Part shown: piece by piece, positions 1 through 64,000 of the stretch | How positions within the stretch are numbered: the stretch's first letter is position 1 | How the letters are laid out: every line of letters begins with the position of its first letter | Notes under the pieces: generated by a model | What the model saw: the letters and a program-made list of their open reading frames with translations, nothing else | Databases searched by the model: none | What the model was told of the DNA's origin: nothing | Translations under genes and position numbers: made by a program | From: Thalassovita mediterranea | GTDB lineage: Bacteria; Pseudomonadota; Alphaproteobacteria; Caulobacterales; Hyphomonadaceae | DNA length: 64,000 nucleotides | Assembly (NCBI GenBank): GCA_019448215.1 | Contig: CP080408.1 | Coordinates: forward strand, 2,728,001 to 2,792,000 | Direction of reading: 5' to 3'

Positions 1-735
1 GCGCCGAATGGTGGGGTCCAGCGTCGCGAACGGCATATCCCGCGCGAACACATTGGCACCGGTCATCCGGTTGAACAGGGTCGACTTGCCAGCATTTGTG
101 TAGCCAACAAGCGCAATCACAGGAAAGCCGGCGTCGCGCCTGCCAGAACGTTGCAAGCCGCGCGTGCGGCGTACTTCCTCGAGATCTGACTTCAAGGATG
201 CAAGCTGGCGGTCCAGCATGCGGCGGTCAGCTTCCAGCTGGGTTTCGCCGGGACCGCTCAGAAAGCCCTGACCGCCCCGCTGGCGTTCAAGGTGCGTCCA
301 GGTGCGAACGAGGCGTGAGCGCTCATAGGAAAGGCGCGCCAGCTCGACCTGCAGCTTGCCTTCCTTCGTGCGCGCACGAAGGCCGAAGATTTCGAGAATG
401 AGGCCGGTTCGGTCGATGACCTTGCAGCTTAGTGCGCGCTCAAGATTGCGCTGCTGGACCGGCGTCAGTGCAGCGTCGATGACGCAGAGTGTGCAGGCGG
501 ACGCTGCAATATCCTCGCGCAAACGCTCCAGGATACCGCCAGAGAGAAGGTGGGATGCGCTCGGCTTGCGCACATTCTCCGGACGTAGGAAGGCGAGGTT
601 ACAACCAAGGGCTTCGACAAGGCCGGAGGTTTCCGACAGCCGTTCGCGGTCGGGCCTGTCAGCAGGCATGGTCCAGGGAATGATGACGCCGGCCCGGTCC
701 GGTACCGGTGTTCTATCGATTAGCTCGCTGCTCAA
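1..735 (-). CDS. hflX: GTPase HflX, 3' part missing at window edge
   Basis: Ribosome-associated GTPase that splits stalled or stressed ribosomes. About 245 N-terminal residues are visible: the HflX-specific N-terminal domain, the conserved segment ending in [12 protein letters not shown], and the start of the G domain with Walker [10 protein letters not shown] followed by the switch region FATLDPT. The rest lies beyond base 1. The frame opens with TTG at 735-733, which shares TTGA with the hfq stop. No upstream ATG fits, and the first internal ATG would remove the conserved start of the domain, so TTG is the likely start. It sits directly downstream of hfq, the order seen in most proteobacteria, and is probably translated from the same mRNA. 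Confidence 0.93.
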
Positions 736-986
736 TCCTTGTCCGCGCTGGTTTCCTCATCGAACAGCTGCACTGGCGCACCGGGCGCAATGGTCGAGAT
801 GGCATGCTTGTAGACGAGTTGAGGCGGACGTCCGTCCCCGCGCAGGAGGACACAGAAATTATCGAACCAGGTCACCACGCCTTGCAGCTTTACGCCGTTC
901 ACAAGGAAGATTGTGAGAGGCGTGCGTGATTTCCTGACAGCATTGAGGAACGTGTCCTGCAGGTTTTGTTTTTTATCCGACGACAT
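732..986 (-). CDS. hfq: RNA chaperone Hfq
   Basis: Hexameric Sm-like protein that pairs small RNAs with mRNAs in the cytoplasm. It has 84 residues, the usual compact alphaproteobacterial length. It opens with [11 protein letters not shown] and carries the Sm1 segment around [16 protein letters not shown] and the Sm2 signature [11 protein letters not shown] (YKHA motif), followed by a short acidic tail. It begins 85 bases downstream of trkH and overlaps hflX by four bases. The upstream gap may hold its own promoter, but I could not identify one. Confidence 0.97.
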
Positions 987-1071
987 GGTCTTTATCCGTA
1001 TGCTGGCGCTGTTCGCTATGCGTTTTCGCAGGCGCTATCTGGATTGCCCCCGCAATGCAAGTCCCAGCTGC

Positions 1072-2478
1072 CTACCGACGCCAAAATGAGACGGTGAGGA
1101 GCGGAATCAATGCGAGAACCTCCAGTCTGCCCAGTATCATACCGAATATGGCCAGCACTTGGTAGAACGTTGCGTCTTTGAGCTGTGCCTGCGGAATAAG
1201 CTGTCCTGAGTTGGTCAGACTACCGAATGTCGTCGACAGAGCATCTTCGAATCCAAGTCCCACGAATGAGAACAGCAACAACCCCATCACCACGGCAATG
1301 ATGTAAGCGACCAGATAGACCCAGATGCCCATCAGCGTGCGATCGGACTGTATGCGCCCTCTGAACTGGAAGTGGACCAGCGACTCCCGGTAGCCCATCC
1401 GCAAGAATTCCTGTCCCACACGCCTGAACAGCACATAGAGACGCGCGAGCTTCATGCCGCCTGCCGCAGACAGAGCTGCGCCGCCAATCATGCATGGGGC
1501 GAGCTGCACGAGTAGTGGCAGGTCCCGCGTCGTTTCACGCGCGACGAGGGCGATCCCGCTGGTCGAAAGACTGGATAGCGACCAGCCAATCGCATTGAGG
1601 CCGGTAAGGCCGCAAGCCAGCCCGATTGCAATGAAGACCAGCATCGCGAGGCTGAAAGCCAGCGTCTCTGCATCGAAGACCGCGGCGCGCCAGTCGCGAT
1701 TGGCGATCTGTATCAGAAAGAACAGGCCAAGCGTGCCAAAGATCAGCCCTAGCGAAAGCGCAAATGAACGCGTGCCGTTCACAATGTCGGAGGACGCGCT
1801 GCGTGGATCTGCAAGGCCCGTGGTCAGCGCACTGACAGCATCCAGAAATGCCGTGCCGACCCCAATGCCACCTACAACCTCCAGCGCAAACACGATCAGC
1901 AGGCAAATACCGAAATAGACCCCAGTCACCCGCATCACGCGCGGCATGGAGTCGAAGAAGCTCTCATCCGAATGGCTGAACAGAAGCGTTCGGTGGATGC
2001 CCGGCCCATCAAGGCTTAGGGCCGCCAGAACAGTCGCCGCAAAAGTTATCGTCGCGAGCGCTCCGGCCAGATGAAGGAGTGCGCGCCAGAACAGGATCGA
2101 ATTTGGCAGCACCACCACGTTCGGATCGAAGACCGAGTGGCCGGTGGTGGTGAGGCTGGAAATGGCCTCGTGCAGCGCTGCAATCGCGCTGTCGTTTGGA
2201 AGCCCCATCAGAAAAGGCGGCGCACAGGCAATACCGGCGAAGACCCAGAAAAACACCATGAAGGCCAGACCATCCGATGGCTGGGCCCTACGTTTCGGCC
2301 GGTCGATCATGACGATTATCGCGGCGCAGACAGTCACAAGCAGCGTTCCTGTCGTCAGGAAAACGCGAAACTGAGCCCCCTCTCCCGCAAGGAGAGCGAA
2401 CAGCGCCGATAGTGCCATCGCCATCACAAGGCCGAAGCCACTGAATGCAAGCATTCTGATGATGGCGGGATAGTTCAT
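1072..2478 (-). CDS. trkH: Trk-type potassium uptake protein TrkH
   Basis: Membrane subunit of the Trk/Ktr potassium transporter, acting with the NAD-binding subunit TrkA encoded just upstream. The 468 residues are strongly hydrophobic throughout, as expected for the four-fold M1-P-M2 architecture, with a recognisable first pore loop SSLTTTGHSVF near residue 110 and later ones with SALTTGLADP, SSLSTSGIAL and SLTNSGQLIP. These are the glycine-containing selectivity filters of the family. The family usually has about 480 residues, so the protein looks complete. It follows trkA after 34 bases on the same strand, so the two are probably co-transcribed. Confidence 0.93.
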   Translation of the reverse strand: MNYPAIIRMLAFSGFGLVMAMALSALFALLAGEGAQFRVFLTTGTLLVTVCAAIIVMIDRPKRRAQPSDGLAFMVFFWVFAGIACAPPFLMGLPNDSAIAALHEAISSLTTTGHSVFDPNVVVLPNSILFWRALLHLAGALATITFAATVLAALSLDGPGIHRTLLFSHSDESFFDSMPRVMRVTGVYFGICLLIVFALEVVGGIGVGTAFLDAVSALTTGLADPRSASSDIVNGTRSFALSLGLIFGTLGLFFLIQIANRDWRAAVFDAETLAFSLAMLVFIAIGLACGLTGLNAIGWSLSSLSTSGIALVARETTRDLPLLVQLAPCMIGGAALSAAGGMKLARLYVLFRRVGQEFLRMGYRESLVHFQFRGRIQSDRTLMGIWVYLVAYIIAVVMGLLLFSFVGLGFEDALSTTFGSLTNSGQLIPQAQLKDATFYQVLAIFGMILGRLEVLALIPLLTVSFWRR

Positions 2479-2512
2479 GCTGGCCGTACTCTCTGAGGGC
2501 TCGGCGTCGGTT

Positions 2513-3886
2513 CTAGAAGAAGTCGGCGCTGACGCGGAAGAACTGTTCGACCTTGCTGGTCATAGCGCCCTCATAGAAGAGCAGCGCATGATCGTTAGCG
2601 CGGACTGTCACATCGCTGGAGGCGAAGATGACCTCGCCATCCCGCAGGACGGCGGCAGCCGTGATGCCCTTGGGAAGATCGTCATAGCCGAGTGACTTGC
2701 CGATGAGCGGCGATGTATCCAGCGTGACGCCTTCTGCGATCTCGGCAGCGCCATCTTCCAGCGACTGAAGTGCAAGGATACGCCCCCGGCGCATCTTCAT
2801 CAGAACGCGCGATACGGTGAGCGCCCTAGGGTCCAGAACCGCATCCAGCTTCATTTCGCGCGCAAGGCCCGCAAGCTCAGGTGCGTTGACCAGAGAAAGT
2901 GCGCGCTTGGCTCCCATCTGCTTGGCCAGTTTGGAGATCAGAATGTTCGTCTTGTCGTCGTGCGTTGTCGCGATGACGAGGTCTGCTGTTGGCGCATCGG
3001 ACTCTTCGAGAATGTAGCGCGTGAGGCCGTCGCCATGGATCACGATTGTGCGCGATAGCTCGGCGGCCGCCCGTTCAGCGCGGCCAATATCCGACTCGAT
3101 GACGCGCACGCGCACGCCGGTCTGCTTCTCCAGACCTTTGGCTACATAGAGGCCGACATTGCCGCCGCCGACGATGACCACGCGGCGCATTTCCGGCTCT
3201 GGCCGGTTGAAGATGCTGTTCAGCCTGTGACTGTGCGACTTCAGGACCGCCACATAGGCCGTGTCACCGGTCTTCAGCTGGTCATTGCCGCGCGGCGCGA
3301 ACACGTGCCCCGCCCTGTTGATGCCCACAATGCGGGCGCTGAGGCTTGGGAACAGACCCTGGATCTGGTCAAGCGCGGTATCGAGCACGGGGCTGTCGTC
3401 CAGCACCTCGATGGCGACGAGCTGAACGTCGCCGCGCCCAAAGTTCACGCTCATGATTGCGCCGGGTGTGCTGAAGCGCTGCAGGATTGCGTCGCCAACT
3501 TCAATCTCTGGCGAGATGACGAGGTCGATCCCAAGACCCTCTCGCGAGAAAAGCTGGCGATAGCCAACCTGCAGATATTGCTGGGCCCGGATGCGCGCGA
3601 TCTTGTTGGGAATGTTGAACAGCGTATCGGCCACCTGACAGATGACCATGTTGATCTCATCTGAATAGGTCACGGCAATGATCATGTCGCAGTCATTGCC
3701 GCCAGCAGCTTCGAGCACTTCGGGATGACCGGCATGTCCGACGACACCGCGCACATCGAGCTCGGTCTGAACAACGTCGATCAATTTGGTGTCCTGATCG
3801 ATCATCACGATGTCATGGTTCTCGATAGCCAGACGCCGCGCAATACCCTGACCGACCCGCCCTGCTCCGCAAATAATGACCCGCAT
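2513..3886 (-). CDS. trkA: Trk system NAD-binding regulatory subunit TrkA
   Basis: Cytoplasmic gating subunit of the potassium transporter. The 457 residues form two tandem RCK units, each a Rossmann RCK-N domain followed by a small RCK-C domain. The first Rossmann fold starts with IICGAGRVGQGIA and the acidic VMIDQD strand; the second starts near residue 233 with VVIVGGGNVGLYVA. RCK-C domains end each half. Length and two-fold architecture match classical TrkA. It lies 2 bases downstream of ntrX and directly upstream of trkH. A position between ntrYX and hfq is common in alphaproteobacteria. Confidence 0.95.
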   Translation of the reverse strand: MRVIICGAGRVGQGIARRLAIENHDIVMIDQDTKLIDVVQTELDVRGVVGHAGHPEVLEAAGGNDCDMIIAVTYSDEINMVICQVADTLFNIPNKIARIRAQQYLQVGYRQLFSREGLGIDLVISPEIEVGDAILQRFSTPGAIMSVNFGRGDVQLVAIEVLDDSPVLDTALDQIQGLFPSLSARIVGINRAGHVFAPRGNDQLKTGDTAYVAVLKSHSHRLNSIFNRPEPEMRRVVIVGGGNVGLYVAKGLEKQTGVRVRVIESDIGRAERAAAELSRTIVIHGDGLTRYILEESDAPTADLVIATTHDDKTNILISKLAKQMGAKRALSLVNAPELAGLAREMKLDAVLDPRALTVSRVLMKMRRGRILALQSLEDGAAEIAEGVTLDTSPLIGKSLGYDDLPKGITAAAVLRDGEVIFASSDVTVRANDHALLFYEGAMTSKVEQFFRVSADFF

Positions 3887-3888
3887 GA

Positions 3889-5277
3889 CTAGACGTCCGA
3901 CCGTGATGCTGACGCATTCACACCAAGTGCTTTGAGTTTCCGGTGTAGCGCGGAACGCTCCATGCCGATGAACTCCGCTGTGCGAGAAATATTGCCGTCG
4001 AAACGGGTAATCTGAAGTGACAGGTATTCCCGCTCGAACTGCTCGCGTGCATCCCGCAACGAGAGACCAACGAGGTCAGCCGAAGCGGTTGGGCTCGCCC
4101 CTTTTGATAGCCCGCTGCGTTCCTGAGGTAGCTCATCGACCGACACAGGACGTTTCGCATCATGCGGCGACAGAATGAGAATACGCTCTACAAGGTTCTT
4201 CAGCTGGCGCACATTACCCGGCCAGTCCATGGACTGGAGAACGGCAATCGCCTCCGATGAAAACGTCCGCGCATTCAGACCAGAACTGTCGGCAATACGA
4301 CCGGTGAAATGGTCGATCAGCGCTGGAATGTCGTCACGCCGTTCAGCAAGCGAAGGCACCCGGATCGGGACGACGCTTAGCCTGTAGAACAGGTCCTCAC
4401 GAAAACGCTGCGCGGCGATCTCTTCCTTCAGATCCTTGGTGGAGGCTGACATGACCCGAACATCGACGTGAACATCGGACTTGCCGCCAACCCTTTGAAA
4501 ACGTTGCTCTGTCAGCACGCGAAGGATCTTGTTCTGGGTGCCGAGCGGCATATCGGCGACTTCATCCAGCAACAGCGTGCCAGTATGCGCTTTCTCGAAG
4601 AAGCCGATGCGGCGCGGGCGTCCATCATGGTCCTCTTCGCCGAACAGTTCCTGCTCCATCAAGTCTGGCGCGATATTGGCGGCATTCACGACAACGAACG
4701 GACCGTTCTGTCTATTGGATTGAGCATGGATGAGGCGCGCGGCGAGCTCTTTGCCTGCTCCGGCTGGTCCGGTGACCAGCACACGAGAATTGGTCGGGCC
4801 AACCTTGTCGATCGAGGCACGCAGCGTTGCGGCAGCCTGGCTCGACCCGATCCAGTCATCGCTGCTGACCACCATATTCCGCAGAGAGGCGTTCTCGCGT
4901 TTCAAGGAAGTCGACTCGATGGCACGGGCCACCAGATGCAGCAGCCGGTCTGACTTGAATGGCTTCTCAATGAAGTCATAAGCGCCGCGCCGGATAGCTG
5001 CGACGGCGGTTTCGATATTGCCATGACCACTGATCACGATGACCGGGATGAGCGGGTCGATGGACTTGATGAATTTCAGGACGGATAAGCCATCCATGTC
5101 GCTGCCCTGAAGCCAGACATCGAGGATAATCAGGCCGGGAGCACGCATGCGCACTTCTTCAAGCGCTTTCGCAGCTGTTGCAGCGCTGCGCACCGCATAG
5201 CCTTCATCTTCGAGGACGCCGGAGATCAGGTCCCGGATATCGGGTTCGTCGTCGACAACAAGAATGTCCGTGGTCAT
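3889..5277 (-). CDS. ntrX: Response regulator NtrX without GAFTGA
   Basis: Response regulator partner of the NtrY kinase, involved in nitrogen, redox and envelope regulation in alphaproteobacteria. It has 462 residues: a receiver domain with phospho-acceptor D53 in ILDVWLQGSD, an AAA+ domain with Walker A GPAGAGKE and Walker B LLLDEVAD, and a C-terminal Fis-type helix-turn-helix (NISRTAEFIGMERSALHRKL). The sigma-54-contacting GAFTGA loop is replaced by EEDHDGRPRR. Loss of GAFTGA is typical of NtrX proteins, which act with the housekeeping sigma factor. Its ATG overlaps the ntrY stop (ATGA), so the kinase and regulator are translationally coupled. Confidence 0.95.
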   Translation of the reverse strand: MTTDILVVDDEPDIRDLISGVLEDEGYAVRSAATAAKALEEVRMRAPGLIILDVWLQGSDMDGLSVLKFIKSIDPLIPVIVISGHGNIETAVAAIRRGAYDFIEKPFKSDRLLHLVARAIESTSLKRENASLRNMVVSSDDWIGSSQAAATLRASIDKVGPTNSRVLVTGPAGAGKELAARLIHAQSNRQNGPFVVVNAANIAPDLMEQELFGEEDHDGRPRRIGFFEKAHTGTLLLDEVADMPLGTQNKILRVLTEQRFQRVGGKSDVHVDVRVMSASTKDLKEEIAAQRFREDLFYRLSVVPIRVPSLAERRDDIPALIDHFTGRIADSSGLNARTFSSEAIAVLQSMDWPGNVRQLKNLVERILILSPHDAKRPVSVDELPQERSGLSKGASPTASADLVGLSLRDAREQFEREYLSLQITRFDGNISRTAEFIGMERSALHRKLKALGVNASASRSDV

Positions 5278-7499
5278 GAGAGAGCCTCCGTGGTCTCTGG
5301 TTCGGCGAATTCGTCGAGATTGGCCTGCTTTGGCAGTGTGATCCGTACCTTGGCGCCGCGATGCGATTCCTCGCGCTCCTGCAGCTGGATCGCGCCGCCA
5401 TGATCGACAATGATCCGGTTCACGATAGCAAGACCAAGGCCAGTGCCTTTCTCTCGGGTGGTAACATAGGGCTCGAGTAGCCGCTCGCGGGCTTCTTCAG
5501 GAAAGCCCGGGCCATTGTCTTCGATGATGATTGTGATCGATTCTTCGGTGTCTTCGGTCGTGATTTCAATCGCGCCCTGCGTTTCATCGACGGCCGGCAG
5601 GCGTTCAATCGCTTCGGCAGCATTCTTGATGATATTTCCGATGGCCTGCCCGAGTAGTCTTTCATCTGCAGAAATGATGAGCGGCTTGCGGACGTGGTTG
5701 ATCTCCACCGCGATGTCGGGGCTGACCACCTGTTGGGAAAAGCCGGTTTCATCGATCAGCTGGGCGAGATCGAAACTCTCCAGCGTCGGTTTTGGCATTC
5801 TTGCAAAGCCAGAAAACTCCTCGACCATTCGGCCAATGTCGCTGACCTGACGAAGGATCGTGTCAGTACACTTGTCGAACACCGTGTCGTCTTCGGGAAT
5901 GTATTGGCTGTAGCGACGACGGATGCGCTCGGCCGAAAGCTGGATCGGCGTAAGCGGGTTCCTGATCTCATGCGCGATACGTCGGGCGACGTCTCGCCAG
6001 GCAAGCTGGCGTTGCGCTGTCACGAGGCGGGTCGCGTCATCGAAGGTCAGGACGAGGCCGCCCGTCGAATCGCGTGCAGCCTTCAGCCTGAAATGACGCG
6101 CACCCCCAGCCGTCCGCATATCAAGTGACGCATCGATCGGCAGGCGCGTCGCCATTGCTTCTTCGACATGCGGCATGAAGGCTGGCGCGATGTCCGCAAG
6201 ATTGCTGCCTTCGACAGGTGGTTCTGTCTCAAGCAGCTTTTGCGCCGATGGGTTGGCGAGCGTGACGATGAAGTTCTCGTCAATGCGGATGACGCCGGCG
6301 CTGACTTCTTCCAGTAGCGTTTCGAGGAAGAGGCGCCGGTCCTCGGCCTCTTCGCGTGCGTAGATCAGGGCTGAGCGCTGGGCACCAAGCTGCTCCGTCA
6401 TCACATTGAATGAACGGGTGAGCGCGCGCACCTCGTCTTCGCCCTGCGGAAGTGGTACGCGAATGTCGAGGTCGCCGTCACGGACCGACTGGGCTGCATT
6501 TGCGAGACGGCCGATCGGGCCGGTAATCCGGCTTGCGGCTTCAAGCGCCAGGCGGATCGCCATCAGCAGAACCAGCGCCACGATCTGACCATACGCCACG
6601 AAGAAGAGCGCTTGTGAGCGCGAGCTTAGCTCGCCGGCGATGCGATACTCTTCAAGGGCCTGCTCGGCCCGGCGCAAGCGCGCAAAGGCGTCGCGGTCGA
6701 GAGGTTTGGCGAGATAGAGATAGGCGTTCTCCATGCCGCCAAGCTTGATCAACGAAGTCGTGAAGCCCTCTGCCTCGAACAGCGAAAGGTAGACCTCACC
6801 CGCATCCGCCTCGTCGAACATTTCAGGGGTCGGACGCCGGTACAGGCTGTCATTGGCCGCGTTCTCGCCGATTGCCAGCGGCCTGCCCTGCCTGTCGATG
6901 ACGTAACCGACCCTCATATTCCGGATCAGCGCCTGCATGCCGAGATAGGACGAGAAGGCTTCAGGCTCTTCCGTCAGGCCTTCGAGCGCGTTGTTGATAT
7001 CGGACGCAGCGAGCCGCGTGTCCTCCTCGAGGGCGTCACTATACTCGTCCACATTCTCGCGGGCGACCGTGGCCGTCTGCTCCACCAGCGTGAACACCCG
7101 TTCGCCGAACCAAGTGTCGAAGCCACGCGAAATTGCCGCCCAAAGGAAGACCGAAACAACAAGTGCCGGGATGACGGCCGACAGGCTGAATAGAAGCAGG
7201 AAGCGGCGCGCCAGCCGATTGCCTTCTGTGCCCTTTTCCAGCGTGCGCGAGGCGCGATACCGCTGCACAACGATGACGCCAAGCGTGATGATGATGAGCG
7301 TATTGGCGATGATCATCGCCTGAACATCGCGGCTGACCGGCTCGATTGGGTCCATGCCGGATATGGCGACAAAGGTAACCGCAGCGGCGAGGAAGGCAGC
7401 CACGAGGAAAAGCCACTGGAACAATGCCCAGCCTGATCGCGGCTTTCCTGGTGCGGTGGTGTCGACCAAACTATACCTCGCTCGTGCGGTTGTGTTCAA
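5274..7499 (-). CDS. ntrY: Nitrogen-regulation sensor histidine kinase NtrY
   Basis: Membrane-bound histidine kinase for NtrX. Reading the 741 residues in order: N-terminal transmembrane helices within about residues 25-115, a periplasmic sensor region, another helix near residue 300, a HAMP domain, a PAS domain, an H-box (RRIAHEIRNPLTP, His near residue 510) and an HATPase domain with NIIKNAAEA, DNGPGFP and GTGLGLAIV. The frame opens with TTG at 7499. A second TTG at 7469 is preceded by a better ribosome-binding sequence (GCGAGG about six bases upstream) and may be the real start; either leaves all domains intact. Confidence 0.94.
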   Translation of the reverse strand: MNTTARARYSLVDTTAPGKPRSGWALFQWLFLVAAFLAAAVTFVAISGMDPIEPVSRDVQAMIIANTLIIITLGVIVVQRYRASRTLEKGTEGNRLARRFLLLFSLSAVIPALVVSVFLWAAISRGFDTWFGERVFTLVEQTATVARENVDEYSDALEEDTRLAASDINNALEGLTEEPEAFSSYLGMQALIRNMRVGYVIDRQGRPLAIGENAANDSLYRRPTPEMFDEADAGEVYLSLFEAEGFTTSLIKLGGMENAYLYLAKPLDRDAFARLRRAEQALEEYRIAGELSSRSQALFFVAYGQIVALVLLMAIRLALEAASRITGPIGRLANAAQSVRDGDLDIRVPLPQGEDEVRALTRSFNVMTEQLGAQRSALIYAREEAEDRRLFLETLLEEVSAGVIRIDENFIVTLANPSAQKLLETEPPVEGSNLADIAPAFMPHVEEAMATRLPIDASLDMRTAGGARHFRLKAARDSTGGLVLTFDDATRLVTAQRQLAWRDVARRIAHEIRNPLTPIQLSAERIRRRYSQYIPEDDTVFDKCTDTILRQVSDIGRMVEEFSGFARMPKPTLESFDLAQLIDETGFSQQVVSPDIAVEINHVRKPLIISADERLLGQAIGNIIKNAAEAIERLPAVDETQGAIEITTEDTEESITIIIEDNGPGFPEEARERLLEPYVTTREKGTGLGLAIVNRIIVDHGGAIQLQEREESHRGAKVRITLPKQANLDEFAEPETTEALS

Positions 7500-7543
7500 A
7501 CCGCAACACTGAGGCCATAAAGCAACACTTATGCCATGGTCAA

Positions 7544-8911
7544 TTAGTCGTCTGCGAGACCAAGCTGGTTGATCCGCGAACGTAGCGTGTTCCGGTTCAC
7601 GCCAAGTAGCGCCGCTGTTCTGAGCTTGTTTCCGGAAGTCACTGACAGGGCGAGCTTTATCAGAGGCCGTTCGACCTGCTCCATGATGGTGCGGTGGATG
7701 TCGCTATCGTCCGGGTCTGCCTGCAGCAGGTCAGCCATCACATATTTGTGGAGAAGCGTCTCAACCTCTTTCTCGAAATTGCCTGACGATGAGATATCCT
7801 TGAGCGCCTCGGACCGCAGCTCCCGTTCCACATCGCGCTGAGAAATCACGGAATCGGGGCTGAGCGCTGCAAGGCGCATGATGAGGTTCTCAAGCTCACG
7901 CACATTGCCCGGCCAGTCGTAGGCCATGATGAGATCCATCGCGGCCGGCTCAACTTGCTTGCTCGGCAGGCCCTTGCGCTGGGCGCGGATCAGGAACGCC
8001 CTGACAAGTTCGGGAATGTCTTCCTTGCGCTGCCTGAGCGGCGGCATGAAGACCCGGACGACGTTGATCCGGTAGAACAGGTCTTCGCGAAAACGGCCCT
8101 CTTCCACCAGTGTGCTGAGCGGTTTCCGCGTCGATGCGATAATACGCGCGCCGCCCACTTCCCGCATGAGCTTTACAAGCTGGGTCTGTGCTTCGGCCGG
8201 AAGATCGCCGATCTCATCGAGATAGAGTGTGGCACCGGGATCGAACGCAATGCCCGGATTGTCTGGCGTGCCGAAAAGGTCCTGGCTGATGCGGTCTGTC
8301 GGCATGGCTGCAAGATCGAGCGCTTTGAACGGTCCCTTCTTGTCACTTTGCAGCTCATGGATTGCCTGCGCGGCAAGCTCCTTACCCGTACCGGACTCGC
8401 CCTCAATCAGAACGGTGAGGTCCGTGTTCATCACACGCGAGATGATGCGGTAGACCTCCTGCATCGGCTCCGAGCGCCCAATGAGCGGCAGGCTTTGTTC
8501 GCCATTTGCCTTCAGGGCTTCGGTTGCCGCAGCATCCTTGCGTAGTGGGCCCTTCAGGGCGCGGCCAACGAGTCCGGTCAGCTGGTCGATGTCGAACGGC
8601 TTTGGCAGGTAGTCATAGACACCGTGGCGCGCGGCCGAGGCGGCCGTCAGAATGGTATTTTGGCCGCTCATCACGATGACGGGCAGGTCCGGCCGGGCAA
8701 GCCGGATGGATGGCAGCACTTCGAAGATAGCCGTATCTCCGAGGTACACGTCGGTCACGACGACGTCGCCCTCACCATTGCGCACCCAACGCTCCAGCGC
8801 ATCTACCGAACTGGTAGCGCGAACCTGATAGCCAGCGGTCACGAGCGTCTGGTTGACGACAAGCCTGATGCTTGCATCGTCTTCGGCAAGCAGGACGGTT
8901 TTCTGTGTCAT
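7544..8911 (-). CDS. ntrC: Nitrogen-regulation response regulator NtrC, GAFTGA missing
   Basis: Response regulator phosphorylated by NtrB under nitrogen limitation. It has 455 residues: a receiver with D54 (VVVTDVYLGD), an AAA+ domain with Walker A GESGTGKE and Walker B LYLDEIGD, and a Fis-type C-terminal helix-turn-helix (RTAALLGVNRNTLRSRI). Where typical NtrC has ELFGHEKGAFTGA, this one reads DLFGTPDNPGIAFDPGATL, so the sigma-54-binding loop is gone. The segment between Walker B and the sensor-I strand (KLMREVGGARIIASTRK) is also shortened. Rhodobacter capsulatus NtrC is a known precedent for a GAFTGA-less NtrC that works with sigma-70 polymerase. The call as NtrC rests on its position between ntrB and ntrY. 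Confidence 0.92.
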   Translation of the reverse strand: MTQKTVLLAEDDASIRLVVNQTLVTAGYQVRATSSVDALERWVRNGEGDVVVTDVYLGDTAIFEVLPSIRLARPDLPVIVMSGQNTILTAASAARHGVYDYLPKPFDIDQLTGLVGRALKGPLRKDAAATEALKANGEQSLPLIGRSEPMQEVYRIISRVMNTDLTVLIEGESGTGKELAAQAIHELQSDKKGPFKALDLAAMPTDRISQDLFGTPDNPGIAFDPGATLYLDEIGDLPAEAQTQLVKLMREVGGARIIASTRKPLSTLVEEGRFREDLFYRINVVRVFMPPLRQRKEDIPELVRAFLIRAQRKGLPSKQVEPAAMDLIMAYDWPGNVRELENLIMRLAALSPDSVISQRDVERELRSEALKDISSSGNFEKEVETLLHKYVMADLLQADPDDSDIHRTIMEQVERPLIKLALSVTSGNKLRTAALLGVNRNTLRSRINQLGLADD

Positions 8912-9960
8912 TGGACGATATCCCGTTTCATAGGCAGGAAGACTGAGAACTTGGTCTGGCCGGGTTTGCTCTCGACCTTGATACGGCCTTCATGAGCCGC
9001 AACGACTTCGGAAACGACGCTGAGGCCAAGGCCGCGCCCACCCGCCTTGGTCGAGCTGAACATGTCAAACATCTGATCGCGGGTTTCAGAGCTGATGCCT
9101 CTGCCATTGTCCTCAACAGTGATACGGATGGCACGCTGAAGGCGCCGCGCATTACGCTTGCTGGAGAATGCAAAGCCAGTCTCGAAGGCGGTCTGGAGCG
9201 TCACCTGTCCTTGCCCGCCAGTCTCGCTCGCCGCTTCGGCTGCATTGCGCACGATGTTCTGGAAAGCTTCGTGCAAATGATCCTCGTCGCCGAGTATTTC
9301 CGGCAGCGACGGGTCATAGGCGCGCTTCAGAGCGATCTTGCCGCCATGCGCAGCCTCTTCAGCAATCAGGATCTTGTCCAGCAGCTGATGGATATTGAAC
9401 CGGTCGCGGCGCGGCGCCGAGAAAAGCTCAAAGGCGGACAGGCGGCTCACAAGGCGTTCGATACGGCTCGCTTCGCTCTTGATGATCTCGAGCAGCGGCA
9501 CTTCGTCTTCACTTGCGTTTCGCAGCAAGAGCTGCGCGGCGCCGGAGATGCCTGCGAGAGGGTTCTTCACTTCATGGCCGAGAATACGACCAAAGCCGGA
9601 AATGCCGGCAGCGCTGTCTGAAGGATCACGCACAAGCGACTCGGCAATTGCCAGAATGATGGACCCATCCGGGCCGGGGCGAAGCCGGATATCGTATAGT
9701 TTTCCGCGCACGGCAGATGGCCCGGCGATAGGCAAGCCATGCGAAGAGATATCGCCCTCTTCGCTCGCGACCCGATCGAGAAGCTCGAACAGCGGCGAGT
9801 CGTGATAGACGAACTCACTTAGATTGTGCGCCTGCAGGCTGGCCAGCGAGTGTCCAAGGATCATCTGCGCTTCTGTATTCGCCGACATGATATTGCGGCG
9901 ATTGTCGATCTGCAGAACGGCGACCGGCATCAGGTCCGCCAGGTTTGTCTTGTCCGTCAT
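8908..9960 (-). CDS. ntrB: Nitrogen-regulation sensor kinase NtrB (GlnL)
   Basis: Soluble two-component kinase/phosphatase that controls NtrC in response to PII. Its 350 residues have an N-terminal PAS domain (about 10-115), an H-box ILGHEVKNPLAGI with H129, and an HATPase domain with N-box NIVRNAAEAA, G1 box DNGRGIS and G2 box GGRGLGLSVV. There is no transmembrane segment. Its ATG overlaps the dusB stop (ATGA) and its own stop overlaps the ntrC start (ATGA). The dusB-ntrB-ntrC-ntrY-ntrX order is the classic alphaproteobacterial nitrogen-regulation operon. No glnK or glnB gene is in the window. Confidence 0.95.
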   Translation of the reverse strand: MTDKTNLADLMPVAVLQIDNRRNIMSANTEAQMILGHSLASLQAHNLSEFVYHDSPLFELLDRVASEEGDISSHGLPIAGPSAVRGKLYDIRLRPGPDGSIILAIAESLVRDPSDSAAGISGFGRILGHEVKNPLAGISGAAQLLLRNASEDEVPLLEIIKSEASRIERLVSRLSAFELFSAPRRDRFNIHQLLDKILIAEEAAHGGKIALKRAYDPSLPEILGDEDHLHEAFQNIVRNAAEAASETGGQGQVTLQTAFETGFAFSSKRNARRLQRAIRITVEDNGRGISSETRDQMFDMFSSTKAGGRGLGLSVVSEVVAAHEGRIKVESKPGQTKFSVFLPMKRDIVQ

Positions 9961-10955
9961 GCCGCGACCTGCGCTCTGTCTTCAAAGAGTTGATTGAGAA
10001 ACACAAAGAGCGGCTTGGCATCTTCAAAACCGCAGGCGCGCGCACGCAGCTCCTTGCGTTCCGCAACGCTCCAGTCGGCGTCGAGATGATCGACCGCAGC
10101 GGAGATGTGCTTGCGCACGATACGCAGGCCGAGCGCCTTTCCATAAAGAGCCATGCTGTCTTCTACCTGTTCGATGAGACTCTCGAGCTTTTCAGCCGCA
10201 CTTGGCGCGCGCCAGTCCCGCCGTCCCGCAAGATGGGCGGAAACCTGTCCGAGCAACCATGGCCGACCCATCGCTGCACGGCCGATCATCACGCCATGAG
10301 CGCCCGATGCTGCGAGCGCGGCATCAGCCGTTACACAGTCTTCAATGTCGCCATTGACGACAACGGGAAGATCGATCGCTTCGACAGTTTCACGGACACG
10401 CGCCCAATCGGCCGACCCTTTGTAGAACTGGCAGCGTGTCCGCCCATGAACAGTGACCATGCATAGCCCGACCGATTGGGCGTACCCTGCGAGGTCTGGC
10501 GCGTTGAGCATCTGATCATCCCAGCCGAGACGCATCTTGAGCGAGACCGGCAAACCACCCGCACCTTGCAGCGCAGCATCGATGATCGATTTCGCCAGAT
10601 CGGGTTCTTTCATCAGGGCAGAGCCAGACTGACCGCCGGTCACCTGCCGCGATGGGCAGCCCATATTGATATCGATCTGGTCCACGCCAGCTTCGGCCAG
10701 CAATTCAGCGCCGCGCTGCATGTCTTCAGGGCGCCGCGCGGCGAGCTGGACGATCCAGCGCCCGCGTCCCTCATGCCTGCATGTGCGGCGCACGACATCC
10801 GGGCGTGCCGCAGCCAGCGTTTCACCTGCGACCATCTCCGATACGACAGCTTCAGCGCCGAAACGTACCGCCTGTCTGCGAAATGCCGCGTCGGTCGAGC
10901 CCGACATCGGGGCAAGCCAAACGCGCTCTGCCAAAGATTGGTGCATCGTGTACAT
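9957..10955 (-). CDS. dusB: tRNA-dihydrouridine synthase DusB (NifR3)
   Basis: FMN enzyme that reduces uridines in the tRNA D-loop to dihydrouridine. It shows the TIM-barrel start VWLAPMSGSTDAAFR, the catalytic cysteine in DINMGCPSRQVTGG, the substrate-contact segment TVHGRTRCQFYKG and the phosphate-binding end VMIGRAAMGRPWL. The frame extends up to 11000, but ATG at 10955 (or 10946, three codons later) gives about 330 residues, the usual length. No clear Shine-Dalgarno sequence was seen before either. It is the first gene of the nitrogen-regulation operon, hence the old name nifR3, and is divergent from ispDF. Confidence 0.94.
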   Translation of the reverse strand: MYTMHQSLAERVWLAPMSGSTDAAFRRQAVRFGAEAVVSEMVAGETLAAARPDVVRRTCRHEGRGRWIVQLAARRPEDMQRGAELLAEAGVDQIDINMGCPSRQVTGGQSGSALMKEPDLAKSIIDAALQGAGGLPVSLKMRLGWDDQMLNAPDLAGYAQSVGLCMVTVHGRTRCQFYKGSADWARVRETVEAIDLPVVVNGDIEDCVTADAALAASGAHGVMIGRAAMGRPWLLGQVSAHLAGRRDWRAPSAAEKLESLIEQVEDSMALYGKALGLRIVRKHISAAVDHLDADWSVAERKELRARACGFEDAKPLFVFLNQLFEDRAQVAA

Positions 10956-11067
10956 ACATTTAGTTTGAACACTTTTTTGCTTTGCACAATAGTTGAGCAT
11001 GAGGGGCGGTGCCGCAGCAATAATTCATGTGGCCATTCTGCATCAGCGCGGGTAAGCCCCTGCTCTT

Positions 11068-12213
11068 ATGAGAGTTCATGCAATCATAGTTGCGGCTGGG
11101 TCTGGCAGCAGGACTGGTCGAAAACTGCCCAAACAGTTCGAGATGCTGGCGGGCAAGCCAGTCTATCGCTGGTCTCTGGACACTTTCCTGTCAGACAGTC
11201 GTGTAAACCGTATAGGTCTGGTGCTGCCGTCCGATCATATCGAAACCATTGCTGGCGAAACCTCAATCGACGAAGGGCTCATTCTCGTCGCAGGCGGCGA
11301 CGACCGGACAGCATCCGTGCGCAATGCAGTCGAAGCGCTTTCGCCTGATCCCGATGATATCATTCTGGTTCACGATGCTGCGCGCCCTGGCCTCGAAACC
11401 CAGACAATCACTGATTTGCTCGAAGCCATGACGACGCATGACGCTGCAGCCCCCGCCCTGCCGGTGATAGACGCGCTGAAGCGACAGGCTGACGAAACGC
11501 TGCAGACGGTAGATCGCTCAAACCTCTACCGCGTGCAGACGCCCCAGGCTTTCAAAGCGGGTATTCTCGCATCTGCGCTGGCTGACAAATCGGGCAGTTT
11601 CGTCGATGACCTCGAAGCAGTCGAATCACTGGGTGCAAAGGCGGCGTTGGTCGACGGGAATGATCGGCTCTCCAAGATAACCTTTGCGGATGACTTTGAG
11701 AAAGTGGAGGCAGTGATGACGGGACAACAGGCTGAATTCAGGTTTGGCACCGGCTTTGACGTTCACGCCTTTGAGCCCGGCCCCGGGGTCACACTCTGCG
11801 GCATCTTCATTGAGCATGAAGCCCGCCTCAAGGGCCATTCGGATGCTGACGCAGGCTGGCACGCTTTGACGGATGCGATCCTCGGCGCTGTGGCCCTTGG
11901 GGATATTGGCGACCATTTTCCACCCTCCGATGATCGCTGGAAGGATGCCGATTCCGGCGTGTTTCTGAGCCATGCGATCAAGCTCGCACGTGAAGCGGGA
12001 TGGCAACTCACCCATTGCGACATCACGCTCATCTGTGAGACGCCAAAGATCAAACCGCACCGTGAAGCCATGCGGAAGCGGACCGCAGAACTCGCCGGGC
12101 TTCAGCTTGACGCCGTGAGCATCAAGGCGACAACGACCGAGGGCCTTGGCTTCACCGGTCGCCGCGAAGGGATCGCCGCCCAGGCCGCTGCAACACTTCG
12201 CAAGATCATCTAG
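11068..12213 (+). CDS. ispDF: Bifunctional IspD/IspF isoprenoid enzyme
   Basis: Fusion of two non-consecutive steps of the MEP isoprenoid pathway: 2-C-methyl-D-erythritol 4-phosphate cytidylyltransferase and 2,4-cyclodiphosphate synthase. IspD occupies about residues 1-220 ([12 protein letters not shown] with KLPKQF, and VHDAARP). IspF starts at about 228 with GTGFDVHAF and contains the metal and active-site block [17 protein letters not shown]. The 381 residues match the fused alphaproteobacterial form. It is followed 9 bases later by pncC. dxr for the same pathway is also in this window at 53817-55016. Confidence 0.96.
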
Positions 12214-12222
12214 GAGGACCGC

Positions 12223-12714
12223 ATGTTTCCAGACCGTCTTCGTAATCTCTGCCTACTGACTATGGATGAAGCGCGAGAGCGGCGCGTGAAGATCGCTTCG
12301 GCCGAATCCTGCACGGGCGGCCTCATTGCCGCGCTGTTCACGGAGTTTTCCGGTTCTTCGGATGTGTTTGAGCGGGGCTTCGTGACCTATTCGAACCGTT
12401 CAAAGGAAGAGGTGCTGGGCGTGCCGGGCGACCTGATTGCCGACTATGGCGCGGTCTCAGAGGCCGTCGCCCGTCTAATGGCAGAGGGCGCACTCAATTC
12501 TAGCCGCGCGAACCTTGCTATTGCGGTCACAGGCATTGCCGGTCCTGGCGGCGGCACGCCGATGAAGCCAGTCGGCACGGTTCACATCGCCTGCGCCCGA
12601 GAGAACAAGGCTGTGCTGCACGAGGCCTGCTATTTCGGTGATATCGGGCGCCACGAAGTTCGAATTGCGACGATCGAGGCTGCGCTGAACATGATCCGCC
12701 AGCAGATCCCGTAA
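12223..12714 (+). CDS. pncC: CinA-family nicotinamide-nucleotide amidase
   Basis: Stand-alone C-terminal domain of CinA, which deamidates nicotinamide mononucleotide in pyridine nucleotide salvage. In 163 residues it shows the family motifs SAESCTGG near residue 26, YSNRSKEEVLGV, and the glycine-rich GIAGPGGGTPMKPVGTV. There is no N-terminal MoaB-like CinA domain, as is usual for the alphaproteobacterial short form. A strong Shine-Dalgarno sequence (AGGAGG) precedes the ATG. It follows ispDF closely and converges on the ratA-like gene, with 9 bases between the stops. Confidence 0.9.
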   Translation: MFPDRLRNLCLLTMDEARERRVKIASAESCTGGLIAALFTEFSGSSDVFERGFVTYSNRSKEEVLGVPGDLIADYGAVSEAVARLMAEGALNSSRANLAIAVTGIAGPGGGTPMKPVGTVHIACARENKAVLHEACYFGDIGRHEVRIATIEAALNMIRQQIP

Positions 12715-12723
12715 CCAGAAAGA

Positions 12724-13182
12724 CTAGGTGCGACGTTCACCATACCGGCGGTCGGCTTCGTCAATGAACGACTTCATGATCTTGTTGACGGCAAGTGTCG
12801 TGTTCGCCTTTGCGAGAAGTGACAGGACAGGATTGCGGAACTCATAATCAATGAAGAAATCGACCACCGTTCCGAGTTCGCCGTCGGGCGACATCTTCCA
12901 CCGGTTCTGAAGCTTCTTGAACGGGCCGCGTGCCAATGAGACCTCAACAGTGCGGTTCTCATCATCGGCGGCAATATCGGTCGCAAATCGCTCGGAAAAG
13001 CCCTTGAAGCCGACATCGACCTCGCCTCGATACTTGCGCACGCCATCTTCTTCGCGTTCTCCGCTCACCTTCATGGTGCGGATCCACTTGATGAATTCGG
13101 GATAGCGCTTGATGTCGGCGACCAGATCAAACACTTCATCGGCGCGATGCTCGATCACCAGCTGCTTTGAGAGGCGCGGCAA
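12724..13182 (-). CDS. RatA/COQ10-like START-domain protein
   Basis: A 152-residue polyketide-cyclase/START-fold protein of the COQ10/RatA family. Mitochondrial Coq10 binds ubiquinone and helps it function in respiration; the E. coli homologue RatA was reported to hinder 70S assembly. Seen here: an N-terminal strand SKQLVIEHRADEVFDLVADIKRYPEFI (the YPEF box), then RGEVDVGFKGF and a C-terminal helix with KANTTLAVNKIMKSF. It lies 9 bases downstream of lipA, its usual alphaproteobacterial neighbour. No antitoxin-like partner is adjacent, so a toxin role is not supported by context; a ubiquinone-related role is inferred from the family. Confidence 0.88.
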   Translation of the reverse strand: MPRLSKQLVIEHRADEVFDLVADIKRYPEFIKWIRTMKVSGEREEDGVRKYRGEVDVGFKGFSERFATDIAADDENRTVEVSLARGPFKKLQNRWKMSPDGELGTVVDFFIDYEFRNPVLSLLAKANTTLAVNKIMKSFIDEADRRYGERRT

Positions 13183-13191
13183 AGGCTGCTC

Positions 13192-14139
13192 CTACTGATT
13201 GGCGGCCAGTCTTGCCGCCTTCATTTTCGCAAAGTCCTCATCTGCATGATAGCTCGACCGGGTCAGCGGAGAAGCGGACACCATGAGGAAGCCCTTTGAA
13301 CGCGCAATCTCTTCATAGGACCTGAATTCATCCGGGTGGACGAAGCGATCGACAGCCGCGTGTTTGCGCGTCGGTTGCAGGTATTGCCCGATGGTCAGGA
13401 AATCGATGCCTGCAGAGCGCATGTCATCCATGACCTGCATCACCTCTTCCTTGGTCTCGCCAAGGCCAACCATGAGGCCTGACTTGGTGAACTGGTTCGG
13501 GTCACGCATCTTCACGCGCTCAAGCAGGCGCAGAGAATGATAGTAACGAGCGCCCGGACGGATCGAGAAATAGAGGCGCGGAACAGTCTCAAGATTATGG
13601 TTGAAGACGTCTGCACGCGCATCGATGACAGCGTTCTCCCAGCCATCCTTGCGCAGGAAGTCAGGCGTCAGGATCTCGATCGTCGTGCCGGGGGATGCCT
13701 CGCGGATCGCGCCGATCACATTCACGAAGTGGCGCGCACCGCCATCCTCAAGGTCGTCGCGGTCAACAGACGTGATGACAACGTGCTGGAGGCCCATTTC
13801 CTGAACGGCTTCAGCGACACGGCGTGGCTCATCTTCGTCGACAGGAGACGGTTTGCCGGTGGAGACGTTGCAGAATGAGCAGGCCCGCGTGCAAACCTCG
13901 CCCAAGATCATCATTGTGGCGTGCTTCTTGTCCCAGCATTCGCCGATATTCGGACAGCCAGCTTCCTGACAAACCGTCACGAGACCTTTGGAGCGGACGA
14001 TTTCTTGCGTATCGCGGAAGCCCTGGCTCGTCGGCGCCTTCACACGAATCCAGTCCGGCTTGCGCAGGACGGGCGTATCGGGCCTGTTGCGCTTCTCCGG
14101 ATGCCGGAATTTCTGCTTGCTCTCGATGAGTGTAACCAT
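13192..14139 (-). CDS. lipA: Lipoyl synthase LipA
   Basis: Radical-SAM enzyme that inserts two sulfurs into octanoyl groups on lipoyl domains, including those of the PdhB and PdhC proteins encoded nearby. It has the auxiliary cluster [13 protein letters not shown], the radical-SAM motif CTRACSFC, the segment [14 protein letters not shown] and the closing [12 protein letters not shown] with its conserved serine. The frame could extend to 14253, but ATG at 14139 gives 315 residues, the normal length, and removes an unconserved leader. In relatives lipA directly follows lpdA; here about 8 kb separates them. No lipB is present in the window. Confidence 0.96.
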
Positions 14140-14246
14140 GCGGCATAGATGGACCGCTACGTCCCCATCATCAAGCTGCAATATCGCAAGGCGGCATTGA
14201 CTGGCTGCCCAGCGCGAGTTGCCTTTATCACTCTCTGTGACATTTT

Positions 14247-15857
14247 GTGACACTGAGTTTAGAAATCACGACGCCAAAGCCTGACATGACCACTGTTCCA
14301 GAACCGATCTCATTCAACCTGAAACGCACGAAGACCGACATCTTCTCTGCCTTCATGCGGGCCCGCAAAGAGTTTGGCGGCGCGACCGTCGCCATTGTGG
14401 ACGGTGACGAACGCGAGCTGACCTATACGGAGATTGCGCGTGCGGCCTTTGCGCTGGGGTCTGCGATTCGCGCCAAGACGGCACGTAATGAAGTGCTTGG
14501 CATCATGCTCCCAACCGGCGCTGGCGCCGTGATCGCCTTCTTGGCCGTACTGGCTGCAGGCCGCATTCCGGCCATGCTGAACTTCACAGCAGGGTCGGCA
14601 AACCTCCGCGCCGCCATGCGCGCCGCCGAAGTCTCCAAGATCATCACGGCCAACAAGTTCATCGAACTCGGCAGCCTGGAGCCGCTGGTCGAAAGCCTGA
14701 GCGAGGACGCGCAATTCATCTACCTCGAAGATGTGCGCGAAAACCTGTCCCTGGCTGACAAGGTAAAAGGCGCAGTAGGCCCCCTATTCCCGTCGCTCGT
14801 CTTTCAGGGCCCGGATCACAAGAAGACCGGCGTGATTCTGTTTACGTCAGGCACCGAAGGAGAGCCGAAAGGCGTGGTGCTCAGCCACCAGAACATCGTC
14901 GCAAATGTCGAGCAGGTACGTGCCCATATCGGACTGTCGCCAGAGACCGATTCCGTCTTCAACCCACTACCGACCTTCCACTGTTTCGGACTGACGGTGG
15001 GCGCGCTTTTGCCTCTGATTGCGGGCGTCAAAGCTGTCTTTCACCCAACACCGCTGCAGCCGCGCGAAATCGCCAAGCGTATCCGCCAGAGCGGTTCGAC
15101 CATTCTGCTGGCGACCGACACCTTCATCTCTCAATATGCCCGCGCAGGTGAAGAAGGTGACATGAGCAGCGTCCGGCTCGCTGTCTGCGGAGCTGAACGC
15201 GTGCGCGATGAAACGCGCCAGCTGGTCCGCCGCAAATTCCAGATCGAGATTCTTGAAGGCTATGGCGCAACCGAAGCCTCGCCAGTCGTCGCGGCAAACA
15301 GCGTTGAGATGAACAAGCCCGGAACCGTTGGCCGCCTGATGGCTGGTATGGAATACGAGCTTCTTCCTGTAGAAGGCATCGAAGATGGCGGCAGGCTGCG
15401 CATTCGTGGCCCGAATGTCATGCAGGGCTATATGCGTGCCGATAATCCAGGTGTCCTGGAGCCTCTCGAAGAAGGTTGGCACGACACAGGCGATATCGTT
15501 GCGATCGACAAGGATAATTGCATTCGCATTCAGGGCCGCGTGAAGCGCTTCGCCAAGATTGGCGGCGAGATGGTTTCGCTGGCGGTTGTCGAGAACTGCG
15601 CCAGCGCTATCTGGCCAGATGACATGCATGCGGCTGGCGCCATTCCAGATCCGCGTAAAGGCGAACAGATTGTGCTGCTGACCACCTCTGCCGAGGCGAA
15701 CCGCAGCGAGATCCTCGCATGGGCGCAATCGCATGGCGTTTCGGAACTTTCTGTTCCGCGCAAGGTCTATCATGTCGATGACATTCCGGTGCTTGGGACC
15801 GGCAAGATTGATTACGGCGCGGTCAACCAGCTGGTTCGCAAACTCAGCGATGCCTGA
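14247..15857 (+). CDS. Acyl-AMP-forming ligase, Aas C-terminal-domain type
   Basis: Member of the ANL superfamily (acyl-CoA/acyl-ACP synthetases). Motifs seen: phosphate-binding loop [29 protein letters not shown], adenylate-contacting [11 protein letters not shown], and the C-terminal catalytic lysine context [12 protein letters not shown]. The sequence most resembles the acyl-ACP synthetase half of the Aas lysophospholipid-acylation protein ([20 protein letters not shown]), but it lacks an attached PlsC-type acyltransferase. The first start is GTG at 14247; ATG at 14286 is an alternative, and neither has an obvious Shine-Dalgarno sequence. Likely role: activating fatty acids for phospholipid repair or uptake. 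The exact substrate is not readable from sequence. Confidence 0.8.
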
Positions 15858-15949
15858 CCGTCAAAGTTAGATACGAGTTTCGCCACGCGAAAATCACATT
15901 CTTGCTGTTTTAAGCGCCCGACAAAAAAACAAAGGCAGGCAAGAAATCC

Positions 15950-16462
15950 ATGTTGCGTAAACTTATCATCGCGTCGTCCATTATCGCCGGCACAGCTCTG
16001 AGTGCCGCTGCAGACACGGACAAGAATGTCCTCGGCTGGCTGGAGCATGTGCGGATTGCTGATCTCGATATCCAGCTTGATGCAAAGCTCGACACCGGCG
16101 CGAAGACATCGTCGATTCACGCCGAAATCCTTGATGCGCCAGCCCGCAAGGATTGGGACGACGAGGATGAAAGCCGCGACATCGTCTTCAAGGTAATCAA
16201 TGAGGATGGCGACGAACGCACGATCGAAACGGAGATCGTTCGCTGGGCCGCGATCAAGACAAAGCGTGGTGGGCTCATTCACCGCCCGGTTGTTGAACTT
16301 GAATTCTGTCTCGGCGGCCTTCTGATTGAAGACGAAGTCACACTCGCCGATAGAGGCAATTTCAACTACGAAACGCTGATCGGGCGGAACATGCTTGAAA
16401 AGGCGGACATCGTCGTTGACGCAAGTGAAATCTATACGAAGCGGGCACGGTGTTCTAAGTAG
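15950..16462 (+). CDS. Secreted RimB-like retropepsin-fold protein
   Basis: A 170-residue protein with a signal peptide (residues 1 to about 21, ending near SAAAD) and a single retropepsin-like domain. The aspartyl-protease triad-like motif KLDTGAKTSSIHA has its aspartate at D48, and the downstream strand ETLIGRNML completes the family pattern. Databases often call this family ATP-dependent zinc protease, but the DTGA motif points to an aspartic-peptidase fold. The signal peptide indicates periplasmic action. It is the first gene of a three-gene set with an inactive transglutaminase-7TM protein and an ATP-grasp ligase, and may remove or process whatever the ligase adds. Substrate unknown. Confidence 0.85.
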   Translation: MLRKLIIASSIIAGTALSAAADTDKNVLGWLEHVRIADLDIQLDAKLDTGAKTSSIHAEILDAPARKDWDDEDESRDIVFKVINEDGDERTIETEIVRWAAIKTKRGGLIHRPVVELEFCLGGLLIEDEVTLADRGNFNYETLIGRNMLEKADIVVDASEIYTKRARCSK

Positions 16463-16501
16463 TCGAGCCGCTGGGATTTAAGGCCGACTCGGAGCTGATT
16501 T

Positions 16502-18073
16502 TTGAAACGCACTCAATTGCTGATCATCGTGGGCGCGCTCATCGCGGCCGCGCTCGGCATCTTTTCGTACAAGGTCACGCGTCTCGGCTTTCCGGTCGTG
16601 CCGAATCTCGATTCCGACACATGGACCATCGAGGCAAAAATTTCTTTTCGCGGCCGCGGCGACCCGGTCACGCTTCGTCTCGCCCTGCCCAATTCCGAAG
16701 GCCAATTCACCGTTGTGGATGAGACGTTTGTCGCGTCTGGTTTCGGCGTTGAAACCGACTCGACGGAAGCCGGGCGCCAAGCCGTCTTTGAACGCCGCGC
16801 GCAGGATGGCAGCGCCGTCCTCTTCTATAGTGCGAAGCTGATCTCTGTTGACCAGCGCTACTCCAATGATGACCGCCCGACCCCAGAGGCGGTATCCGAT
16901 TATCGGCGCTCAGAGCGACGTAGAGCCATTCAGGAGAACGCCACACCCCTCCTCGTCGCTCTCGATTCCATTCTGACCGAGGCGCTCGAGAAGTCTGCAG
17001 GCGAGCGGAGTTTTATCACCCAACTGGCACGCCTGAGCGCTGATGAGAGCGATGACCGCATATCAACCATCATAGAAGGTGGGCCGCCTGAGATCTCGAA
17101 CGCCTCGGACCGGCTCGTTTTCCTGCTGAATGCTGCGGGCACGCCTGCCCGCCACGTTCAGGGGATCATCCTTGATACCGACACGCGCCAGGCGCCCCTC
17201 ACAACATGGGTGGAATACTGGCTGGGCGACACCTGGGTCAGCGCAAACGGAACGACGGCTGAACCGCTCAACGACGCACGCACCCTTCCGATCGTCTACG
17301 ACAGGCAACCCATCGTTTCGGGTGACGGTTTCAACCGCGTTGGCGTGTCCTGGTCCGTCGCCCGAAATTTCGAGAGCCAGCTCTCAAGGGCGATGGAACG
17401 TGGGTCTGAGTTTGCGCCCTGGGTGAATGCGACGTCCCTGCTCAGCCTGCCGATCGACCTTCAGCTTGTTTTCCGCGTGCTGCTGCTGATCCCGCTTGGG
17501 GCGCTAATCATCGTGATCCTCAAGCAGGTCATAGGCATGCCAGCCTTCGGCACATTCATGCCGGTTCTGATCGCGCTCGCTTTCCGCGAAACGCAGCTGC
17601 TCACGGGCATTATGCTGTTCACAGGTATCGTAGCCGTAGGTCTCTTGCTGCGCGCATACTTCAATCAGCTCCAGCTTCTGCTCGTGCCGCGCCTCGCTGC
17701 CGTGCTGATCATCGTCACCTTCGTGATGATGTTTATTGCACTCGCCGGCGAAGCAATGGGTATTCAGACGGGCCTTTCCATCTCGCTCTTCCCGCTTGTC
17801 ATCATCACCATGACCATCGAGCGCATGTCGCTCACCTGGGAAGAAGACGGTGCCAAGGAAGCCTTGAAGAAAGCGCTGGGTTCGCTCGCAGGAGCCATTC
17901 CGGCCTATTATATCCTGACCAGCGAATACATTGAGCACTTCGCCATCGTCTTCCCGGAGCTTCTGCTGATCGTCCTGGCGATGGTCCTGCTGCTCGGCCG
18001 CTACACTGGCTACAAGGTGACGGAGTATTTCCGCTTCAAGGTGCTCGCGAACGAAGGCAACAAGACCTCATGA
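16502..18073 (+). CDS. Inactive-transglutaminase protein fused to 7TM domain
   Basis: A 523-residue membrane protein. Residues 5-22 form one transmembrane anchor. Residues about 35-300 are an extracytoplasmic domain of the inactive-transglutaminase type: the fold's region around TPARHVQGIIL and TTWVEYWLGDTWV is present, but no catalytic Cys-His-Asp set is recognisable. Residues about 320-510 contain a run of hydrophobic helices consistent with seven transmembrane segments (for example IPLGALIIVILKQVIGMPAF, FGTFMPVLIAL). The start is TTG with GGAG six bases upstream; no ATG fits before the anchor helix. Its stop overlaps the ATG of the ATP-grasp gene (ATGA). Likely a membrane receptor, transporter or scaffold for that ligase's product. 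Confidence 0.85.
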   Translation: MKRTQLLIIVGALIAAALGIFSYKVTRLGFPVVPNLDSDTWTIEAKISFRGRGDPVTLRLALPNSEGQFTVVDETFVASGFGVETDSTEAGRQAVFERRAQDGSAVLFYSAKLISVDQRYSNDDRPTPEAVSDYRRSERRRAIQENATPLLVALDSILTEALEKSAGERSFITQLARLSADESDDRISTIIEGGPPEISNASDRLVFLLNAAGTPARHVQGIILDTDTRQAPLTTWVEYWLGDTWVSANGTTAEPLNDARTLPIVYDRQPIVSGDGFNRVGVSWSVARNFESQLSRAMERGSEFAPWVNATSLLSLPIDLQLVFRVLLLIPLGALIIVILKQVIGMPAFGTFMPVLIALAFRETQLLTGIMLFTGIVAVGLLLRAYFNQLQLLLVPRLAAVLIIVTFVMMFIALAGEAMGIQTGLSISLFPLVIITMTIERMSLTWEEDGAKEALKKALGSLAGAIPAYYILTSEYIEHFAIVFPELLLIVLAMVLLLGRYTGYKVTEYFRFKVLANEGNKTS

Positions 18074-19065
18074 TAGGTTTTGGTCCGATATCAAAACTGG
18101 CCAAATCGGGCGTCCTCGGCATCAACAGCCGCAACCTCGACTTCATCGCCGCCTATAATCCACGGCGCTTCTACCCGCTGGTCGATGACAAGGTCATCAC
18201 AAAGAAACTCGCCATTGAGGCGGGAGTCACCGTGCCAGAGCTGTACGGCGTTATCCGGTATGGCGGTGAGATGCATCTGCTCGAGAAGATCGCGGAGAAG
18301 CACCGCTCCTTCGTCGTGAAGCCTGCCAATGGATCGGGCGGCGGCGGTATCATGGTGTTCAATGGCGTTGCCAAGACCGGTCTGCGCCGCATGAACGGCC
18401 AGATCATGGCCTGGCCGGATATACGCTATCATCTCAACAACATGCTGAGCGGCATGTTCTCGATGGGTGACGGCTCTGATCAGGTCATGATCGAAGAGCG
18501 ACTGGTCCCACACTCAGCCTTCTCGAAGCTGGCTTTTGGCGGTGTGCCCGATGTCCGCGTGATCGTCTTTCGCGGCGTTCCAGTCATGGCCATGCTGCGT
18601 CTTCCAACTGCGGAGTCTGACGGCAAAGCGAACCTTCACCAGGGCGGTATCGGCGCTGGCATCGATCTGGTGACTGGTGTCACGACGCGGGGCGTACAGC
18701 ACAACGACTCAGTCGACGTGCACCCTGACTTCGAAACGCCAGTCCGCGACTTCCAGGTGCCTTCATGGGACGAAATTCTGGAACTCGCGAGCCGCCTCGG
18801 CCACCATATTGGTCTTGGCTATGTCGGTGTGGACATCGTGATCTGTGAGCATAAAGGCCCGACGCTGCTCGAGCTGAATGCCCGGCCAGGTATTGCGATC
18901 CAGACCGCAAACCTGAAGGGGCTGCGCCCCCTACTTTTGCCGATCCATAAACTGCCGTCCGTACCTGAGGATGTGCATGAGCGGATCGAAATTGCGCACG
19001 CCAACTGGAACGGCGAGTCCCTGGAGCGATTTCTCGCCCCAGGGGAAGAGATGCACCGCCACTAG
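18070..19065 (+). CDS. RimK-related ATP-grasp alpha-L-glutamate ligase-like protein
   Basis: A 331-residue ATP-grasp enzyme predicted to form an amide or peptide bond using ATP. It shows the glycine-rich ATP-covering loop FVVKPANGSGGGGIMV, an acidic segment VMIEERLVPH, and the metal-binding end LLELNARPGIAIQTAN. Relatives are labelled alpha-L-glutamate ligase-like because they resemble RimK, which adds glutamates to ribosomal protein S6, but their true substrate is not established. There is no signal peptide, so it should act in the cytoplasm. It is translationally coupled to the 7TM gene and converges on an SDR gene, sharing a CTAG stop palindrome. Confidence 0.87.
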   Translation: MIGFGPISKLAKSGVLGINSRNLDFIAAYNPRRFYPLVDDKVITKKLAIEAGVTVPELYGVIRYGGEMHLLEKIAEKHRSFVVKPANGSGGGGIMVFNGVAKTGLRRMNGQIMAWPDIRYHLNNMLSGMFSMGDGSDQVMIEERLVPHSAFSKLAFGGVPDVRVIVFRGVPVMAMLRLPTAESDGKANLHQGGIGAGIDLVTGVTTRGVQHNDSVDVHPDFETPVRDFQVPSWDEILELASRLGHHIGLGYVGVDIVICEHKGPTLLELNARPGIAIQTANLKGLRPLLLPIHKLPSVPEDVHERIEIAHANWNGESLERFLAPGEEMHRH

Positions 19066-19970
19066 ACGGTGCGTGCCGCCTTGTCCTTGGCGTTCTGAAC
19101 CTCAATCGCTTCACGAGCGGCCTTCCACTCATTGTCACCCCATTGCGTCAGCTGTGCGAAGTTGCCGCCGGACGCATTATACATCGCCCCATCGATAGCG
19201 ATGGTCTGGCCGTTCACATATTCGGCGCCCGGCCCCATCAGGAAGACGGCGAGGTTGACGAGCTCGTGCATCTCGCCGACGCGCCCCATCGGGTTCGCTG
19301 CGCCAGAATCGCGGCGCTCGGTACCTTCGGTTTGAGGAGATAGGCGATTTGACATGCCTTCCGTAGGAAATGGCCCTGGTGCGATCGCATTGAAGCGCAG
19401 GCCATAGCGGCCCCACTCCACGGCGAGGCTTTGCGTCATGGTGTTCACCGCTGCCTTCGACATGGCAGATGGCACCACAAAGGGCCCGCCATTCCAGACC
19501 CAAGTCGTCAGGATCGAGATGACGTTGCCGCGCGACTTCTCGGCAATCCAGCGCTTGCCGATATCGTGGGTCATATAGAAACTGCCGCGGAAGACGATGT
19601 TCGAAATCGCATCGAAGCCGCGAATGGAGAGGTCTTCGGTGCGCGAGATGAAATTACCAGCCGCGTTGTTCACGAGGCCGGTCAGCGCGCCATGCTTTGA
19701 CCAGATCGCGTCGTTCATATCCGTGATGGCTTCGGCAACGCGGATGTCACAGGCGTGCGGCACGACCTTGCCGCCATGGCTGGACATTAGCTCTTCTGCG
19801 GTGTCCTCACAAACCTTCCCGCGCCGGCCGCAAATGTGCACTTCGGCACCGAGCTTGAGGAAGCCTTCGGCCATTTCCTTGCCGAGACCGGTGCCACCAC
19901 CGGTGACCAGAACCCGCTCGCCTTCCATAAGGCCCGGCTTGAACATCAGCTTGTCTATATCCACGAACAA
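19062..19970 (-). CDS. SDR oxidoreductase, 2,4-dienoyl-CoA reductase-like
   Basis: A 302-residue short-chain dehydrogenase. The NADP-binding motif is VLVTGGGTGLGKEMA, with CGRR after the second strand as expected for NADPH preference, followed by NNAAGNFI. The usual YxxxK catalytic pair reads SAMSK: the tyrosine is replaced by serine while the lysine remains. That substitution and the segment FNAIAPGPFPTEG are typical of peroxisomal and mitochondrial 2,4-dienoyl-CoA reductases and trans-2-enoyl-CoA reductases, suggesting a role in oxidation of unsaturated fatty acids. It could work with the acyl-activating enzyme at 14247-15857. The exact substrate is inferred. Confidence 0.85.
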   Translation of the reverse strand: MFVDIDKLMFKPGLMEGERVLVTGGGTGLGKEMAEGFLKLGAEVHICGRRGKVCEDTAEELMSSHGGKVVPHACDIRVAEAITDMNDAIWSKHGALTGLVNNAAGNFISRTEDLSIRGFDAISNIVFRGSFYMTHDIGKRWIAEKSRGNVISILTTWVWNGGPFVVPSAMSKAAVNTMTQSLAVEWGRYGLRFNAIAPGPFPTEGMSNRLSPQTEGTERRDSGAANPMGRVGEMHELVNLAVFLMGPGAEYVNGQTIAIDGAMYNASGGNFAQLTQWGDNEWKAAREAIEVQNAKDKAARTV

Positions 19971-20007
19971 TCTCCCTTTGTTGTTGGAGAGAGCTTAGTT
20001 CGCGCGC

Positions 20008-20373
20008 CTATTTTCGAAAGGGCAAACTGGCCAGACGCCATAAAAGAAACGCCGGAATTACGATTGCCGCACCGGCAAGGAACGGCTTCCAGAGCGTGCT
20101 GACCAGCCACAGGATTGCATCGAACACCCCCTGAATGACACCCCAGACCGCGCCCCTCAAATTGAGACTGTCACTTGTCGGGTCAAGATCGAGCGAAAGC
20201 AGGAACAAGCCAAGGAGGACGCTCGCCGCGACCAGTCCGGCAACCTGCAAAAGGCCGACCGAGAACAGGCGCCTCTGCAGCGAGCGTTGAGGCCGGGAAG
20301 CCTTGGGGCTCTTGCCCCCCGGCTCCCCGATCTTGGTGACGACCGGCGCTTCCACCGGACCTGTGTCTGCCAT
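20008..20373 (-). CDS. Small two-helix membrane protein, unknown function
   Basis: A 121-residue protein that I do not recognise. It has a basic, proline-rich N-terminal segment of about 38 residues (cytoplasmic by the positive-inside rule), one transmembrane helix at about 40-62, a short polar link, and a second hydrophobic region at about 82-115 ending in a basic tail. It follows mscS by 27 bases on the same strand and precedes the SDR gene. It may be an accessory of the channel, but only proximity supports that. Codon use resembles the neighbouring genes. Confidence 0.6.
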   Translation of the reverse strand: MADTGPVEAPVVTKIGEPGGKSPKASRPQRSLQRRLFSVGLLQVAGLVAASVLLGLFLLSLDLDPTSDSLNLRGAVWGVIQGVFDAILWLVSTLWKPFLAGAAIVIPAFLLWRLASLPFRK

Positions 20374-20400
20374 TGCCTCGATACTCTCCTGATTAAGGGG

Positions 20401-21237
20401 CTAGCTCGCCACTTTCTGGACCAGCGTGCGATGCGGATAAGGAATGGAGATACCCTGTGCATCGAACTCTTCCTTCACCTTCTTGGTGAGGTCGAATTTC
20501 AAGTTCCAGAGATCGGTCGCATTGCACCAGAGGCGGCACGTAATATCGACAGAGCTGTCGCCGAGATTGGTCACCTTCACAAACGGTTCGGGATCACGGA
20601 AGACGCGCTCATCGGCATCGACCAGCGTCTGGATGATGCCCAGCGCCTTGTCCATGTCATCGTCATAATCGATGCCGAAAACAATATCGCAGCGGCGCGT
20701 ATCATAGCCGGAATAGTTCTTGATTACGCCATCGATGGCTTCGGTGTTCGGGATGATGATCTTCACGTTGTCGAGCGTCGCCAGAATGGTCTGGAACAGG
20801 TTGATCTCTTTGACCGTGCCGACCTGATCAGCGATCTCGACGAAATCACCGTTCTTGTAGGGCCGAAACAGCATGATCATGACGCCAGACGCGATATTGC
20901 CCAGCGCGCCTTGCAGCGACAGACCGATCGCCAGTGTCAGGGCACCGAGAACCGCGACGAAGCTCGTCGCTTGCACGCCGAACACCTGCAGCGACGCGAT
21001 GATAACGGCGGCGGTCACAAACCAGCGGACGAGAGAGCCAAAGAACGACCCAAGCGTTTCGTCCACGCCGGCCCGCTTCGATGTCTGCTTGCGCACCATG
21101 GATGAGAGCCAACCGGCGATCCGCAGGCCGATGACCAGGACGACCAGTGCGCCAAAAACCTTCAGCGCACCACTCAGCAACACCGGCCAGTATTCGGCAG
21201 CAAGTGCGTTAAAATCGATATTCTCTAGCTGTTCCAT
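20401..21237 (-). CDS. mscS: MscS-type small-conductance mechanosensitive channel
   Basis: Inner-membrane channel that releases solutes on osmotic downshock. The 278 residues match the three-helix MscS core: TM1 at about 20-45, TM2 at about 68-85, and the glycine/alanine-rich pore helix TM3 around LGALTLAIGLSLQGALGN. Then come the beta domain MIMLFRPYKNGDFVEI and the alpha/beta domain containing VKIIIPNTEAIDGVIKNYS. It heads the small minus-strand group mscS-hypothetical-SDR in the accessory segment. Its presence beside the 7TM/ATP-grasp operon is at most a weak hint at an osmotic or envelope theme. Confidence 0.94.
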   Translation of the reverse strand: MEQLENIDFNALAAEYWPVLLSGALKVFGALVVLVIGLRIAGWLSSMVRKQTSKRAGVDETLGSFFGSLVRWFVTAAVIIASLQVFGVQATSFVAVLGALTLAIGLSLQGALGNIASGVMIMLFRPYKNGDFVEIADQVGTVKEINLFQTILATLDNVKIIIPNTEAIDGVIKNYSGYDTRRCDIVFGIDYDDDMDKALGIIQTLVDADERVFRDPEPFVKVTNLGDSSVDITCRLWCNATDLWNLKFDLTKKVKEEFDAQGISIPYPHRTLVQKVAS

Positions 21238-21283
21238 GTAGACCTCTTTTTACCAGTGCATCAGCTAGGACAATATCCAGCAA

Positions 21284-22018
21284 TTACAAACGCCAAAGCT
21301 GATCCTTGCGTGCTGCGGTGTGATCTCGCGCGAGCAATTTTCGATCAACCATATGGACCTGTTTCTCCCCTGCAGCGAATGCGATCCATCCATCCGCAAA
21401 GTGGCGCATGACGGCATCATCCAATATGTTCAGGCCGCCCGTATAGGCCCCCATGGATGGCATTATCAGACGGTGTCCGTCGCTGATGAAGCATTTGCGG
21501 CGAACCGCCCTGCCCCGGCCCGTCACGCGGGCGACCGGATGGAGGTGTCCGGAAATCTCACCGATTTCCCCAGTGGGTTCGTGGCGAAATACGCAATCGC
21601 CCATCCGGAATGTTTTCGCGCCGCGTCCGCCAAGATGTGCCGGGGGATCCGGGTCATGGTTTCCCTCAACCCAGACCCAGTCCGTCCGCGCGGTCAGAGC
21701 GCGAATACGTAGGCGTTCAACGGGCGAGAGCCGGGCTTCTGCGGCCGGGTCGTGGAAGCTGTCACCAAGGGAAACAACACAGTCTGGCGCAAACTCATCG
21801 ACCAGCGTTTCGACCACTTTCAGCGTCATGCTGGTATCGTACGGTGGCAGGAGCTGGCCGCGCCGTGCGAAACTAGATCCCTTCTCAAAGTGCAGGTCTG
21901 AAACCACTAGCGTACGACGCGCAGCCCACCAGAGCGCCCCCTGCGCGAGAGGCGTCATCAGCTCACCCCGATGGTGCAACTGGAGTGCATAGGCGGTGTT
22001 TTTGAGGGGCGCCGACAT
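21284..22018 (-). CDS. pdeM: PdeM-type metallophosphoesterase
   Basis: Calcineurin-like phosphoesterase of the ligase-associated DNA damage response endonuclease type. All metal-ligand motifs are visible: VVSDLHFEKG, VSLGDSFHD, VEGNHDP and SGHLHPV. The frame can open with TTG at 22054, but ATG at 22018 (about 244 residues) or 22030 is more in line with the family; no convincing Shine-Dalgarno sequence separates them. PdeM genes are normally found beside an Lhr-type helicase, an exonuclease-like protein and an ATP-dependent DNA ligase. None of these is here, so this copy is an orphan within the window and its DNA-repair role is inferred from sequence only. Confidence 0.85.
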   Translation of the reverse strand: MSAPLKNTAYALQLHHRGELMTPLAQGALWWAARRTLVVSDLHFEKGSSFARRGQLLPPYDTSMTLKVVETLVDEFAPDCVVSLGDSFHDPAAEARLSPVERLRIRALTARTDWVWVEGNHDPDPPAHLGGRGAKTFRMGDCVFRHEPTGEIGEISGHLHPVARVTGRGRAVRRKCFISDGHRLIMPSMGAYTGGLNILDDAVMRHFADGWIAFAAGEKQVHMVDRKLLARDHTAARKDQLWRL

Positions 22019-22089
22019 GTACCGAAACATGCCGGGTGCCGCCCTCAAGGTCAATTTGCGAGACGCCGCCCGACTGCAGGCTGCGACCG

Positions 22090-23502
22090 CTACATGTGAA
22101 GGACACGCCCCTGAGAGGCGAGCACGCTTTCATGCATCATCTCTGACAGGGTCGGGTGCGGGAAGACCGTGTGCATCAGCGTCTCTTCAGTTAGCTCACC
22201 TTCGCGCGCAATGACATAGCCCTGAATGAGTTCGGTCACCTCTGCGCCGATCATATGCGCGCCAAGAAGCTCCCCTGTCTCAGCGTCAAAGACCGTCTTT
22301 ACGAGGCCTTCTGCTGCGCCAAGCGCAATTGCCTTGCCGTTGCCGATGAAGGGGAACTTGCCGACCTTGACCTTGTGGCCGGCCTCTCTCGCCTTGGCTT
22401 CGGTCAGGCCGACGCTGGCAATCTGCGGGTGTGAATAGGTGCAGCCCGGCACATTCCAGGCATCGAAAGCGTGCGCATCCTCTGCGCCTGCTATCCCCTC
22501 AACGCACATGACGCCTTCATGGCTCGCCTTGTGCGCCAGCCAGGGTGCGCCGGTGAGGTCACCGATGGCATAGAGGCCATCAACGCCTGTTCGGCCGAAA
22601 CCGTCGACAAGAACGTGGGTCTTCTCGACCTTCACGCCCAGTTCTTCGAGGCCGAGACCTTCAACATTGCCGACAATACCAATGGCGAGGATTACCCGGT
22701 CGACTTCGAGTTTCTCGGCCTTGTCGCCTGAAGAGATGTCGGCCGTGACCTTTCCGTTCGCCTTCTTCAGCGATTTGACCTGCGCGCCCGTATGGAACTT
22801 GATGCCCTGCTTTTCGAATTGTTTGCGGGCGAGGCCAGAGATTTCCTCGTCCTCGACTGGAAGGATACGGTCTACGGCCTCAACGACTGTCACGTCGCTT
22901 CCAAGCTCATTGTAGAAGCTGGCGAACTCGATCCCGATCGCACCTGAACCAATGACGAGAAGCTTCTTCGGCGTCTCTTTCGGCACCATGGCTTCGCGGT
23001 AGGTCCAGATCAGATCACCATCCGGCTCAAGCCCAGCCTGCGGGATGGCCCGTGCCCGCGCGCCCGTCGCAAGAATGACGTTTTTCGCTTTGTATTCTTT
23101 CGACTTTCCGTCCTTGTCTTTTACAGAGACGATCGGTGCAGGCTTGCCCTTCTTGAGCGATGCTTCGCCCATGATCACGTCGATCTTATTCTTCTTCATC
23201 AAGTGGCTGACACCGGATGACAGCTGCTTTGCGACGCCGCGCGACCGCTTCACGACGGCTTCGAGATCGAAGTCAGCCTTGTCGATCTTCAGACCAAAAT
23301 CCTTGGCGTTGTTCGCATAGTGCAGCACTTCGGCAGACCGCAGCAGCGCCTTGGTCGGGATACAGCCCCAGTTGAGGCAAATGCCACCAAGGTTCTCGCG
23401 TTCGACTATCGCCGTCTTCATGCCGAGTTGGCTTGCGCGGATCGCGGCGACATAGCCGCCAGGGCCGGAGCCGATGACGATGAGATCAAATTGGGTGGAC
23501 AT
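22090..23502 (-). CDS. lpdA: Dihydrolipoyl dehydrogenase (E3)
   Basis: FAD-dependent E3 component that reoxidises dihydrolipoyl groups of the pyruvate dehydrogenase complex. The 470 residues contain the FAD-binding start DLIVIGSGPGGYVAAIRA, the redox-active disulfide GGICLNWGCIPTKALL, the NAD-binding GSGAIGIEFASFY, the second FAD-contact segment GLYAIGDLTG and the C-terminal interface with His-Glu in HTVFPHPTLSEMMHE. It ends the pdh operon after an unrecognised small membrane-protein gene, 9 bases away. It may also serve 2-oxoglutarate dehydrogenase if no second copy exists elsewhere. Confidence 0.97.
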   Translation of the reverse strand: MSTQFDLIVIGSGPGGYVAAIRASQLGMKTAIVERENLGGICLNWGCIPTKALLRSAEVLHYANNAKDFGLKIDKADFDLEAVVKRSRGVAKQLSSGVSHLMKKNKIDVIMGEASLKKGKPAPIVSVKDKDGKSKEYKAKNVILATGARARAIPQAGLEPDGDLIWTYREAMVPKETPKKLLVIGSGAIGIEFASFYNELGSDVTVVEAVDRILPVEDEEISGLARKQFEKQGIKFHTGAQVKSLKKANGKVTADISSGDKAEKLEVDRVILAIGIVGNVEGLGLEELGVKVEKTHVLVDGFGRTGVDGLYAIGDLTGAPWLAHKASHEGVMCVEGIAGAEDAHAFDAWNVPGCTYSHPQIASVGLTEAKAREAGHKVKVGKFPFIGNGKAIALGAAEGLVKTVFDAETGELLGAHMIGAEVTELIQGYVIAREGELTEETLMHTVFPHPTLSEMMHESVLASQGRVLHM

Positions 23503-23511
23503 TGCTACCTC

Positions 23512-23886
23512 TCAACTGCGTCCGCAGGCATCATAAAGCCTGTCGATATATCCGTCGTTCAGCGCGGCATTTACCGCATAGTTTGCGACAACCAATGCGA
23601 CACTCGCCAAACCAACACTCAGAAACAGGCGAAGTGTCAGAAAAGAGGAGCGCCACAATCCGAGACCAACCATGCTTCCGACAACTAGAAAAACCGGAAG
23701 CACATATAGGGTTAGCCACATCAGTCCTTCATTCGCTGTGACCCAATGGCCGCTATCAGCAATCCAGCAATCCGGTTCGCGAAAGTCCCGTGACAAGACA
23801 TTCGCCAAGCCGAGACCACTGACACCAAGCACTGGCAGGAGCGTCACGCCGATGAACAGCGGTAGCGCCCACCATCGTGTCCTCAA
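23512..23886 (-). CDS. Small three-helix membrane protein inside the pdh operon
   Basis: I do not recognise this protein. From the TTG at 23886 it has 124 residues with three hydrophobic segments: about 6-30 ([20 protein letters not shown]), 53-78 ([20 protein letters not shown]) and 85-108 ([14 protein letters not shown]). A polar loop between the first two contains [15 protein letters not shown]. An ATG at 23937 would overlap pdhC by 55 bases; the TTG overlaps only by TTGA with the pdhC stop, so TTG is preferred. It lies between pdhC and lpdA with 9 bases to lpdA, so it must be carried on the pyruvate dehydrogenase mRNA. Confidence 0.6.
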
Positions 23887-25325
23887 AGCAGCATGCTTTG
23901 CGGATGTTCGACATAGCGCTTGAAAGCGGCGAGCCATTTTGCGCCCTCAGCCCCGCCAATGACACGGTGGTCGCAGGACAGCGTGACCGTCATGACGGTC
24001 GCTGGCACGATTTCACCGGCGGCATCAACGACAGGGCGTTTCTCGCCTGCCCCGACAGACAGGATCATGCCTTCAGGCTGATTGATGATCGAGCCGAACG
24101 ATTTGATGCCGAACATGCCGAGATTGGAAATCGAGAACGTACCGCCCGAATATTCCTGCGGCTTGAGCTTGCGTTCACGCGCGCGCTCCGCAAGGTCCTT
24201 CATCTCCCTTGAAATGGTGGCGAGGCCCTTGGTCTGCGCGTCGCGGATCACGGGCGTAATCAGCCCGCCATCGATCGCGACGGCGACCGAGACATGGGCC
24301 GACTTGTGGTAGGCGATGCCTTTGTCGGTGAAGCTTGCATTGCAGTCCGGCTCTGACATCAGCGCCAGGGCCGAAGCCTTGATTAGCATGTCGTTGACCG
24401 AGATCTTCACGCCTTCAGGTGCCGCTTCATTGATATCGGCGCGCGACGCCAGAAGCTTGTCGAGCTTGATATCCACGTTGAGCGGGAAATGCGGGATCTG
24501 CATGAAGCTCTGGGTCAGGCGCTTCGCCACCGTCTTGCGCATGCCGTCGAGCGGCTTCAGCTCATAGCTTTCAGGATCGTAGACACGGTCATCGAGCACC
24601 TGCGGCAGGATCAGTCCATCAGGCGCAGCTTTAGGCGTATCGGCTGGGGCGTCTGCCGCCTTCTTCTCGGAAGATGCCTGCTTCTTGCCGGGCTCTGCGG
24701 CCTCGACGTCTGCTTTCACGATCCGTCCGCGTGGGCCCGAGCCCTCAAGCGTGGAGAGATCAATATCACGCAGCGCTGCAATGCGGCGCGCTAGCGGGCT
24801 TGCCTTGATGCGGTCCTTGCCACTGCCGACATCGGCTAGCTTTGGCGATGTGCCTTCCAGCTCTTTGCGAAGGTCCTTGCCTTCGGCTTCGCGCGGCTTT
24901 TGGGCGCTTTCGCCGTTGGAGGTCGTGCGCTCGGCATTGCTCTTCTTAGGCTTTTCGTCGGGCGCCTTTTTCTCTTCAGACTTCGCAGGCTTTTCAGCCT
25001 CCTCGTCATCTTTGGAAGAGTTGTCGCTCTTCTCGCCGCCAGCAGCTTCCTCTTCCGGTGCTTCCACATCGTCCGGGTCTTCGCCCTCTTCAGCGAGCAC
25101 GGCGATCACTGAATTGACCTTCACGCCTTCCGTGCCGGCTTCAACGACGATCTTGGCGATTGTGCCTTCATCGACGGCTTCGACTTCCATCGTCGCCTTG
25201 TCGGTCTCAATCTCCGCGATGACATCGCCCGAAGAGATCGTATCGCCTGGCTTCACCATCCAGCGGGCCAGCGTGCCTTCCTCCATCGTTGGAGAAAGTG
25301 CGGGCATGGTAATATTGATGGCCAT
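23883..25325 (-). CDS. pdhC: Pyruvate dehydrogenase E2, dihydrolipoyl acetyltransferase
   Basis: Core acetyltransferase of the pyruvate dehydrogenase complex, moving acetyl groups from lipoate to CoA. It has 480 residues: one N-terminal lipoyl domain (about 1-80, lipoylated lysine in [13 protein letters not shown]), a long Lys/Glu/Ala-rich flexible linker, a peripheral-subunit-binding domain ([22 protein letters not shown], near residue 175), a second linker, and the catalytic domain from about 255 ending with the active-site motif [13 protein letters not shown]. Its ATG overlaps the DUF5076-like stop by one base (TAATG). Confidence 0.97.
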
Positions 25326-25648
25326 TAGCTCTTGCCCTTGATCGTGGTGCCCGAGAGGTCTGGCGCATGGCGAAGCCGCTCGCCGATGCCGCCGAGGATC
25401 TGCTCCATGATCTCCTGCGCAGATGGACCGTCAGGATTTTCTTCTCGCAGCACGCGGGTCACATGTTTTGCGATGTCCGCCAGCATGAACCCCCACATTG
25501 GAGGCTCTTTTTCCGGGTCACCCGAGGCGCCGACCTTCAGGCTCACATGGTCCTGATTATTCGAAATCCAGAACCGGATCATTTCCTGCGCAAAGGCGTC
25601 CTGACGAATCGTGCCCGGCTTGGAGAGTTCTTTGTGATCACTTGACAT
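25325..25648 (-). CDS. DUF5076-like protein of the pdh operon
   Basis: A 107-residue soluble protein without recognised catalytic motifs. It resembles the DUF5076 proteins that alphaproteobacteria often encode between pdhB and pdhC; I assign it mainly from that position and from the conserved-looking core [20 protein letters not shown] and [17 protein letters not shown]. It overlaps the end of pdhB by 11 bases and the start of pdhC by one, so its translation is tightly tied to the E1-beta and E2 subunits. A role in assembling or tuning the complex is plausible but unproven. Confidence 0.72.
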
Positions 25649-27068
25649 AACACACCTGCTTGGCCGCCTTGATGATGTCTGCGGTGCCCGGAAGGCTCAT
25701 GGCTTCGAGGTTCGCAGCGTATGGAAGCGGCACATCCTTCTGATGCACGCGGGTTGGAGGCGCATCGAGGTAATCGAACGCTTCGTTCACCACCGTTGCG
25801 CAGATTTCAGCGCCCACGCCCATGAAGCGCCAGCCTTCCTCACACGTCACGATGCGGTTGGTTTTCTTGACGCTTTCAATAACCGTAGCTGTATCCAGCG
25901 GACGCAGTGAGCGAAGGTCGATGACCTCTGCTTCAATGCCATCTTCTGCAAGCTTTTCAGCCGCCTGAAGCGCGAAGCCGACCATACGGGAGTGCGCAAC
26001 CAGCGTCACATCCGTGCCTGGACGACGTACACGCGCCTTACCAATCGGCAGGACATAGTCCTCGATATCCGGGACCGGGAAGCTCTCGCCATAGAGCAGC
26101 TCATGCTCCAGGAAGACGACGGGGTTCGGGTCACGGATCGCCGCTTTGAGAAGGCCTTTCGCGTCAGCTGCATCATAAGGCGCCACGACTTTGAGGCCCG
26201 GCACATGCGCATACCAGGATGAGTAATCCTGGCTATGCTGGGCCGCGACGCGCGACGCCGCTCCATTCGGTCCGCGGAACACGATCGGGCAACCCATCTG
26301 ACCGCCGGACATGTAGAGCGTCTTCGCTGCCGAGTTGATGATCTGGTCGATCGCCTGCATCGCAAAGTTGAACGTCATGAACTCGACGACAGGCTTGAGA
26401 CCGCCAAAGGCCGCACCGACACCGAGACCAGCAAAGCCATGCTCCGTGATCGGCGTGTCGACGACGCGCTTGTCACCAAACTCCTGCAGCAGCTCACGGG
26501 TGACCTTGTAGGCACCCTGATACTCTGCGACCTCCTCACCCATGACGAAGACGGTCTCGTCGCGGCGCATCTCTTCTGCCATCGCATCGCGAAGTGCGTC
26601 GCGCACGCTCGTGTCGACGAAGTTTGTGCCCTCAGGCACGTCTGGATCCGTCAGAGAGTCTTCATCTGGTTTCGGCGGGGCAGACGCCCCCTCTTCTGCG
26701 GAACCGTCGTCACTTTCATTGCCATCACCTTCAGTCTCAGGCGCGTTCTTGGCTTCTGTCTGCGCCTTCGACGTCTTCTCGCTATCATCAGATGCGGGCG
26801 CATCATCAATATCGTCGGCGCTTTCGCCTTCCTCTGCGAGGCGTGCGATGACCGCATTCACCTTCACATTCTCTGTGCCCTCGGGCACGAGAATCTTGGC
26901 AAGCGTGCCTTCGTCGACGGCTTCGACTTCCATCGTCGCCTTATCCGTCTCGATCTCTGCGATGACGTCACCAGACGAAATCGTGTCGCCTTCCTTCTTG
27001 AGCCAGCGCGCGAGCGTGCCCTCTTCCATTGTCGGCGACAGGGCCGGCATCAGAACATCGATGGCCAT
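25638..27068 (-). CDS. pdhB: Pyruvate dehydrogenase E1 beta with N-terminal lipoyl domain
   Basis: Beta subunit of the thiamine-diphosphate-dependent pyruvate decarboxylase. The 476 residues comprise an N-terminal lipoyl domain (about 1-80, lysine in [13 protein letters not shown]), an acidic Ser/Glu/Asp/Ala-rich linker to about 140, and the transketolase-like E1-beta domain ([20 protein letters not shown] onward, with [20 protein letters not shown] and the C-terminal transketolase fold). A lipoyl domain on E1-beta is a known alphaproteobacterial feature, absent from most other E1 proteins. It starts one base inside the pdhA stop (TGATG). Confidence 0.97.
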
Positions 27069-28087
27069 CAGGCAGACTCCACTTCACGCAACACATCGGT
27101 CCAGAGCTCTTCCGGGTCCGGCTCAGGACTATCCAGGGAGAAATCCGCAGCTTCCTTCACGACTTCCTTGATCTCCTTGTCGAGATCCTTGAGCTCTTCC
27201 TCGGTCGCAATTTCCTGCTCCAGGATACGCCCCTTGAGGCCGTCAATCGGGTCGTGATGGGTGCGGATATCGTCAACTTCCTCGCGCTTGCGGTACTTTG
27301 CCGGGTCCGACATGGAGTGGCCGCGATAGCGATAGGTCTTCATTTCGAGAATGTATGGCCCCTTTCCAGAGCGGGCATACTTCACGGCCTTCTCGCCGGC
27401 TGCTTTCACCGCATAGACGTCCATGCCGTCGACTTCCTCGCCTTCAATCTCGAAGGAGATGCCGCGCTTGAATAGCTCGGTTTCGGCCGATGCGCGGGCA
27501 ACGCTCGTGCCCATGGCATACTGGTTGTTTTCGATCACATAGACGACTGGCAGGTCCCAGAGGGATGCCATGTTGAAGCTCTCATAAACTTGGCCCTGGT
27601 TCGCCGCGCCGTCGCCGAAATAGGTCACGCAGATATTATCGGTTCCGCGATACTTGTTGGAGAAGCCAAGGCCCGTACCAATCGGCACCTGCGCACCAAC
27701 AATGCCGTGTCCGCCGAAGAAGTTCTTCTCCCGCGAGAACATGTGCATCGAGCCGCCCTTGCCCTTTGAATAGCCGTCCTTGCGACCGGTCAGCTCTGCC
27801 ATCACCCCTTTCGGGTCCATGTCGCAGGCGAGCATGTGTCCGTGGTCGCGGTAGCCGGTGACGATCTGGTCACCCTCTTTCAGACAGGCCTGCATGCCGG
27901 TGACGACAGCTTCCTGGCCGATATAGAGGTGGCAGAACCCGGCGATCTTGCCCATGCCATAAAGCTGACCTGCCCGTTCCTCGAACCGGCGGATCAATAG
28001 CATGTCACGATAGTATTTCAGCGCTTCGTCGCGCTTGAGCTTGGGTGGAGATTTGGAAGTCTTGCTTCTGGACGGCGTTTTGGCCAT
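27068..28087 (-). CDS. pdhA: Pyruvate dehydrogenase E1 alpha
   Basis: Alpha subunit of the E1 decarboxylase. It binds thiamine diphosphate and magnesium through the [13 protein letters not shown]...VIENN motif near the middle, and carries the phosphorylation-loop-like region with [14 protein letters not shown] at 28087 is chosen over the frame's earlier start at 28105 because it has GGGAGG six bases upstream, giving 339 residues. It is the first pdh gene, 69 bases after ftsB. A perfect TTGACA overlaps the ftsB stop, but I could not find a matching -10 box. Confidence 0.96.
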
Positions 28088-28156
28088 GAGGCCTCCCTTT
28101 ATCAAGACCCCCTTATGTACCCCGAAACGGGCCTTCGTCCAGTTTTAGCACCTATG

Positions 28157-28456
28157 TCAAAATGCAGCCCCGGAGCTGTCATTTATGATAATAATCTCAT
28201 TAGCATAGACGAGATTCAGGTCTTCACGAGCCATGATTTCAACGAGGTCGGGATCGACCCGGCCGGGCGTCAGGCGTGCAATGTCCCGGCGCAGCACGTC
28301 ATTCGCTGCCGTGATGGCATCAAGCTCGGCCTGCTTTTCTGACAGTTCCTGTTGCAGATCGGTCCAGCGCCCGAGCCCCTGCTCACCCGCAAAGGCGTGA
28401 TATGCGAAGTATGCGATCAGCGCGGAAAGGGCTGCTGCTGCATATTTGGGGGTCAT
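28157..28456 (-). CDS. ftsB: Cell-division septum initiator FtsB/DivIC-like
   Basis: Small bitopic divisome protein linking FtsL and FtsQ. From ATG 28456 (GAGG about eight bases upstream) it has 99 residues: a short cytoplasmic tip, one transmembrane helix (about 5-23, AAAALSALIAYFAYHAF) and a periplasmic coiled coil (DLQQELSEKQAELDAITAAN) followed by the family's VDPDLVEIMAREDLNLV segment. A longer frame to 28579 overlaps eno and is unlikely to be used. The eno-ftsB-pdhA order is standard in alphaproteobacteria. Confidence 0.92.
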   Translation of the reverse strand: MTPKYAAAALSALIAYFAYHAFAGEQGLGRWTDLQQELSEKQAELDAITAANDVLRRDIARLTPGRVDPDLVEIMAREDLNLVYANEIIIINDSSGAAF

Positions 28457-28535
28457 AAAAGAAACCTCTGCCGACAAGCGAATCGGCAGAGGAATCCATT
28501 TGGGTAAATTTAATCTTAATGGCCGCGCCGCGCCC

Positions 28536-29834
<1,299 letters not shown>

Positions 29835-29845
29835 TCAGCAGATAT

Positions 29846-29879
29846 GACAACGCCCCCGGTCTCCCAGGGGCGTCATGTC
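29846..29879 (-). terminator. Hairpin between rpmF and eno
   Basis: A stem of seven base pairs (ACGCCCC at 29850-29856 with GGGGCGT at 29867-29873) is extended outward by GACA/TGTC across a two-base bulge. It lies in the 111-base gap after rpmF and before eno. On the minus strand it is not followed by a real T-tract, so it may be a weak terminator or an RNA-stability element rather than a strong Rho-independent stop. Confidence 0.4.
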
Positions 29880-29921
29880 GGTTACTTTGTGTCACCTCGC
29901 AGCGCAAGACTGCGCGTGGCG

Positions 29922-30101
29922 TTAGTCCTTAGGCTCAAGGATCTGGCGGCCACGATACACACCGGTCTTCAGATCGATGTGGTGCGGACGGCGCAGCTCG
30001 CCGGAATCCGCGTCTTCGATGAAGGTCGGGGTGGACAGACGGTCGTGGGCGCGGCGCATGTTGCGCTTGGACGGCGTCGTTTTTCGCTTAGGGACTGCCA
30101 T
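29922..30101 (-). CDS. rpmF: Ribosomal protein L32
   Basis: Large-subunit ribosomal protein of 59 residues, starting [20 protein letters not shown], the diagnostic L32 N-terminus. ATG at 30101 is chosen over the longer frame because the extra eleven residues are not part of L32. There are no zinc-binding cysteine pairs, so this is the Cys-less form. In relatives rpmF is often near plsX/fabH; here it stands between pyrG and eno, in the place where kdsA commonly occurs in alphaproteobacteria. Confidence 0.95.
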
Positions 30102-30187
30102 GTTGTCGTTCCAGTTTATGTGTAGTGGGAACACTACGTGAAAATCAAACCGCGCGTATATCCGCGCGACTCGCCAATTGCAACCCG

Positions 30188-31828
<1,641 letters not shown>

Positions 31829-31881
31829 TCAGTTTGCCCGATTCGCAGCATTGCGCACACGCGCAATGCCATTGCTATGAG

Positions 31882-32385
31882 TTAGGGCTGCGTCGGCGCG
31901 TCGGCCGTCTCTTCGCCCTGCTCTGTTACGTCGCTGCTCGCGTCACCTGTCGTGTCAGCTGGCACGTCAGCCGCAAGCGGGTCGCCAGAACCCTCTTCCG
32001 GCTCTGAAACCACCGGGTCGGTGTCCTGCTGGGATGGCAGGGTGACCGGGTCGTCATCCAGAAGCGGCGACGTCGGATCATCAAGATCAAAACCACCCGC
32101 TCCAGACCCACCGAACTCTTCATCGAGCGCGCGCTCAACGTCTGTGCGGTTGTCACCAAGGTGACGCGTCGTGATCGTGGTGAGGACGAGGCTGGTGATG
32201 AAGAAGATGGCGCCGAAAATGATCGTCGTGCGCACCAGGGCGCCTGCCGCACCGCGCCCGGACATGAGACCGCCGCCGCCACCGCCGCCGCCAACACCGA
32301 GAGCACCGCCCTCAGATTTCTGCATGAGAACGACGCCGACCAGAACAAGGCTGGCGAGTATGTGAATGACGAGAATTACGGTCAT
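31882..32385 (-). CDS. secG: Preprotein translocase subunit SecG with long acidic tail
   Basis: Auxiliary subunit of the SecYEG protein-export channel. The first about 75 residues are the normal SecG: TM1 (VILVIHILASLVLVGVVLM), the cytosolic loop with QKSEGGALG and a glycine run, then TM2 (TTIIFGAIFFITSLVLT). Residues about 80-167 are a low-complexity, strongly acidic tail rich in Asp, Glu, Thr, Ser and Pro. E. coli SecG has 110 residues, so the tail is unusually long. It lies between tpiA and pyrG. Confidence 0.93.
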   Translation of the reverse strand: MTVILVIHILASLVLVGVVLMQKSEGGALGVGGGGGGGGLMSGRGAAGALVRTTIIFGAIFFITSLVLTTITTRHLGDNRTDVERALDEEFGGSGAGGFDLDDPTSPLLDDDPVTLPSQQDTDPVVSEPEEGSGDPLAADVPADTTGDASSDVTEQGEETADAPTQP

Positions 32386-32452
32386 GGATCGTCCCTGAAT
32401 ATCTCAATCGCGCCCGATAGGCTTTTCAGACGCCAAGGCCAAGCCCTGAAGC

Positions 32453-33208
32453 TCACTTTGCGCTGATACAAGCGCCGTAAATGGCCAGAAAGTCATCCGC
32501 TTTCAAGCTTGCGCCACCAATGAGACCACCATCGACGTTTTTGACGGCGAGTAGTTCGCCAGCATTTCCGGGCTTCATGGACCCACCATAAAGTATGGGC
32601 GTGTCATTTGCCTGTCCCGGAAAGCGCTCGCCCAGGATTTCGCGAATCTTGTTGTGCACTTCTTCAACCTGCTCGACGGACGCGACCTTGCCGGTGCCGA
32701 TTGCCCAGACGGGCTCATAGGCCACGACGAATGACTTGCCGAATGCGCCAACAGGGATCGAGCCGGCCAACTGGGTGGAAACAACTTCAATCGTCTGGCC
32801 AGCTTCACGCTCATCGAGGGTCTCGCCAATACAGATGATCGGTGTCAGCCCGGCGCGAAATGCTGCCTCAGCCTTTGCCGCAATCATTTCATTGCTCTCG
32901 CCATGATCTGCACGGCGCTCGGAATGGCCGACAATAATGTGGGTCGCGCCGAGATCGGCAATCATTTCTGCGGAGATGTCACCCGTATTCGCCCCGGAGA
33001 CATTCGAATGACAGTCCTGTGCGCCGATTTTCAGGCGTGAACCAGACGCAGCATCAATCGATTTCGAAATCAGGGTAGCTGGCGGACAGATCAGGCAGTC
33101 CGCCACGTCTTCCAGCCCCTCCAGGCCTTTCGCAATCTGCGAAATGGTGTCGCTGTCACCAGACAGGCCATTCATTTTCCAGTTACCCGCAATCAAGGGC
33201 CTGACCAT
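32453..33208 (-). CDS. tpiA: Triose-phosphate isomerase
   Basis: Interconverts glyceraldehyde 3-phosphate and dihydroxyacetone phosphate. It shows the N-terminal catalytic lysine in IAGNWKMNG, the electrophilic histidine in IIVGHSERR, the catalytic glutamate in [12 protein letters not shown], and the phosphate-binding end [17 protein letters not shown] at 33208 with GGAG about eight bases upstream gives 251 residues; the frame's earlier start at 33229 has no support. It is divergent from ppiD across an 87-base gap that must hold both promoters. Confidence 0.97.
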
Positions 33209-33295
33209 GCCGCTCTCCATCTCTTGCAACTCCCAGCGCGCTCGCCTAGCAAGCAGTTCGGCAGCTTACAAGGTAATAGGCGAGGCTATCGGCAT

Positions 33296-35197
33296 ATGCT
33301 GACCACGATCCGCAACATGCTCCGTTCCAAACTGGCGGGGCTTCTCTTCATTCTCATCATCGTCGCAATGGGTGCTTGGGGCGTGACGGACGTCTTCTCT
33401 GGCGGCATCGGCAATAACCTCGCATCAGCGGGCGATGTAGAGCTGACAGAGGCCCAGTTCGATCAGGAAGTCGAGCGCCAGTTGCGCACAGCCACGGATG
33501 ATCGCGGCCGTGCTATCAGCAAGGCGCAAGCGACAGAACGCGGAATCATCGACCAGATATTCCAGGGCGAACTTTTCCAGACGACTGTGGCTGCCTATGC
33601 CGACAGCATCGGCGCGCGCGCGACGGATGAAGCGGTCATCGAAAACATCAGGCGGGACGAAGCTTTCCAGTCGGACACCGGCTCCTTTGACCCTGATCTT
33701 TACCGAGGCCTGTTGAACCAGAGCGGTTTCACGGCAACGAGCTTTGAAAATTTCCTACGGCGCGACCTCTCTATTGGTCGAATCAGGCGGTCAGTCGGCG
33801 CAGCGCTTGTCGCGCCTGACGCCGTGGTCCGCCTTCAGACGGCCTATTCTGGCGAGGAACGCAAAGCGCAGTGGTTCTTCCTGAGCTTTGACGACCTGCC
33901 GGATCCTGAGCCGATCACCGACGAAGAACTGACAGAGTTTTATAATGAGCGCCGCGACGCGCTTGAGAATCCGCAGCGCCGCCGGATCAGCCTGCTAGAG
34001 CTTAACGTCGACGACTTTCTCAATCAGTCGGAGTTCACCGAAGATGAGCTTCGTGCCTATTACGAGTCCGTCAAATCGCGGGAATATTCCGGTCCGGACA
34101 CCCGCGCCTGGACGGAATTTGTCTTCTCAAGCGAGGAGGCAGCACGATCACAGCTTGGACGTATTGCGGGCGGCGCAGACCCCTCAACAATCGAAGGCCT
34201 CGTATCGTCCAGCGAGCGATCAGGTCTTGAAAGCTCAGTCTCCAACCAGTCGCTCGCCGAACGCCTCTTTGCGCCGTCAGCTTCCATTGGCGGGATTTTT
34301 GGTCCTTTTGAGTCCGGCCGCTTCTTCACCGTGGCACGCCTTGAAAGCATAACGCCGGGAGACGTCGAGCCTTTCGAAACTGTTCGCGAGGAGATTGTCG
34401 ACACGCTGTCTCGTGAGCAGGCAGTTGGTCTCTACTACGACTCAATCACACGCCTCGATAATCTGATTGGTACAGGCGCAAGCCTCGAAGAGATCGGCCT
34501 TGACATGGGTACGCCTGTTCTCAGCTTTGCGCCGGTTGAGCGCTCGGGCGCCACTCGTGTCGGTCGTCCCATCACAGCCTTGCAGCGCGACCCGGCAATC
34601 CTTCAACGCGCTTTCGAACTGACCGAAGGCGGCAAGACCTCGCGCTTTGGCCAAGACGAGAGTTCATACATCCTGCGTGTCGACGAGATCATTGAACCAT
34701 TCACCCCGGATCTTGAAGAGATCCGCGAGGACCTGCGCGTGGGGCTCGAAGCGCAGCGCCGCTCGACGGCACTCTCAGAGACTGCCGAAACCATCAAGCA
34801 GCGCGTTGAGAGCGGTGAAGTCACATTTGAGGACGCTGCCGCAGAATATGGCGCAGAACTCTCTGCGCCTGAGGTTCTTTTTACACGCGAACCGTCACCT
34901 GAGAGCGGCATTCCGCCCGCACTCGCAGGCGCTGTGTTCTCGCTTCGGGACGAAGGAAATGTCGTTACCGCTCCACTGCGGACCGGCGACTCGGTCGCGC
35001 TCATCCAGCTTGTAGAGATCGACCGCGTCGACATCACGTCCGATGAAGCTGCCATGACGGCGTCTCAGGAGCTGCAGGACTCAATCGGCAATGATCTTTT
35101 CGGTGCCTTCCTCGCTGGCATTCAGGAAGATGTCGATCTGCGCGTAAACCAGGACGCGCTTGCTTCCTACAAGGCGCGGGTCAATCCAGACACATGA
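33296..35197 (+). CDS. ppiD: PpiD-like SurA_N/parvulin membrane chaperone
   Basis: Inner-membrane-anchored periplasmic folding factor. From ATG 33296 it has 634 residues: one N-terminal transmembrane anchor (about 14-34, LLFILIIVAMGAWGV), a SurA_N-like chaperone region, a parvulin-like domain (about residues 245-365, with LAERLFAPSASIGGIFGPFESG) and a helical C-terminus. The parvulin motif looks degenerate, so isomerase activity is uncertain; chaperone activity is the safer inference. The frame's upstream start at 33224 overlaps the tpiA 5' end and is rejected. Its stop overlaps the trpE ATG (ATGA). Confidence 0.9.
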   Translation: MLTTIRNMLRSKLAGLLFILIIVAMGAWGVTDVFSGGIGNNLASAGDVELTEAQFDQEVERQLRTATDDRGRAISKAQATERGIIDQIFQGELFQTTVAAYADSIGARATDEAVIENIRRDEAFQSDTGSFDPDLYRGLLNQSGFTATSFENFLRRDLSIGRIRRSVGAALVAPDAVVRLQTAYSGEERKAQWFFLSFDDLPDPEPITDEELTEFYNERRDALENPQRRRISLLELNVDDFLNQSEFTEDELRAYYESVKSREYSGPDTRAWTEFVFSSEEAARSQLGRIAGGADPSTIEGLVSSSERSGLESSVSNQSLAERLFAPSASIGGIFGPFESGRFFTVARLESITPGDVEPFETVREEIVDTLSREQAVGLYYDSITRLDNLIGTGASLEEIGLDMGTPVLSFAPVERSGATRVGRPITALQRDPAILQRAFELTEGGKTSRFGQDESSYILRVDEIIEPFTPDLEEIREDLRVGLEAQRRSTALSETAETIKQRVESGEVTFEDAAAEYGAELSAPEVLFTREPSPESGIPPALAGAVFSLRDEGNVVTAPLRTGDSVALIQLVEIDRVDITSDEAAMTASQELQDSIGNDLFGAFLAGIQEDVDLRVNQDALASYKARVNPDT

Positions 35198-36624
35198 GCC
35201 GGGACAGGCTGATCGTAAGACGGCGGATCGGCGATATCGAAACGCCGGTGTCGGCCATGCTCAAGCTTGGCGCCGACCAGGCCGGCTCATTCCTGTTTGA
35301 ATCGATCCATGGCGGTGAGCGCCTTGGCCGCTACTCTTTCGTGGGCGTCGAACCTCTGCAATGGTTCCGCATCCTGAATGGGAAGCCAGAGCTTTCTGCG
35401 GATGCCGGTTTCAGCGCCCCTGAGACCCTCGACATGGAGCCCATCGAAGCCCTGCGCCACTTCGTTGAACTGGCAAAGGCCGAAACCGACGAGCCCGGAC
35501 TGCCACCAATGGCCTCGGGCGCGTTCGGCTATATTGGCTACGATATGGTCCAGTATGTCGAGCCGGTTGAGATCACCGCACGTGATGACCTGAAGGTCGC
35601 AGAATGCGTGCTGGTCATTCCCGGTGTCGTGATCGTGTTCGACCACCTCTATCAGGAGCTGGTTCTTATCGGGCGCCATGCGCCGGGCAATGAGGCGGCC
35701 GCAAAGGCCCTTCTCGACCGCGTCGAGCAGCAGCTACAGAACGCAACGCCTATCTCTCCGCGGGACCAGTCAGCCGATGCACTGGAATTTACCTCAAACA
35801 CTAGCAAGGAGCGATACTTCGAGATGGTGCGCGAGGCGGTGGAGTATTCCCGTGCGGGCGACACCTTCCAGATCGTTCCCAGCCAGCGATTCTCGGCGCC
35901 CTTCAAGCGCCAGTCGATCAGCCTATACCGGGCCCTTCGCAGGCTGAACCCGTCCGCGTTCATGTTTCATATGAATATGGGCGATGTCCGACTTATTGGC
36001 TCCAGTCCGGAAATCCTCGTGCGTCTGCGTGATGGCCGGGTCGCAATCCGTCCGATTGCAGGCACGCGGCCAAGGTCAGGCGACTCGGTTGAAGACGCCC
36101 GCCGGGCCGCAGACCTTCTTGCCGACGAGAAAGAATGTTCTGAGCACCTCATGCTGCTCGACCTTGGCCGCAATGATGTCGGCCGCGTTGCCGCCTATGG
36201 CAGCGTCGAGGTGAGCGAGCAGTTCATCGTCGAGCGCTATAGCCATGTGATGCACATTGTCAGCCATGTGGAAGGCAACCTCCGCGAAGGTCTGGATGCT
36301 GTTGACGCACTTCTGGCGGGCCTGCCTGCTGGCACCGTGTCCGGCGCCCCGAAGATCCGCGCCATGCAGATCATCGATCAGCTCGAGACGTCCCGACGCG
36401 GTATCTATGGCGGCGCTGTTGGTTATTTCGGCTGGAATGGCGACATGGACACATGCATCGCCCTGCGAACAGCCGTGCTCAAGGACGGACAGTTGCACAT
36501 CCAGGCAGGCGGCGGCGTCGTCCTCGACAGTGATCCGCAATACGAGTTCGAGGAAACCGTCCATAAGGCGGGCGCCCTCAAACGTGCCGCCGATCTCGCG
36601 GCCATTTATGAGTTCGACCAATGA
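35194..36624 (+). CDS. trpE: Anthranilate synthase component I
   Basis: Converts chorismate to anthranilate with ammonia from TrpG. In 476 residues it contains the N-terminal tryptophan-feedback region (ESIHGGERLGRYSF, the LLES-like element) and the chorismate-binding half with DTFQIVPSQRF, PIAGTRPRSG, EHLMLLDLGRNDVGRVA, HVEGNLREG and GTVSGAPKIRAMQII. It is not fused to TrpG, unlike the rhizobial TrpE(G). Because it overlaps ppiD, no attenuator leader can precede it directly; tryptophan control, if any, must lie elsewhere. Confidence 0.97.
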   Translation: MSRDRLIVRRRIGDIETPVSAMLKLGADQAGSFLFESIHGGERLGRYSFVGVEPLQWFRILNGKPELSADAGFSAPETLDMEPIEALRHFVELAKAETDEPGLPPMASGAFGYIGYDMVQYVEPVEITARDDLKVAECVLVIPGVVIVFDHLYQELVLIGRHAPGNEAAAKALLDRVEQQLQNATPISPRDQSADALEFTSNTSKERYFEMVREAVEYSRAGDTFQIVPSQRFSAPFKRQSISLYRALRRLNPSAFMFHMNMGDVRLIGSSPEILVRLRDGRVAIRPIAGTRPRSGDSVEDARRAADLLADEKECSEHLMLLDLGRNDVGRVAAYGSVEVSEQFIVERYSHVMHIVSHVEGNLREGLDAVDALLAGLPAGTVSGAPKIRAMQIIDQLETSRRGIYGGAVGYFGWNGDMDTCIALRTAVLKDGQLHIQAGGGVVLDSDPQYEFEETVHKAGALKRAADLAAIYEFDQ

Positions 36625-37190
36625 TCCTCGTCATCGACAATTATGACAGCTTCACCTGGAATCTGGTCCACTATGTCGAGCAGGCAGGCGCGCGCACCCG
36701 TGTCGTGCGCAATGATGAGCTCACCGTCGATGAAGCGCTGGCGCTAAAGCCGTCGGGCGTGATCCTGTCGCCGGGCCCCTGCACGCCGCGTGAGGCGGGT
36801 ATCTGCGTCGATTTCATCAAGCAGGCCCCTGATGATCTCCCAATCCTCGGTGTCTGTCTCGGCCACCAGTCCATCGGTGATGCCTATGGCGAACCGGTCG
36901 TCCAGGCCGGCGCCATCCTGCACGGTAAGGTCTCCACGATCCGCACGACGCAGACCGGCCTCTTCAAGGGGCTGCCTGAGAGGTATGAGGTCGTGCGCTA
37001 CCATTCCCTCGCCATTCCGAAGGACCGCGTTCCGGATGTGCTCATCGCCGATGCGTGGACAGACGACGGTGAAATCATGGCCGTCCACCACCGCGACAAG
37101 CCGGTCTACGGCGTCCAGTTCCACCCGGAATCGATCCGCACCGAATACGGCTATGAATTGATCGAGAATTTCGTAGCGCTTACCAAATAG
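36621..37190 (+). CDS. trpG: Anthranilate synthase glutamine amidotransferase
   Basis: Component II, supplying ammonia from glutamine to TrpE. The 189 residues show the class I amidotransferase set: start ILVIDNYDSFTWNLV, oxyanion strand VILSPGPCTP, nucleophile cysteine in LGVCLGHQS, and His-Glu in VQFHPESI. It overlaps the trpE stop by ATGA. It may also serve aminodeoxychorismate synthase, as some TrpG/PabA proteins do; nothing here decides that. Confidence 0.97.
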   Translation: MILVIDNYDSFTWNLVHYVEQAGARTRVVRNDELTVDEALALKPSGVILSPGPCTPREAGICVDFIKQAPDDLPILGVCLGHQSIGDAYGEPVVQAGAILHGKVSTIRTTQTGLFKGLPERYEVVRYHSLAIPKDRVPDVLIADAWTDDGEIMAVHHRDKPVYGVQFHPESIRTEYGYELIENFVALTK

Positions 37191-37215
37191 GCCGTGCTCG
37201 AACCCGGAGGATGAG

Positions 37216-37977
37216 ATGGACCAGCTGACGAAGGACGCAGAAGCTCTCCTCGATGAGCTGAAGCCGCGTTCCCCTAGCGCCGCGCCCGGTCAGAACCTAC
37301 TTCCCCCGCAAACCCGCTTTGACGTGCAGGGCCAATCGCTCTTAACGCCGGCCTGGCGGGCCGGTGACGGCGCCCCGACCCTCTTCGTGCATGGATGGGA
37401 TGACACCCACCGCATCTGGCGCCGCTTTGCCATGGACTTCATCCAGAATGGCCGTCCAGCCCTGCTGATGGACCTGCCCGCGCATGGGGCCTCGACAGCC
37501 GAGACCTGCACTTGGCAGCTCGCTGGTCAGTCCGTCCTGGACCTCTGTACCGATCAGCAACCCATAGACGCCATCATCACCCATTCCTTCGGGTCGCTTG
37601 CGGCGGCGGACGCTATCTCGAAAGGCGCGCAAGCCGACTATCTCGTGATGATCGCGCCGCCGATCGAACATTGGAGTGAGCGCCAACGCCGCAAGGGCGT
37701 ACCGGATGACGTGATCGCGCGTGCAGCTGAACTCCTCGCAGAGAGACAGGGCGAAGATCTCGGTCCTCCAGACCTGACCGCGCTTCTCGCCGATTTCAAA
37801 GGCCGCATCCTCCTCATCGGTTCTCATTCTGATGAGAGCTGCCCTGCCCCACCAATTGAAGCGCTGGGAGCATCAGTGGAAAATGCGGAAGTTCTGATCG
37901 TGGACGGTCTCAGCCACCGCGACCTTGCGCTCGATCCGGCCATCCTGTCGCAGATTACCGCATTTCTGGGCTACTAG
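37216..37977 (+). CDS. Alpha/beta-fold hydrolase within the trp cluster
   Basis: A 253-residue alpha/beta hydrolase of unknown substrate. The oxyanion region is TLFVHGWDD near residue 60, the nucleophile elbow is ITHSFGS with S124, and the catalytic histidine is in LSHRD near residue 235. The aspartate is less clear. It sits between trpG and trpD, with a strong Shine-Dalgarno sequence (GGAGG) 25 bases after trpG, so it is expressed with tryptophan genes. No link to tryptophan synthesis can be read from the sequence. Confidence 0.8.
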   Translation: MDQLTKDAEALLDELKPRSPSAAPGQNLLPPQTRFDVQGQSLLTPAWRAGDGAPTLFVHGWDDTHRIWRRFAMDFIQNGRPALLMDLPAHGASTAETCTWQLAGQSVLDLCTDQQPIDAIITHSFGSLAAADAISKGAQADYLVMIAPPIEHWSERQRRKGVPDDVIARAAELLAERQGEDLGPPDLTALLADFKGRILLIGSHSDESCPAPPIEALGASVENAEVLIVDGLSHRDLALDPAILSQITAFLGY

Positions 37978-38049
37978 AGACCAGCGCCGCTTGATCGCGG
38001 TGCGCATCGCCTCTATCGCGCTCAACACTAAGTGCTGGAAGACAGATGA

Positions 38050-39075
38050 ATGACCCAATCGCTCAGTGACGCAATCAAGGCGCTCGCCCGATCTGAAGAG
38101 CTTCCTGTAGAGGTGCTCGAGGCTTCTTTTGATACGCTGCTGACCGGCGAAGGCACACCCGAGCAGGTGGGCGCTTTTCTGATGGGGCTGGCCGTTCGCG
38201 GCGAGACGTCGAATGAGCTCTTTGCGGGCGCAAAGGCGATGCGCCGGCACGCGCGCACGGTGAATGCAGCAGGCCCTGTCCTCGATACGTGTGGCACGGG
38301 CGGTCTTCCCTGGAAATCGCTCAACACGTCCACCGCAAGTGCGCTCGTCATCGCTGCCTGTGGTGGACGCGTCGCAAAGCACGGCAATCGCTCGGTGCCA
38401 CCAAAGACCGGTTCAGCTGATGTGCTCGAAGCCCTGGGTGTCGAACTCGACATCACGGCACAGACATTCGAACGCTGTCTTGAAAAAGCTGGCGTCGGCT
38501 TCCTGTTTGCCCGCAGTCACCATTCAGCAATGCGCCATGTCGCGCCGATCCGTGCAAGCCTCGGCATCCGCACCATTTTCAATCTTCTCGGGCCCCTGTC
38601 GAACCCCGCCAACGCGACGCACCAGATCCTCGGTGTCTATGATGAGCGTTGGCTCGACCCCATGGCTGAAACCCTTCTCAAGCTCGGCATCGAAAAGGCA
38701 TGGGTCGTTCACGGCGTCGATGGCATCGACGAGATCTCGATTTCCGGTGAGACGAAAGTCCGCGAAGTTGCTGACGGCCAGATCACCTCGCTCACAATAA
38801 CACCGGCCGATGCAGGTCTAGACACCAGCCCCCTCTCCGCACTCGAAGGCGGCGCGCCTGATGACAATGCTGGGGCTATTCGCGACCTGCTTGAAGGCCG
38901 GCCCGGCCCGTTCCGCGACGTGGTCCTGCTCAACGCCTCGGCAGGCCTGACGCTACTTGGCATTGCGGACGATCTCCGCCACGGCGTTACGCTTGCGTCC
39001 GACGCCATCGATAGCGGCCGTGCACTCCACACTCTTTCTCTTCTGGCAGATATCAGCTCAGGGAAGGCTTCCTGA
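38050..39075 (+). CDS. trpD: Anthranilate phosphoribosyltransferase
   Basis: Joins anthranilate to phosphoribosyl pyrophosphate. The 341 residues carry the PRPP-binding DTCGTGG motif, the strand HGNRSVPPKTGSADVLEALG (more often written with SSKSGSAD in relatives), and the family segment RTIFNLLGPLSNPA. The N-terminal helical domain and the C-terminal alpha/beta domain are both full length. It is preceded by a 72-base gap after the hydrolase gene and its stop overlaps trpC by one base (TGATG). Confidence 0.97.
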   Translation: MTQSLSDAIKALARSEELPVEVLEASFDTLLTGEGTPEQVGAFLMGLAVRGETSNELFAGAKAMRRHARTVNAAGPVLDTCGTGGLPWKSLNTSTASALVIAACGGRVAKHGNRSVPPKTGSADVLEALGVELDITAQTFERCLEKAGVGFLFARSHHSAMRHVAPIRASLGIRTIFNLLGPLSNPANATHQILGVYDERWLDPMAETLLKLGIEKAWVVHGVDGIDEISISGETKVREVADGQITSLTITPADAGLDTSPLSALEGGAPDDNAGAIRDLLEGRPGPFRDVVLLNASAGLTLLGIADDLRHGVTLASDAIDSGRALHTLSLLADISSGKAS

Positions 39076-39875
39076 TGGCAACCGCGCTCGACCGCATCAT
39101 TAAATACAAGCGAGGCGAAGTCGCTGAACTGAAACGTCAGACGACGATGGACGCGCTTCTAAACGCTTCGAAGTCAGCGCCAACACCACGGGGTTTTGAG
39201 CGCCGCCTTGCCGAAGTGGCCTCAACCGGGAACGCCGCCTTGATCTGCGAACTCAAGCGCAAATCGCCATCCGCTGGCGATATCCTACCCGGGGCCGACC
39301 CAATCGCTATCGCACAGGAGTACGAGAGCGCCGGTGCGGCCTGTCTTTCAATACTGACGGACTATCCGAGCTTCGGCGGGTCGCTCGATGACCTTCGCGC
39401 CATCCGCGACGTGGTCAGCATTCCGCTGCTCCGCAAGGAATTCATGATCGACCCCATCCAGGTCGCAGAAGCGCGCGCCGCTGGCGCCGATGCAATTCTT
39501 GTGATCCTGTCCGCCGTCGATGATGCGCTGGCTACTGACCTGCTGGCCGCAACGTCTGAGCTTGGCATGGACGCTATCGTGGAAGTGCACGATGAGGACG
39601 AGCTCGCGCGCGCCAATGCGTTGGCGTGCTCTCTGGTGGGCGTCAACAATCGCGACCTTAAACGTATGGTGACGGACCTTTCAACGACTGAACGGCTTGC
39701 CCCACTGCTGGGCGGAGGAAAGACCCTCATTTCAGAAAGCGGTATTTCCAAACCCGAACACATCCAGCGTCTCGCAAAAAGCGGAGCACGGCGCTTCCTG
39801 ATTGGTGAAAGCCTCATGAAAGCGCAAAACCGCACTGGCACCTGCGAAAATCTGAGAAAGTCTCTTGACGATTGA
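39075..39875 (+). CDS. trpC: Indole-3-glycerol phosphate synthase
   Basis: TIM-barrel enzyme that closes the indole ring. Its 266 residues include the catalytic lysine segments LICELKRKSPSAG and LLRKEFMIDP, the glutamates around VEVHDEDEL, LVGVNNRDLKR, and the phosphate-binding SESGISKPEH and FLIGESLM. It is not fused to TrpF. The frame is complete and coupled to trpD. In many alphaproteobacteria moaC and moeA follow; here lexA follows after 64 bases. Confidence 0.97.
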   Translation: MATALDRIIKYKRGEVAELKRQTTMDALLNASKSAPTPRGFERRLAEVASTGNAALICELKRKSPSAGDILPGADPIAIAQEYESAGAACLSILTDYPSFGGSLDDLRAIRDVVSIPLLRKEFMIDPIQVAEARAAGADAILVILSAVDDALATDLLAATSELGMDAIVEVHDEDELARANALACSLVGVNNRDLKRMVTDLSTTERLAPLLGGGKTLISESGISKPEHIQRLAKSGARRFLIGESLMKAQNRTGTCENLRKSLDD

Positions 39876-39900
39876 CCTGAAACGGGAACGCATGTAGAAC
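39872..39900 (+). promoter_or_regulatory. Predicted lexA promoter
   Basis: A -35 like TTGACC (39872-39877) and a -10 like TAGAAC (39895-39900) are separated by 17 bases, 39 bases ahead of the lexA GTG. The -10 overlaps the second half of the SOS box, so LexA binding would block polymerase. The promoter begins inside the last codons of trpC. Confidence 0.5.
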
Positions 39901-39910
39901 ACATGTGAAC
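39886..39910 (+). promoter_or_regulatory. LexA operator (alphaproteobacterial SOS box)
   Basis: GAAC-N7-GAAC at 39886-39900 matches the direct-repeat SOS box described for alphaproteobacteria (GTTC-N7-GTTC on the other strand). A third GAAC lies at 39907-39910, six bases after the second, so an additional weaker or alternative register is possible. The position immediately upstream of lexA fits autorepression. Confidence 0.8.
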
Positions 39911-39939
39911 AAACAGGTTTTTGATCCGGAGGCCAGAAC

Positions 39940-40623
39940 GTGCTGACCAATAAACAGAAAGAGCTGCTGCTCTTCATCCATGAGCGAATCAAACGCGATG
40001 GGGTCTCACCTTCTTTCGACGAAATGAAGGAAGCGCTCAACCTCGCTTCCAAATCGGGTATTCACCGCCTGATCACGGCGCTTGAAGAGCGAGGCTTCAT
40101 CAAACGGCTCGCGAACCGGGCACGTGCTCTTGAAGTCTTGAAGCTTCCGGATTCAGCGGCCCCTGCTGCGCCACCGCGCGGACGCCAGGTATTCCGTCCG
40201 AGTGTTGTCGGAAATGCGATGCCGGCGCCGGCAATGTCCGGCAAAACAATCCCTGTGCTTGGCCGCATCGCTGCCGGTGTTCCAATTGAAGCGATCCAGC
40301 ACGAAACCAATCGCATTCATCCACCTGCCGACCTTCCGGAGGGCGACGAACATTTCGCGCTCGAGGTGAAGGGGGACTCCATGATCGATGCAGGCATCCA
40401 TGATGGTGACCTCGTCATTCTGAAGCGCACCGAAGATGCCCATAGCGGGGACATCGTCGTGGCGCTGATCGACGAGGAAGAGGCGACGCTCAAACGTCTT
40501 CGCAAAAAGGGCGCATCAATCGCGCTTGAAGCGGCAAACCCGGCTTATGAGACCCGCATCTTCGGGCCGGACCGCGTGCGCATCCAGGGCCGTCTCGTCG
40601 CGCTCGTACGCCGGTACGACTAG
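39940..40623 (+). CDS. lexA: SOS repressor LexA
   Basis: Represses DNA-damage genes until RecA filaments trigger self-cleavage. It has 227 residues: an N-terminal winged helix ([17 protein letters not shown], recognition region around [14 protein letters not shown]), a linker, and a C-terminal S24 peptidase domain. The scissile Ala-Gly bond is A112-G113 (GRIAAGVP), the catalytic serine S147 ([10 protein letters not shown]) and the lysine K185 (EATLKRL). The start is GTG with GGAGG seven bases upstream. Its stop shares a CTAG palindrome with that of comEC. Confidence 0.97.
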
Positions 40624-42806
40624 TCGGTAAAAGCGTTTCCAGAACAAGGCTGCCATTTGCGCCTGCCGCAACGCATGGCGCTAATGTGCGTTCGACCGCT
40701 CCAGCTCCGGATCAGGCTGAGGCCGCCTGCCTCCTCTACGTCATTCCATATGATGACGCTTTCCGCCGCTGTGCAGAGTGTCTGACGATCCTCAGCAAGC
40801 AGCACATAGGCGGCATCTCGTATGCAGGAGGGTTCACCGTCGACGATGGCGATGAGGCCAGCAGCGGTGTTGAAACTACATGTCTTTCCGCGGCACTCAT
40901 CGCCGGCTTCAAGATCGCCAAGCGTAAGCGGCGGCAAGCCATCGCCATTGGCGATGGAGAGTTTGTGCCATCCCATCCCTTCGTCGTGCACCAGCACCTG
41001 ACCAGATGCAGACCAGTGAAGGATGATGGACGGCATGCTCATCCATACGATTGCGGCAGTCAGAACGGTCCCGGCAGTCGCGATGATGCGGTATAGCAGG
41101 CCTCGCACCAGACAGATTGCGATCAGCCCGACACTCAGTACGAGCAGAACACCTGCGGGCATCGGCTCCCTGATCATGAAATCACTGCCGGGCTGGTTTG
41201 ATACCCAGTGAGCGATCGCCAGCACCTGTTCGAGCGACCAGCCGAACAGGCGAAGAAATGGCTCGTCCAACCCGATAGGCGCCGTCGCGAGCGCCAGTCC
41301 TGCCAGAGGCGCGCTGACGAACGTGATGATGGGCATGGCAAGAAGATTCGCCCAAAGCCCTCCCGGCGCCACACGGTCGAAATGATAGAGCGCGAATGGG
41401 GCAGTCGCCGCTGCCCCGACAATCGACGTCACCACAAGAGACTGCAGCGTGAATACGAACCCGTTGCTGGACGTCCTGTCGGCCTGGGTCTGACGTCTCT
41501 CCCGCCAGACAAGATAAGTGGCAATCAGCGCGCCCGTTGCAGCGAATGACATCTGGAAACCGGGTGTCATCACGCTATGAGGCTGGATAAGGATGACGGC
41601 TGCCATCGCGACGGCAAAGGAGCGAAAGCTGAGAGGCGATCGATCCAGAAGAATGGCCCCGAAGAAGACTGCGGCCATGATGAAGGCCCGCTGCGTCGAG
41701 ATACTCGCGCCAGACAGCACGAGGTAAAGCGCCGTCATAGTCAGGGCGACGGCGGCTGCCGGCTTCTGAACGGGGACGCGCAACGCAAACCATTCCCAGA
41801 GCGACAGCACGCGGCGCACGCTGACATAGACAAGACCGCCAACAATCCCGAGGTGCAGGCCTGAGATCGCAAGCAAATGAGCAAGTCCTGCACGGCGCAG
41901 CGCCTCGACATCAGCCTGTTCCATGAAGCTGCGGTCGCCAGACGCCAGCGCTGCAGCAATCCCACCAGCGCGCTCACCAGCCGCATCCCTTACATGGATC
42001 GCGAGCGACCGGCGCATGATGCTTACCGTGCTGCTCAGCCTTTCCATGAAGCCCCGCTGCGCCCCAAGCGTCCCGCCCCGGCAACGCCCCTGCACATATC
42101 CGACCCCGTCCAGCCCATCAAAGAAGGCCTGCCGGTTGAAAGCATAGTCACCAGGCATGCCGGGCTGCGGCGGCGGCCTCAGAACAGCCCAGCAGCGCAC
42201 AAAGCGTCCTGGCGCGACATTCAATGACAGGGAATGCGTGAGCCGGATACGTTTCGGAAGCCGCTCAGGATCGATGCCCCCGATCGCATGGACGTCGAGG
42301 CGCAAGCGCACGCCCTTCTCACCAGGCTCCACCGCGCTCACCCAGCCTTCAATCATGGTCGGGCCGATCATCTGCTGCACAGGCGGCGCTGGCCGGACCA
42401 TCGTATGGATCTTAGACACCATCGAGCCGCACACAGCCCCCATGATCAGCATGAGTAAGAGGCGGAGCGCAAAGCCTTCTGCATGTCGAAGACCAAAGAA
42501 TACAGCGCCGCTCGCCGCCGCCATCAGAGCAAGAAGAATGAGCAGCGGCGGCTCGAAAGGGACGGTAAAATAGACAATCGCACCGAGACAAAGTCCGAGT
42601 GCGAAATAGAGCGGGCCATTCAGAACGAGGTGTAAAACACGGCTCTCTGCAGAGCCTCCGCGAGGGAAATCAGCGCGCCTCTTGCCTGATGCCCTTTCAG
42701 AGTGTTCATGGCGCCCAGATACCTGATCAGAAGCAGAACCGGACAGTTTGTCAGACTGATGACGACGATAACGCGATTTGCCCCCTCCCCGACTGGCATG
42801 CTCCAC
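40620..42806 (-). CDS. comEC: ComEC/Rec2-family DNA-uptake membrane protein
   Basis: Inner-membrane channel for single-stranded DNA in natural transformation. It has an N-terminal two-helix region, a DUF4131-like soluble domain with [20 protein letters not shown] and [21 protein letters not shown], and the multi-helix competence domain with [15 protein letters not shown]. The C-terminal about 120 residues contain no HxHxDH metallo-beta-lactamase motif. The 5' end is unclear: the open frame runs to ATG 43004, deep inside gltX, and the only later plausible start is GTG 42806, which still overlaps gltX by 48 bases head to head. About 728 residues from that GTG. Confidence 0.85.
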
Positions 42807-44243
42807 ATTGGCGGCGCACGCACAGCCCTTTTCAACTACTTGTTTGCACGCCGCAACCAGGGAAAATTCCTGCTGCGGATCGAGGATACCGACAAGGCGC
42901 GCTCCACCCAGGAAGCCGTCGACGCGATTCTCGACGGCATGAGCTGGCTCGGCCTCGACGCTGACGAGGCGCCGGTCTTCCAGAGCGCGCAGGCCGGACG
43001 CCATGTCGAATGCGCCGAGGCCATGGTCGCGAATGGCCGTGCCTTTCGTTGCTATGCGACCCCGGAAGAACTCCAGGCCCGCCGCGATGAAGGGGAAGCC
43101 GCTCGCGCCGCTGCGAAACAGGACGGCGTCAGCGAAGCCGACCGCCAGTCGCTACTACGCAAGGCTGAAGAACTGCTCGCTCCGTTCCGTTCGCCGTGGC
43201 GCGATGGCGGAGATGCGCCAGCACCGGACGCGCCCTACACAATCCGCCTGCGCGCGCCTGACGATGGTCAGATCATCGTACAGGACGGCGTCCAGGGCGA
43301 GGTAAAGGTCGCCGCGCGCGAGATCGATGACCTCATCCTGCTCCGCGCAGATGGCTCACCGACCTACATGCTGGCCGTCGTCGTCGACGACCATGATATG
43401 GGCGTCACCCATGTCATTCGCGGCGACGATCACCTGCGCAACACATTCCGCCAGATTCCGATCTACCAGGCGATGGACTGGGACGTGCCGAACTTCTCGC
43501 ATGTGCCGATGATCCACGGCGATGATGGCGCCAAACTGTCAAAACGTCATGGCGCACTCAGCACGACCGCCTACCGCGATATGGGCTATCTGCCCGAAGC
43601 GCTGAACTCCTACCTCCTCCGTCTTGGCTGGAGCCATGGCGACGAAGAAATCTTCACGCTGGCGTCGGCAGCGAAGGTCTTTTCGATCGAGGCGATCAAT
43701 CGCTCGCCTGCCCGGCTGGACCTTGCCAAGCTGAATGACGTCAACGCGCACTTCATCCGCGCCTGCGACGATGCGCGCCTTCTGACGCTTCTGAAGCCAT
43801 GGCTCGAGGAAGCGAAGGGCGAGCCTCTGAACAACACGATTCTGGAGCGGATCACCGCCGCCCTTCCTTCCATGAAGGACCGCGGTGCGACCCTGCCAGA
43901 GCTGGCAGAGGCGTTCCGCTTCCTCTGGAGCGCCAATACCGACAATCTCAACAAGAAGGCCCGCAAGGCCCTCTCTGGTGACAGCCTCGAACGTCTTTCT
44001 GATTTGCGCCAAGCCATTGCCAATGTAGAGGAATGGCGCGATACCGCACTGCAACAGGCGTTACAGTCTTACTGCGCTGAAAACGAATTGTCCTTTGGCC
44101 AGATTGGCCCGCCCGTTCGTGCGGCCCTGACCGGAGGACTTCCTGCACCGGACCTCGCGCCGGTCATGGAATGGCTCGGCCGCAATGAGACCCTGTCACG
44201 CATTGATTTTCACCTCGCTCGCACTGACATGCAGAGTGAATAG
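42759..44243 (+). CDS. gltX: Glutamyl-tRNA synthetase
   Basis: Class I aminoacyl-tRNA synthetase charging tRNA-Glu. ATG 42759 gives the canonical start [21 protein letters not shown] (HIGH-like signature), and the KMSKS-like motif is KLSKRHGA. The protein has 494 residues: catalytic Rossmann domain, stem-contact and helical anticodon-binding domains, all full length. The frame's earlier start at 42702 adds nineteen unconserved residues. The second signature and length suit a discriminating or non-discriminating enzyme equally. gltA follows after 24 bases. Confidence 0.97.
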   Translation: MTTITRFAPSPTGMLHIGGARTALFNYLFARRNQGKFLLRIEDTDKARSTQEAVDAILDGMSWLGLDADEAPVFQSAQAGRHVECAEAMVANGRAFRCYATPEELQARRDEGEAARAAAKQDGVSEADRQSLLRKAEELLAPFRSPWRDGGDAPAPDAPYTIRLRAPDDGQIIVQDGVQGEVKVAAREIDDLILLRADGSPTYMLAVVVDDHDMGVTHVIRGDDHLRNTFRQIPIYQAMDWDVPNFSHVPMIHGDDGAKLSKRHGALSTTAYRDMGYLPEALNSYLLRLGWSHGDEEIFTLASAAKVFSIEAINRSPARLDLAKLNDVNAHFIRACDDARLLTLLKPWLEEAKGEPLNNTILERITAALPSMKDRGATLPELAEAFRFLWSANTDNLNKKARKALSGDSLERLSDLRQAIANVEEWRDTALQQALQSYCAENELSFGQIGPPVRAALTGGLPAPDLAPVMEWLGRNETLSRIDFHLARTDMQSE

Positions 44244-44267
44244 ACCGACACGGATGAGAGAGCAGAC

Positions 44268-45575
44268 ATGATCAACAAGACGAAACCTGCCGGGACGGCG
44301 AAAATTGAAATTGACGGCAAATCCCACGAACTGCCAGTCCTGAGCGGGACGCTCGGTCCAAACGTCGTCGATGTGAAAAAGCTTTACGGTGAGGCAGGTG
44401 TTTTCACACTCGACCCTGGCTTCACCTCGACCGCCAGCTGCGAGTCGCAAATCACCTTCATTGATGGCGAAGAAGGTGTTCTCCTTCACCGCGGCTATCC
44501 AATCGACCAGCTTGCCGAACAGTCCGGCTATCTTGAGGTCTGCTATCTCCTTCTGAACGGTGAGCTGCCGACCGGCACCCAGTTCAAGAACTTTGCGCGC
44601 GAAATCACGCAGCACACTCTGCTTCACACGCAGATGGACCGCTTCTTCGATGGTTTCCGTCGTGACAGCCATCCAATGGCCATGCTGACCGGTACGGTCG
44701 GCGCCATGTCGGCCTTCTATCCAAGCTCGATGGACAGCGCTGACCCGGAAGAGCGCCGTCTGGCATCAATCCGCCTCATCGCGAAAATGCCGACGCTGGC
44801 AGCGCGCGTTTATAAATACTCGATCGGCCAGCCTTTCGTGAACCCGCGCAACGACCTCTCCTATGCAGAGAACTTCCTGCGCATGTGTTTCTCGGTGCCG
44901 GCAGAAGATTACAAGATCAGCCCGACCCTCGCGAAAGCGATGGACCGCTTCTTCATTCTGCACGCTGACCATGAGCAGAACGCGTCGACCTCGACTGTCC
45001 GCCTTGCTGGCTCATCGGGCGCACACCCATACGCCGCAGTTGCAGCGGGCGTCGCCTGTCTTTGGGGTCCGTCGCATGGCGGCGCCAATGAGGCTTGCCT
45101 CAACATGCTGCACGAGATCGGCTCTGTTGACCGCATCCCGGAATTCATCGCCCGCGCGAAAGACAAGGACGACCCGTTCCGGCTCATGGGCTTTGGTCAC
45201 CGCGTCTATAAGAACTATGACCCACGCGCCAAGGTCATGCAGGAAACCGCTCACGAGGTTCTCAACGAGCTCGGCATCAAGGACACGCCGATCCTCAAAG
45301 TCGCGATGGAGCTTGAGAAGATCGCCCTTGAAGACGACTACTTCGTCGAGAAGAAGCTCTACCCAAACGTCGATTTCTACTCCGGCATCATTCTCGATGC
45401 GATGGGCTTCCCGACCGAGATGTTCACGGTCCTCTTCGCACTTGCCCGCACCGTTGGCTGGGTGTCGCAGCTCAATGAGATGATCGACGACCCGACCCAG
45501 CGCATCGGCCGCCCGCGCCAGATCTATACCGGCGCACCGCTGCGCGACTTCAAACCAGTGTCAGAGCGCGGCTAG
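44268..45575 (+). CDS. gltA: Citrate synthase
   Basis: First enzyme of the TCA cycle, condensing acetyl-CoA and oxaloacetate. It has 435 residues with an N-terminal beta-rich extension typical of the hexameric type I/II bacterial enzyme, active-site histidines in [11 protein letters not shown] and [14 protein letters not shown], and the catalytic aspartate in the [10 protein letters not shown] segment. A Rho-independent terminator lies 46 bases beyond its stop, inside the opposing lpxB. The stop itself is shared with that of lpxB as CTAG. Confidence 0.97.
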
Positions 45576-46717
45576 TCGCGCTCGATCAGCACTTTCGCTG
45601 CAATCTCAGCAGATCGAAGATCGCCCTCGCCCATACGTGCGAGGGCGTTTTTCTGTGCAGTGATCTGGGCCTGGCGGGCCTCTTCATCACCAAGCATGCG
45701 CAGCGCTTCGTCTGCCATCCTTCTGGCCTTGAACTTTGTCTGAACGAATTCCGGCACGACTTCGGTATCGTCCGCAGCGATGTTCAGAAGCGTGATATGG
45801 GTCGGCTTGAATAGGAAGAAGCGCGCAAGCGACCAGGTCACCCAGCCGGTCTGGTAGCCAACAAGAAACGGCGTGTCCTGAAAGGCCAGCTCGCTTGTAA
45901 CCGTTCCCGAACAGGCAAGCGCATACGTTGCCGCTGACATGACATCGAAACGGTCAGCAGTTTCCGGACTCAGGTCGGCCCAATCGAACCGGTTTCCAAA
46001 CTTTTCAATGAAATATGGACGAATGTTAGACGCGGGATGAAGGATGACGCGTATATCGCCGCGGGCCTGCTTCACCTGCTGAGCCGCTTCGAGCAATTCA
46101 GGCGCAACGCCGTCAATCTCACTGCGCCGGCTCCCCGGCAGTACGAGAAGTACTGGTGCTGCACCCACATCCATTGCGAGCCGCCCAGCGTCCGGATCTC
46201 CCTTATGACCGCGTGACAGCGCTGGATTTCCCATCACCGTCACAGGCAGTCCGAAGGGCTCATAGAATGGTGCTTCCATCCCGTGAATGCACACGAGGTG
46301 GTCGACAGTCTCGGCAAGTGTCTTTGCCCTGCCGGGGCGTGTGGCCCAGACTTGAGGGCCCACGACCTTCACCAGTCTGATATGCGGAGCGCGTGCGCGC
46401 ACGCGTTGGGCGACGCGAAGCGTAAACCCCCAGGAGTCTACAAGGGCAACGGTATCCGGCGCCGCTTCTATGATGGCATCTGCCGCCGCATCCGCGAGCG
46501 CGACAACCTCGCGATAGATCTTCACGCCTTCGAGCAGGCCGACAACGGAAAGCACCGACACGTCTATCGGCGAAGAAAGGCCACGCGCGGCAAGCTGGTC
46601 GCTGCCGATGGCGTTAAGCGTCACATCCGGATCTATACGTCGCAGCTCGTCGACGATCTCTGCAGCCAGAAGATCGCCGGAGGCTTCAGCGGCAACAAGG
46701 TAGATGCTGGATGCCAT
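45572..46717 (-). CDS. lpxB: Lipid-A-disaccharide synthase
   Basis: Glycosyltransferase that joins UDP-diacylglucosamine and lipid X on the inner membrane. The 381 residues contain the N-terminal [31 protein letters not shown], the central [17 protein letters not shown] (GPQVWA motif), [12 protein letters not shown] and, near the C-terminal half, the nucleotide-sugar site [14 protein letters not shown]. It ends the lpx cluster. Its 3' end contains, on the other strand, the terminator of gltA, so its last codons are under a second constraint. Confidence 0.96.
45622..45652 (+). terminator. Rho-independent terminator of gltA inside lpxB
   Basis: A perfect nine-base-pair stem, CGCCCTCGC (45622-45630) with GCGAGGGCG (45639-45647), has an eight-base loop and is followed by TTTTT at 45648-45652. 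It lies on the plus strand 46 bases after the gltA stop and is antisense to the codons for the penultimate segment of LpxB. The structure and T-tract make it the clearest intrinsic terminator in the window. Confidence 0.8.
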
Positions 46718-46723
46718 AGATGA

Positions 46724-47563
46724 TCAGGTCCAATTCTTCGGGAAAGCGAACAGGAACACACCTGTCTCTGAGCAACGCCTGCCAATCTCGTCCCGATTGA
46801 GAAGAAGCGCGCCGTCAGCTTCGATACCTACGCCAACCAGGCCCGCCTCAGCGGCCTTCACGATCGTTGCCGGACCGATCGTCGGCAGATCGATGCGGCG
46901 CTCCTGAATGGGCTTGGGGCGCTTGACTAGCACGCCGCGCCGCGAGGTCGGCGTGCCCCTGATCTCGTCTTCCAGATCATTGATCCGGGCGAGCATGCGG
47001 TCGGTGCCTTCCTGAGCCTCGACGGCCAGGACGAGCCCATCACACACGACACACCCCTGCCCGATATCCAGTCGTCCGGTTTCGCCTGCGATCGCCGCCG
47101 CTTTGCGAAGGTCAGCGAGCTCACTTTCTGATGGCTCCCGGCCGAAGATAACGCCTTCGCCAACAGTCAGGTCCTGCGCCGCGTCTTCCGCCGCTATGAC
47201 CTCAAAGCCTTCAGCTTCAAGCTCACCCACGATCACACGCAACAGCGCATCATCGCCATTGCGCGCTGCCTTAAGCACGCGCGGCAGAAGCTTTGCCCCG
47301 CGCATGTCGAGCTTGATGTTGGAAAAGTTCGGCCGCTTCACGATGCCAGCGAACACGACCTGCTCACAGCCGGCCTTCTTGAGGCGCTTGATGAGGTGTC
47401 CAATCTGACCGATCCCGACCGTCTCATGGTCGAAACTCTCAAGGCGCTTCTCCTCGAAGCCGGACAGGCGAAAGACGTGAACGTCCTGCCCCCGTTCCTG
47501 GGCCGCCGATGCGATCGAGACCGGAAGGTCTCCCAGTCCGGCAATGATGGCGAGTTTCTTCAT
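46724..47563 (-). CDS. lpxI: UDP-2,3-diacylglucosamine pyrophosphatase LpxI
   Basis: Produces lipid X from UDP-2,3-diacylglucosamine in alphaproteobacteria, replacing LpxH. The 279 residues open with LAIIAGLGDLPVSIASAAQERG, contain QVVFAGIVKRPNF, and end with the catalytic-domain segment around KRPKPIQERRIDLPTIGP and GIEADGALLLNRDEI. It lies between lpxA and lpxB with gaps of 10 and 6 bases, its standard place. No LpxH is present in the window. Confidence 0.94.
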   Translation of the reverse strand: MKKLAIIAGLGDLPVSIASAAQERGQDVHVFRLSGFEEKRLESFDHETVGIGQIGHLIKRLKKAGCEQVVFAGIVKRPNFSNIKLDMRGAKLLPRVLKAARNGDDALLRVIVGELEAEGFEVIAAEDAAQDLTVGEGVIFGREPSESELADLRKAAAIAGETGRLDIGQGCVVCDGLVLAVEAQEGTDRMLARINDLEDEIRGTPTSRRGVLVKRPKPIQERRIDLPTIGPATIVKAAEAGLVGVGIEADGALLLNRDEIGRRCSETGVFLFAFPKNWT

Positions 47564-47573
47564 ACTGGATGGC

Positions 47574-48365
47574 CTATTCAGGCAGGCAGAGCGACCGGTT
47601 CTTGCTGGCGCGAATGAAGTCGATGATCTGCATCAATTCAGCGCACTCACCATAGGTCTCCTCAGCGTCCTTTACCCGTTCGCTGAAAGTGCCCTCCTTG
47701 GCAAACAGCATCCGGTAGGCCGCGCGAAGATCATGGATAGACTGGCGGCTGAACCCTCTACGTTTCATGCCGACAATATTGAGACCGGCAAGGTGGGCAT
47801 GGTTGCCGATGACAGAGCCATACGGGATGACGTCAGCAACGACGATGGCACCGCCGCCAACGAAGGCATGCTGGCCGATGCGGCAGAACTGGTGCACAGC
47901 AGCAAGGCCGCCCATCCAGACCTGATCAGCCACGACGATATGGCCACCGAGCGCGACATTGTTCGCGAAAACACATTTATCGCCGACGATACAATCATGG
48001 GCGATATGAACGCCGACCATGAAGAGACAGTTTTCGCCGACCTTGGTGAGGCCACCATGCGCTGGCGAGCCGCCATGAATGGTCACATGCTCGCGGATGA
48101 CGGTTGAAGCGCCAATGACCAGACGAGACGTCCCGTCATCCTTGAAATTCAGGATTTGAGGCGCTGTACCGATGACGGCGCCTGGAAAGACTTCGACATT
48201 CGCACCAAGCTCCGTCCGGCCGGTTACGGTCGCCCGCTGATGAATGCGGCAGCCATCGCCCAGTGTGACTTCGGTGCCAACATAGGCAAACGCGCCTACG
48301 CTGACGTCTTGCCCTAGGCTCGCACCTTCTTCGACAATTGCTGTCGGGTGAATCACTGTGGTCAA
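47574..48365 (-). CDS. lpxA: UDP-N-acetylglucosamine acyltransferase LpxA
   Basis: First committed step of lipid A synthesis, built as a left-handed beta helix of hexapeptide repeats. The repeats begin at [19 protein letters not shown]; the catalytic histidine lies in [12 protein letters not shown], and the C-terminal helical bundle is present. An ATG at 48422 would overlap lpxD by 61 bases; TTG at 48365 shares TTGA with the lpxD stop and gives 263 residues, the normal LpxA length, so TTG is chosen. fabZ, which normally separates lpxD and lpxA, is absent. Confidence 0.94.
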
Positions 48366-49378
48366 GATTTGCGCCTTTCCCTCGAAGTCTGCTTTTGCAC
48401 CCAAGCAATCTCTCGCATCCATTCACGGACAGGTCGCGCAGGCGTGCCCCCCCATGTCTCTCCAGCCGGGATCTCGCGGAATACGCCGGCAGAAGCTGCG
48501 ATCTGCGCACCTTCTCCGACAACTACATGATCCGCAATACCGACCCGGCCGCCAAGCTGGACGCCGTCACCGACGGTCACGGTCCCGGAGATGCCGCCAA
48601 ACGACGCCATGAGCACATTGCGGCCGAGGACCACATTGTGAGCGATCTGGCAGAGATTATCGATCTTGGTGTTCTCACCAATAATCGTGTCATCGAATGC
48701 ACCGCGATCAACGCAGCTGTTCGCGCCGATGGTGACGCCATCCTGAATGATCACGCGGCCGAATTGCGGCGCATCTTCTGCTCCGCCCGGCCCTGGCATG
48801 ACACCGAAGCCGGCCTCTCCAATGCGCGCGCCGGAATAGATTTTGACACTGTTGCCGATCAGGGCGCACTGGATGCTGGCATTGGCGCCAATTACGCAAT
48901 CGCGGCCAATCTGTACGCCCGGGCCGATAACCGCGTTTGGCGCAATGATCGAACGGTCACCAATGGCAGCGCCCTCGCCAATATGCGCTGTCGGAGCAAT
49001 TCGCGCGCTCGGATGGATATTCGTCGCTTCGTGTGGCTCTTCTACGTCGCCCCAATCGCGAAACTGGAGAAGCTGGCGGGCTGCGACGGCATGCGCGTAG
49101 CGAGGCAATGGTGTGATGAGCGCCGCGACGCCTTCCGGCAGCGTGTCTGCAAAATCCTGCCGGACGAAGCAGGCGGCAGCATCAGAACTTATCGCGTCAG
49201 CTGCCGGTCTCTTCTTGCCTTCATAGTAGCAAACCTCGCCACCACGCGCGCGGGAAGCCGCAGCGACATTCGTCGCGACGGCCTCAGCATCGCCGAGAAG
49301 CTCAGCGCCAGTCGCAGCAGCCAGGTCCCCAAGGCGGACGGGCCCGAGAAAACGGAAGAACCTTGGGTCTGCTGGCAC
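48362..49378 (-). CDS. lpxD: UDP-3-O-acylglucosamine N-acyltransferase LpxD
   Basis: Third step of lipid A synthesis, transferring a hydroxyacyl chain from ACP. The 338 residues have the N-terminal uridine-binding domain ([20 protein letters not shown]), then about ten turns of hexapeptide repeats from [18 protein letters not shown], the catalytic histidine in [20 protein letters not shown], and a C-terminal helix. The start is GTG, only 9 bases beyond the polyglutamine end of ompH and without a clear Shine-Dalgarno sequence, so translation may depend on coupling. Confidence 0.95.
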
Positions 49379-49387
49379 GGCGAAAGA

Positions 49388-50014
49388 CTACTGTTGCTGC
49401 TGTTGTTGCTGTTGCTGGATGAGGCGCTGGCGAGCCTCGGGCGAAAGACGCTGACGGGTCACTTCGACGCTCGGCAGCGCCGCATTCATCTTTGTGATGA
49501 CCGAAGCAGTCACATCAACCGATTCCGAAGACCAGACCGTCTGCGAGGTATCAAGCATCACGCTTGCACCGTTTTCGGTGATCACCTGCTCGAGGACGGG
49601 CTGAAGCGCCTGGTAGAAGCGCGTCCAGGCAGCACGTTCGGTTGCCTGCAGTTCAGCTGCGGCGAACTGGCGGTCGAGGCTGAACTGCTGCGCGCGCTGC
49701 GCATAGGTTTCGACTTCTGTCCGAAGAGCCTGGTCGGCGCCGATCGCTTCCATGGACATGTTGGCGGTGCGCGCTTCCAGCGACTCGCCTTGCTGCTGGA
49801 GGGCGTTTGCCTCTGGCGTCAGTTCAGACTGGATCGTGGTGCTGATCTGCTGAACTTTCTGGGCAATATCGAGCCCCGCAGAGCTCTCAGCCATAACGCG
49901 CTGCTGATCGATTACGACGACCTGCGAATTCTGTGCCTGCGCAACCGGTGCGGCGAGGGCAACAGACGACATGACAACAGCGACGGATGCCGCTGCGGCT
50001 TTAATGAGTTTCAT
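49388..50014 (-). CDS. ompH: Skp/OmpH-family periplasmic chaperone with polyQ tail
   Basis: Periplasmic holdase for outer-membrane proteins on their way to BamA. From ATG 50014, preceded by a perfect AGGAGG, it has 208 residues: a signal peptide (about 1-27, cut near AQAQ), the OmpH core strand VVVIDQQRVMAESSAG, long coiled-coil arms rich in Gln, Ala and Glu, and a returning strand around VSVIT...SVEVT. It ends in nine glutamines. The frame extending to 50305 lies inside bamA and is not used. It lies between bamA and lpxD, as usual. Confidence 0.93.
   Translation of the reverse strand: MKLIKAAAASVAVVMSSVALAAPVAQAQNSQVVVIDQQRVMAESSAGLDIAQKVQQISTTIQSELTPEANALQQQGESLEARTANMSMEAIGADQALRTEVETYAQRAQQFSLDRQFAAAELQATERAAWTRFYQALQPVLEQVITENGASVMLDTSQTVWSSESVDVTASVITKMNAALPSVEVTRQRLSPEARQRLIQQQQQQQQQ
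49391..49417 (-). repeat. CAG/CAA tract encoding nine glutamines
   Basis: Twenty-seven bases of alternating CAG and CAA codons form the last nine codons of ompH, immediately before TAG. Mixed codons make it less slippage-prone than a pure repeat, but length variation between strains would be expected. It lies 12 bases before the lpxD start codon. Confidence 0.9.
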
Positions 50015-50033
50015 GAGTTCCTCCTGAGAACTT

Positions 50034-52601
50034 CTAGAAGCGTGTTGAGGTACTGAACCTGAACGTTTCGGTCCGGTCGTACTCTTCTTTCCTGATGATT
50101 TGAGAGAAATCGAACCGGATTGGTCCGAACGGCGAGTCCCAGCCCACCGAGAGGCCTGCAGTTGCCCGCAGACCCATGCCGGTTGGTGTCGACTGAATAC
50201 ACAGTACGCCAACGCGGCACTGAACTTCGGTCGTCGGATCGACGTCGACATCATCCAGCATGCCAACCGAACCGGCTTCAACGAACAGGGCTGTATCGAT
50301 GCCATATTCCTCAGGAAGGAAGTTTGGCACGGTCAGCTCAGCCGTTGCTTGATAGTACGCTTTGCCGCCTTGGGACTGCCCCTTGAAAAGGCGGACCTCA
50401 TTCCCGTCTTCGTCGAACTCGCGCACAATCTGGCGTGGCCCGAGACCGGCAACATCAAAGCCGCGGAAAGTACTCCCGCCGCGGAAAAAGCGGTTATTGA
50501 TACGAATACCATCATCGTTGCCAAACGGTTCGATCAAGCCGCCAGACAGACGCACGCTGGCGCGGACGCCTTTGAAGATGCCCCGATAGGCTGCAGCAGA
50601 CGTCTCCGTCCGGATGTACTGAACGTCGCCGCCGAGACCCGCGACATCCTGGCTGAACGAGAAGTCGAAGCCGCCTGTCGGCGCGATCGGGTCGTTCCGG
50701 CGATCCCAGTTAAAGGTGTAGCCAATGATTGAAGACAGCTCGGCACGTTCATTCCGACAGTAGCTTGGACGGACCACAGGGCTAACCGCAGGATCGCAGA
50801 TATCGAGAATGCTGGTTCCCGCCGGAAGCGGATCAGCGTTAACGGGCACGAGCAGGGTCTGGGTAAAGTCGTCCGATGGATCGTCCGGCGTGCCGGCATC
50901 GTTGACAACATCCCTTGTCGCCAGCGTGCCATCGGCGTCATTGATGACACGGCGCACATCTACGAATTCAAGCTCGTCCGACTGAATTCTATAGCGCAGA
51001 CCAAGATTGGTGTTTTCCGTCAGCGGGAAGCCAAGATTTACGCCTGCGCCAATCGTGTTCGAGGTGAAGCCCGAAAACGACTCGAAGTCAGACCGGGACG
51101 AGAAGATGTCGATACCGGCCGCCAGATTGCGATCGAGGAAGCGCGGCTCACGGAAGCGAAGGTCAACATATTGCTGGCGCTGCGATGCGGAGATGCGCGC
51201 CACGGCCGTCTGGCCCCGGCCGCGCAGGTTGCGCTCAGAAACGCTGACATCGAAAAGGAATGCGTCGACCGAGGAATAACCCGCCGCGAAAGAAAGCTCG
51301 CCGGTTGGCTGCTCTTCAACTTTCACATCAACCACTGTCCGGTCCGGCTGCGAGCCAGGATTTTCCGTGATCTCGACTTCCTTGAAGTAGCCGAGCGCCC
51401 GCACGCGGTTGCGCGAGCGGTCGAGGAGCACGCGGTTGAACGCATCGCCTTCAGAGACGCGAAGTTCCCGGCGCACAACGCGGTCAAGCGTCCGCGTATT
51501 CCCGACAATATTGATCCGCTCGATATAGACGCGTGGGCCTTCATCAATGGCGAAGGTTACATCGACCGTATTGGTCTCAGGGTTCGGGCGCAGGTCCGGC
51601 GTGATGTCGACGAACGCATAACCTGCGATACCCGCAGCATAGGTCAGCGTATCGATTGCACTCTCGATGCGATTGCCGCGGAAAAGGTCACCCTCCTGAA
51701 TGGAGAGCGCGTTGCGAAGTGCAGTGCTGTTCAGCTTGTCGAGCTCGGTCGAGACTTCCACGCTACCGAAATTATACTGATCGCCCTCATCCACCGTGTA
51801 GGTGATGTAGAAGTCTTCCTGGTCCGGCGTCAGATCAGCGACGGCGGAGACAACGCGGAAGTCGTAGTAACCATTATTCTGGTAGAACTGGCGCAGAAGC
51901 TCGCGGTCATATTCCAGACGGCCCGGGTCATAGTTGTCGTTCGAGCTGAAGAAGCGCCACCAGCGCGACTGGCGCGTAGCGATTTCGCTGCGTAGACGGC
52001 GGTCAGCATATTCTTCGTTGCCGATAAAGTTGATCGAGCGCACGCCGGTAACCGGGCCTTCGCTGACCACGAAGACGAGATCGACGCGGTTCTGCTCCAG
52101 TGGTTTGTACTGCGGCTCCACGGTCGCTGCGAAGCGGCCGGACTGACGGTAAAGCTCAAGAATGCGTTGAACGTCTGCCTGCACGCGCGCTGCGGTAAAG
52201 ATACCGCGCGGGGCGACCTGGATTTCTTCGCGCATCTTTTCATCATCGATGGCATTGTTGCCCTCGAAGATGACGCGGTTGATGATCGGGTTTTCAACCA
52301 CGCGAACGATAAGGTCCGGACCGGACTTCTCGAAAGACGCGTCCGCAAACAGGCCCGTCGCAAAGAGGGTTTTCAGAGAGAGATCGATACGCTCGGCGTC
52401 AAACGGATCGCCCGGCTCGACCAGCAGGTAGGACTGGATCGTGCGGTCTTCGATACGCTCATTGCCTTCGACCTGGATCGTGCGGATACGCTCGCCAGAC
52501 TGCGGCGCCTGAGCGCTCGCTGAAAGCAAAGCACCGACCGCAGTGGACGTGCCGAGCAACGCGGCAACGCTAATCATGGAAGCAACGAAGACTGATCGCA
52601 T
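50034..52601 (-). CDS. bamA: Outer-membrane protein assembly factor BamA
   Basis: Core of the BAM machine that folds beta-barrels into the outer membrane. It has 855 residues: a signal peptide (about 1-31), five POTRA domains (from IRTIQVEGNERI to about 430), and a 16-strand barrel. The barrel lid motif appears as FFRGGSTFRGFDVAGLGPR, and the protein ends in a phenylalanine-terminated beta-signal (FRFSTSTRF). An extended acidic loop near residues 555-620 contains two cysteines, with another pair near 793 and 799. It follows rseP by 34 bases. Confidence 0.97.
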   Translation of the reverse strand: MRSVFVASMISVAALLGTSTAVGALLSASAQAPQSGERIRTIQVEGNERIEDRTIQSYLLVEPGDPFDAERIDLSLKTLFATGLFADASFEKSGPDLIVRVVENPIINRVIFEGNNAIDDEKMREEIQVAPRGIFTAARVQADVQRILELYRQSGRFAATVEPQYKPLEQNRVDLVFVVSEGPVTGVRSINFIGNEEYADRRLRSEIATRQSRWWRFFSSNDNYDPGRLEYDRELLRQFYQNNGYYDFRVVSAVADLTPDQEDFYITYTVDEGDQYNFGSVEVSTELDKLNSTALRNALSIQEGDLFRGNRIESAIDTLTYAAGIAGYAFVDITPDLRPNPETNTVDVTFAIDEGPRVYIERINIVGNTRTLDRVVRRELRVSEGDAFNRVLLDRSRNRVRALGYFKEVEITENPGSQPDRTVVDVKVEEQPTGELSFAAGYSSVDAFLFDVSVSERNLRGRGQTAVARISASQRQQYVDLRFREPRFLDRNLAAGIDIFSSRSDFESFSGFTSNTIGAGVNLGFPLTENTNLGLRYRIQSDELEFVDVRRVINDADGTLATRDVVNDAGTPDDPSDDFTQTLLVPVNADPLPAGTSILDICDPAVSPVVRPSYCRNERAELSSIIGYTFNWDRRNDPIAPTGGFDFSFSQDVAGLGGDVQYIRTETSAAAYRGIFKGVRASVRLSGGLIEPFGNDDGIRINNRFFRGGSTFRGFDVAGLGPRQIVREFDEDGNEVRLFKGQSQGGKAYYQATAELTVPNFLPEEYGIDTALFVEAGSVGMLDDVDVDPTTEVQCRVGVLCIQSTPTGMGLRATAGLSVGWDSPFGPIRFDFSQIIRKEEYDRTETFRFSTSTRF

Positions 52602-52635
52602 GGCGTCTCTCTCAATTTACAACGGAAATCGGCTA

Positions 52636-53820
52636 TCAGCCTCGAGCGCCGTTGAACAGCCCTGTTTCCAGTACATCGCCCCAGGTAATGAAGACAAACA
52701 TCCCCAAAAGCAGGAACATACCGGCCATAAGGGCCCCCTCCTGTATACGTGCAGGCAATGGCTTGCCCGCGAATGCTTCATAGCAATTGAACACGATGTG
52801 GCCACCGTCAAGAACAGGAAATGGAAGTAAATTAAAGAATCCGATTCCTACAGACACGGCCGCGCAGATCGTCATCATGCTCCAGAAGAGTGCATTGATA
52901 CGCGTTGCTAATGGCACTTCGCTATTCGCCATCGTCCGGTTCACAACCCGTCGGCTGATATCACCGATAGCAACCGGTCCGCTGAGAGAACTCAGCGCTT
53001 CCTTGCCTGTAATCATCCGGCCAATCATGTCAGTCGTCTTGGACACGGTGTCCCAGGTCTGGACGCCGCCCATGGCAAGTGCTTCGACCGGATTGTAGTC
53101 AATTCTCTGCGCTGTATCGCGCATTTCCTGAAGCGTGATGCCGATCGTGCCGAGAGCCTGGACCTGACCGACCGCATTCTCGCGCATCTGACGCTGCGGC
53201 GTGACGGTCAGCTGGATTTCCTCACCATCGCGCTCGACGATGGTGAGCAACTCCTTGTTGCTCGACATGGAGACAATTGTCTGCAGGTCGCCGGCATTGT
53301 CGACAGCCTCGCCGCCCATGGAAACAAATATGTCTCCCGTCTCAATCCCGGCTTCCGCTGCCGCGCCGCCCTCGACGACACTCGTCACACCGACACGCGC
53401 CTGATAGGCGCCGTTGAAATAGAAGAAGACCGCGAAAATGAGAGCCGCCAGCACAAAGTTCGCTGCCGGGCCAGCCGCGGCAATTGCCGTACGCGGCCAT
53501 ACGCCAATCTCATGGAATGGCTTGCCGACTGGCCCCTGCTCTATCTTGCCGACATCGCCCGGAAGCTGGCTTTCGCCAACGAATTTCACAAAGCCGCCCA
53601 GCGGGATCCAGTTTACGCGCCACCTCGTTCCGCGCTTGTCGCTGCGTTCGAAAATCGGCTTGCCAAAGCCAACCGAAAACGACTCGACGCCCGCGCCAAA
53701 ATAGCGGCCTGCGAGATAGTGGCCGAGCTCGTGAATGACGACCACGACGCCCAGCATGAAGACGAGGCAGACAATAAAGATCGGGCCCTGGCTGAGAAAT
53801 CCATCCATCATCATCATCAA
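52636..53820 (-). CDS. rseP: Site-2 protease RseP
   Basis: Intramembrane zinc metalloprotease that cleaves anti-sigma factors and leftover signal peptides. The 394 residues show HExxH as HELGH near residue 30, a PDZ domain around VTSVVEGGAAAEAGIETGD, and the second metal-ligand region NLLPFPVLDGGH. The frame opens with TTG followed by four consecutive ATG codons, all overlapping or adjoining the dxr stop, so the exact start is undecided within five codons. The same sequence gives a TTGA overlap with dxr. Confidence 0.95.
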   Translation of the reverse strand: MMMMMDGFLSQGPIFIVCLVFMLGVVVVIHELGHYLAGRYFGAGVESFSVGFGKPIFERSDKRGTRWRVNWIPLGGFVKFVGESQLPGDVGKIEQGPVGKPFHEIGVWPRTAIAAAGPAANFVLAALIFAVFFYFNGAYQARVGVTSVVEGGAAAEAGIETGDIFVSMGGEAVDNAGDLQTIVSMSSNKELLTIVERDGEEIQLTVTPQRQMRENAVGQVQALGTIGITLQEMRDTAQRIDYNPVEALAMGGVQTWDTVSKTTDMIGRMITGKEALSSLSGPVAIGDISRRVVNRTMANSEVPLATRINALFWSMMTICAAVSVGIGFFNLLPFPVLDGGHIVFNCYEAFAGKPLPARIQEGALMAGMFLLLGMFVFITWGDVLETGLFNGARG

Positions 53821-55016
53821 TCCTTCGCGCCGGCCATGCTTGATGCAACCAGTTCCCGCGCAAGCTTGCGCGATTCAGCATCTATATAGCCGATCTCGTC
53901 GAGGCTTAGACAGTCGCCCGTGTGAGTGAAACGATGGCTTAGCTGCGATACAGCTTTCTCGTTCACACGGTTGATGTCTGTGAACTTGCAGCGCCCGGTC
54001 AGAAACGCTTCAACCGCTTCCTCATTCGACGCGTTGAGGACGATTACGGCGGCATCTGATTCGTTCAGTGCAGCACGCGCGAGCCTGATGGAAGGGAAGC
54101 GCCTGTCGTCCACATTCTCGAAATCGAGCCGCGCAATCGCGGCAAGATCCAGCCGCTCGACGGCGGTCGGAACGCGGCCATTCGGCCATGAGAGAGCGTG
54201 GGCAATCGGCGTCTGCATATCTGGTGAGCCGAGCTGTGCAAGGAATGAGCCATCAATATAGCTGACGAGCGAATGAATGATCGACTGCGGATGGACGAGA
54301 ACATCGATGCGCGATTCAGGCACGTCAAACAGGTAGCTCGCCTCGATCAGCTCAAGCGCCTTGTTCATGAAACTTGCGCTATCGACCGATATTTTGCGGC
54401 CCATCGACCAACGCGGATGCGCGCAAGCTTGCTCAGGCGTCACCTTCGCAAGCTGCTCGAGCGGCGTGCGCAGGAATGGCCCACCCGACGCTGTCAGAAT
54501 AAGGCGCTCGACATCCTCGGCGCGCTCCATGACCTGGAACATCGCATTGTGCTCAGAATCGGTAGGAACGATGAGTGCCCCCGTCTTCGCCGCGACTTTC
54601 TTCAGAAGCGGTCCAGCGCAGACCATGCTTTCCTTATTGGCAAGTGCGACGTCGTTACCTGCATCAAGTGCGGCGTGAGTAGAAGCGAGGCCCGCTATGC
54701 CGACAATGGAGGCGAGCACGCGGTCAACAGGAAGCCGAGCCACATCTTCAATAGCAGACGCCCCTGCCAGCACCTCAACCCCGGTACCAGCCAACCGGGA
54801 CTTCAGCGCATCAAGAAATCGCTCTTCGCCTATGACAGCTCTGCGCGCACCAAACTCCAGCGCCTGCGACGCAAGCAACTCCACATTCGTGTGCGCAGTC
54901 AAAGCCTCGATCTCGAAGGCTGGCTCATCGGCGACTGAGTTGGCATGTGCGACAACTGACAGCGCTGACTGTCCGATCGATCCTGTTGATCCGAGTATGC
55001 TGAGCTTGCGGGCCAT
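53817..55016 (-). CDS. dxr: 1-Deoxy-D-xylulose 5-phosphate reductoisomerase
   Basis: Second enzyme of the MEP isoprenoid pathway, using NADPH. Its 399 residues start with the nucleotide-binding LSILGSTGSIGQSAL, contain ANKESMVCAG, the metal ligands in VPTDSEHNAMFQ and the active-site loop WSMGRKISVDSASFMNKALE. The flexible loop and C-terminal helical domain are complete. It starts one base inside the cdsA stop (TAATG). Together with ispDF in this window, and uppS next to it, it feeds undecaprenyl phosphate synthesis. Confidence 0.97.
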   Translation of the reverse strand: MARKLSILGSTGSIGQSALSVVAHANSVADEPAFEIEALTAHTNVELLASQALEFGARRAVIGEERFLDALKSRLAGTGVEVLAGASAIEDVARLPVDRVLASIVGIAGLASTHAALDAGNDVALANKESMVCAGPLLKKVAAKTGALIVPTDSEHNAMFQVMERAEDVERLILTASGGPFLRTPLEQLAKVTPEQACAHPRWSMGRKISVDSASFMNKALELIEASYLFDVPESRIDVLVHPQSIIHSLVSYIDGSFLAQLGSPDMQTPIAHALSWPNGRVPTAVERLDLAAIARLDFENVDDRRFPSIRLARAALNESDAAVIVLNASNEEAVEAFLTGRCKFTDINRVNEKAVSQLSHRFTHTGDCLSLDEIGYIDAESRKLARELVASSMAGAKD

Positions 55017-55843
55017 TAGCTGGCCTGCAGTCCGAGCAATCCGTGAAGCGGCGCAATGAGCGCCATCGTGGCGGCACAGAACACAGCCGCCATGCCGAGA
55101 CCATCAACACGGTCCATGACACCGCCATGTCCGGGCAAGAAGCCGCTGGTATCTTTAACGCCGTAACGGCGCTTGAGCGAAGATTCAAAAAGGTCACCCC
55201 ACTGGGCAACGATGGAAATGGCAAAGCCCGCAAACAGCCAGGAGATGCGCGAAGCGTCCAGCAGGCCTGCCGCTATAAGGCCGCATAGGCCGCTGCAGAT
55301 CATCGCCCCAATAGCGCCGCTCCAGGTTTTCGACGGAGAATCCTTTGGCGCCAGCGGCGGGCCACCAAAGCCGCGACCTGCGAAATAGGCACCGGTATCC
55401 GAGGCCCACACAGTCCCCATGAGGATCAGCGCGGCCGCCTGACCATACCAGGTCCCCTCGCGCAGAAAGAACAGCCCGAGCGGCAGGCCTGCGCTATAGA
55501 AGACACCGAAGGCTGCAACTGCGCGATCATTGATACGCGATGGGTGAATGAGGAAAATCAGGCCAGCGGAGACAAGAAGCGCAATGAATGAGACGCTCCA
55601 GTCTCCGAAATAGGCCGCAAAAACACAGACGGCCGCGAGAACGGCGGTGGCCGGCATGATAGGTGACGCCGTCATCCGCGCCCATTCATACCCCATGATG
55701 GCAGCAAAGATGGCACAGGCGATCGCCAGAACCATGCCGCCAGTCGCAACGACGAATAGCGCAAATGGTATGAGGACGAGCGCGGACAGTAGCCTCAGCG
55801 CCAGCTCTCTCGACTTATGGCTACCGGGCCTCGACGCAACCAT
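55016..55843 (-). CDS. cdsA: Phosphatidate cytidylyltransferase CdsA
   Basis: Makes CDP-diacylglycerol, the precursor of phospholipids. The 275 residues are hydrophobic with about eight transmembrane helices and close with the family signature SSLKRRYGVKDTSGFLPGHG plus GGVMDRVDG. It abuts uppS (no gap) and overlaps dxr by one base. The uppS-cdsA-dxr-rseP-bamA order is conserved across proteobacteria. Confidence 0.95.
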   Translation of the reverse strand: MVASRPGSHKSRELALRLLSALVLIPFALFVVATGGMVLAIACAIFAAIMGYEWARMTASPIMPATAVLAAVCVFAAYFGDWSVSFIALLVSAGLIFLIHPSRINDRAVAAFGVFYSAGLPLGLFFLREGTWYGQAAALILMGTVWASDTGAYFAGRGFGGPPLAPKDSPSKTWSGAIGAMICSGLCGLIAAGLLDASRISWLFAGFAISIVAQWGDLFESSLKRRYGVKDTSGFLPGHGGVMDRVDGLGMAAVFCAATMALIAPLHGLLGLQAS

Positions 55844-56602
55844 CTAGCGCGCCTCCTTACCCAGACCGCCGAAACGACGCTCTCGCGCGCCGAACCGCTC
55901 AAGTGCCTTACGAAGGTGTGTCTCACCAAATTCGGGCCAGAGAACATCCATGAAGACGAGCTCGGCATAGGCGCCTTGCCATGTGAGGAAGTTGCTCAGT
56001 CTGTGCTCCTCACCTGTGCGGATAATCACGTCAGGATCGGGAAACGTCTTCGTGTCGAGGTGTTGCGAGATCGCTTCTTCGGTGAAGTCATCGAGCTTCA
56101 TAGCGCCTGAAGCGACTTTCTCTGCGATAAGACGCGCTGCCCGTGTGATTTCCTCGCGCCCGCCATAATTGAAGGCAATGCCAAGATTGAACTGCGTGTT
56201 CTCGGCGGTCTCGTTCACAGCGAGGTCGAGCGAGGAACAGATATCGTCAGGCAATCCTGCGCGTGTCCCGAAAACGCTGATCTTCACGTTCTCGCTTTTC
56301 AGGCGCTTCAGGTCCTTCTTGATGAAGTGGCGCAGCAGCGCGAACAGCGCCGTGACCTCGGCCACCGGGCGGCGCCAGTTCTCCGTCGAAAACGAGTAGA
56401 CCGTGAGATAGGACAGGCCCAGCTTCTGCGCTGCCTTTACAGTTTCGCGCAGGGCATCGACGCCGCGCTCATGTCCAATTGAACGCGGCAAGCCATTCCG
56501 GGTCGCCCAGCGGCCATTCCCGTCCATGATAATTCCGACATGGGCTGGCAGACTGGACGGGTCGGCAAATTCGGGAACCCCGTTAGAAGCCGGCTGCGCC
56601 AT
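55844..56602 (-). CDS. uppS: Undecaprenyl diphosphate synthase
   Basis: cis-Prenyltransferase giving the C55 lipid carrier for peptidoglycan and O-antigen. Motifs: the catalytic aspartate and phosphate site in HVGIIMDGNGRWA, YSFSTENWRRP, and the C-terminal PDVIIRTGEEHRLSNFLTWQ with PEFGE. The frame opens TTG-ATG at 56605; I take the ATG at 56602, which overlaps the frr stop by one base (TGATG), though the TTG cannot be excluded. The length of about 252 residues is normal. Confidence 0.96.
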   Translation of the reverse strand: MAQPASNGVPEFADPSSLPAHVGIIMDGNGRWATRNGLPRSIGHERGVDALRETVKAAQKLGLSYLTVYSFSTENWRRPVAEVTALFALLRHFIKKDLKRLKSENVKISVFGTRAGLPDDICSSLDLAVNETAENTQFNLGIAFNYGGREEITRAARLIAEKVASGAMKLDDFTEEAISQHLDTKTFPDPDVIIRTGEEHRLSNFLTWQGAYAELVFMDVLWPEFGETHLRKALERFGARERRFGGLGKEAR

Positions 56603-57156
56603 CAAACCTGCATGATCTCCGCTTCTTTTGCCTTCACGATCTCATCAATGCGGGCTATGTACGTGTCGGTGAGCTTCTGGACATCGTCAGACAGGCCGTG
56701 CGCCTCGTCCTTGCTGATGTCATTGTCTTTCTCGGCTTTCTTCAGCTGATCCATGCCATCGCGGCGCACATTGCGCACGGCGACACGGGCCTGCTCGGCA
56801 TACTTGCCGGCGATCTTCGAAAGCTCAGCGCGGCGTTCCTCATTAAGGACCGGAATTGGGATGCGAAGCGTCGTGCCATCAGTGACCGGGTTCAGGCCAA
56901 GTCCTGATTCGCGGATCGCCTTGTCAGCGGCGCCAACAACGGACTTGTCCCAGATATTCACGGACAAGGTGCGCGCGTCGAGCACAGAGACAGAACCAAC
57001 CTGGTTCAGCGGAACGGTCGAGCCATAAGCCGGCACATTCACGGTATCGAGCAGGTTCGGCGATGCGCGGCCCGTACGAAGGCCAGCAAGGTCCGACTGG
57101 AGCGAAGCAACGGCGCCTTCCATGCGGCGCTCAAGATCTTTTTTGTTTATACTCAT
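56602..57156 (-). CDS. frr: Ribosome-recycling factor
   Basis: Splits post-termination ribosomes with EF-G. Its 184 residues form the tRNA-like two-domain protein: helix I with [29 protein letters not shown], domain II strands around [16 protein letters not shown], and the long C-terminal helices with [21 protein letters not shown]. It follows pyrH by 18 bases and is joined to uppS. Complete, with no unusual features. Confidence 0.97.
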
Positions 57157-57174
57157 GGCAATTGTTCTCGCACA

Positions 57175-57912
57175 TTAAGAGATGAGCGTCGATGTTCCGA
57201 CCCCACGCAGAACGTCTAGCAATGCGCCCTTTTTGTGAAGTGAGAACACGACAATTGGAATGCTTGTATCGCGCATCAGGCTGACAGCTGACGCGTCCAT
57301 GACGCGCAGGTCCCGCGCAAGGACCTCCTGATAGCCAAGCTGCTCGTAACGCTCAGCGTTCGCATGCTTTTTCGGGTCAGCTGAATAGACCCCATCGACC
57401 TGCGTGCCCTTGAACATCGCGTCGCAATTCATCTCGGCAGCTCGCAGGGCCGCGCCAGTGTCAGTGGTGAAATATGGATTGCCCGTGCCCGCCGCGAAGA
57501 TGACCACACGCTTTTTCTCCATGTGGCGGATAGCGCGGCGGCGGATGTATGGCTCGCAGACCGTATCCATTGGGATCGCGGACTGAACCCGCGTCGGTGT
57601 GCCGATCTGCTCAAGCGCGCTCTGCATCGCGAGCGCGTTCATCACGGTGGCGAGCATGCCCATCGAATCAGCTTGAGAGCGGTCCATGCCATTGGCAGCA
57701 CCGGCAAGACCGCGGAAGATATTGCCGCCGCCGATGACCAGGCACAGCTCGACATTTGTCTGGCGGATCGCACCAGATATCTCTTCGGCAAATTGTAGGC
57801 AGGTCGGCATGTGGATGCCGAATTCCGATGGCCCCATCAGGGCCTCTCCCGACAGCTTCAGGAGAACACGTTTATAGACGAGCTCGCTGCTATGGTCGGT
57901 CTCTGTTGTCAT
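57175..57912 (-). CDS. pyrH: UMP kinase
   Basis: Phosphorylates UMP to UDP; hexameric amino-acid-kinase fold. The 245 residues include the nucleotide-binding [24 protein letters not shown], the UMP-contact segment [19 protein letters not shown] and the closing strand [20 protein letters not shown]. It lies downstream of tsf across an 89-base gap that contains a strong hairpin, so its expression may be partly uncoupled from rpsB-tsf. Confidence 0.97.
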
Positions 57913-57947
57913 GACTGTCTCCCAAGGCCGCTTAGCTCGTAAAGGAT

Positions 57948-57976
57948 TCCCGGCTGCCTGTCATGGGCAGCCGGGA
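57948..57976 (-). terminator. Hairpin between tsf and pyrH
   Basis: An eleven-base-pair perfect stem, TCCCGGCTGCC (57948-57958) with GGCAGCCGGGA (57966-57976), encloses a seven-base loop. On the minus strand it follows tsf and is trailed by AATCCTTT, only a weak T-tract. It could be a partial terminator that lowers pyrH-frr expression relative to rpsB-tsf, or an RNA processing or protection site. Confidence 0.55.
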
Positions 57977-58001
57977 GACTTTAAGATGAGTTTTGCAGGC
58001 C

Positions 58002-58916
58002 TTACGAGCCGGAGGTCATGGAAGCGACTTCAGCAGCGAAATCGTCTTCTTCCTTCTCGACACCTTCGCCAAGACCGAAGCGCACAAAGCCCTTCAGCGT
58101 TGCGCCCTGCTCTTCCAGGAACGCGGCGACCGTCTGGTCCGGGTTCATCACGAATGGCTGCTCGACAAGGACAACTTCCTTGTAGAACTTGTTGAGGCGG
58201 CCTTCGATCATCTTCTCGATGACATTGTCAGGCTTGCCGCTTTCGCGGGCCTGATCGGTCAGGATCTGACGCTCACGCTCAACCAGCTCAGGGTCGAGGT
58301 CAGCCGTCGTTGCCGATGCCGGGTTCGTTGCAGCAACGTGCATCGCAACCTTGCGGGCAGCTTCAGCCAGGTTCGAATTGTCGCTACCTTCGACAGCGAC
58401 GAGCACGCCGATCTTGCCCATGTTCTCAGCTTCCGGGCTGTGAACGTAAGCAGCGACCTGGCCGCCTTCAGCGGTCATTTTCGCAACGCGGCGAAGCGTC
58501 ATGTTCTCACCGATCGTCGCAACGAGGCCGGTAATCATGTCGTTGACCGTACCATCGCCTTTTGGCGCTGGTGCGTTCTGGACAGCTTCGAGCGAACCGT
58601 CGGTTTCGAGCGCGGTCTTGGCGATGCCTGCGAGTGCGGACTGGAACTTCTCGTTGCGGGCAACGAAGTCGGTTTCAGCGTTCAGCTCGACCAGCGTGCC
58701 GGACGTGCCGTCGGATGACAGCAGCGCAGCAACCAGGCCGTCAGCCGCAGCGCGGCCCGCTTTCTTGGCGGCCTTGGAGAGGCCTTTCGCACGCAGCCAG
58801 TCAACAGCGGCTTCCGTGTCACCATCATTTTCGACGAGCGCTTTTTTCGCATCCATCATGCCTGCGCCCGTGCGGTCACGCAGGTCCTTGACCAGAGCGG
58901 CGGTGATCTGTGCCAT
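58002..58916 (-). CDS. tsf: Elongation factor Ts
   Basis: Nucleotide exchange factor for EF-Tu. It has 304 residues: an N-terminal UBA-like domain with [22 protein letters not shown], the EF-Tu-contacting [10 protein letters not shown] motif near residue 81, a duplicated core, and the C-terminal module with [14 protein letters not shown]. It follows rpsB by 32 bases, the universal bacterial pairing. Complete. Confidence 0.98.
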
Positions 58917-58948
58917 CTCTATGATCCTTCCAGATTGAGTTTCAGGTT

Positions 58949-59779
58949 TTAGCTGTCAGCCTTGGCTTCTTCTTCGCCTGCGTCTGCTTCAGCAGTTTCG
59001 CTGGCAGCAGCATCAGCGGCGGCAACGTCGCTTTCGGCCATCGCGTCGATGTCTTCGGACTCGCCAAGATCAATACCGAGGCCAGCCGACGATTCAGCCA
59101 GACCATCGAGAACCGCATCTGCAATCAGGTTGCAGTAGAGCGAGATCGAGCGGGCGGCGTCGTCATTGCCCGGGAACGGGAAGTCGACATCGTCCGGGTC
59201 ACAATTGGTATCGATCACGGCGATGACCGGGATGCCAAGCTTCTTGGCTTCCTTGATGGCGATCTGCTCCTTGTTCGTGTCGATCACGAACATGAGGCTC
59301 GGCAGGCCGCCCATATTTGCGATACCGCCAAGGGCGCGCTGCAGCTTGTCGCGCTCACGCTCGACAACGAGGAGCTCTTTCTTGGTGAGGCCCGAAGCGT
59401 CACGATCAGAGAGAACTTCGTCAAGCTCGCGAAGACGCTTGATCGACTTGGAAACGGTTGACCAGTTGGTCAGCGTACCGCCGAGCCAGCGATGGTTCAT
59501 GAAGTACTGAGCAGAACGCTCTGCGGCTTCTGCAATCGGCTGCGCCGCCTGGCGCTTGGTGCCGACGAAAAGAACGCGGCCGCCCTTTGCAACCGTGTCG
59601 CGAACCTGGACCAGCGCCTGGTGAAGCAGCGGCACAGTCTTGGACAGGTCCATGATGTGGATACCCGCGCGATCGCCATAGATGAATGGCTTCATCTTTG
59701 GGTTCCAGCGGTGGGTTTGGTGGCCGAAGTGAACACCAGCTTCGAGCAGCTGACGCATCGTGAATTCAGGCAGAGCCAT
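58949..59779 (-). CDS. rpsB: Ribosomal protein S2
   Basis: Small-subunit ribosomal protein. The 276 residues begin [24 protein letters not shown], the diagnostic S2 start, and include [15 protein letters not shown] and [15 protein letters not shown]-terminal tail of about 45 residues, rich in Ala, Glu, Asp and Ser, follows the core (E. coli S2 has 241 residues). Such acidic tails occur in alphaproteobacterial S2. ATG with an AGAGGAAG-type Shine-Dalgarno sequence. The 139-base leader may hold regulatory structure. Confidence 0.98.
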
Positions 59780-59880
59780 GATATTTCTTCCTCTTCCGGT
59801 TGACCGGCACGGACACTATCGGGCTCAAACCACTGAGCTCGACACCGGATGATCCGCGCATCGGGGGTTTAGAGCGCTGC

Positions 59881-59908
59881 CATATACGTAAAACGGGCCC
59901 AATTGCAA
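59881..59908 (-). promoter_or_regulatory. Predicted rpsB promoter
   Basis: On the minus strand, TTGCAA (59903-59908) and TATATG (59881-59886) are separated by 16 bases, about 100 bases upstream of the rpsB ATG and just after the dnaE stop. This would produce a long 5' leader, compatible with autogenous control by S2. Support is by consensus resemblance only. Confidence 0.4.
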
Positions 59909-59918
59909 CCGGGCTTTG

Positions 59919-62900
59919 TCAGGCCGCGAGCGTGTCCACGCGTGAGACGCCGGATGCCATCTTGAGCGCGCGCAACGCCTCAAGCCCCGTCGCATAGACG
60001 GCCGGAAGCTTCATGGAGACGATACGGCCATCAACAAGCGGCAGCTCAAGGAAAATCTCGCCCCGGTCCGCACCCGGCGCGTTGATGAGTCGCTCGGCCA
60101 CGGCCGCCAGCTCATCAAAGTTAGCGCCGCGCGACAGGCGCACGACGAGCGCTTTCGCCTTCTTGCCAATCCGCGCCTTCTCAATCGGCTTCACATGCTT
60201 CACCGAGAGGCGGATTTCCTCTTCCTGCCGGCGCACATTCACCATGACGCAGATGCTGCTGGCCGGTGACATGAGATCACGGAAATTATCGAGCACTTCC
60301 GGCATCACCATCAGCTCGACCTCACCGGTCGGGTCAGACAGCGTCAGAAAAGCGAACTTGCCACCATTGCGGGCTGGCTTTTCGACCCGGCGGCGCACGA
60401 CGCCAATCAGTTCAAGGGGTCGCCCGTCCACGGCCACATCGGCAATCTCGTTTGAAAGCGTGATGCGCCCTTCCTCAAGACTGTCGAGCACATCGTCGAG
60501 CGGGTGGCCGCTGAGATAAAAGCCGACCGCTGCGAATTCCTCATCGAGGATCTGCTGGCCATTCCAGGAGGACACTTCCTGCAATGTCGCCTTCACCGCA
60601 GGCTCTGCGTCACCGAACAGGCCGCCCTGCCCGCCAGCCCGGTCCTCGGCCGCCGAAACCGCCATGGCCGAAAGCAGATGCGCCGATGCGAGGCAGGTCG
60701 CCCGATTGGGCTCAATCGAATCGAACCCGCCTGCACGCGATAGCTGCTCGAAGCACTTCTTGTTCACGGATTTCGGATCAACGCGCTCTGCAAAGTCATG
60801 CAAGGACTGGAAAGGCCCGCGCACCGCGCGCTCGGCTTCCAGCTGGCGCATGGCCTCAAGGCCCACGCCTTTAAGCGCGCCCAACGCATAGACGAGCGCG
60901 CCATTCTCAACGTCGAAGTCGGCCGTCGACCGGTTCACATCCGGCTGGATGATATCGATCTCAAGACGTCGGCATTCCTGCACGAAGGCAGCAAGCTTGT
61001 CGGTGTTCTGCAGGTCGAGGCTCATAGAGGCGGCAAGGAACTCGACCGGGAAGTGGCGCTTCAGATACGCGGTCTGGTAACCGATAAGCGCATAAGCGGC
61101 GGCGTGCGACTTGTTGAAACCGTAGCCCGCGAACTTCTCCATCGTGTCGAAGATTTCGTTGGCGAGCGGCGCTTCGATGCCTTTGAGCTTCTGCGCACCG
61201 TCGAGGAAGCGCGCGCGCTGCGCGACCATTTCCTCGACCTTCTTTTTACCCATGGCCCGGCGCAGAAGGTCAGCTTCGCCGAGCGAATAGCCCGCAATCT
61301 CCTGCGCCATTCGCATAACCTGTTCCTGATAGACAGGCACGCCATAAGTCGCCTCAAGGATCGGCTCGAGATCGGGGTGCTGATAATGGACGTTCTTTGG
61401 GTCTTCCTTACCCGCCACATAGACCGGGATGTTGTCCATCGGACCTGGACGATAGAGCGAGATGATCGCGATGACGTCTTCGAGGTTGTGCGGGCGAACC
61501 TTGCGCAGCGTATCGCGCATACCCTGGCCTTCAAGCTGGAATACGCCCAGCGTCTGGCCGCTCGCCATCAGCTCATAGGTGTCCTTGTCGTCCAGCGTAT
61601 CCCACTCAGGGCCAACATCGCGGCCATCGCGCCGGATGAATTTCAGCGCGCGGTCGATAACCGTCAGCGTCTTCAGGCCGAGGAAGTCGAACTTGACGAG
61701 GCCGCCCGCCTCCGCCCACTTCATATTAAACTGCGTAGCCGGAAGATCAGAGCGCGGATCATTGTAGAGCGGCACAAGTTCCGTAAGCGGACGATCACCG
61801 ATAACAACGCCCGCCGCGTGCGTACCGGCATTACGATACAGCCCTTCAAGCGCCAGTGCCGTTTTCAGCAACTCTCCGACGCGCGGATCCTGCGCAACCT
61901 CGTCATCAAACTTCGGCTCATCGTCGATGGCATCCTGCAGCTTCGGCGGATTGGCAGGGTTGAACGGAATGAGCTTTGCCAGCCTGTCGACCTGGCCGTA
62001 GGGCATCTGCATGACGCGGCCGACGTCCCGCACCACAGCCTTTGCCTGCAGCGTACCGAAGGTGATGATCGCGGCCACACTGTCGGCGCCATACTTGTCG
62101 CGCACATAGCGGATCACCTCGCCGCGCCGCTCCTGACAGAAGTCGACGTCAAAGTCAGGCATCGACACGCGTTCCGGGTTAAGGAAGCGTTCGAACAGAA
62201 GATCAAAGCGAAGCGGATCGAGGTCCGTAATCGTCAGCACCCAGGCGACGACAGAACCCGCACCAGAGCCACGGCCCGGCCCAACAGGGATCCCCTGCTC
62301 CTTGGCCCATTTGATGAAGTCGGCAACGATCAGGAAGTAGCCCGGAAAGCCCATCTTCTTGATGATGCCCAGCTCATAATTGAGCCGCTCTATATAGGTC
62401 TCTTTCGGCGCGTAGAGCTGCGGCGCTTCGGCAAGGCGCTGCTCCAGCCCTTCCTCTGCCTGAACGCGCAACTCTTCAAACTCTGAGCGTGTTCCGTCGC
62501 CAAAGTTCGGCAGGATCGGCTCATGCGTGCGCGCACGCACCGCGCAGCGTTTCGCGATCTCTACCGTCGAGGCGACCGCTTCCGGCAGATCGGCGAAGAG
62601 CTCGATCATCTCGGCAGGCGCCTTCAGATACTGGTCCTGCGAGACCCTTTTGCGGTCGTCCTGACCAAGATACTCACCATTCGCGATACACATCATCGCG
62701 TCATGAGCGTGGGCGTGCTTCGGGTTCAGGAACCGCGCATCGTGCGTGGCGACCACTGGCAGGCCCAGCTTGTAGGCCGCTTCCAGCAAGCCCGGTTCAC
62801 TGTCCGCCTCTTCCTGCAGACCGTGGCGCGTAAGTTCGACATAGCAGCGCCCCGGATAGGCTTCAGCAAAGCTCGACAGGGTCGCCTCGGCGTCGGCCTG

Positions 62901-63338
62901 CTTGTTCTTCAGGATATACTGCGCAGCCTCGCCCCGCATGCCGCCGGTCAGAAGGATCAGGCCGTCCGTCTTCTCAAACAGATGCTCTCTCTTGAGGCGC
63001 GGCACGCCATCCGCCGCCTCAAGATAGGCATAGGAGGACAGCTCCATGAGACGTTTGTAGCCAATCTCATTCTGCGCATAGACCGAAACCTGCGTCAGCC
63101 ACTCCTGATGCCCACCATCGGTCACATCGAAACAGCACGCCATGATCGGCTGAATGCCAGCGCCAGACAGCGTTTCGGAAATCTCCAGTGCGCCGAACAG
63201 ATTATTTCTGTCAGTCACCGCAACGGCCGGGACCCCATTGCCGACGGCCCAGGCTTTAAGATCCTTTGGCGTGATCATGCTCTCGAGAAGCGAGAAGCTG
63301 GTACGCACGGCAAGATGGATAAAAAGCGGCTCGGACAA
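59919..63338 (-). CDS. dnaE: DNA polymerase III subunit alpha
   Basis: Replicative polymerase catalytic subunit, 1139 residues. In order: an N-terminal PHP domain (HLAVRTSFSLLESM, AVTDRNNLFGA), the polymerase palm with the catalytic aspartates in MPDFDVDFCQERRGEV, fingers, a helix-hairpin-helix region around the KVEEM/AGYGFNKSHAAAYAL segment, a probable clamp-binding QGGLF near residue 910, and an OB domain (LIGVVRRRVEKPARN, FLTLSDPTGEVELMV). The start is TTG with GAGGAG six bases upstream; no ATG fits. It is the DnaE1 type, downstream of lolD. Confidence 0.97.
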   Translation of the reverse strand: MSEPLFIHLAVRTSFSLLESMITPKDLKAWAVGNGVPAVAVTDRNNLFGALEISETLSGAGIQPIMACCFDVTDGGHQEWLTQVSVYAQNEIGYKRLMELSSYAYLEAADGVPRLKREHLFEKTDGLILLTGGMRGEAAQYILKNKQADAEATLSSFAEAYPGRCYVELTRHGLQEEADSEPGLLEAAYKLGLPVVATHDARFLNPKHAHAHDAMMCIANGEYLGQDDRKRVSQDQYLKAPAEMIELFADLPEAVASTVEIAKRCAVRARTHEPILPNFGDGTRSEFEELRVQAEEGLEQRLAEAPQLYAPKETYIERLNYELGIIKKMGFPGYFLIVADFIKWAKEQGIPVGPGRGSGAGSVVAWVLTITDLDPLRFDLLFERFLNPERVSMPDFDVDFCQERRGEVIRYVRDKYGADSVAAIITFGTLQAKAVVRDVGRVMQMPYGQVDRLAKLIPFNPANPPKLQDAIDDEPKFDDEVAQDPRVGELLKTALALEGLYRNAGTHAAGVVIGDRPLTELVPLYNDPRSDLPATQFNMKWAEAGGLVKFDFLGLKTLTVIDRALKFIRRDGRDVGPEWDTLDDKDTYELMASGQTLGVFQLEGQGMRDTLRKVRPHNLEDVIAIISLYRPGPMDNIPVYVAGKEDPKNVHYQHPDLEPILEATYGVPVYQEQVMRMAQEIAGYSLGEADLLRRAMGKKKVEEMVAQRARFLDGAQKLKGIEAPLANEIFDTMEKFAGYGFNKSHAAAYALIGYQTAYLKRHFPVEFLAASMSLDLQNTDKLAAFVQECRRLEIDIIQPDVNRSTADFDVENGALVYALGALKGVGLEAMRQLEAERAVRGPFQSLHDFAERVDPKSVNKKCFEQLSRAGGFDSIEPNRATCLASAHLLSAMAVSAAEDRAGGQGGLFGDAEPAVKATLQEVSSWNGQQILDEEFAAVGFYLSGHPLDDVLDSLEEGRITLSNEIADVAVDGRPLELIGVVRRRVEKPARNGGKFAFLTLSDPTGEVELMVMPEVLDNFRDLMSPASSICVMVNVRRQEEEIRLSVKHVKPIEKARIGKKAKALVVRLSRGANFDELAAVAERLINAPGADRGEIFLELPLVDGRIVSMKLPAVYATGLEALRALKMASGVSRVDTLAA

Positions 63339-63393
63339 GGCGGGCTCCTCTCAGGCGAGGATTATGCCCCGTATTGCCGATGAGTCGAAGGGC

Positions 63394-64000
63394 TCAGCCT
63401 GCAAAGGCTGTGAGTTTTCCTGCCTTCAGCGTCAGCACCCGGTCCATATGCTGGTTGAGCGCCATATTGTGCGTGGCGACGAGGACCGCAGCCCCCTCCA
63501 TACGCGCAATCTTGATCAGGCTGGCAAAGACACGCTCGGTGGTGGCCGGGTCGAGATTGCCGGTCGGCTCATCGGCGATGACAAGCTTGGGGTCATTCAC
63601 CAGGGCGCGGGCAATCGCGACGCGTTGTTGCTCACCGCCTGAAAGCGCGCCCGGCTGGTGCTCAACCCGCTCTGAGAGGCCCATCTCCGCCAGAAGCTCA
63701 CGGGCTTTCTCCCGCGCAAGGCTCCGCTTCACCCCATTCACCATGAGCGGCATCGCGACATTATCGAGCGCGTTAAACTCCGGAAGCAGGTGGTGGAACT
63801 GGTAGACGAAGCCGAGCTTTTCGCGGCGAAGGCGCGTGCGCACAGCATCGGAAAGGTTCAGAACCCCCTCGCCATCCAGCAGGACTTCACCGCCCTCTGC
63901 CCGCTCCAGAAGGCCGGCCGTATGCAGCAGCGTCGACTTGCCCGACCCCGACGGACCGACAAGACCGACCAGCTCGCCGCGGTTCAGCGTCAGGTCGGCA
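63394..64000 (-). CDS. lolD: Lipoprotein-release ABC ATPase LolD, 5' end missing
   Basis: ATPase of the LolCDE-type complex that releases lipoproteins from the inner membrane. About 201 residues are visible: Walker A GPSGSGKST, the Q-loop region KLGFVYQFHHLLPEFNALDNV typical of LolD/MacB-like proteins, the signature LSGGEQQRVAIARAL, Walker B LVIADEPTGNLD and the H-loop VATHNM. The N-terminus lies beyond base 64000. Its position upstream of dnaE fits alphaproteobacteria, where lolC/E normally precedes lolD. Confidence 0.92.
   Translation of the reverse strand, partial: ADLTLNRGELVGLVGPSGSGKSTLLHTAGLLERAEGGEVLLDGEGVLNLSDAVRTRLRREKLGFVYQFHHLLPEFNALDNVAMPLMVNGVKRSLAREKARELLAEMGLSERVEHQPGALSGGEQQRVAIARALVNDPKLVIADEPTGNLDPATTERVFASLIKIARMEGAAVLVATHNMALNQHMDRVLTLKAGKLTAFAG

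What the first reader, a model, noticed from the sequence alone, without database searches (positions are those of the whole stretch)
15950..19065. Retropepsin / inactive-transglutaminase-7TM / ATP-grasp operon of unknown substrate
Three genes encode a secreted DTGA aspartyl-protease-like protein, a membrane protein with an external inactive-transglutaminase domain plus about seven helices, and a RimK-like ligase. The last two share ATGA. From what I know of the families, this trio recurs in proteobacteria, has been noted in comparative genomics of amidoligases, and has no established product. My reading is that the cytoplasmic ligase makes an amino-acid-conjugated metabolite or peptide, the 7TM protein senses or moves it, and the periplasmic retropepsin trims it.
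Basis: partly seen in the sequence, partly recalled or inferred. Interest (0 to 1): 0.75.

Follow-up and report, generated by a model that had tools for sequence, protein, structure and literature searches.

The report
Rlo operon: likely periplasmic polyglutamate system
Three linked genes in a marine bacterium form the recently named Rlo operon, and comparison with relatives suggests that two of them make and move a glutamate chain across the inner membrane while the third cuts it in the periplasm.

Summary
In detail: linked genes at 15950-19065 encode a secreted DTGA retropepsin, an inactive-transglutaminase/7TM protein and a RimK-like ATP-grasp ligase. The nearest named relative is Henriciella marina. 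The trio is the rlo operon (RloA-RloB-RloC) described in P. aeruginosa in 2025. There RloA cuts runs of eight or more glutamates, and deleting rloB or rloC restores low-salt growth to a mutant without RloA proteases (PMC12239564). The jobs of RloB and RloC stay open there.

New here: RloB-RloC is a core with three partner sets. One has RloA and a dead transglutaminase, as in the window. One has a TPR protein plus a predicted outer-membrane barrel, with the transglutaminase triad intact in 6 of 6; in one genome RloB and RloC are a single protein. One has a barrel and a 7TM-only RloB (7 of 7). No secreted RloA was found in the 13 genomes of the last two sets, some of them drafts. I read RloBC as maker and carrier of a glutamate chain and RloA as its periplasmic cutter. 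Kinship of the 7TM part to PgsC is a lead, not shown.

The parts
15950..16462 (+). rloA: secreted retropepsin-like peptidase, 170 aa
   Evidence: PF05618 E 1.1e-26; RloA3 model 93.8 bits, below its cut-off of 210; PDB 9g59 E 1.4e-15
15950..16012 (+). signal-peptide-like N terminus (MLRKLIIASSIIAGTALSAAA)
   Evidence: read by eye from the translation; no predictor was run
16091..16102 (+). catalytic DTGA (D48)
   Evidence: translation; D in 66 of 66 aligned RloA rows, the window included
16502..18073 (+). rloB: inactive transglutaminase plus 7TM, 523 aa, TTG start
   Evidence: PF14402, PF14400; RloB model 323.7 bits, below cut-off 900; triad positions I/T/N
16568..17245 (+). transglutaminase-like part of RloB (residues 23-248), expected in the periplasm
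   Evidence: PF14400 23-190 and PF01841 184-248; side of the membrane taken from PMC12239564 section 5
17321..18046 (+). 7TM part of RloB (residues 274-515), with invariant G350-T-F-x-P354 and F430-P431
   Evidence: PF14402; invariant in the 44 rows of A3
18070..18073 (+). ATGA overlap of the rloB stop and the rloC start
   Evidence: sequence
18070..19065 (+). rloC: RimK-like ATP-grasp ligase without the RimK pre-ATP-grasp domain, 331 aa
   Evidence: TIGR02291 above cut-off; PF14397; K84, D161, R163, R177, N188, H190, D255, E268, N270 shared with three RimK rows

Best explanation
This is an alphaproteobacterial rlo operon. RloC, in the cytoplasm, uses ATP to join glutamate (possibly other acidic residues) into a short alpha-linked chain, as its relative RimK does. 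RloB passes the growing chain through its 7TM part to the periplasm; its dead transglutaminase domain may hold the chain or RloA. RloA, a secreted aspartic peptidase dimer, cuts the chain so that it does not build up. The chain would act as a charged periplasmic solute or coat that balances osmotic pressure and cell-wall tension. Shown here: the three genes, their linkage, the conserved ligase and protease sites and the lost transglutaminase triad. Shown by others in Pseudomonas: the protease cuts runs of eight or more glutamates, and loss of rloB or rloC restores low-salt growth to a mutant without the proteases. Inferred: that RloC makes the chain, that RloB carries it, and what the chain is for.
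For: (1) In P. aeruginosa, deleting rloB, rloC or both fully rescues low-salt growth of the triple protease mutant and partly rescues its other defects, as expected if RloBC make what RloA removes (PMC12239564 section 11). (2) RloA cuts 8E and 10E but not 6E or shorter (section 8). The paper's four pseudosymmetric contacts K46, R92, R114 and R137 are K46, R98, R112 and R135 in the window; the last two are arginine in 66 of 66 rows. [quoted passage not shown] (4) In this genome RloA is the only PF05618 protein found. The two PF08443 hits returned are glutathione synthase and a biotin carboxylase by NCBIfam, so no RimK or RimB was found that could feed or replace RloA. (5) RloB and RloC are fused in one 845-aa frame in G220. 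(6) In 13 genomes RloBC comes with envelope parts: a TPR gene in 6 of 6 of one type with a barrel after it in the 5 that stay on the contig, and a barrel before RloB in 7 of 7 of the other; none shows a secreted RloA. (7) In G402 the order is rimB-rimK-barrel-rloB-rloC. (8) In the RloC tree, with RimK as outgroup, the 45 rows of the window's type are one group, 100/98.
Against: I found no measurement of a product. Single rloB and rloC mutants have defects of their own in P. aeruginosa, so the rescue need not mean removal of a toxic chain alone. Of 13 RloA-less loci not at a contig end, only 3 genomes hold a secreted-looking RloA elsewhere, 4 hold only RimB and 6 hold no PF05618 hit, so RloBC seems to persist without the cutter; several are draft genomes. 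Other contacts of the paper are not all kept: K95 is A101 and K109 falls in a gap; K97 and R99 are K103 and K105. RloC is distant from RimK (long branch) and has stretches that RimK lacks, so its substrate may differ. Kinship of the 7TM part to PgsC is not established: hhalign P runs from 0.64 to 0.0052 over set-ups, over 30-72 columns and mostly in a shifted register. In a Pfam scan CapC was reached by 2 of 48 members at best E 2.7, and unrelated families did better, VanZ at 0.041. The order of the deepest RloC branches is weak (83/58).
Confidence: 0.5

Rival explanations
1. RloC, helped by RloB, glutamylates a periplasmic or envelope target (a protein, a lipid or a peptidoglycan precursor), and RloA removes the tail, as RimK and RimB do on a ribosomal protein.
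For: The RimK/RimB precedent (PMC11957791, passages). The Rlo paper leaves both options open and finds wall-linked phenotypes (PMC12239564 section 12). RloA cuts glutamate stretches inside proteins and at C termini in vitro.
Against: RloC is predicted to be cytoplasmic (PMC12239564 section 5), so the target would have to be modified before export. Barrel and TPR partners in the variant loci point to an exported product. No candidate target gene recurs beside the operon: the commonest further neighbour group is in 11 of 80 loci.
Confidence: 0.25
2. RloC adds amino acids to a sugar polymer or its lipid-linked precursor ('sugar-transfer associated ATP-grasp'), RloB flips it, and the barrels export it in the variant systems.
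For: RloC matches PF14397, ATPgrasp_ST, E 6.4e-80. Transposon hits in PA1766, PA1767 and PA1768 turned up in an exopolysaccharide suppressor screen (PMC7314104, one passage). TPR plus barrel is typical of polysaccharide secretion (recalled).
Against: No glycosyltransferase match among 10 neighbour ORFs scanned from 7 barrel-type loci at E 0.001 or better; 3 of the 10 had no match at all. It does not explain a peptidase with a taste for glutamate runs in the operon.
Confidence: 0.12
3. RloB is a sensor or receptor: the 7TM part reads a peptide made by RloC and trimmed by RloA and signals to the cell.
For: G220 has an AraC-type regulator gene beside the fusion.
Against: The 7TM part is fused to the ligase in G220 and stands beside barrels without the transglutaminase domain in 7 of 7 genomes of one family; no further neighbour group is in more than 11 of 80 loci of the window's type.
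Confidence: 0.08

Closest known systems
rlo operon of Pseudomonas aeruginosa (RloA, RloB, RloC; Lormand et al. 2025, PMC12239564)
   Same: Same three families, same order, signal-peptide-like start, DTGA, cysteine pair (C120, C168), four of the residues that bind the glutamate chain, inactive transglutaminase plus 7TM, ATP-grasp ligase.
   Different: One RloA instead of three paralogues, and no RimB or RimK found in this genome, whereas the paper says that most RloABC organisms also have RimBK; scores under the NCBIfam cut-offs for RloA and RloB.
RimB-RimK, ribosomal S6 glutamylation and poly-alpha-glutamate synthesis
   Same: Retropepsin plus ATP-grasp glutamate ligase; shared catalytic residues.
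   Different: RloA has a signal-like start; RloC lacks the RimK pre-ATP-grasp domain; RimBK has no RloB.
PgsB-PgsC poly-gamma-glutamate synthase
   Same: Proposed job (ligase plus small membrane protein making a glutamate chain). Against a PgsC profile, 48 RloB 7TM rows score a median 4.75 bits and the 183 scored of 189 membrane-protein decoys a median -1.4.
   Different: The ligase is ATP-grasp, not the Mur-ligase type of PgsB (type recalled); PF14102 is not met; homology unproven.
Exopolysaccharide secretion by TPR protein plus outer-membrane barrel (AlgK/AlgE, PgaA, BcsC; recalled)
   Same: The variant RloBC loci have a TPR protein and/or a predicted barrel next to the synthase-like genes.
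   Different: Not found in the window; no sugar-transfer genes among the neighbours scanned.

Membership tests
rlo operon (RloABC) | Secreted retropepsin with DTGA and N-terminal signal | tested here: met
   PF05618, D48 and DTGA; the signal was read by eye, no predictor run
rlo operon (RloABC) | Cysteine pair of periplasmic RloA | tested here: met
   C120 and C168; each of the two columns is Cys in 62 of 66 RloA rows
rlo operon (RloABC) | Basic residues that bind the glutamate chain (K46, R92, R114, R137 in P. aeruginosa) | tested here: met
   K, R, R, R in the window, mapped through P. psychrophila RloA on the assumption of the same spacing as in P. aeruginosa; the asymmetric contacts are only partly kept
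rlo operon (RloABC) | RloB with inactive transglutaminase and 7TM | tested here: met
   PF14400, PF14402; triad I/T/N
rlo operon (RloABC) | ATP-grasp RloC after RloB, order A-B-C | tested here: met
rlo operon (RloABC) | NCBIfam RloA, RloA2, RloA3 and RloB models at their cut-offs | tested here: not met
   83.3, 83.0 and 93.8 bits against 280, 250 and 210; 323.7 against 900. I read these cut-offs as made for the Pseudomonas forms; the window is then a distant orthologue, not the Pseudomonas form
rlo operon (RloABC) | Role in osmotic tolerance, wall and biofilm | not testable with these tools
   needs mutants
RimB-RimK | Cytosolic protease; RimK pre-ATP-grasp domain (PF18030) | tested here: not met
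   Signal-like N terminus; no PF18030 match and no such stretch in the alignment
PgsBCA poly-gamma-glutamate synthase | PF14102 (PgsC) membrane subunit | tested here: not met
   No PF14102 hit in this genome; the window's 7TM part gave no PF14102 match
PgsBCA poly-gamma-glutamate synthase | 7TM part homologous to PgsC below family level | tested here: inconclusive
   Above decoys, but hhalign P 0.64-0.0052, mostly in a shifted register, and better weak Pfam matches elsewhere; no structure could be predicted
TPR/outer-membrane-barrel export system | TPR protein and barrel in the locus | tested here: not met
   No ORF of the whole window matches the variant TPR or barrel proteins; they are present in relatives' loci

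The most novel reading that the evidence does not exclude
RloB-RloC is a separate class of amino-acid-polymer machine: an ATP-grasp ligase coupled to a PgsC-like membrane translocator. Its older form spans the whole envelope with a TPR protein, an outer-membrane barrel and a working transglutaminase-fold domain, and exports the polymer. The Rlo form, as in the window, is a derivative that lost the outer-membrane exit, let the transglutaminase die and took a secreted retropepsin to dispose of a polymer now kept in the periplasm.
Probability: 0.33. Interest if true: 0.85.

Novelty: new member of a known kind. Interest (0 to 1): 0.6.

Why it matters
The Rlo genes affect osmotic survival, antibiotic sensitivity and biofilms in Pseudomonas, yet I found nothing in print on what RloB and RloC do, or on the barrel types (paper searches: in the held open library only). 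The three partner sets give a concrete, testable answer: RloBC builds and moves a chain, and what lies beyond it (cutter or outer-membrane exit) decides whether the chain stays or leaves. Henriciella would be a clean test bed, since RloA is the only PF05618 protein found in the window's genome and no RimK was found there.

Tried and rejected
PgsC as a proven homologue: rejected as proof. Profile-profile comparison gave P 0.093, 0.023 and 0.64, 0.022 local and 0.0052 global and 0.012, in a register that matches the first RloB motif with the second PgsC motif in all but the weakest. Pfam's CapC model was reached by 2 of 48 members at best E 2.7, while VanZ (0.041), TgpA_N (0.21, 2 members) and others did better. 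The decoy test favours PgsC, but the 48 rows are relatives and count as about one observation, and the rows were cut to the 7TM part while decoys were whole ORFs. PF14102 searches to widen the PgsC profile gave 6 of 299, 5 of 78, 0 of 45 and 2 of 247 genomes. One of the six, a match under the cut-off in G481, looks like a haem A synthase by eye and was dropped.

Viral contigs: no relatives of PgsC or RloB. PDB: nothing for RloB or the PgsC repeats. With TPR and barrel queries, loci of the window's type gave no barrel and two TPR matches: the one in G275 (L012/L025), next to RloC, is a TPR-methyltransferase by eye; the one in L146 lies at the edge of its locus and was not followed. CapC in the lipocone paper is 'CapCone', unrelated (PMC12419801, passages). 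A papain-fold survey mention was unrelated (PMC10318531, passages).

Notes on counts: the 80 loci are the best 80 of 574, so they lean to close relatives. The 43 loci come; one search gave loci for the best 30 of its 48 matches. One of the 43 (L001/L015) has RloB at a contig end with no RloC found. In one search, 20 of 129 rows have a gap at the Cys column, 1 at His and 1 at Asp. The tree used 45 of the window-type rows, including RloA-less ones, and 6 of 7 type-3 rows (L225 is cut by its contig). Barrel calls rest on weak Pfam matches to barrel families: best OMP_b-brl E 3.6e-6 (27.7 bits, cut-off 28.7), the others above E 0.001, and L206 none; kinship among the type-2 barrels is firmer (E 4.6e-9 to 1.7e-10 against the G220 barrel).
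Full report
What is there. Three genes on the + strand, 15950-16462, 16502-18073 and 18070-19065, encode a secreted retropepsin-like protein, an inactive-transglutaminase/7TM protein (TTG start) and an ATP-grasp ligase; the last two share ATGA. Pfam and NCBIfam place them in PF05618, PF14400/PF14402 and PF14397/TIGR02291. A genome scan gave Henriciella marina as the nearest named relative, 96% identical over RloB; that the window is from Henriciella or close to it is inferred from this.

What is known. The trio is the rlo operon of Lormand et al. 2025 (PMC12239564; I read the abstract and sections 5, 7, 8, 11 and 12). They show that RloA cuts runs of eight or more glutamates, that three RloA paralogues protect P. 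aeruginosa in low salt, and that removing rloB or rloC fully rescues low-salt growth and partly rescues the other defects of the triple protease mutant; rloB and rloC single mutants also have milder defects. They do not say what RloB and RloC do. Other held papers report screen hits: vesicle production in Shewanella vesiculosa (PMC12096838, passages) and an exopolysaccharide suppressor screen (PMC7314104, one passage); two more were seen in a search listing only. The 2009 amidoligase survey is not held; I cannot say from a call what it holds on the trio.

Linkage. In the best 80 of 574 relatives, RloC is beside RloB in 80 of 80, one of them by eye, and RloA just upstream in 64; of the other 16, 3 begin at a contig end. 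In 43 further loci, 39 hold all three, 3 hold B and C, and one holds B alone at a contig end. After A, B and C, the commonest neighbour group is in 11 of 80 loci. The family is thinly spread: PF14402 is in 14 of 289 genomes of the class and 48 of 299 of the phylum.

Sites. RloA in the window keeps the catalytic D48 and, at K46, R98, R112 and R135, the residues matching K46, R92, R114 and R137 of P. aeruginosa; the last two are arginine in 66 of 66 rows, and the two cysteine columns are each filled in 62 of 66 (positions carried over through P. psychrophila). Of the less conserved contacts, K95 is an alanine in the window and K109 falls in a gap. RloC keeps K84, D161, R163, R177, N188, H190, D255, E268 and N270, all shared with three RimK rows, but lacks RimK's first domain. 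RloB has lost the C-H-D triad. The genome search returned one PF05618 protein and two PF08443 proteins, which NCBIfam names glutathione synthase and biotin carboxylase; that search did not return RloC itself, whose PF08443 match is weak (28.7 bits), but a true RimK scores far higher (222.8 bits for the RimK of G402). So this cell seems to have RloABC without RimBK.

New comparative result. RloB-RloC is a core that changes partners. Type 1, as in the window: dead transglutaminase, usually with RloA. Type 2: RloB with an intact C-H-D triad, RloC, then a TPR protein and a predicted outer-membrane barrel, in five genomes of family f171 (5 of 78 in its order) and in G220 of the window's own class; the TPR gene is seen in 6 of 6 and the barrel in the 5 that do not run off the contig. 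In G220, RloB and RloC are one 845-aa protein; the RloC part begins at the LGINSRN motif without the usual RloC start, so this looks like a real fusion, not a reading slip. Type 3: a predicted barrel, a 7TM-only RloB and RloC, in 7 of 7 positive genomes of family f14 (7 of 199 searched are positive). The triad is intact in 6 of 6 type-2 rows and in none of the other 123 rows, of which one has no transglutaminase part and some have gaps there. The TPR proteins of f171 match that of G220 at E 7.2e-16 to 4.1e-22 and the barrels at 4.6e-9 to 1.7e-10; type-3 barrels are at best faintly related to these (E 0.0013-0.42 in a search among the query proteins themselves). No ORF of the window matches the variant TPR or barrel proteins.

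Retropepsins in these genomes. Of the 13 type-2 and type-3 genomes, none shows a secreted RloA: 8 have only a RimB-like protein beside or fused to RimK, and 5 have no PF05618 hit (secretion judged by eye; four of the 13 are under 90% complete). In G402 rimB and rimK sit directly upstream of the barrel, RloB and RloC. Of the 13 type-1 loci without RloA nearby and not cut by a contig end, 3 genomes have a secreted-looking RloA elsewhere, 4 only RimB and 6 no hit. That last group counts against any claim that RloA is always needed.

Tree. With six RimK rows as outgroup, 57 RloC rows hold together (100/100), the 45 type-1 rows are one group (100/98), and G220 groups with six type-3 rows (98/92); the five f171 rows branch first, but the next fork is weak (83/58) and the RimK branch is long. 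So the barrel types look older and the window's type derived, with that caution.

PgsC question. The RloB motif GTFMPVLIA and the second motif FPxVI resemble, to my eye, two motifs of PgsC, the membrane part of poly-gamma-glutamate synthase. Against a PgsC profile, 48 RloB 7TM rows score a median of 4.75 bits and 71% exceed the 95th percentile of the 183 scored of 189 membrane ORFs; the best RloB has 11.7, the best decoy 9.0. I treat it as a lead.

Reading. The simplest account of the genetics, the protease's taste for glutamate runs, the ligase's kinship to a known poly-alpha-glutamate maker (PMC11957791, passages), the fusion and the outer-membrane partners is that RloC makes and RloB carries a glutamate chain into the periplasm, where RloA cuts it. 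In types 2 and 3 the chain would leave through the barrel. The triad pattern suggests that the transglutaminase fold once processed the chain and that RloA took over after it died. Rivals are glutamylation of an envelope target, amino-acid dressing of a sugar polymer, and sensing. No glycosyltransferase appeared among 10 neighbour ORFs of seven barrel-type loci.

Literature limits. I found no paper on the barrel types or on RloBC as a synthase in searches of the held open library; most subscription papers and all preprints are outside it.

Noticed in passing
L058, L060-L062, L160; L208:4481-7723: Proteins of about 1,081-1,091 aa with two PgsC repeats and a long further part; in L208 next to an 836-aa protein without Pfam match. 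By eye no PgsB gene was recognised nearby.
   Followed up: partly
L159 (G745): By eye, a classical-looking pgsB-pgsC pair followed by a third membrane-anchored protein in a genome of another phylum.
   Followed up: no
L207:2665-6919: rimB, rimK, a predicted barrel, 7TM-only rloB and rloC in one run: the RimBK and RloBC systems side by side.
   Followed up: partly
L234:469-1953: RimB-like and RimK-like matches in a single 495-aa open frame in G220, the genome that also fuses RloB and RloC.
   Followed up: no
L015:6445-7836: RloB at a contig end with no RloC found after it; the next ORF faces it.
   Followed up: no
L027:6397-7518, L207:5080-6234, L223, L225, L227: Five of seven type-3 RloB frames run on for roughly 100 residues after the 7TM part (L224 and L226 do not); role unknown.
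   Followed up: no
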